A program made the translations under genes and the position numbers. Of a stretch of DNA of 24,952 bases, positions 1 to 24,952 are shown in pieces. This stretch comes from a virus. A model generated the notes under the pieces. That model saw only the letters and a program-made list of their open reading frames with translations. It was not told the origin of the DNA and made no database searches. The stretch is taken from positions 1-24,952 of the IMG/VR virus record IMGVR_UViG_3300008627_000820. One strand, written 5' to 3'. Within the stretch, counting starts at the first letter, position 1. Each line of letters begins with the position of its first letter.

Positions 1-1
1 C

Positions 2-229
2 GCCGGCGACGCCGGCGACGCCGACACCGTGTATCGGGTCGACGGCCCGATGCGGGTGCGGCCGGGCCTGATCTTCGAGACGTTCAGCGACGGCGGCTGG
101 CGGCCCGCTGAGCGGCTGCAGCGCCCGATCAAGCGGGCCGCCCGGGCCGAGCCCGCGACAGCAGAGCGCGAGCCGGTCAGCGCCGCACCTGCGCCCGCTA
201 CGGCGGCACAGAGCGACGGCACCGAATGA
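2..229 (+). CDS. C-terminal part of an unrecognised phage protein (5' end outside the window)
   Basis: The reading frame is open from base 2, with no stop before the TGA at 227-229. The first possible start, GTG at 29, has no Shine-Dalgarno sequence, so the gene most likely begins upstream of the window. The visible part starts with an Ala-Gly-Asp repeat from a 9-bp tandem DNA repeat, continues with a short segment rich in hydrophobic and aromatic residues (VRPGLIFETFSDGGW), and ends in a low-complexity Ala/Pro/Arg/Glu tail. Its stop overlaps the next start as ATGA, so the two genes are probably translationally coupled. Its position just before connector genes suggests a capsid or head-completion protein, but no family is recognised. 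Confidence 0.6.
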   Translation, partial: AGDAGDADTVYRVDGPMRVRPGLIFETFSDGGWRPAERLQRPIKRAARAEPATAEREPVSAAPAPATAAQSDGTE

Positions 230-801
230 GCGCGCCGCGCACGCTTCGCACTCTCGACGAGATCCGTTCGTCGCTCGGCCCGACACGTCAAATCATCGTG
301 ACCGGCCCGCAGCGTAGCGGGACGACGTTCTCGGCGAAAGCGCTGGCCGCAACACTCGGCCGGGATTTCGTCGACGAGTCTGCGATCCGAGTCAGCCGCG
401 TGGACGTGCTGACTCGGCTGCTCGCTGAGCAGCGCCCGTGGGTGCTACAGGCCCCGGGTCTTACGTTTATGCTGCACCACTTGCCGCCCGTCGACGGGCT
501 CGCGGTGATCTGGGTGCTCCGTCCGAGCGGCGAGATCGAAGCGAGCGAGCGGCGCGTTGGCTGGGCACAGCGCGGCGAGCCGGCGCACGAATTCGTCAAG
601 TATCGGCACGTTCCGCGATGCCCGATCCGCTCGATCTCGCGGTTCAAGCTGTGGCATTGGCGATCATGGCAGGCCGCCGCGTGTCGTGCAGACTGCTACG
701 AATTGCCGTACCATAGCGAGTATCTGCGCGGTCACTCTATGTTCATCGAGAAGCCCGGCCGGGACGGTTGGGGAATCAAACAGACAGAGCCCGAATCATG
801 A
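226..801 (+). CDS. Sulfotransferase-type P-loop protein
   Basis: This 191-residue protein has a hydrophobic strand leading into GPQRSGTT (residues 27-34). That is the phosphate-binding loop typical of PAPS-dependent sulfotransferases, where RSGTT replaces the GKS/T of ordinary kinases. A later segment, VIWVLRPSGEIEASERR, fits the position of the strand and helix whose Arg and Ser hold the 3'-phosphate of PAPS in that family. The C-terminal KQTE lies in an Arg-rich region. The ATG overlaps the previous stop (ATGA), and the gene's own stop overlaps the next start in the same way. If active it would transfer sulfate from PAPS to a sugar or protein, and a glycosyltransferase gene lies just downstream. 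A nucleotide or small-molecule kinase of similar fold is the main alternative. Confidence 0.6.
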   Translation: MSAPRTLRTLDEIRSSLGPTRQIIVTGPQRSGTTFSAKALAATLGRDFVDESAIRVSRVDVLTRLLAEQRPWVLQAPGLTFMLHHLPPVDGLAVIWVLRPSGEIEASERRVGWAQRGEPAHEFVKYRHVPRCPIRSISRFKLWHWRSWQAAACRADCYELPYHSEYLRGHSMFIEKPGRDGWGIKQTEPES

Positions 802-1427
802 TCTTCAGCTCAGCGAATCGCTATCTGGACGTGTATCGGCGCTCTGCGTTCGTTCTCGACGCTGCGACTGCGGCGGCGGCGATGACTCTGGACAGAGAGA
901 TCCGGGCCGAGTGCTTTCTGCAAGTCGAGATCGCCGGCGGCACAGACGGAACCGGATCGGTCACGATCACTGGAACAGCGCCCGACGACTCGGCGCAGGT
1001 CGAGTCGCTGACGTTCACCGGCAACGGGGCGCAGCAGACGACCGGCCGATGGAAGGCCGGAACGACGCCCACGATCGCGACAGCGGGTCTGCACGATGAA
1101 TCGTCGCCGCCGACGGTTGCGATCTCGACGGTCGGAGCAGACGGCGGCGCGCAGCTTCAGCGAACCGCCGTGGCGACGGGCCGGCCGGCGCTGTTTCGTC
1201 AGCGTGGCGGCGCAAACTGGCGAGCGGCGAAATCCGGCACCCACGAGTCGGGCTCGTTCGACGTTCTGATCGGATACGAGGAAGTCTGGACACCGCGTGT
1301 CGGCGACATCGTGATCGAGCCCGTGTCGGGCGATGAGTGGCTGATTCAGTCTGTGCAGGAAACCCGGATCGGGTTCGGCGTGTCTGCAGCTCACTGGACG
1401 CTGAGTCTGACCCGCAGAGACACATGA
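798..1427 (+). CDS. Putative head-tail connector / head-closure protein
   Basis: This is a 209-residue protein. The ATG at 798 was chosen because it overlaps the previous stop as ATGA; an upstream in-frame TTG at 768 is less likely. The C-terminal third (VGDIVIEPVSGDEWLIQSVQ, then HWTLSLTRRD) has the short beta-barrel pattern seen in head-closure and head-tail adaptor proteins. Between about residues 45 and 125 there is a Gly/Thr/Ser-rich beta region (GGTDGTGSVTITGTAPDD) that looks like an inserted or fused beta-sandwich domain. Its place before the neck and tail-terminator genes agrees with a connector. The assignment rests on order and fold impression, not on a diagnostic motif. Confidence 0.5.
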   Translation: MIFSSANRYLDVYRRSAFVLDAATAAAAMTLDREIRAECFLQVEIAGGTDGTGSVTITGTAPDDSAQVESLTFTGNGAQQTTGRWKAGTTPTIATAGLHDESSPPTVAISTVGADGGAQLQRTAVATGRPALFRQRGGANWRAAKSGTHESGSFDVLIGYEEVWTPRVGDIVIEPVSGDEWLIQSVQETRIGFGVSAAHWTLSLTRRDT

Positions 1428-1448
1428 TTGGCCCGCGCTGACGCGCGG

Positions 1449-1457
1449 TGATACAGT
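1449..1457 (+). promoter_or_regulatory. Candidate extended -10 promoter element
   Basis: TGATACAGT fits the extended -10 pattern TGnTAnnnT. It lies in the 57-bp gap before the glycosyltransferase gene, 27 nt from the ATG, with a TTGGCC sequence at 1428-1433 about 18 bp upstream of TACAGT. The same GATAC core precedes other late genes (6683, 7540, 18509). Confidence 0.35.
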
Positions 1458-1484
1458 CTGTGCAGACACGCCCCTGGAGGTGAA

Positions 1485-4418
1485 ATGAGCGCAGAGTCAA
1501 CGGGCCGCGGCCCGGCCCCGCACGTTCGCAACATGGGCGACGATCAGTGCCAAGCGGTCGTCATGATCCCGACCGTCGGAGATCCCGAGCTGCTGATCGG
1601 CTGTGTGCAGCGGCTGCTCGAAGCGACGACACTGCAGAGCTGGCAACTGCTGATCGTGATAAACCCGGTGGCGGCCACCGTTCCGCTCGTCGGGATTGTG
1701 AAAGGTCAGATCGGCGCTCTCGTCGACAGTGCCAACGCATTCGGTGACTCGGCGGTGGATCTGCGCTGGGTCGAGCTGCCCGCCGCCGCCGGCTGGACCG
1801 GCGCAGTCAACGCGGGCGTTCGCGCGCTGTGCGTCGACGGAATGCCCGAAGTGGTCGCGATCATCAACGATGACGTTCTCGTCACGACCGGCTGGCTGGC
1901 CCGCATGGGTAACGCGCTCGATCCCGAATTCATCATTCAGCAGGGGGAGGTTGGTCCGGCGGGCGACGCCGCCCCGCCGCGCGCAGCTGAGTCGTACGGA
2001 AAGATCGGCATGGTCGGCCCGTGCTCGAACGAGGTTTGTGGTCTTCAGAAGGTGACGGCCCCGGATATGAAGTTCACGAACGGCGCGGCATTCACGAACG
2101 ACGGGCCGCGTATGCTTGAGCGCTTCGCGGCCGATTTCACGCGCAAGGGGAACCCGTACCCCATGAGCGCGAGCTTTCTGTCCGGGCTCTGTGTCGTGTA
2201 CCGTCGCGCGTGCATCGCTGACATGCTGTTCATCGACGAAAGCGGCGATGCGTGTCTGCTCAATCCCGCGTTCGCAATCGGCGGCTACGACGACAATGAC
2301 ATCGCCGTTCGGGCGCAGCACGCCGGCTGGCGGCTTGTGATCGCCGGTCAGACGTATGTGCATCACCTGGGTCATCAGACTCTGGACGCGCACTTTCCCG
2401 AGGCGCAGCGCGGGCTCGGCAACGCTGCCGAGTATCTGCGGCAGTGGGAATCCACTACTGACCGCGATCATCGCGTCGTCGCGATCTACCGCATGAAGTG
2501 GGACGTTCCCTGGGATGTCTCGATGCTCTCGATGTCTCTGCGCCGGGTCGCGCAGCTTGTCGACGGGATCGCGATTCTCGCGACGAACAACCCCGCAGAC
2601 GTAGTCTCGAACGCGGAGTGGGAGAGCGATCGGGGTCGCATGTCTGCGACGGACGCAAAGCTCGTCGCCGCGTGTGCTGACTCGGCCGATTCTGAGTCCA
2701 TCGTGTCTGCGCTGAATGCGTATCTCGCCGAGATAGCGCCGGGTGTCGACACGGTCGCGAGTCTTCATCGGGCCGAAACGTGGAACGAGCGCGACGAGCG
2801 GAACGCCGCGATTCAGCTCGGCATGACTCTGCAGCCCGACTGGATGCTGAGCGTCGATCACGACGAGATCCCCGAGGACCGGATCACCCGCGGACACCTG
2901 CGCCGCCTGACTCGGCACCCCGATCCCGCGGTCACACACTACGACACCGGCTGGATCAATCATTGGGACAGCCCGCGGCTGGCCCGTGTCGACGCTCCGT
3001 GGGCGCACGGCTGGACTTCGAGTATGCGCGGGTTCCGTCTGTGGCGCGTGATGCATTCGGAGCACCAGCAGATCATCGCTGGGAACGAGATCGGGCTGCA
3101 CTGCGGCAACGTGCCCGACACCGGACAGAACGCAAAGCGCGTCGCCGCTTGGCGCTGGCGTCATTACGGGTACATGCGCCCGCAGGACCGCCGGCGCAAG
3201 TATCAGCGCTATATGCAGATCGACCGCAACCCTGACGCGATGCTGACTCAGGGAACGTCGCAGAGTCGCGGCGGCTACGCTCATCTCGTCGACGAGGAGG
3301 GCATGTCCATGCAGGCGTACCGTCCCGACAACGGGATCGGGCTCACAATGCTTTGGCACGCGGGCGAGCAGTCCCACGATCTCATGCGCTGGCTGGATCT
3401 TAGTTACGGCGTGGCCGATCAAATCGTGCTCGTCTGGACCGGGCCGGAAGACTCTGCGCCGTCCGACGACATGCAATACATCGCCGCCCGGTTCGGCGCG
3501 CGCTGGATCTCGCACCCGCTCGACGACGATCTGGCGGCCGCCCGAAATGCCGGCGTCGACGAGCTGCGCCGGCTCGGGTGCGGCTGGTGCTGGGTCATGG
3601 ACCCCGACGAACACATGGCACCGGCGTTTGCCACGCTCGTTTCGATCCGCAGACTCGCAGAGTGTGCGAACGGCTGGGCATGGATGTTCCGCTTCAGAAA
3701 CTACCGCCCGGGCGGCACGTTCAACTGGAGCGAGAATACCCGCATGTTCCGGCTCGACGGCGGAATCTTGCGGTTCAACGGTCGCGTCCACGAAACGCTG
3801 GAGCACGGGCTCGCGAGACTCGGCGCGAGCGGCGTCCACCCGAATGTGCGCTATGCGCCGTTCATCATCGAACACCTGGGGCTGAGTCGCGGCGACGCGG
3901 CAACCCAGCAGAAGCTCGTCCGGTACACCCGGCTGCTGAGTCTGCAGATTCGCGATGCGCCGCTCACAAGCCCGGGCGCGTGGGTGTCGCTCGGGCTGCA
4001 GTTCGGGAATGACGGGCTGTTTGACGAACAGTGGCGCTGCTACGAGATCGCGCTGCGCACCGCGGGCAACGGTTACCTGCCGTTCCGCGAGGCGGCGCTG
4101 CATCACTTGCGCAAGGGTCGGCAGCTGCTCGCCGCGGCTGCCGAGCGTCTGAGCCCGGCGCACGAGCTGCGCGACGCCACGATTCAGCTCGTCGAAACGC
4201 TGAGTCAGCACGCGCCCGATCAGCCCGTGCTGGGGGCCGCGCGCCGCGGTGCCACGGTGCCGCCGGACGTGAACCTCGACGAGCTGATCGATCTCGCTGA
4301 GTCTGCCGCCGCGGCGGCGCTCGCAGACTCTGCGCAGAGTCTGCCGATGGCCGGCCCGACCGTTCAGCAGACGATCGCGGTGGACGCGCCCGCGTCAGGA
4401 GTGCAGAATCAGGGGTGA
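1485..4418 (+). CDS. Tri-modular glycosyltransferase (three GT-A domains)
   Basis: This 977-residue protein starts at an ATG with a strong SD (GGAGGTGAA). Three glycosyltransferase-A-like modules follow one another. Module 1 (about residues 24-300) begins VVMIPTVGDPELL, has an Asp-Asp metal/nucleotide-binding site at 129-130 (INDDV) and a GGYDDNDIAVR acceptor-side motif, as in family GT2. Module 2 (about 328-600) has DHDE near 457-460. Module 3 (about 610-860) has LVWTG, DDDLAAARNAG, an Asp-Pro-Asp site at 706-708 and RVHETL, like SunS/TPR-type GT2 enzymes, followed by a TPR-like helical stretch and an Ala-rich tail. It sits between connector genes, which is unusual for an enzyme. Likely targets are virion proteins or host surface glycans; which one cannot be told from sequence. 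Confidence 0.85.
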   Translation: MSAESTGRGPAPHVRNMGDDQCQAVVMIPTVGDPELLIGCVQRLLEATTLQSWQLLIVINPVAATVPLVGIVKGQIGALVDSANAFGDSAVDLRWVELPAAAGWTGAVNAGVRALCVDGMPEVVAIINDDVLVTTGWLARMGNALDPEFIIQQGEVGPAGDAAPPRAAESYGKIGMVGPCSNEVCGLQKVTAPDMKFTNGAAFTNDGPRMLERFAADFTRKGNPYPMSASFLSGLCVVYRRACIADMLFIDESGDACLLNPAFAIGGYDDNDIAVRAQHAGWRLVIAGQTYVHHLGHQTLDAHFPEAQRGLGNAAEYLRQWESTTDRDHRVVAIYRMKWDVPWDVSMLSMSLRRVAQLVDGIAILATNNPADVVSNAEWESDRGRMSATDAKLVAACADSADSESIVSALNAYLAEIAPGVDTVASLHRAETWNERDERNAAIQLGMTLQPDWMLSVDHDEIPEDRITRGHLRRLTRHPDPAVTHYDTGWINHWDSPRLARVDAPWAHGWTSSMRGFRLWRVMHSEHQQIIAGNEIGLHCGNVPDTGQNAKRVAAWRWRHYGYMRPQDRRRKYQRYMQIDRNPDAMLTQGTSQSRGGYAHLVDEEGMSMQAYRPDNGIGLTMLWHAGEQSHDLMRWLDLSYGVADQIVLVWTGPEDSAPSDDMQYIAARFGARWISHPLDDDLAAARNAGVDELRRLGCGWCWVMDPDEHMAPAFATLVSIRRLAECANGWAWMFRFRNYRPGGTFNWSENTRMFRLDGGILRFNGRVHETLEHGLARLGASGVHPNVRYAPFIIEHLGLSRGDAATQQKLVRYTRLLSLQIRDAPLTSPGAWVSLGLQFGNDGLFDEQWRCYEIALRTAGNGYLPFREAALHHLRKGRQLLAAAAERLSPAHELRDATIQLVETLSQHAPDQPVLGAARRGATVPPDVNLDELIDLAESAAAAALADSAQSLPMAGPTVQQTIAVDAPASGVQNQG

Positions 4419-4973
4419 GTGGGGGCGAGTGTGTCGAAGGCGGCGACCAAGACGATTCTGCACGGTGCCGGGCTCGTTTCTTTCAATCTGCGCGAGATCA
4501 AGAAGGGCAGACTGAAGACGGCGACCCGTCTTGCCCTACAGGGCATGGGCGCTGTTGCGCTCGATCGGGTGCGCCGCGACGTGTTGAAACGGGATCACAC
4601 TCTCGAAGATCTCGCCCGGCTCGATCACCCGTACGCCCGCAGACACGGTGCGATCCGCGTTCATCCAGGCGAGCCGCATGTTGTGCATACACATAGCGGG
4701 CGGCTCGCACAGTCGCTCGACGGCAAGCTGGTCCGCCGCCCGGGCGGCGCGGGCGGCGGCGTTCATTATAAGTTTCGCATCGGCTTCGATAGTAGCCCGC
4801 CCAGCTATGTGCGGCATGTGATTCTCGGCACCAAGATCATGCTCGGGCGCGACGTTCTCGGCGGCGCGATATACTCGCCGGACATGAGAAAAAAGCTGTT
4901 CAAGATCGCGGTGGTCATGTTCGGTCGCGTTATGCGAACACAAGCCGGCCTGAGATTCGGCGGAACGAGGTAG
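4419..4973 (+). CDS. Neck / tail-completion protein (HK97 gp10-like position)
   Basis: This 184-residue basic protein is the first gene after the glycosyltransferase. GTG at 4419 follows the previous stop directly. An in-frame GTG at 4431 has a better-spaced purine-rich SD (GGGGG) and is a real alternative, giving a 180-residue protein that begins at the SKAATK segment. The N-terminal half is helical and Lys/Arg-rich, and the centre has RLDHPYARRHG and HTHSGRLAQSL, which recall minor tail/neck proteins where a short SGRL motif is common. The terminal FGRVMRTQ helix is amphipathic. Being directly before the tail terminator supports a neck or tail-completion role; no catalytic motif is present. 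Confidence 0.6.
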   Translation: MGASVSKAATKTILHGAGLVSFNLREIKKGRLKTATRLALQGMGAVALDRVRRDVLKRDHTLEDLARLDHPYARRHGAIRVHPGEPHVVHTHSGRLAQSLDGKLVRRPGGAGGGVHYKFRIGFDSSPPSYVRHVILGTKIMLGRDVLGGAIYSPDMRKKLFKIAVVMFGRVMRTQAGLRFGGTR

Positions 4974-4976
4974 GGC

Positions 4977-5399
4977 GTGGCGTTTGCAGACACACAGGAG
5001 CTGATCGCCCTACTCCGTCATAAGCTGATGACAGACGCTGCCATTTCAGAGATCGTAGGGGGCCGCGTTCTCGGCGCGCACCCGCGAACACCGGACGACC
5101 GGTCGACCGTCTACCCGCTGATCATTCTGGAGCTGGAGGGGGGTGGAGCGAGCCCCACGAGCGGATTCCAGACGGCGACCCTGTTTCTCTACACGTATCA
5201 TCGCGGCTCGCTCGGCGAAGCAATGCGACTGTACGATCTGTGCCACGCAGCGCTGCATCATCAGACTCTGCGTCGGGACGGCGTAAGCTCGGCGGGCTAT
5301 GCTCTCGAACAGCAGCGCCCGGAGTCCGGGTGGAACGAGCAGGCCCGCGCGCACTGGTGCGAGGGTCTGTGGGTCGTTCGGGCCGGCAGGAGATCGTAA
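4977..5399 (+). CDS. Tail terminator / tail completion protein (DUF3168-like)
   Basis: This is a 140-residue protein starting at GTG 4977 with GAGG about six bases upstream. It opens with a helix (DTQELIALLRHKLMTDAAISEIVGGRV) followed by AHPRTPDDRSTVYPLIILELEGG, then beta strands and a helix carrying GEAMRLYDLCHAALH. This succession, and the length, are typical of DUF3168-type tail-completion proteins, which cap the tail tube and control its length. The gene order (neck protein before, tube protein after) agrees. Two small zinc-ribbon genes are inserted between it and the tube gene, which is less usual. The stop codon overlaps the following ATG as TAATG. Confidence 0.7.
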   Translation: MAFADTQELIALLRHKLMTDAAISEIVGGRVLGAHPRTPDDRSTVYPLIILELEGGGASPTSGFQTATLFLYTYHRGSLGEAMRLYDLCHAALHHQTLRRDGVSSAGYALEQQRPESGWNEQARAHWCEGLWVVRAGRRS

Positions 5400-5602
5400 T
5401 GCAGAGTCAGTCTTGGGCCGCAGCATCAGCGCAGACGAAACGCGCAGACGAAACGCGCATTTTATGCCCGAGCGGGCACGTCGTGGCAAAGATCCGGGAG
5501 CAGGCCCCGCTCGACGCTACGAGTCTACAGTTCAGAGACTCACGTTGCGCAGAGTGCGGCGCGAGCGTGCGTATACCGCGCACAATGGGGGGTGCTCGGT
5601 GA
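5399..5602 (+). CDS. Small zinc-ribbon protein
   Basis: This is a 67-residue protein. The ATG at 5399 overlaps the previous stop (TAATG) and has AGGAG upstream. Cys23 with His27 (CPSGH) and Cys50-x2-Cys53 (CAEC) could form one zinc-binding ribbon, with three strands predicted between them. A perfect 13-bp tandem duplication (5431-5456) lies in the N-terminal coding part before the first Cys. The function is unknown; a nucleic-acid-binding or assembly role is possible. The gene ends overlapping the next start by four bases, and the next protein is also a zinc ribbon, so the two may act together. Confidence 0.65.
   Translation: MQSQSWAAASAQTKRADETRILCPSGHVVAKIREQAPLDATSLQFRDSRCAECGASVRIPRTMGGAR
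5431..5456 (+). repeat. 13-bp tandem direct duplication
   Basis: GCAGACGAAACGC occurs twice head to tail (5431-5443 and 5444-5456) inside the first zinc-ribbon gene. The unit is not a multiple of three, so loss or gain of one copy would change the reading frame. Confidence 0.9.
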
Positions 5603-5976
5603 GCACAGACACGAACGAACGGCTAATGGCTCTGGAGCTACAGGCCGCGAGAGTCGCAGAGGCGCTGCCTGACCTGCAGTCTGCACTCGCAGCAACGCAC
5701 CAGACCGTTCAGCTACTGCTGCTGCAACACAGCGCGGACGCTGACGACGGCAAGCTGGCGAAGATGCGCGACACCGTGTGGTCATGCAGAAACTGTGGCG
5801 CACGCCTCGGCGTGTATAACCCGGACACGGACGAGCTGCGGATTCGGTACAAAGAGCTGGTGGTCTACTCGACGCCTGGGATTGGCGGCAGCACCCGCGT
5901 TCCATGTCGGCGCTGCGCGGAAGTGAACGAGCTACGCGACACCCGAACGGCGGCCCGTATCGACGCGAAGAAATAG
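5599..5976 (+). CDS. Mu Com-like zinc-ribbon protein
   Basis: This is a 125-residue protein. The GTG at 5599 overlaps the previous TGA and has a G-rich SD. Residues 1-55 form a helical, coiled-coil-prone N-terminus. The C-terminal half holds CRNC (63-66) followed by GARLGVY, a beta region and CRRCAEVN (103-106): a four-Cys zinc ribbon spaced like the Com family. In phage Mu, Com binds the mom mRNA leader and activates its translation. No Mom-like gene is visible here, so only the fold resemblance can be claimed. The added N-terminal helix is longer than in Mu Com. Its place between tail terminator and tube genes suggests either a regulator inserted in the late operon or a small structural component. 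Confidence 0.6.
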   Translation: MSTDTNERLMALELQAARVAEALPDLQSALAATHQTVQLLLLQHSADADDGKLAKMRDTVWSCRNCGARLGVYNPDTDELRIRYKELVVYSTPGIGGSTRVPCRRCAEVNELRDTRTAARIDAKK

Positions 5977-6002
5977 CCCGTCTGGACGGCGGGGCGGGCT
6001 CG

Positions 6003-6011
6003 TGGTAGGGT
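6003..6011 (+). promoter_or_regulatory. Candidate extended -10 element before the tail tube gene
   Basis: TGGTAGGGT fits TGnTAnnnT in the 104-bp gap 5977-6080, 69 nt before the tube-protein ATG. No clear -35 is seen. Upstream, 5976-5998 contains a G/C-rich inverted repeat (AGCCCG...CGGGCT) without a T-run. Confidence 0.25.
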
Positions 6012-6080
6012 TCAAGCGTACAACCGCCAGGGACGCTGATCAGGCGCGAGCGGTGAATCCGTCGAATCGAGGATCACCCG

Positions 6081-6635
6081 ATGCCGTACAACGTCCCGAC
6101 AGTCACCACCAACGACATCAGCTTTGGACCCGCCGTGCTCTACATGGGCGTGGCCGGCGCGACGCCCACAACCGACGTGGGCTCGATCACCGAGGACGGC
6201 GTGTCCATCGAGGTGTCCAGCGAGAAGCGCTCAATCTCGCAGGGCAACCCCAAGATCAGTGTCTACACGTTCACGCAGGCGCAGAGCGTGATGGCGAAGG
6301 TCAGCGGGATCGAGTGGAATTTTGACCGGTTCGGCCACGCTCTCGGCGCTGGAACCACGACCGTCTCTGCGGGCGTGTCCGAGACGTTTGCCTGGGGCGG
6401 CGATCCGATCGTCACGCGGCTCGCCATGCACATCCAGCACTACATGGCGGTTTCCGGTAACACGATGAATGTGTATCTCTGGGAGGTCGTTTCCGAGGCT
6501 GGGCTGGCGCTGCCGTTCGGTCACGATGAGCACGGGTTCGAGTATTCCTACAACGCTCAGCGCGTCACGACCGATTGGGGCAGCAACGCGCTGCCGGCGA
6601 CCGATCAGCTGATGAAGATCGTTCGCGAGCTGTAG
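6081..6635 (+). CDS. Major tail tube protein
   Basis: This 184-residue protein starts at an ATG preceded by GAGGATCACCCG, a good SD. It is beta-rich, with the flow of a siphovirus tube subunit: an N-terminal segment with DISFGPAVLYMG, then GSITEDGVSIEVSSEKRSIS, a run of strands, and a C-terminal part ending ALPATDQLMKIVREL. No cysteines or enzymatic motifs are seen. Its position just before the two-frame chaperone and the tape measure is the canonical place for this gene. It has its own leader with a candidate promoter, as expected for one of the most abundant late proteins. No extra Ig-like domain is present at the C-terminus. Confidence 0.8.
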   Translation: MPYNVPTVTTNDISFGPAVLYMGVAGATPTTDVGSITEDGVSIEVSSEKRSISQGNPKISVYTFTQAQSVMAKVSGIEWNFDRFGHALGAGTTTVSAGVSETFAWGGDPIVTRLAMHIQHYMAVSGNTMNVYLWEVVSEAGLALPFGHDEHGFEYSYNAQRVTTDWGSNALPATDQLMKIVREL

Positions 6636-6681
6636 TCTCGACGCTGAGTCTGCGCCGATGGGTGGTGCTGCCGAGTCAGCG

Positions 6682-6690
6682 TGATACGCT
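6682..6690 (+). promoter_or_regulatory. Candidate extended -10 element before the tail assembly chaperone
   Basis: TGATACGCT fits TGnTAnnnT in the 84-bp gap 6636-6719, 29 nt before the GTG. Downstream, CACGCCCC then GGAGG matches the leader of the glycosyltransferase gene (CACGCCCCTGGAGG), so the two leaders are alike from GATAC to the SD. Confidence 0.35.
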
Positions 6691-6719
6691 GATCCGGAAC
6701 CGCACGCCCCGGAGGCGCA

Positions 6720-7205
6720 GTGTCCGCAACCGACAGCCAGTCCCCTGATTCAGCACCGAACGATCCCACCGCGTTTCTCGATCGCGTCGAGACACTGCTG
6801 GATCTGCTCGTGCCCGACGGCACGACCGAGATCCGCACGTTCAGCGGCAGCGCGCTGAGTCTGCCCACCGCGCTGCCCGCGCGCCGTCAGGTTCGGGCGT
6901 TCCGCGCGTTGCGCGAGCTGTTCGAGCGGGAAGACGTGCAGCGCGCGATCAAGGGTCTTACCCCCGCTAACAGCGGCACTAGCGAGATCGTGTCGGTCGT
7001 CGCTTCGCTCGCAACCGACGAGAGCATCGCAGACGGGCTCGGCGCAGTGTTCGCCGCCGCGTACCCCGACGCAATCGAAGGCGACCCGCTCGACGAGCTG
7101 TCGATCGAGGATCTTGTGCGGGCCGTGATCCCTTTCTGCGCCCGCTTCGCCAGCCAGATCGGGGCGGGAATGCAGAGTCTGATCCGGCTGAACGACGAGA
7201 GTTAA
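6720..7205 (+). CDS. Tail assembly chaperone (G-type)
   Basis: This is a 161-residue acidic helical protein starting at GTG 6720 with GGAGG upstream. It lies between the tube protein and the tape measure, the fixed place of the gpG/gpGT-type chaperone that coats the tape measure during tail assembly. An N-terminal disordered segment (to about residue 17) is followed by FLDRVETLLDLLVPDG, ARRQVRAFRALRELFER and a C-terminal helical domain. Codons 138-139 (Pro-Phe) contain CCCTTTC, a -1 slippery heptamer in the correct phase. A fraction of ribosomes should therefore shift into the next frame and make a longer fusion of about 265 residues. Sequence in this family varies greatly, so the call depends mostly on position and frameshift arrangement. 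Confidence 0.7.
   Translation: MSATDSQSPDSAPNDPTAFLDRVETLLDLLVPDGTTEIRTFSGSALSLPTALPARRQVRAFRALRELFEREDVQRAIKGLTPANSGTSEIVSVVASLATDESIADGLGAVFAAAYPDAIEGDPLDELSIEDLVRAVIPFCARFASQIGAGMQSLIRLNDES
7130..7136 (+). other. -1 programmed ribosomal frameshift site (CCCTTTC)
   Basis: C CCT TTC obeys X XXY YYZ in the frame of the upstream chaperone gene. The -1 frame is open from 6971 to the stop at 7514-7516. I scanned all codon pairs of the zero frame between 6971 and 7205, and this is the only heptamer of that form. A CGCCC at 7139-7143 can pair with GGGCG at 7162-7166, giving a possible stimulatory stem just downstream. Confidence 0.7.
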
Positions 7206-7219
7206 CGCCCGCTGAAGCC

Positions 7220-7516
7220 GTGCAGCAAATGCGGCAGGGGCTCGGCGCTCTGTTCGTCGCCGGCTGGACGCTCGACGAGGTTTTATGGCTGACATGGGAT
7301 CAGCTCGGCGTCGTCGTTTCCTGCATGGCAGAATATCGGGCACTGCAAATCAACACGCTGGGCGAGATTGTGTCCAGCGCGTTCGGCGGTTCTGTCGAGT
7401 CGCCGACCACGAGCCGCGCCCGAGCGCCGGCCCGAAGGCGCAGGGGCAAGCGAAAGCCGCAGCCAGATCTCGCGGCCCGATTCGCCGCAGCCGGAATCCC
7501 CGTATCAACGGAATAG
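7220..7516 (+). CDS. T part of the tail assembly chaperone, probably made by -1 frameshift
   Basis: Read alone from GTG 7220 this is a 98-residue protein, but there is no Shine-Dalgarno sequence before that GTG. The frame is open far upstream and reads ELTPAEAVQQM across the supposed start, which looks like ordinary coding sequence. It is in the -1 frame relative to the upstream chaperone gene. The domain (LFVAGWTLDEVLWLTWDQLGVVVSCMAEY) is a hydrophobic helical module, followed by a basic tail rich in Arg/Lys (ARAPARRRRGKRK). In lambda-like tails the T domain recruits the tape measure and tube subunits. I infer that the main product is the gpGT-type fusion; independent initiation at 7220 is possible but unsupported. 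Confidence 0.65.
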   Translation: MQQMRQGLGALFVAGWTLDEVLWLTWDQLGVVVSCMAEYRALQINTLGEIVSSAFGGSVESPTTSRARAPARRRRGKRKPQPDLAARFAAAGIPVSTE

Positions 7517-7539
7517 CCCGCCAGCGTGTCTGCGCCCGC

Positions 7540-7554
7540 GATACGCGGTAGTCT
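7540..7554 (+). promoter_or_regulatory. Candidate promoter region before the tape measure
   Basis: GATACGCGGTAGTCT lies in the 70-bp gap 7517-7586. TAGTCT (TAnnnT) ends 32 nt before the ATG, and a GATAC core like that of other late leaders is present. The SD is GGGGAG. Only a weak case because no -35 is recognisable. Confidence 0.25.
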
Positions 7555-7586
7555 GAACGGGCGGAACCTGCACACACGGGGAGATC

Positions 7587-10500
7587 ATGCCCGCAGGCGG
7601 AACGAACATCGGCCGGCTGTTTGTCGAGCTGGGGCTAAAAGACGCCGACTTTCGCGGCGGCCTGAAAGCCGCCGAGTCGTCGCTGCAGGGTCTGTCTGCG
7701 TCGGGCGTAAAGTTCGGGCGCATGTTCGATCGTGCGGTCGCCGGCGGCTTTCTCGCAGCGACGACCGCGGCCGCCGGTTTCGCTGCTGCCAGCGTCACAG
7801 TCGGCGCGGGCTTCGAGCAGGCGATCACGACCGTTGGCGCGATCTCGGGCGCGGGCGACGCGATCTCGGATCTCGAAGCAAAGGCCCGGCAGCTCGGCGC
7901 GGCCACGGCGTTCTCGGCGACCGAGGCCGCCACGGCGATGCAGGATTTCGCCCGCGCCGGAATGACGACGAACGAGATCATCGCCGCGAGTGAGCCCGCG
8001 CTACTGCTCGCCGGCTCGGCCGGCGCGTCCATGTCGCAGTCGACAGCGCTGATGGCTGCCACGCTTGCCCAGTTCAATCTGGACGCAAGCGAGTCTAACC
8101 GAATCAGTGATGTCTTTAGCACCGCTCTGCGTAAGTCGCTTTTTGATATGTCCTCGCTCACCGAGGCGATGAAGTATGCCGGCACCGTCGGCGCTTCCTT
8201 CGGAATGAGTCTGGAGCAGACTACGGCCGCCGTTGCAATGTTCCGGGATCTCGGGCTCGAAGGCTCGATGGCTGGTACGAATCTGCGCATGGCGCTGGCG
8301 GCCGCTGCAAAGCCGACAGACAACGCCCGAAAGGCGCTGAAGCGATACGGGCTCGAAGCCGAGGACATCAACCCAGAGCTGCACTCGTTCGCCGAGATTA
8401 TGCAGACTATCGGCGATGCGGGGCTGCAGACTGCGGACGCTCTGCAGATCTTCGGAACCCGTGCGGGCGCGAACGTCTCAATGATCGCCCGGTCGTTCGC
8501 CGACGGCTCCACAGGGTTCCACGAACTACTCGACAATCTCGAAGACAGCGCAGGATCGACAGAGTCGCTGTATGCGGAAATGATGTCGACTGTGGCGGCG
8601 CAAGCCAAAATCGTCATGTCGGCGACAGAGGAGCTGCTCCTTTCGACGTTCGACACGTTCCGCGAGCCGCTGCAGGAGCTGCTGACCGAAACCGCAGAGA
8701 CGATCGCCTATGTCGCCGCGGTGTTCAAGTCCGAGTCCGCGGGCATCGGTCGCGGGTTCGACGAGACGATCGGCGATGCCGTTCGCTATCTGCGCGACAA
8801 CCGGGCCGAGATGGCGCTGGCGTTCGTCGACACGGTGCGCGCGGTCCAGCAGATCGTGTCTGAGCTTTCGGCGATGCTGCCGACTCTGCGCATAGTCGCA
8901 CAGGCGATGCTCGCACTGTGGGCAGCAGACAAGGCCCGGCAGCTGTCGCTCATAATCGCGGGTCTGCCCGCAAAGCTCGCGGTTCTGCGGGGCAGTGTCC
9001 ACGCTACTGTCGCGGCGCTGACAGCGGCGACCGGTGGCACATTTGCTCTCGTCGCCGCCGTCGGGGCGGCCGTTGCAACCATGATCGCGTTCGCGGCGTC
9101 TATGCGCTCGGCCGAAATGGCCGCCGAGAAGCTGCGCGCAGCCGAGCAGAAGATCGCCGACGAGCGCGCGACCCGCGATGCACAGACGCTCGCGGCCGCG
9201 CAGTCGATCTCGGCCGGGCTCGCCGAGCGTGTCGGCGCTGTCGAGCTGCTGCTGCAGAGCGAGGGAAAGCTAACCGACGAGCTGTCGCTGCAGCTCTCGA
9301 CGCTTGCAAATCTGACCGACGAACAGATCGCCGCGGGTCTTGCGTCGGGCAAGCTATACGAGGCGACGCTGGCTGGGAATCGCGTCGTGCTCGACGCCGC
9401 AACGGCGCTGAGGCTGCGCTATGAGGCGACCTCGCTTGCAGAGGAGGTGGAGTCTTCATTTGCGGCGGCGCAGCGCAAGTCTCGCGCCGAACAGGAAAAG
9501 GTGGCCGCTCAGACGCTCGTTCTGAATACGGCGATGGCGGAATATCAGAAGGCTGTTGGGCGGGGCCTGAGCCGCGTGGCGGCGTTCGACGGATCGCTGC
9601 GCAAACACGGCGACAGCCTCGCCGAGATCAAGTCCAGAATCAGCGACTACGGGGCGCAGCTCGACGCGCTGAAAGCGCAGGAGCAGGGGCTCTCGCAGCA
9701 GCGAAAGATTGCGACGCAAGATCTGACCAAGTCCGAGATCGCCGCCGAGAACGCGATCGAGGGAACGTCGAGCGCATATGCGAAAGCTCAGGCCGCCGCA
9801 AAGCTGCGCGAGCAGGCCGAGAAAAAGCTGCACGGGGCGCACAATCAGCGGCTCGCTGCCGTCGCCGCTGTCGAGCGCGAGATCGAGCTAATCGGCAAGA
9901 CGGGCGCAGAGCGCAGAGACATTCAGCTACAGCGCGAGATCGATGATCTGAATGCAAAGTTCGCGGCCGAGGTGCAGGCCGCAGATATTGCCGGCGCGGA
10001 TCTGATGCAGATCGAACAGCAGCGGCTTGACGCGATTCAGCTGCTGCGCGACCGCGCGTGGCTGGAGCAGCGGCAGACAGACACAGAGAGCGCAAAGAAG
10101 ACCGCAGAGACTGTCGACGATCAGGTGGCCGGTCTGCGGCAGTCTGCCGCGAAGCGCAACGCATCAGCGCTCGAAGCTATCGAGCTGGACCGGCTTGCGG
10201 CGCTTGCCGACGCCGAGGGCGCGACCGTCGATCAGCTGATCTCGATTAACGAGCACTACGCCGATCAGGCCGCAGAGACGCGCGCGGATCTTTCGGGCCG
10301 AGTCGCCGCGCTCGTCGGTGCAGAGTCGGGCGAGGTCGTCGGGCTCACGCGAGAGCGCGACGCGCTGCTGGCAGAGCTGGGCGAGGACCAGCACGCCGAG
10401 CGGCTGGCGGTGTCCGAGCACTACGACGAAAAGATCCGCGAAGCGACAAGGCGCGCGAACAAACAGGCCCGCGAAGACTCGCGCGAGATCGTCGATCAGA

Positions 10501-12272
10501 TCAAGCAAATCGCCAAGGCTGCGCTGGCCGCCGGGCGAGCCGTCGGCGACGGGCTGTCGTCTGTCGTGTCATCGTTCGGCGATCTGCTGTCGAATCTCAC
10601 CGGGTTCTCTTTCGACATTTTCGACGCAGTCGGCAGCATCAGCGACGACCTGCAGTCTGCACAAGATCTCGCGGATCAGCTCGCCGCGGGCGACATCAGC
10701 CCGGACGAGTATGCGGAACGCATGGCCGAGCTGCCCGCGTCTGCGGCCGACGGTGCCGAGCAATTCATCGCCGAGCTGATCGACGGCGCGGTGAGACTCG
10801 TGCAGACGTTCGTGGACGCTGCGCCCGTCCTGATTCAGCAGCTCGCCTCAAAGCTGCCCGAGCTGATCGACACAGTCATCGCGGCGCTGCCCGATGTTCT
10901 CGACGCAATACTGGCCGAGCTGCCAGCGCTCGTCGACATGCTGTCTGCAGCAGTCGTCGATCTCGTGCAGATGCTCGCCGACGAGCTGCCGCAGCTGCTC
11001 GACGCAGTCATCGCCGAGCTACCAAAGCTGATCGACGCCGTCGCCGCGGCGCTGCCGATTCTGCTCGACGCCGTCGCCGACGGGATCGCGCAGATACTCG
11101 ACGCGCTGCCCGACATTCTCGATCAGCTACTGTCGTATCTGCCCGATCTGATCGGCGCTCTCGTTGACGCTCTCGACACAATCATCATCGCGGTCGTCGA
11201 CGCGATCCCGCGACTCATTCAGAGTCTGATCGACGCGCTGCCCGACATTCTGATGGCGCTGCTGAACGGCGTTCTCTCGCTGATCGGAACGATCATAACG
11301 CGCGTGATCGGCGAGCTGCTGCCGGCACTGATCGGCATGTTGCCGGACCTCGTGACCATGCTTCTCGGCGTCGTTACGCAGCTCGTGAATGAGCTGGTGG
11401 CGCAGCTTCCCCTGCTCATCGAGGGACTGCTGATCGCGATGACTCAGGTAACGTCCGCTCTTATGGCGATGGTGCCCGAGCTGATCACCAGCATTGTGGA
11501 GATGCTGCCAGCACTGACAAAGAGTCTGCACGATCTGATTCCGGCCCTGATCGAGGGCGTGATCAACGCGATCCCGAACATCATCACAGCGATCGTCGGC
11601 TCGATCCCAGACATCACAAAGGCGATGACGATCGAGCTAACGGCCGCTGTTATTAAGTCGATTCCCGATCTGATCTGGGCGTCCGTGTCTTGGATCGGAA
11701 CGCTCGTTAAGTTTCTCTGGGATGAGGTGTTCAAGGGGATCGGCGAATTCGTCGCGAAGATCTGGGAGAAGCTGTCAGGCTGGATCGGCGATCTGTTCGG
11801 AAAGGATGAGAGCGACGCCGGCGAGTCTTGGTGGGACGATCGCACAGACGGAACTTTCTGGTCGGACACGCCGTCTATGCAGAAGACTGGCACGGGCGGA
11901 GACATGGTCGGGCTGGCCGGCGGGGACTACTATGTCGCCGCGCAAGATCCGGCCGAGCTGCTGCGGCAAGCTATCGAGGGCGTCGGGCTGAACCCCGGGC
12001 GCGTAAGCGTGCCCGGGCCGCAGTCTGCGTCGATAGCTATGCTGCAAGCCGCAGACGCGATCCGCGAAGCTCTCGCGGGCGGGCTGAGCGGCGCAGAGAC
12101 GGGCGGGCTGAGTATGCGCGCGACTCTGCGCGCTGACGGGCGTACACTCGACGAGGTCATGTGGCGCGCAGGGCGACGCGGACAAGCGCCACACGCCGAA
12201 CGCCGGGCGCGCAAAGCAACGATCCAGGCCGGCGTTCATCCGGGCTTCGATCGCGGCAAGTTCACAAAGTGA
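7587..12272 (+). CDS. Tail tape measure protein
   Basis: This 1561-residue protein is the longest gene in the window. It starts at ATG 7587 after GGGGAG. The N-terminus (IGRLFVELGLKDADFRGGLKAAE) and residues about 115-290 (DFARAGMTTNEIIAASE, SMSQSTALMAATLAQFN, LGLEGSMAGTNLRMALAAA) match the TP901/PhageMin_Tail tape-measure module. Hydrophobic, membrane-like helices lie at about 430-505. A long charged helical region follows to about 1010, then about 260 residues of 11-residue Leu-Pro repeats (about 1090-1350), then an aromatic amphipathic segment (VSWIGTLVKFLWDEVF). Using the usual 0.15 nm per residue, the tail would be about 230 nm long. The C-terminus is basic. No peptidase or lysozyme domain was recognised. 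Confidence 0.92.
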   Translation: MPAGGTNIGRLFVELGLKDADFRGGLKAAESSLQGLSASGVKFGRMFDRAVAGGFLAATTAAAGFAAASVTVGAGFEQAITTVGAISGAGDAISDLEAKARQLGAATAFSATEAATAMQDFARAGMTTNEIIAASEPALLLAGSAGASMSQSTALMAATLAQFNLDASESNRISDVFSTALRKSLFDMSSLTEAMKYAGTVGASFGMSLEQTTAAVAMFRDLGLEGSMAGTNLRMALAAAAKPTDNARKALKRYGLEAEDINPELHSFAEIMQTIGDAGLQTADALQIFGTRAGANVSMIARSFADGSTGFHELLDNLEDSAGSTESLYAEMMSTVAAQAKIVMSATEELLLSTFDTFREPLQELLTETAETIAYVAAVFKSESAGIGRGFDETIGDAVRYLRDNRAEMALAFVDTVRAVQQIVSELSAMLPTLRIVAQAMLALWAADKARQLSLIIAGLPAKLAVLRGSVHATVAALTAATGGTFALVAAVGAAVATMIAFAASMRSAEMAAEKLRAAEQKIADERATRDAQTLAAAQSISAGLAERVGAVELLLQSEGKLTDELSLQLSTLANLTDEQIAAGLASGKLYEATLAGNRVVLDAATALRLRYEATSLAEEVESSFAAAQRKSRAEQEKVAAQTLVLNTAMAEYQKAVGRGLSRVAAFDGSLRKHGDSLAEIKSRISDYGAQLDALKAQEQGLSQQRKIATQDLTKSEIAAENAIEGTSSAYAKAQAAAKLREQAEKKLHGAHNQRLAAVAAVEREIELIGKTGAERRDIQLQREIDDLNAKFAAEVQAADIAGADLMQIEQQRLDAIQLLRDRAWLEQRQTDTESAKKTAETVDDQVAGLRQSAAKRNASALEAIELDRLAALADAEGATVDQLISINEHYADQAAETRADLSGRVAALVGAESGEVVGLTRERDALLAELGEDQHAERLAVSEHYDEKIREATRRANKQAREDSREIVDQIKQIAKAALAAGRAVGDGLSSVVSSFGDLLSNLTGFSFDIFDAVGSISDDLQSAQDLADQLAAGDISPDEYAERMAELPASAADGAEQFIAELIDGAVRLVQTFVDAAPVLIQQLASKLPELIDTVIAALPDVLDAILAELPALVDMLSAAVVDLVQMLADELPQLLDAVIAELPKLIDAVAAALPILLDAVADGIAQILDALPDILDQLLSYLPDLIGALVDALDTIIIAVVDAIPRLIQSLIDALPDILMALLNGVLSLIGTIITRVIGELLPALIGMLPDLVTMLLGVVTQLVNELVAQLPLLIEGLLIAMTQVTSALMAMVPELITSIVEMLPALTKSLHDLIPALIEGVINAIPNIITAIVGSIPDITKAMTIELTAAVIKSIPDLIWASVSWIGTLVKFLWDEVFKGIGEFVAKIWEKLSGWIGDLFGKDESDAGESWWDDRTDGTFWSDTPSMQKTGTGGDMVGLAGGDYYVAAQDPAELLRQAIEGVGLNPGRVSVPGPQSASIAMLQAADAIREALAGGLSGAETGGLSMRATLRADGRTLDEVMWRAGRRGQAPHAERRARKATIQAGVHPGFDRGKFTK
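10854..11640 (+). repeat. Degenerate 33-bp / 11-residue Leu-Pro repeats in the tape measure
   Basis: The translation repeats [LI]P-x-[LIV][LIV]-[DE]-x-[LIV]-x-x-x with 11-residue spacing, for example LPELIDTVIAA, LPDVLDAILAE, LPQLLDAVIAE, LPKLIDAVAAA. Some repeats lack the Pro (LDTIIIAVVDA), which gives 22-residue gaps. At DNA level the copies are similar but not identical (CTGCCCGA, CTGATCGAC). Confidence 0.8.
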
Positions 12273-12282
12273 GGATCACGCG

Positions 12283-13314
12283 ATGGCTATCGTTTTCGCA
12301 AACGGGTGGGAGCTGAACGCTACATCCACGCACTACGTCGGCGCGGGCTGGAGTGTCAGCGCCGGTCACCCCGACGCACAAGAGGGCACGACAACGCACC
12401 AGCACCCGCTGGGGTACGGCGGCGGTGCGCGCTCTCTGCAGTGTGCAGAAACGCAGTGGATCGAGACTCTGATCCCGTCGTTCAGCGCGCCGAATCTCGG
12501 CACGCTTTCGACGAGCGTACATGCTGGAACGACGTGGGTTGCGGGTGCCGAGTTTCTGCGCGTGGTCGACAGCGCCGGCGACGCGATGCTGGAGGTCAAT
12601 TCCGCAGACTCGTCCGACAGCTCGCGGCTAACGCTGCTGCACGCCGGCGTCACACTCGCGACGACCACCGCCCGACTGAGTCTGCAAACGTGGTATCGGC
12701 TGCAGATTCGCTGGCAGATCAGCGGCCCGCTACTGACCGGCCGTCTGTTCGTCAACGGAACGCAGCGCGCCTCTGGGTCTACGGCTCTGTCTACCGGGAT
12801 CACGGCGGCCGGAATTCGGTGGGGCGGCGCATCGCTCGGAAACACGAGTCACGATCACACCGTCGTATTCGACACGGTCGACGCGGTGACGACTCAGGAG
12901 CTTTGGCTCCAGGGGCTATACCCGAACGCTGACGACACCGACGGCGCGTGGACCCCGAATCCGGCCGGGCCGCAGCTGTGGCCGACCGTCGAGGACGCCT
13001 CTGACTCTTCATTCGCAGAGACGACCTCTGTGTCCGCTTTCAACGTCAATCTGCAGGATCGCTCGGACGTACATGCCGACTGGACAGCGCCAGAAGTGCT
13101 CGCCGTCGTCGTGCGCTGTGCGGCGAACGGGGACGGAACGCTGACCGACGGTCAGGCCCGTGTACATCTTGGTGCATCACAGGTCGCCGGACTCACTGTC
13201 GGCGTTCCGGCGGCGGGCGGAATGGCCGAGTCGCTGGCGACGACAAAGCCCGGAGGCGGCGTGTGGGCTGCCACAGATCTCGACAACGTGCGCGCCGGTT
13301 ACTCGGCGGGGTAG
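12283..13314 (+). CDS. Lectin-like minor tail / distal tail protein
   Basis: This 343-residue protein starts at ATG 12283 with GAGGATCACGCG before it, nearly identical to the tube-protein leader. The N-terminal 215 residues are a beta-rich jelly-roll: IVFANGWELNATS, then SLQCAET, TWVAGAEFLRVVDSAGDAMLEV, WYRLQIRWQ and GRLFVNGT. This resembles LamG/concanavalin-like domains that bind sugars. The C-terminal part (about 216-343), with LWLQGLYPNADDTDG, WPTVEDASDS and VRCAANGDGTLTDGQARVHLG, looks like a second beta domain often found in tail proteins of this kind. Its place right after the tape measure suggests a distal-tail or tip component, possibly with glycan-binding ability. The exact role is inferred. 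Confidence 0.6.
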   Translation: MAIVFANGWELNATSTHYVGAGWSVSAGHPDAQEGTTTHQHPLGYGGGARSLQCAETQWIETLIPSFSAPNLGTLSTSVHAGTTWVAGAEFLRVVDSAGDAMLEVNSADSSDSSRLTLLHAGVTLATTTARLSLQTWYRLQIRWQISGPLLTGRLFVNGTQRASGSTALSTGITAAGIRWGGASLGNTSHDHTVVFDTVDAVTTQELWLQGLYPNADDTDGAWTPNPAGPQLWPTVEDASDSSFAETTSVSAFNVNLQDRSDVHADWTAPEVLAVVVRCAANGDGTLTDGQARVHLGASQVAGLTVGVPAAGGMAESLATTKPGGGVWAATDLDNVRAGYSAG

Positions 13315-13323
13315 GATCAGCGC

Positions 13324-16300
13324 ATGACTGCTAACGCTCAGGGAACCCAGGCAACGGTTGTCGCTCGTGCAGAGACGCGGGCGAAGGCGCAGGGGCTCGT
13401 CGCCGAGATCGTGTGGCGCGAGCGCTACCGCGACCGGGCCGAGCCGCGATCGTTCGTGCTGTTTCAAGACGCGCGCAATGCGGCAGTCGCTGCCGTGTCG
13501 TCAGCGCCGAGTCAGGCCGGGCCGTTTCTCGGCGGGGCCAGCGCCGCGCTGACGAACGAGGGTGATCTGATCCCGTACGTGACCGGAACGTGGGACACGT
13601 CGTCGACAGCGACGCAGTCGACGCCGGGCGATCTGTCTCTGCGCGTTCTGCGCACCGGCAGTCTGTACGACTCTGCAGAGTGGGGCTGGAGCTACGCCGA
13701 CGACGCGAGCGATCAATGGCGCGGTGCGGACGATCTGCGCTGGCAGCACGATCCCGGCGCACCGTTCGGCGGTACTGCCGGCCTCGGCAGTCATCACGCG
13801 ATCGTGCATAGTCGGGCATTTAACCGGATCGTGGTCGGCTATGCGCCCGATGCGGGCTCGGCTCTGAAATTCAGATACCGCAGCGCGGCCGCGCAAAGCG
13901 CAGACACATGGAGCGCAGATTTCAACATTCTTCTGGCGGCGTACCGCAGCCCGAACGGCGGCGGCTATTCGTCCATGTGGGAGCTGCCCGACGGCGCGCT
14001 GCGCTGGGCGTACACGTACGAACCCGACTCGACTGGAGCGCCGGGCTATGTCGATATCGACATATTCGGCAGCACGAACGGCGGCGCGTCGTGGCAGCTG
14101 CTGAAAGAGGGCGTGGTAACCGATCTGTTCGGCTCCACGCAGGTTCTCGCGAAGCTGCGCATTGTCTCGTCGGGCGACTGGATGCGGCTCGAAGCGTGGC
14201 ACAGTATCGGGCCGGTTCCGCAGGGACTGATCAGCGCATACAGCGCCGACCGCGGCGCGTCGTGGGCGTTCGTGACCGGGCACAATGTGGCAGACGGCGA
14301 CGACGACACCGCAGGGAATGCCGACATCAGCGGCAAGTTCGAGGTCTGGGATCTGTGCAGCGTCGACGACAGCGGGACGTTCCTGCGCGTTCGCGCTGTC
14401 AGCGCCTCGGGCGAATTGCGGTATGAGCTTGCGACCCGCGACGCCGGGTGGGATCAGATCGCGAACACGAACGGCGCGAGCTTCGAGAGCGATGACACAG
14501 ACGCGATGACTGTGCATTGTGCGAGCGGCGGCGGGCGTTGCTTCGCGCTCGTGTTCCGTAGCGATCATCATGGCGCGGCAGCCGGCGCAGACTACTGGAG
14601 CGCCGCATCGTTCATCATTCCCGTGGACCGCATACAGGCCGGATGGGACAGTGCGGCGAACCCGCGGATCGCCGATTGGGCGCGGTGGGGTGCGGACGAC
14701 TGGACCGGTCTTGGCGGCGTCGCCCGTATGCACCCGAAGGACGCAACGCTCGCATGGGTCGGCGACCGGCTCGCGTTGTTCGGATCGTCTGTCGACAGAC
14801 AGACGGGCACGACGACCGCAGAGCGGCAGACGCCGTCGATCACATACTTTGGCGGCTCGTCTCGACAGCCGCTGCGCTCGGCGCAGATCACGAATTTCGA
14901 CATGACGACTCAGCTCCTGACATCGAGCTGGCACGCATGTCTCGGCAGCGTTCACACCGGCGGCGCTGAAACCTCGGCATTCAACCCCTGGGGCACGTCC
15001 TCGGGCGGAACGCCGACGAACAGCTGGACCGTCGAGAGGCAGTCGATACAGCTGACCACCTCGGACACTCAGCGTCACACGCAGTCGTCTTCTCTCGCCT
15101 CGCTGACGACTGCGCGGATCGCGGACGATGGGTGCTTTGGCTTCAGCACTCGCGCACAGTCGGGCAGCGTGCCCGACACCCCGTATCCGCCGAGCATGAC
15201 CGGCGCTGACTTGCGCTCGCCCCGCTGGGGGGCAGTCGTCAATAGCGAGTCTCTGATCACTGCTGGTCTGACTGTCAGCATCGCCGTTCATATCAACGGG
15301 AACACGGGCCAGTTCGCGGTTTACGACACCCTCGCCGTGTCGACGCTGTATGAATCCCCGGTCGGCGCGCTCGCCGGGATCACAGCCGGTACATTCTACG
15401 ACTTCCGGATCGGGCTCGCGCACAGTCGCAACGTCGGGCTGGCCGGCGGCACGTTCATCGCGGCCTATGTCTCTGCAGCCGCGGCGGGCGATTATGCGTG
15501 GGTGTCGACGGGCATGGTTACGACTGCGTCCGCGGCTCTGCCGTTCGCAAACGAAATGGTGGGATTCGGGCACTGGACGGTGCCTCTATCGACATCGACA
15601 ATGGAGTGGCGCGAAGCGTTCTACAGTCGCGCGTCCGGGCTCTCTCAGCCCGGGTTCTCGAACCCGTCGACTCTGCGCGGGTGGGACTGCTCGCCGCATG
15701 TTGTGCGTGTCGGCGCGGCCCATGACGTGCTCTGGGGCGGCGCGGGCGGGTTCAAGGCAGACACGTATACCGCGCCGATTCGGCACGAGTATGGGATCGG
15801 CCAGTCGTTCGGTGACTCGCCGCAGAGTCACTGGCGAAGCACCGCCACGACGACTCAGCAGATCGTTCTCGATTCGACACTGATCGACGGCGACACCCAC
15901 GCTCGATTCGTCCACTCAGGAATCGCCGGCATCAGCACGAACAGCCGGATTCTGGATGTCGAGTATGCCGATGACTCGGCATTCACTGCGCCAGCGCGTA
16001 TGCGTGTCGACGGTCTGCGATACTCGCTCGCGACCGTGTCGACGGCCGAGCCCGGGCACGTCGAGATCGGCAGCCCGTCGTGGCAGGACGGCGAGCTGGC
16101 CGGGCACTATCTGCGGGCACGTCCGGGCGCTGTCGCGAACCCGGGCATTCTGCGGATCGTTGGCAACGCCGGCACGTGGCTGCACGTTACCGGCATGACC
16201 GCCGGCGGCACGCTCGCGACGTACGGCATAACGGCGGGCGCGACTCTGGACATTTGGGGCAGCGCGCACCTGTTCGCCTATGACGACTGGCCCGCCGGCG

Positions 16301-16812
16301 TGCGAGTCATCACTGGCGCGGGCGTCGTGGACGGGGCTTTCCCGCGATACATGCGCGTGACGATCCCTGGCGCAGACTCACAGGGCGAGCCCCCCGAGGG
16401 GCGCTGGCAGCTCGGGCGGCTGCAAGCCGGTTTGACGTTGCCGATCACCGTTCCGCTGGCATGGTCGAGTCTGCGCGACTCTGAGTCTGGGACAGTCGAT
16501 CTGCAGACACTCGGCAGCGGCGCTCGCGTCGCATACCGCGCCGGTGCGCCGCGGCAGAGGCTGCGCGGTACCGCCGCCGGCGATGTTGACAGCTGGCGGG
16601 TGGCGTTCCGCAGCATGATCCGGCTGCTCGGCGGCTACAGTCTGCGCCCGGTCGTCGTCTGCACAGACGACACGGCGCAGAGTCTGCGCGCAATGTATGC
16701 CCGATTCATCGGGTCGACCGACATGGCGAACGCGGGCTACCGTTACGTCGCGTCGACCGGTCGCTGGGATCGTGTCGGCGATCTCGCTGTTCACTTTGAA
16801 CAGGAGATCTGA
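13324..16812 (+). CDS. Large tail fibre / tip protein with sialidase-like Asp-box propeller
   Basis: This 1162-residue beta-rich protein starts at ATG 13324, ten bases after the previous stop, with AGGA as SD. After an N-terminal helical attachment segment (about 1-65), residues about 75-480 contain repeated strands with two Asp boxes, STNGGASW (250-257, Asn for Asp) and SADRGASW (307-314, canonical SxDxGxxW). These mark sialidase-fold beta-propellers. The middle (about 520-830) looks like another lectin-like jelly-roll. The C-terminal 110 residues (VDLQTLGSGARVAYRAG to VGDLAVHFEQEI) form a separate small domain that probably docks to the hub. I did not identify a complete sialidase catalytic set, so a binding role is as likely as hydrolysis. 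It is the best receptor-binding candidate in the window. Confidence 0.65.
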   Translation: MTANAQGTQATVVARAETRAKAQGLVAEIVWRERYRDRAEPRSFVLFQDARNAAVAAVSSAPSQAGPFLGGASAALTNEGDLIPYVTGTWDTSSTATQSTPGDLSLRVLRTGSLYDSAEWGWSYADDASDQWRGADDLRWQHDPGAPFGGTAGLGSHHAIVHSRAFNRIVVGYAPDAGSALKFRYRSAAAQSADTWSADFNILLAAYRSPNGGGYSSMWELPDGALRWAYTYEPDSTGAPGYVDIDIFGSTNGGASWQLLKEGVVTDLFGSTQVLAKLRIVSSGDWMRLEAWHSIGPVPQGLISAYSADRGASWAFVTGHNVADGDDDTAGNADISGKFEVWDLCSVDDSGTFLRVRAVSASGELRYELATRDAGWDQIANTNGASFESDDTDAMTVHCASGGGRCFALVFRSDHHGAAAGADYWSAASFIIPVDRIQAGWDSAANPRIADWARWGADDWTGLGGVARMHPKDATLAWVGDRLALFGSSVDRQTGTTTAERQTPSITYFGGSSRQPLRSAQITNFDMTTQLLTSSWHACLGSVHTGGAETSAFNPWGTSSGGTPTNSWTVERQSIQLTTSDTQRHTQSSSLASLTTARIADDGCFGFSTRAQSGSVPDTPYPPSMTGADLRSPRWGAVVNSESLITAGLTVSIAVHINGNTGQFAVYDTLAVSTLYESPVGALAGITAGTFYDFRIGLAHSRNVGLAGGTFIAAYVSAAAAGDYAWVSTGMVTTASAALPFANEMVGFGHWTVPLSTSTMEWREAFYSRASGLSQPGFSNPSTLRGWDCSPHVVRVGAAHDVLWGGAGGFKADTYTAPIRHEYGIGQSFGDSPQSHWRSTATTTQQIVLDSTLIDGDTHARFVHSGIAGISTNSRILDVEYADDSAFTAPARMRVDGLRYSLATVSTAEPGHVEIGSPSWQDGELAGHYLRARPGAVANPGILRIVGNAGTWLHVTGMTAGGTLATYGITAGATLDIWGSAHLFAYDDWPAGVRVITGAGVVDGAFPRYMRVTIPGADSQGEPPEGRWQLGRLQAGLTLPITVPLAWSSLRDSESGTVDLQTLGSGARVAYRAGAPRQRLRGTAAGDVDSWRVAFRSMIRLLGGYSLRPVVVCTDDTAQSLRAMYARFIGSTDMANAGYRYVASTGRWDRVGDLAVHFEQEI

Positions 16813-16814
16813 TC

Positions 16815-18494
16815 GTGGCATCAAACACGTATCAACCGCACCCCGCGATCTCGCGTTGGCGCACAGGAAAGCGCGGCGGCCACACGACTCTCAACGAGGC
16901 GTGGCGGGCGCAGATTGCGCGAGATCCCGATCTGCGCGATGCGATCTTGTGCGTCGATCTCGTGTTCGGCTTCGATCACAGTGTGCGACTTGCGACGCGC
17001 GACTGCCGCACCGTGTCGACGCTGACCGGCCGAACATACCAGTGGCAGGGCGTGCTCGACGACGGAACCGAGATCGCGTGGGAATACACGCCCGGCGACC
17101 CGACCAGCTCGGCGCGGTCGCTGACTCTGTCGATGCCGAATGCGTATGTCGATGCCGCCGCGATCGTTCGACAGACGCGGATTCTTAGCGGTATCGCCGA
17201 GGTGAGTCTGCAGCTCGACGGCGGCGACTATGATGACCGTCTGGTGCTGATTCGCGGTGATCTGACGGACATTGAATTCGGCGCGATCGATCAGCTCGTG
17301 ACGTGCTCGATCGCAGACCCGCGAGACAGCGTCGATCTGCATCTTCCGCCGTACACGCTGACGACCGAACGATTCAGCACCCTGATTGACGTGAGCGTTG
17401 GGAACACTCTCGCCATCGTCATGCCCTCATTCGACGCAATCCCGGGTCACTTTCTCGACGGCAGCACGTCCGCGCCCGATGTTGTCGTGGCCCACGGGCA
17501 CCTGACGATTGGCGAGGTCTATGTGGACGGAGCGCTGTATGCGTCTGGGTCTACCGTCTACCCGTGGTCGACTCTGCACGGGATTGATCTGCTCGGCGAG
17601 CCGTACACGGCGATCAGCTTCTCAGGTGGCACCGGCGCTTTCGACGGCGAGGGCGGCGAAAAGGTGTACGCAAAGCTGTCCGGCGGGCCGACAGACGGGC
17701 ACCCGGTGCGGGTGATTCGGCGCATCGTCGAGCACTTCACCACACTGGGTCGCGGCGGCGCTGATCCCTATCTGTTCGCGCGGGCCGAGGCCCGGGCCGG
17801 CTTTCTGCGCGGCAGACTCTGCGCGAACGCGAGCGGCAGCGGCAACGAAAGCGCGATCAGTTTCATCGAGGGAACCTTCCTTGAGTCCTTCCCGATGATC
17901 AGCATGGCGTGGGCATTCGGCGGCTACGGTCCGATCTACACAGACAGATCCGAGCGACTTCCCGCGGTGCGGCTCGTCGCGGATCAGCACCCGATTCTCG
18001 ACCGCGCGTCGCGTGTCGCTGAGTCGCCCAAATCCGAGTGTTTCAACACGTTCTCCATCGCCTATGACTATTCGCCGATGGAAGACGAGTATCGCAAATA
18101 TGCCGAGCGAACGCCGAACAATAGCGCCGGGTGCGAGCTAAGCCGGCGAACGTGCGGCGAACGTCATGCAGACACGATAGAGTCACTGTTTATAACCGAC
18201 GATGCAGTGGCGGCGCGCATTCTCGACTGGCTCGTGTCACACCGAACGATGCCGCATCACGACGTGGACTATGACGTGTCGCCGAGTCTTATTCTGCGTC
18301 TCGTGCTCGGCGACAACGTCGCGCTGGACGATGACGAATTCGGGTGGTCTGACTCGGCGGCGACTGTGCGCCGTCTTGTCTATAGACTCGCGCGCGGAAC
18401 GCTTGGGCTTAGAGTCTGGAACGAAACGACCGAGATCGCCGGTGCCGCCCGATTCGGCGGCGCATCGTCGAGCGGTTACGCGCCCGTTCAGTGA
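16815..18494 (+). CDS. Tail hub / baseplate-type protein
   Basis: This 559-residue protein starts at GTG 16815, two bases after the previous stop, with AGGAG upstream. The first 175 residues have strands and turns such as LCVDLVFGFDHSVRLATRD, TYQWQGVLDDGTEIAWEYTPG, ISGIAEVSLQLDGGDYDDRLVLIRGDL and LVTCSIADPRD, a pattern seen in phage tail hub proteins. The rest is mixed, with PYTLTTERFSTLID, ISFSGGTGAFDGEGGEKVYAKL and VRVIRRIVEHFT, then a Cys-containing segment and a final domain ending LGLRVWNETTEIAGAARFGG. Such mixed domains are typical of hub proteins that link tube, fibres and tip. No enzymatic motif was seen. The function is inferred from fold impression and from being last in the tail block. 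Confidence 0.55.
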   Translation: MASNTYQPHPAISRWRTGKRGGHTTLNEAWRAQIARDPDLRDAILCVDLVFGFDHSVRLATRDCRTVSTLTGRTYQWQGVLDDGTEIAWEYTPGDPTSSARSLTLSMPNAYVDAAAIVRQTRILSGIAEVSLQLDGGDYDDRLVLIRGDLTDIEFGAIDQLVTCSIADPRDSVDLHLPPYTLTTERFSTLIDVSVGNTLAIVMPSFDAIPGHFLDGSTSAPDVVVAHGHLTIGEVYVDGALYASGSTVYPWSTLHGIDLLGEPYTAISFSGGTGAFDGEGGEKVYAKLSGGPTDGHPVRVIRRIVEHFTTLGRGGADPYLFARAEARAGFLRGRLCANASGSGNESAISFIEGTFLESFPMISMAWAFGGYGPIYTDRSERLPAVRLVADQHPILDRASRVAESPKSECFNTFSIAYDYSPMEDEYRKYAERTPNNSAGCELSRRTCGERHADTIESLFITDDAVAARILDWLVSHRTMPHHDVDYDVSPSLILRLVLGDNVALDDDEFGWSDSAATVRRLVYRLARGTLGLRVWNETTEIAGAARFGGASSSGYAPVQ

Positions 18495-18507
18495 GTCTGT
18501 GACACAC

Positions 18508-18516
18508 TGATACACG
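18508..18516 (+). promoter_or_regulatory. Candidate -10 element before the membrane-protein cassette
   Basis: TGATACACG lies in the 60-bp gap 18495-18554, 38 nt before the ATG, and carries the same TGATAC core as the elements at 1449 and 6682. A six-base dyad, TCAGTG...CACTGA (18488-18510), overlaps the preceding stop codon and this element. Confidence 0.3.
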
Positions 18517-18554
18517 CAGAGTCTGCGACCGGCGCAGCGGGTGGAGAAACGGGC

Positions 18555-18965
18555 ATGAGCGAGAAACAGCCGACGACGCAGCAGGTTCGCGATGCGTTGC
18601 GCCAGATCGCGGCCGCAACACCAGAAGCGGGTGCGCTGCTGGAAAAGCACGTCGACGCTCTGGAGGAGCGGATTCTCGTCATGTCCGGCGATGACCCGTT
18701 CCGGGCATACATGCTCGCGCGAGCACAGCAGGACGGCGCGGTGCTGCACCTTCTGCAGAGACTCGACGATGGGCTAATGGCCGATGTTGTCAGGCTTTCT
18801 CTCGAACGGGCAGAGACTGCACGAATTGCAGCCGAGGACAGACAGACGCGCGCGATGACGACTCGGCAGGTGCTGAGTCAGCCCGCCGTTCTTGCGGCTC
18901 TCGGCATACTTAGTACTCTATGCACAGGGGCTTTGACAGCTGCTCTGCATCTTCTCGGGATCTGA
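18555..18965 (+). CDS. Coiled-coil protein with one C-terminal membrane segment (XhlA/holin-like)
   Basis: This 136-residue protein starts at ATG 18555 with GGTGGAG as SD. Residues 1-100 are helical and charged, with heptad-like runs (GALLEKHVDALEERILVM, DGLMADVVRLSLERAETARIAAEDR). The last 30 residues (VLSQPAVLAALGILSTLCTGALTAALHLLG) form one clear membrane helix. An N-terminal cytoplasmic coiled coil with a C-terminal anchor is the layout of XhlA-type haemolysin/holin accessory proteins, although those are usually shorter. It begins the cassette of membrane proteins after the tail genes. A role in lysis is inferred from this layout and location; a tail-related or superinfection role is possible. 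Confidence 0.6.
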   Translation: MSEKQPTTQQVRDALRQIAAATPEAGALLEKHVDALEERILVMSGDDPFRAYMLARAQQDGAVLHLLQRLDDGLMADVVRLSLERAETARIAAEDRQTRAMTTRQVLSQPAVLAALGILSTLCTGALTAALHLLGI

Positions 18966-18966
18966 C

Positions 18967-19215
18967 ATGCGCGATCTTTCCGTTCATCGAGTCATCGAAG
19001 CAATCAGCGCCGGCCGCGCTGCGCCCGCCGGAACACAGACGGCGATCCGCGGCGTTCTTCCGCCGCGGATCTCGTGCCCGATCGGCTGCATTCTTCCGCC
19101 GCGGATCTCGTGCCCGATCGGCTGCATTCTGCACAGAACCGCCGGCTGCGACGGGTCGGCCCGGTGCGCGCTCGTCGACCCGCCGCGGGTTCGCAGAGTC
19201 GAATCCGCGGCGTAA
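18967..19215 (+). CDS. Small Cys-rich protein of unknown function with an internal duplication
   Basis: This 82-residue frame starts at ATG 18967, one base after the previous stop, with only a weak SD (GGGA), so it probably depends on translational coupling. The centre carries a 12-residue segment containing LPPRISCPIGC twice in a row, because a 36-bp DNA unit is perfectly duplicated. It contains six cysteines in pairs (SCPIGC twice, then CDGSARC). No signal peptide or membrane helix is evident and no family is recognised. It fills the gap between two membrane-protein genes in the same direction, and codon use resembles its neighbours, which favours a real gene. A non-coding repeat region is the alternative. 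Confidence 0.45.
   Translation: MRDLSVHRVIEAISAGRAAPAGTQTAIRGVLPPRISCPIGCILPPRISCPIGCILHRTAGCDGSARCALVDPPRVRRVESAA
19055..19126 (+). repeat. Perfect 36-bp tandem duplication
   Basis: Two identical 36-bp copies, 19055-19090 and 19091-19126, each beginning TTCTTCCGCCGCGGATC, followed by four bases of a third copy. The unit is a multiple of three and keeps the surrounding reading frame open. Confidence 0.95.
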
Positions 19216-19244
19216 CGGCTCGACTCTGCGTTGATTCTGCGCTA

Positions 19245-19258
19245 TCACTGTCCAGTGA
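19245..19258. promoter_or_regulatory. 14-bp inverted repeat overlapping the holin-candidate Shine-Dalgarno
   Basis: TCACTG-TC-CAGTGA is a perfect dyad whose right arm runs into the GAGGTG Shine-Dalgarno (19257-19262) of the gene starting at 19267. It could act as a DNA operator or as a short RNA stem (TCACT-GTCC-AGTGA) that limits ribosome access. Confidence 0.4.
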
Positions 19259-19266
19259 GGTGAATC

Positions 19267-19521
19267 GTGGAACAAATCGTGGAACGTCTGTCCAGCCGCA
19301 AGTTCTGGATGGCTCTGCTCGGCGCTCTCATGTCTCTGCTCCTGCCGGTTCTGACCAGCGAGATCCCGTGGGATGTCGCTCTGCCGAGCGCGATCACTGT
19401 GATCGTGTCCTACATTCTCGGCCAGGGTTACGTCGACGCGAAGGAGGCCGAGGGCGTCGCCGCGGCGCTTGCGTCGAACCCGACGATCGGCGAGGCCGAT
19501 CCCGGCGCTGTCGTCGAGTGA
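19267..19521 (+). CDS. Holin-like two-helix membrane protein
   Basis: This 84-residue protein starts at GTG 19267, preceded by GAGGTG. Two membrane segments are visible: KFWMALLGALMSLLLPVL (about 12-29) and VALPSAITVIVSYILGQGY (about 37-55), with a short periplasmic-type turn between them and a charged, Ala/Glu-rich tail. Length and topology match small class II holins. An 11-bp direct repeat (19263-19273 and 19275-19285) produces two in-frame GTG codons four residues apart (19267 and 19279), which recalls the dual starts of lambda S. The gene overlaps the next one as GTGA. A general small membrane protein is the alternative. Confidence 0.65.
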   Translation: MEQIVERLSSRKFWMALLGALMSLLLPVLTSEIPWDVALPSAITVIVSYILGQGYVDAKEAEGVAAALASNPTIGEADPGAVVE

Positions 19522-19805
19522 AGACAGCGACGCTGATCGCGCTGCTCGTGGCGGCGCTCGCCGTGTCTGCGCTTGCGCTCGTCGTGCTCGTGCTGCTGCT
19601 GCGGCGCGGCTCGGCCGAGCTGCCGACCGAACCGATCCCGGCCCGCGCCGAGTCAGTCGCGGCGGCCGAGCGAGAGCGCGCGAACGAACGCGCCGCGCGC
19701 GCCGATCGCGTCGAGTCTGCGGCGCTTACGGCGCTGGACAGCGCCGACCCGGCGGGCGCAGTCGCCGCGCAGATCAACGGGCTCGGTGGAGGGTCCAGTG
19801 AGTGA
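19518..19805 (+). CDS. Single-pass membrane protein with coiled coil (inner-membrane spanin candidate)
   Basis: This 95-residue protein starts at GTG 19518, overlapping the holin stop. One strong N-terminal membrane helix (TLIALLVAALAVSALALVVLVLLL) is followed by RRGS and a helical, charged segment (AAERERANERAARADRVESAALTAL), ending in a Gly/Ser tail. An N-terminal anchor followed by a periplasmic coiled coil is the layout of Rz-type i-spanins. It overlaps the next gene, which encodes a secreted protein, by eight bases; i-spanin/o-spanin genes are commonly adjacent or overlapping. No Rz family motif is recognisable, so the call rests on topology and neighbours. Confidence 0.5.
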   Translation: MKTATLIALLVAALAVSALALVVLVLLLRRGSAELPTEPIPARAESVAAAERERANERAARADRVESAALTALDSADPAGAVAAQINGLGGGSSE

Positions 19806-20286
19806 GCGCAGCGCGACGCTGATCGCTCTCGCTTGCGCGGGTCTGGTGCTGTCGCGACCGGCGCACGGGATCGAGCCCGACGAGCTGCCCGCGGCGCTCG
19901 ACGCGCCGTCGCTGCTCGTTCCGCCCGCGCCGTTTGAGCCGGTGCCCGGACAGTGCAGCGCGGCGATCCCGGTTCGGGCCGGACTGCCGATCGCGCCGGC
20001 GCTGATCGGTGTCGACGGGCTCGCGACGTGCTCGGCGGTCGCCGTGCCGCTGTCGCTCGCGGCCGAGCTGTCGCCGCTGCGATCGTACGCTGCAGCGTGT
20101 GCGGCCGAGCTGCGCGACGTGACGGCGGCCCGCGACGTGTGCCGCGGTCAGCTCGCCGCGGCACAGCTGCCCGAGCCGCGGCGAGCGAGCACGCAGCGCT
20201 GGATCGGGCGCGTCGAGTCGGCGCTGGTGCTCGGAATCGCCGGCGGTACTGCCGCCGTGATCTGGCGCGCCACTGCTCGCGACTGA
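19798..20286 (+). CDS. Secreted protein with signal peptide and C-terminal membrane helix
   Basis: This 162-residue protein starts at GTG 19798, overlapping the preceding gene. The N-terminus (SATLIALACAGLVLSRPAHG) looks like a cleavable Sec signal with cleavage after AHG. The mature part has a Pro-rich stretch, four Cys residues (GQCSA, ATCSA, AACAA, DVCRG) that could form two disulfides, and a C-terminal hydrophobic helix (VESALVLGIAGGTAAVIW) followed by Arg. There is no proper lipobox, so it does not fit an outer-membrane lipoprotein spanin. The order after a holin and an i-spanin-like protein suggests a role in disrupting the envelope. The signal-plus-terminal-anchor layout is unusual, and no family is recognised. 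Confidence 0.5.
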   Translation: MSERSATLIALACAGLVLSRPAHGIEPDELPAALDAPSLLVPPAPFEPVPGQCSAAIPVRAGLPIAPALIGVDGLATCSAVAVPLSLAAELSPLRSYAAACAAELRDVTAARDVCRGQLAAAQLPEPRRASTQRWIGRVESALVLGIAGGTAAVIWRATARD

Positions 20287-20336
20287 TCGGCCGGCCCGGG
20301 CGCGGCTTCGCGGAAGTCAGGAAAAGTCGTCGACGC

Positions 20337-20353
20337 TAACCGGCGACGGGTTA
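20337..20353. promoter_or_regulatory. 17-bp dyad element, copy 1
   Basis: TAACCGGCGACGGGTTA, arms TAACC and GGTTA, ends 54 bp before the ATG at 20408. Copies 2 and 3 lie before the next two genes. A G/C hairpin (20368-20383, GCGGCG-CTGA-CGCCGC) follows it in the leader. The likely role is an operator or promoter-linked element. Confidence 0.6.
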
Positions 20354-20407
20354 TGCACTGATTGCCCGCGGCGCTGACGCCGCAGCGGCAAGACACAGGA
20401 CGACCCG

Positions 20408-21517
20408 ATGACGACGACCCCAACCAACGCCCCGCAGCTTTCCGACACGAGCGCTCAGATCGACAGCCTCGCCCGGCTCGTCTGGTGGGACTTCAGCGGC
20501 TGCAAGATCACGCCGGCCGATCTGCGAACCCGCGCAGCCGTCGCCGGGATCGATCCCGACACGATCGGCGAGATCGACGAGATCGCCGCGCTGAATCGCG
20601 CCGTTCGCGAATTCACGGGCCGCGGCGGCGGTGGCAAGAAGCTCGAAGCCGTGATCGCCCACGACGATGACTCCTCCGTGGTCGTCAACATTCTGGAGCT
20701 GCAGCGCCGCAGCTCGCGCCGGATGGCGAAGGAGCCGATCGACACGCTGATCTGGACCAAGGGAACGCCGGCCGCGCCGGGCTCCTGGCAGCTCGCCGGC
20801 ACGAGCGAGCACGCTCAGAAGCTGATCGATCGCGTCGCTCTGCGCCAGCAGTATCTCGATGGGAATGACGTTCGGTCGCTGATCGTGCAGCCCGCGCTCG
20901 CCGCCGCGTCCGCGTTCACTCTGCGCCGCGGAATGTATGTGGTGATGAACGCCGCATCCGAGCCCGTCGCGAAGGCGCAGCAGTCGCTCGAAACGCTCGA
21001 ATCCTTCTCGCTGAACGTCGCGAGCGTCGCCCGCGGCGCGGGCTGGGATCAGCCCGTGCAGAACAGCGCCGAGGCCGATGTCCGCAACGATCTGTCCGAG
21101 CTGCAGGAGCAGATCGACGGCTGGCGCGAGTCGGCCCGACGGGTGCGGCAGGACACTCAGGCCACCGTTCTGCGCCGGTTCGCAGAGCTGCGCTCGCGGG
21201 CGACGCTCTACAGCGAAGCTCTGGCCGTTTCACTCGAAGATCTGCAGGACGAGATCTCCGACATGGAGCAGCTGGCCGAGGATGTCATTGAGGGCGCGAA
21301 CAGCGACGCCGAGCAGCGCGAAGCCGATCGCGCCGCCGGCGACGCGGCCCCCAGCGATCCCGCCGAGATCGCCGCGAAGCTGCGCACGACGCTGGCAGCG
21401 CTCGATCCCGCGCAGCTGCGGCGGCTGTGGATGTCGCTCTGCGACGGCGACATGCCCGACGATCCCGGCGACATGGTCGAGCAGGTCGCCGCAGCGCGCG
21501 AAGCGCTCGCGGCGTAG
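20408..21517 (+). CDS. Coiled-coil partner protein of the AAA+/VWA pair (unknown family)
   Basis: This 369-residue protein starts at ATG 20408 with ACACAGGA before it. The N-terminus has LARLVWWDFSGCKITPADLRTRA, recalling the W-SG-K-P-DL pattern at the start of DUF3150-type proteins that often accompany phage and plasmid MoxR/VWA genes; this resemblance is from memory and uncertain. The middle (about 60-200) is mixed and includes GRGGGGKK. Residues about 215-300 are a long coiled coil (DLSELQEQIDGWRESARRVRQD, SLEDLQDEISDMEQLAEDVIEGA). The acidic C-terminus has LDPAQLRRLWMSLCDGDMPDDPGDM. It shares a 17-bp regulatory dyad with the ATPase and VWA genes, so it probably works with them, as substrate, adaptor or third subunit. 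No enzymatic motif is visible. Confidence 0.6.
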   Translation: MTTTPTNAPQLSDTSAQIDSLARLVWWDFSGCKITPADLRTRAAVAGIDPDTIGEIDEIAALNRAVREFTGRGGGGKKLEAVIAHDDDSSVVVNILELQRRSSRRMAKEPIDTLIWTKGTPAAPGSWQLAGTSEHAQKLIDRVALRQQYLDGNDVRSLIVQPALAAASAFTLRRGMYVVMNAASEPVAKAQQSLETLESFSLNVASVARGAGWDQPVQNSAEADVRNDLSELQEQIDGWRESARRVRQDTQATVLRRFAELRSRATLYSEALAVSLEDLQDEISDMEQLAEDVIEGANSDAEQREADRAAGDAAPSDPAEIAAKLRTTLAALDPAQLRRLWMSLCDGDMPDDPGDMVEQVAAAREALAA

Positions 21518-21645
21518 CCGCCGCAGATCCCGCACCCGCGCCGGGTCGACTCGTTCGGCCCGGCGATTCGTGCTGCTCGGCCAGCCCGGCGCTCTCGACC
21601 GTCGGCCGAGAAATGAGACAGAACCCCTGGGATTCTTCTCGCCCG

Positions 21646-21662
21646 TAACCGTCAACGGGTTA
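21646..21662. promoter_or_regulatory. 17-bp dyad element, copy 2
   Basis: TAACCGTCAACGGGTTA ends 52 bp before the ATPase ATG at 21715, within the 197-bp gap 21518-21714. TTCTTCTCG lies just upstream, as before copy 3. The gap also contains a 7-bp inverted repeat, CTCGGCC (21576-21582) with GGCCGAG (21604-21610). Confidence 0.6.
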
Positions 21663-21714
21663 ACCCTTGAGGGTGCAGCGACTGCCCGCTGCCGCGAACG
21701 ACACGGGAACGACG

Positions 21715-22890
21715 ATGACCACCAGCCCCGCACAGACCGCCCTCCAGACCCTTCGCGCCGAGCTGAAGGGCGCATTCGTCGGCCGCGACGCCGAAATTGA
21801 CGGCGTGCTGCTCGCTCTGATCGCGCGGACCCACTGCCTGCTGCTCGGCCCTCCGGGCACCGCAAAGAGTCTGATCACCCAGACGATCGCCGCGGCGCTC
21901 TCGCCCGCCGTCGACCCGGGCGCGAGCCGCGATGACTTCTACTTCCAGCAGCTGCTCACCAGCTTCACGACCCCGGACGAGGTGTTCGGCCCCTTCGATA
22001 TCGCCGGGCTCGACGCCGGCCGCTATGAGCGCGCCACGAGCGGCTACGCGCCGGCCGCGTCTGTGATGTTCATGGACGAGATCTTCAAGGCGAATTCTGG
22101 CACGCTGAACGCGCTCCTGACCCTGCTCAATGAGCGCGAATTTGACAACGGCACCAAGCGCGTCCGCTGCCCGCTCCAGATCTGCGTCGGCGCGTCGAAC
22201 GAATACCCCGCGGACAGCTCGCTCGGCGCGCTGTATGACCGTTTCACGATGCGGTTCTGGACCGACTACGTCGCGAGCCGCGCCGAGCGCCGCCGGCTGC
22301 TGACGTGCGCCGACCCGGCGTCGCAGGTCGCCGCGAAGCTGACCGCAGATCAGATCGGCGAGCTGCAGCGCGACGCCCGCGCCGTCAGCGTGCCCGAGCC
22401 CGTGCTGGACGCGCTGCTCGACATCGCCGATAGGCTCGCGAACGAACACGGGATCATCGTCAGCGATCGCCGGCTGCGGCAGTGCGTCGGGCTCGTTCGT
22501 GCCCGGGCCGCGCTGAACGGCCGAACGACCGCCGCGCGGTCTGATCTGCGCGTGCTCGCCGACAGCGTGTGGCGCAAGCACGACGAGCGGCCCGCCGTTC
22601 TCGCGACCGTGCTGGAGTGTGCTGCGCCGACGCTCGCCGCCGCTCAGAAGCTCGCCGACGCGGCGCGCGAAATGATCGAGAATCTGCGCGAGGGCGCGAG
22701 CGTCGACGACATGGAGAAGGCGATGGACGCGATCCTCGCGATCGAGAGCGAGATCGGCCGGCTCGACGCTGACCCGACCGAGCGCGCCGACGTGTCGGCG
22801 ATGCGCGCCGAGGCGGCCGCGTGCCGCAAGACGGTGGCCCGTCGCTTTCAGCGCCGGACGCCGGCGATGCTCTCGGCTCTCGGGCTGTAG
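21715..22890 (+). CDS. RavA-type MoxR-family AAA+ ATPase
   Basis: This is a 391-residue protein. The ATG at 21715 has ACACGGGA upstream; a TTG 48 bases earlier opens the same frame but is less likely. Walker A is GPPGTAKS (45-52), Walker B VMFMDE (117-122), sensor 1 ASNE (160-163), and an arginine-finger-type LYDRF lies at 173-177. The stretch FYFQQLLTSFTTPDEVFGPF, then GRYERATSGY and LNALLTLLNEREF, is characteristic of RavA within the MoxR family. E. coli RavA has 498 residues; this protein lacks the space for the LARA domain that binds lysine decarboxylase. A helical C-terminus (about 285-391) remains. Such ATPases act as hexameric remodelling chaperones with a VWA partner, and the next gene encodes one. 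Confidence 0.9.
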   Translation: MTTSPAQTALQTLRAELKGAFVGRDAEIDGVLLALIARTHCLLLGPPGTAKSLITQTIAAALSPAVDPGASRDDFYFQQLLTSFTTPDEVFGPFDIAGLDAGRYERATSGYAPAASVMFMDEIFKANSGTLNALLTLLNEREFDNGTKRVRCPLQICVGASNEYPADSSLGALYDRFTMRFWTDYVASRAERRRLLTCADPASQVAAKLTADQIGELQRDARAVSVPEPVLDALLDIADRLANEHGIIVSDRRLRQCVGLVRARAALNGRTTAARSDLRVLADSVWRKHDERPAVLATVLECAAPTLAAAQKLADAAREMIENLREGASVDDMEKAMDAILAIESEIGRLDADPTERADVSAMRAEAAACRKTVARRFQRRTPAMLSALGL

Positions 22891-22906
22891 ATCCCGCCAC
22901 GGGTAA

Positions 22907-22952
22907 CCGGGTCAGCGCGACACTCTCGGCAACTGGCCCGGCTTTCTTCTCG
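22907..22952 (+). terminator. Possible Rho-independent terminator after the AAA+ gene
   Basis: CCGGGTCAG (22907-22915) pairs with CTGGCCCGG (22933-22941) in nine base pairs including one G-U, with a 17-nt loop, followed by the pyrimidine tract CTTTCTTCTC. It lies directly before dyad copy 3, so it would separate the ATPase and VWA transcripts. Confidence 0.4.
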
Positions 22953-22956
22953 ACTC

Positions 22957-22973
22957 TAACTGCAAAGCGGTTA
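22957..22973. promoter_or_regulatory. 17-bp dyad element, copy 3
   Basis: TAACTGCAAAGCGGTTA ends 30 bp before the VWA ATG at 23004. The outer arms extend to CTCTAAC and GTTAGAG (22954-22976), and with inner GC pairs and one G-U the RNA could form a ten-base-pair stem with an AAA loop. Confidence 0.6.
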
Positions 22974-23003
22974 GAGACTTCATGTCACGCACAGGAGCCC
23001 CCG

Positions 23004-24464
23004 ATGACGACCCGCCCCGCAGCCCGCACCGCCCGCCACGTCGACGCCGTCTATGGCGTCAGCCGCTGGACGGATTACCTCTACACGCGCCGGCACGAGA
23101 TCGACCCGCTGCGCGCGAAGATCGCCGCGACGACTCGCGCGATGACCGGCGCGAACACGAACGCGGCCGAGCTGCGCCGGCAGCGGCGGCTCGCGCAGTC
23201 CCTCGGCCGCGAGCTGTTCGCGCGGCTGCTCGACGGCGACGCCGTGCAGCAGCTCGAAAGCCCGGCCGCTGGCACCGACACGCTGCAGCAGCTGCACGGC
23301 GCGCTCGCCGAGCTGCCCGAATTCGATACGCTGCGTCAGCAGACCGCCGGCGACGCCGACATGGCGGCGCTGGCCGCGGCCGAGCTGCTGAGCACGGTCC
23401 CGTCCGCACTCGCTGCGATCGAGCGCGAGCAGCAGCGCGAGCAGCAGCAGCAGCAGCGCCGGGATCGCGGTCTGCGCGTCCGCGGCGCTGCTGCAGACCC
23501 GGCCGGCGCTGTTCGCCGCGCGATGCGGGCCGCGACCGGCTCGGCCGCGAAGCGCGCCGCGGCGGCCGCGGCCGATCTGAACGGGCTCCAGCCCGGGCTC
23601 GGCGACTGCCCGCCGGCGAACGAGCAGGAAGATCCCAGCCGGCTGCAGCTCGCGCAGCGTCTGCAGCGCGACGAGCGGCTGCGCCGGATCATGAGGCTCG
23701 CCGGCCGGCTGCAGCGGATCGCCGCGGACACGCGGCCCATGCGCGACGACCGCGGGCGCGATGAGCTGGTCGGCGTGACGCTGGGCGGCGATCTGCCGAT
23801 CGCTCTGCCGCCTGAGCGCGCGCTTATGCGTCACCCACGTATGCGTCGCGTGCAGCTCGCGAAGCTCGCCGACCGCCGGATCGCGCAGTATCGTCTCGTC
23901 GGCAAGTCCCCTCAGGGCCGCGGCCCGATCGTCGTCATGCTCGACGAGTCCGGGTCCATGCGCCGTCGCGAGCGCTTCTCGTGGGCCGCCGCGATCGCGA
24001 TCGCGTGTCTTGGGATCGCGGCGAACGAGCGCCGGGCCTGCACGATCATCGGCTTCGCCGCATCCATTCGTCGCGTGTACCGGCTCGAAGCGAATGGCAC
24101 CGCGCGCGATCTCGCGACCGGGCAGCAGCTCGACGGCGTCGCCGAGATCGCGCTGCGGATCGCCGGCGTTTCGCCGCGCGGCGGGACGACATTCGACGCG
24201 CCGCTGCGGCGGGCGCTGCAGCTCGGCGCGGCCGGCGCGCGCGCCGATCTCGTGCTCGTGACTGATGGTCACGCCGACGCGAGCGAGAGCACGCTGCAGC
24301 AGCTCGCCGACGCGCGCGCCGAGCACGGGCTGCGGTGCTTCGGACTGACGGTGGGCGGCGGCTCGCTCGGCGCTGCGGTCGCGCAGATCTGCGATCGGAT
24401 CGTCGACCTCGACGCCGCGATCGGCGACAGCGATGCGAAGGGGGTGGCCGGTGCGCTGCCCTGA
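23004..24464 (+). CDS. ViaA-like VWA-domain partner of the AAA+ ATPase
   Basis: This 486-residue protein starts at ATG 23004 with ACAGGAG seven bases upstream; the frame is open further back but overlaps the ATPase gene there. The N-terminal half is helical and Arg/Ala-rich with a Gln run (EREQQREQQQQQ, about 139-150). The C-terminal half is a von Willebrand A domain with a complete MIDAS: DESGS at 314-318, Thr395/396 (GGTTF) and Asp421 (VTDGHAD). The MIDAS coordinates a divalent metal and binds a protein ligand. Length and layout match ViaA (483 residues), the partner of RavA in E. coli. CobT-like and CoxE-like VWA proteins are alternatives. The next gene overlaps its end by 14 bases. Confidence 0.85.
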   Translation: MTTRPAARTARHVDAVYGVSRWTDYLYTRRHEIDPLRAKIAATTRAMTGANTNAAELRRQRRLAQSLGRELFARLLDGDAVQQLESPAAGTDTLQQLHGALAELPEFDTLRQQTAGDADMAALAAAELLSTVPSALAAIEREQQREQQQQQRRDRGLRVRGAAADPAGAVRRAMRAATGSAAKRAAAAAADLNGLQPGLGDCPPANEQEDPSRLQLAQRLQRDERLRRIMRLAGRLQRIAADTRPMRDDRGRDELVGVTLGGDLPIALPPERALMRHPRMRRVQLAKLADRRIAQYRLVGKSPQGRGPIVVMLDESGSMRRRERFSWAAAIAIACLGIAANERRACTIIGFAASIRRVYRLEANGTARDLATGQQLDGVAEIALRIAGVSPRGGTTFDAPLRRALQLGAAGARADLVLVTDGHADASESTLQQLADARAEHGLRCFGLTVGGGSLGAAVAQICDRIVDLDAAIGDSDAKGVAGALP

Positions 24465-24915
24465 TCGCCGGGTCGCCCGGGCGCAGATCGTCGGCGCGCT
24501 GCACGCGCTCGCGCCGATCTGCGACAGCTTCGCGCCGGTCGGCGAGCTGACAGCGGACGCACGACTCGCGCTCGGCGGGCTCGGCGGGATCACGGGCGCG
24601 CAGCTCGCGCAGATGCGGCGGGTCGCCGGCCGCTGGTCTGCGCTCGACTCGCGGCTGCGATCGCTGCTCGCGAAGCACGCCCGCCGTGGGCCGGTGCAGG
24701 GGGCGCTCTGGCTGCTCCTGCTGCGCCGCGGCTGTGTAGATCCGTCGCCGGCGGTGCGCGGCAGCCTCGCCCGTCTGTGGGCCGACGAATACGGCACCTC
24801 GCCATCTATCGAGCTGCTGCCGGTCGCCCGGCTGCGGCGACTCTACCCCGACAGCGGCTCGCCCGAGCCGCAGATCCCGCGCCGGAACGGCGCTTACACA
24901 CAGGAGCAGACATGA
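24451..24915 (+). CDS. Unknown protein translationally coupled to the VWA gene
   Basis: This 154-residue protein starts at GTG 24451 with an AGGGGG Shine-Dalgarno seven bases upstream, inside the end of the VWA gene. An in-frame ATG at 24433 lacks a good SD. It is helical throughout: ARAQIVGALHALAPICDSFAPV, GITGAQLAQMRRVAGRW, LRSLLAKHARRGPVQGALWLLLLRRG and VRGSLARLWADEYG, ending in a Pro-rich basic tail. No catalytic motif or family is recognised. The tight overlap with the VWA gene means it is made together with it, so it may be another component or target of the AAA+/VWA machine. The stop overlaps the following ATG as ATGA. Confidence 0.6.
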   Translation: MRCPDRRVARAQIVGALHALAPICDSFAPVGELTADARLALGGLGGITGAQLAQMRRVAGRWSALDSRLRSLLAKHARRGPVQGALWLLLLRRGCVDPSPAVRGSLARLWADEYGTSPSIELLPVARLRRLYPDSGSPEPQIPRRNGAYTQEQT

Positions 24916-24952
24916 GCCGAAACCCCGACACCGACCGCGCATGGGCGTGGGT
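24912..24952 (+). CDS. Start of a further gene, cut by the window end
   Basis: An ATG at 24912 overlaps the preceding stop as ATGA and has ACACAGGAG upstream, the same SD context as the VWA gene and the coiled-coil gene. Only 13 residues are visible (MSRNPDTDRAWAW), too few for any assignment. It belongs to the same transcriptional unit as the VWA gene. Confidence 0.5.
   Translation, partial: MSRNPDTDRAWAW

Follow-up and report, generated by a model that had tools for sequence, protein, structure and literature searches.

Why would a phage carry a MoxR-type AAA+ ATPase and a VWA protein resembling the RavA-ViaA pair of E. coli, together with two further genes, close to its lysis genes? The question is raised by an isolated virus fragment of 24,952 bases (the whole stretch analysed, referred to here as the window), in which an earlier note had described such a four-gene set and credited it with a regulon of its own. 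Viral MoxR-VWA pairs are already known, among them p618/p892 of the archaeal virus ATV, and the viral precedents named in that note are sound; the published reports that were found describe the pair level only.

Layout of the locus and the ATPase-VWA pair

The four open reading frames, designated A, MoxR, VWA and D, are all on the + strand, at or inside the coordinates that the earlier note gave.

20408..21517, + strand: gene A, DUF6744-family protein (by alignment) of 369 aa; predicted alpha/beta N-terminal domain and long helices
21715..22890, + strand: RavA-like MoxR AAA+ ATPase of 391 aa; ATG at 21715; no LARA domain detected
23004..24464, + strand: ViaA-like VWA (MIDAS) protein of 486 aa; ATG at 23004
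24451..24915, + strand: gene D, predicted all-helical protein of about 154 aa, overlapping the VWA stop
24912..24952, + strand: start of the next gene (MSRNPDTDRAWAWV...), sequence cut by the contig end

The genes are real and the ATPase and MIDAS residues are intact, which upholds the claim of a four-gene set with MoxR and VWA. The lysis genes said to lie nearby are represented by a holin-like gene at 19267-19521, upstream of the module (phrog_9987, 1e-5); a gene for a tail-type protein is also located upstream. GTG 24451 is the probable start of gene D, with the in-frame ATG 24433 as the alternative; at the other end of D, its TGA and the ATG (24912) of the next gene, truncated by the contig end, overlap. 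At this position the relative L004 encodes a sigma-70-region-2-like protein (Sigma70_r2, 9.2e-10), and nothing more than position and a short similar N-terminal stretch ties the two genes together. Searches of the window against Rfam gave no match.

In Pfam, MoxR matched bpMoxR PF20030 (2e-52), AAA_5 and AAA_lid_8; it also matched phrog_19600 (1.3e-66). A profile built from MoxR and four relatives found RavA as the first match among solved structures (2.4e-74), and identity to E. coli RavA is 39% over 281 columns. The AAA+ core is complete, with Walker A and B, sensors and AAA_lid_8. VWA matched VWA_2 (Pfam) and phrog_24053, and carries an intact MIDAS (D-x-S-x-S / T / D). Its identity to ViaA is 26% over 239 columns, its length is similar (486 aa against 483 aa in E. 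coli) and its layout is of the ViaA type, in which a C-terminal VWA domain with MIDAS is encoded adjacent to a MoxR ATPase. No solved structure matched the VWA profile. In about 96 aligned sequences the Walker A lysine, Walker B DE, sensor asparagine, DR arginine and SDRR arginine of MoxR are near-invariant, as are the D, S, S, T and D of the VWA MIDAS.

Both proteins missed the NCBIfam equivalog cut-offs by far: MoxR scored 193.9 bits against 681 for RavA (PRK13531), and VWA 47.5 bits against 500 for ViaA (PRK10997). The LARA and RavA C-terminal domains, both of which were seen in the E. coli RavA control, gave no match at E 0.1 in the window MoxR. The pair is thus RavA/ViaA-like, not RavA/ViaA, and in that form the resemblance put forward by the earlier note is confirmed. 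The phage set shares with RavA-ViaA of E. coli the MoxR AAA+ core with AAA_lid_8, a VWA/MIDAS partner of equal length and the adjacency of the genes; it differs in lacking the LARA/RavA C-terminal domain and in having two additional genes and putative palindromic operators.

Conservation of the set and its two companion genes

IMG/VR was scanned with profiles of VWA and MoxR, which yielded 139 loci; iterative HMMs and removal of redundancy at 90% then gave 98 groups. Among them are the window and the records of Aphanizomenon phage CL131 and of Moorella phage MTATph1, a cultured phage that has A, MoxR and VWA. MoxR and VWA are both present in 93 of the 98 non-redundant contigs, most of the others being cut fragments; the possibility that the pair is never conserved together in related phages was thus not borne out. 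A, MoxR and VWA occur in 57 groups, all four genes in 11 and the pair by itself in 24, the remaining 6 being truncated or partial. Hence the four-gene neighbourhood is not confined to the window, and most groups have three or two of the genes. A is present in 70/98 groups, or in 74/98 when four MoxR-VWA contigs with A elsewhere are included. The order is A-MoxR-VWA in 32, MoxR-VWA-A in 18, A-MoxR-VWA-D in 11 and MoxR-A-VWA in 5, with two singletons. The window, having all three genes on one contig, is a DUF6744-MoxR-VWA triad as defined in this analysis. A was undetected contig-wide in 15 related contigs, so not every MoxR-VWA pair needs it.

By alignment, gene A belongs to DUF6744. Among the members of the A alignment, 57 of 68 match PF20529 at E 0.01 or better, the best at 1.8e-89. 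Scored by itself, the window protein reached 16.7 bits (E 0.0035) in a match spanning almost the whole profile; this is below the 27-bit gathering score, and the assignment therefore rests on the alignment, in which window A is tied to the family by a chain of 55% and 30% identity through L004 and L005. It had been described as a coiled-coil protein; the AlphaFold model (pLDDT 92.6) instead comprises an alpha/beta domain and three long helices. Comparison of the A model with the PDB returned nothing worth reading, and no solved fold matched D. Rows for Rad50 and CorA in the PDB fold searches of A and D had TM values of about 0.1-0.2 and were discarded. The tblastn search of A in named phages gave no match, A being too divergent, and viral contigs scanned with an A profile gave two loci only. 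DUF6744 had no match in 14 well-known control genomes, and no paper naming the family was found in the literature searched, a weak negative as that literature lacks most subscription journals.

The IMG/VR loci had been chosen by MoxR or VWA, and for this reason a reverse search was run from A alone in 684 bacterial genomes (400 Bacilli and 284 Myxococcota). It located A at 24 places, with MoxR within flanks of about 1.5 kb at about 20 of the 24; two of these 20 or so are in genomes used as search centres and are not independent. Ten bacterial genomes with MoxR-VWA loci contained 13 A matches spread over nine genomes, four of the 13 being in a single genome that had supplied four MoxR-VWA loci. 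Triads also occur in bacterial genomes outside evident phage context, at least one of them next to genes of housekeeping type. The identity matrices of A, MoxR and VWA correlate with r 0.58-0.68, against a permutation maximum of 0.15, and A is the most divergent of the three (mean identity 0.19, compared with 0.35 for MoxR and 0.26 for VWA). At the level of sequence, correlation and linkage show co-inheritance, not contact.

Homologues of D were found in 13 non-redundant contigs. The D-bearing contigs and one further contig form one clade in the VWA tree (support 0.976) and group more loosely in the MoxR tree; D is the mark of one phage lineage. Its model is all-helical (AlphaFold pLDDT 89.8), in agreement with the helical protein that the earlier note placed after the pair, and the gene overlaps the VWA stop. 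The two companions described there as unknown are real and are not random: A is assigned to DUF6744 and is common to most of the related phage pairs, and D marks one lineage.

A separate observation concerns a clade of 15 contigs in which a retron-type reverse transcriptase is encoded 0.2-1.6 kb behind VWA and no A was detected contig-wide. The clade bearing the reverse transcriptase has a support of 0.98 in the MoxR tree and 1.0 in the VWA tree. One outlier, L006, has both A and a reverse transcriptase. The Fisher p of 1e-10 for this side result counts related contigs and is to be read as one evolutionary event. Rfam gave no match in these loci.

Palindromic elements upstream of the module genes

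The regulon claimed for the set corresponds to a palindrome, TAACY-N8-GTTA, present in three copies in the window, each upstream of A, MoxR or VWA.

20337..20353, no strand: palindrome TAACCGGCGACGGGTTA, upstream of A
21646..21662, no strand: palindrome TAACCGTCAACGGGTTA, upstream of MoxR
22957..22973, no strand: palindrome TAACTGCAAAGCGGTTA, upstream of VWA
22907..22950, + strand: terminator-like hairpin (-18.0 kcal/mol, T-rich tail) preceding the VWA element; missed by a stricter scan

The pattern was defined on the window before it was counted in the relatives. Contigs of the D lineage hold 16 sites upstream of A, MoxR or VWA (the three of the window included) against 0.06 expected from shuffles; as these contigs are related, the 16 sites are not 16 independent events. 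Elsewhere there are 5 sites in 186 kb, and none was found in the windows upstream of A, MoxR and VWA in other lineages. The copies differ in their central bases, and the proteins of the contigs that bear them are down to about 30% identical.

In L005 (7719) the spacer of an almost perfect promoter, TTGACA-17-TACAAT, is taken up by the palindrome, and in L016, L023 and L076 a looser version leads into -10 boxes that resemble TATAAT or TATTAT. Several relatives have strong hairpins with T-tracts ahead of the element. The -35 and -10 boxes of the window itself are poor and a consensus sigma-70 scan of the window found no promoter, so the element is recognised only by comparison with relatives. 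From these sequence features A, MoxR and VWA can each be a transcription unit of their own with a putative repressor-type operator. After the module, relatives encode an HTH protein (11 contigs) and a small sigma-70-region-2-like protein (12 contigs), in all cases together with D. In L018 the palindrome is also found upstream of the gene in the place of the sigma-like gene, the product of which is not recognised by Pfam. We infer that the HTH protein and the sigma-70-region-2-like protein are the candidates for the palindrome-binding protein.

Possible role of the module

Several known systems resemble the module in part. ATV p618/p892 and the SMV1 homologues form a viral MoxR-VWA pair whose ATPase core is about 30% identical to that of the phage MoxR; the role of the ATV pair is in the development of the tails outside the cell (PMC4124505), unlike the phage module, whose context here is DNA metabolism. 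In the search that gave the ATV match, some of the Salmonella, E. coli and Campylobacter 'phage' matches are draft contigs of great length that may be host DNA. Bacillus phage 0305phi8-36 (orf66/orf63) and the jumbo phages of group 2.2 have a phage MoxR with a linked partner, in the former a second subunit; the available text of these reports presents them as pairs and has no mention of DUF6744 or an operator (PMC2147016, PMC7824862). The MoxR-vWA ternary conflict systems (VMAP, beta-propeller) share the PF20030 bpMoxR profile, the vWA partner and the three-component logic; the third component here is DUF6744, not VMAP, beta-propeller or iSTAND, for which no Pfam match was obtained in A, VWA or D. 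In the haloarchaeal tailed virus HVTV-1, gene 25 is DUF6744-like (profile 2e-23; fold match probability 1.00). This virus also has AAA and vWA genes, but gene 25 is about 15 kb from these, and they do not match the MoxR/VWA profiles used. No description of a three- or four-gene MoxR-VWA set with an operator was found in the literature searched, a weak negative since most subscription journals were not covered.

Downstream of D, relatives have sigma-like, HTH, RecU and helicase genes. Among the triad neighbours to which a name can be given, exonuclease, clamp loader, RuvB-like, Erf and RecE predominate. Sugar-epimerase genes, integrases and one endolysin are found as well, and the 25 top neighbour families listed for triads include no capsid or tail family. 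Most neighbours are unnamed, so the DNA-metabolism context is a leaning, not proof.

A role as a virion-assembly chaperone, in which MoxR-VWA helps to fold or assemble tail or head proteins, has been proposed for ATV p618/p892 (PMC4124505) and for the jumbo phages of group 2.2 (PMC7824862). It would agree with the position of the window module after tail and lysis genes and with the 30% identity of MoxR to the ATV protein over half its length. Relatives, however, place the module before recombination and replication genes and give it promoters of its own, which argues against a purely virion role and against the virion remodelling suggested in the earlier note; with capsid and tail families missing from the top triad neighbours and triads present in bacterial genomes, at least once beside housekeeping-type genes, we regard such a chaperone as unlikely. 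The bacterial triads outside evident phage context would suit a conflict module acting against competing elements or host defences, or protecting the host when chromosomal, as would the retron-type reverse transcriptase in place of A in the sister clade; several predicted conflict systems are built around MoxR-vWA pairs (PMC7159879). The four proteins, however, had no PADLOC match, no VMAP, beta-propeller or peptidase partner was detected among them and no effector domain was recognised, so that a conflict role appears rather improbable. Very improbable is a captured host RavA-ViaA copy modulating respiratory complexes or the membrane during infection: identities of 39% and 26% to RavA and ViaA speak for it, and against it stand the undetected LARA and RavA C-terminal domains, equivalog scores of 193.9/681 and 47.5/500 bits and a third component particular to the viral proteins. 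Nor was any evidence found for the membrane or respiratory-complex target that had been suggested, and with no PADLOC match the suggested defence evasion likewise gained no support.

The reading favoured here, with moderate confidence, is a phage-type AAA+/VWA remodelling machine with DUF6744 as its third component and operators of its own. That it is an AAA+/VWA machine as such is likely; that it acts on DNA-metabolism complexes of phage or host, and not on the virion, is a guess. The MoxR hexamer would spend ATP in pulling on the target, and VWA, as its cofactor, would dock an acidic residue of the adaptor or target via its MIDAS. DUF6744, the fastest evolving of the components, may be the target-choosing adaptor, a part that RavA assigns to its built-in LARA domain, and D may tune target choice in one lineage. 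A phage regulator, probably a helix-turn-helix dimer, would bind the palindrome between -35 and -10 and, so bound, repress each gene separately. The weakest step is the target, which would be a DNA-metabolism complex of phage or host. A bolder extension, which we hold to be doubtful, is that DUF6744 could be the general third subunit and target-choosing adaptor of phage MoxR-VWA machines, for which the sister clade would have swapped in a retron-type reverse transcriptase; the whole would then be a modular viral platform for remodelling or conflict in which the recognition parts can be exchanged.

Reports of single viral MoxR-VWA pairs go back years, and no consensus has formed on what the pairs do. 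With a third gene that is conserved, a fourth that is particular to one lineage and a putative operator defined by its sequence, the pair becomes a defined module that is open to reconstitution, deletion and assay, and the module gives DUF6744, a family of unknown function, a first testable role.

Genes beside VWA and retron-type reverse transcriptases

Fifteen phage contigs that together form a monophyletic clade carry a retron-type reverse transcriptase gene behind the gene for the MIDAS protein VWA, and none of them contains DUF6744. This clade consists of 11 further contigs and the four listed here.

Retron-type reverse transcriptase genes, by contig
L034, 8422-9411, retron-type reverse transcriptase
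L035, 5313-6212, retron-type reverse transcriptase
L039, 9122-10006, retron-type reverse transcriptase
L134, 9954-10877, retron-type reverse transcriptase

Both DUF6744 and the reverse transcriptase (9554-10402) are present in contig L006. The spacing ahead of the reverse transcriptase is 0.2-1.6 kb, a gap which could accommodate a retron RNA; none was detected there by Rfam.

Surroundings of A and other window features

Upstream of the DUF6744-family gene A, the relatives L004 (5924-6643) and L022 (3325-4074) carry a nucleotide-sugar epimerase/reductase-like gene, which is absent from the window between the lysis genes and A. A tandem 36-nt repeat (19043-19114; two copies, 92% alike) is located immediately upstream of the holin-like gene. 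Amid the virion genes lies a 977-aa ORF (1485-4418), the N-terminal start of which resembles a glycosyltransferase by eye. The tail region includes a large ORF of 1162 aa (13324-16812) that weakly matches a BNR repeat (E 0.025) and matches nothing in PHROG.

DUF6744 in bacterial genomes and an archaeal virus

DUF6744-MoxR-VWA loci, MoxR being an AAA+ ATPase, were found in bacterial genomes, where they may belong to a prophage or an island or be resident genes.

L178, 3394-7771, DUF6744-MoxR-VWA locus
L202, L206, L208 and L214, DUF6744-MoxR-VWA loci

In Oceanobacillus jeddahense the locus adjoins housekeeping-type genes, and the Polyangium fumosum genome contains four MoxR-VWA loci. Close to a triad in Oceanobacillus damuensis, on the opposite strand, a 795-aa protein is encoded (L163, 8230-10617) that looks like a defence-island-type AAA ATPase when its sequence is read by eye. 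Gene 25 of the haloarchaeal virus HVTV-1 (L229, 9815-10966) is DUF6744-like, with a profile match of 2e-23 and a fold match; thus, the range of DUF6744 extends to archaeal tailed viruses.
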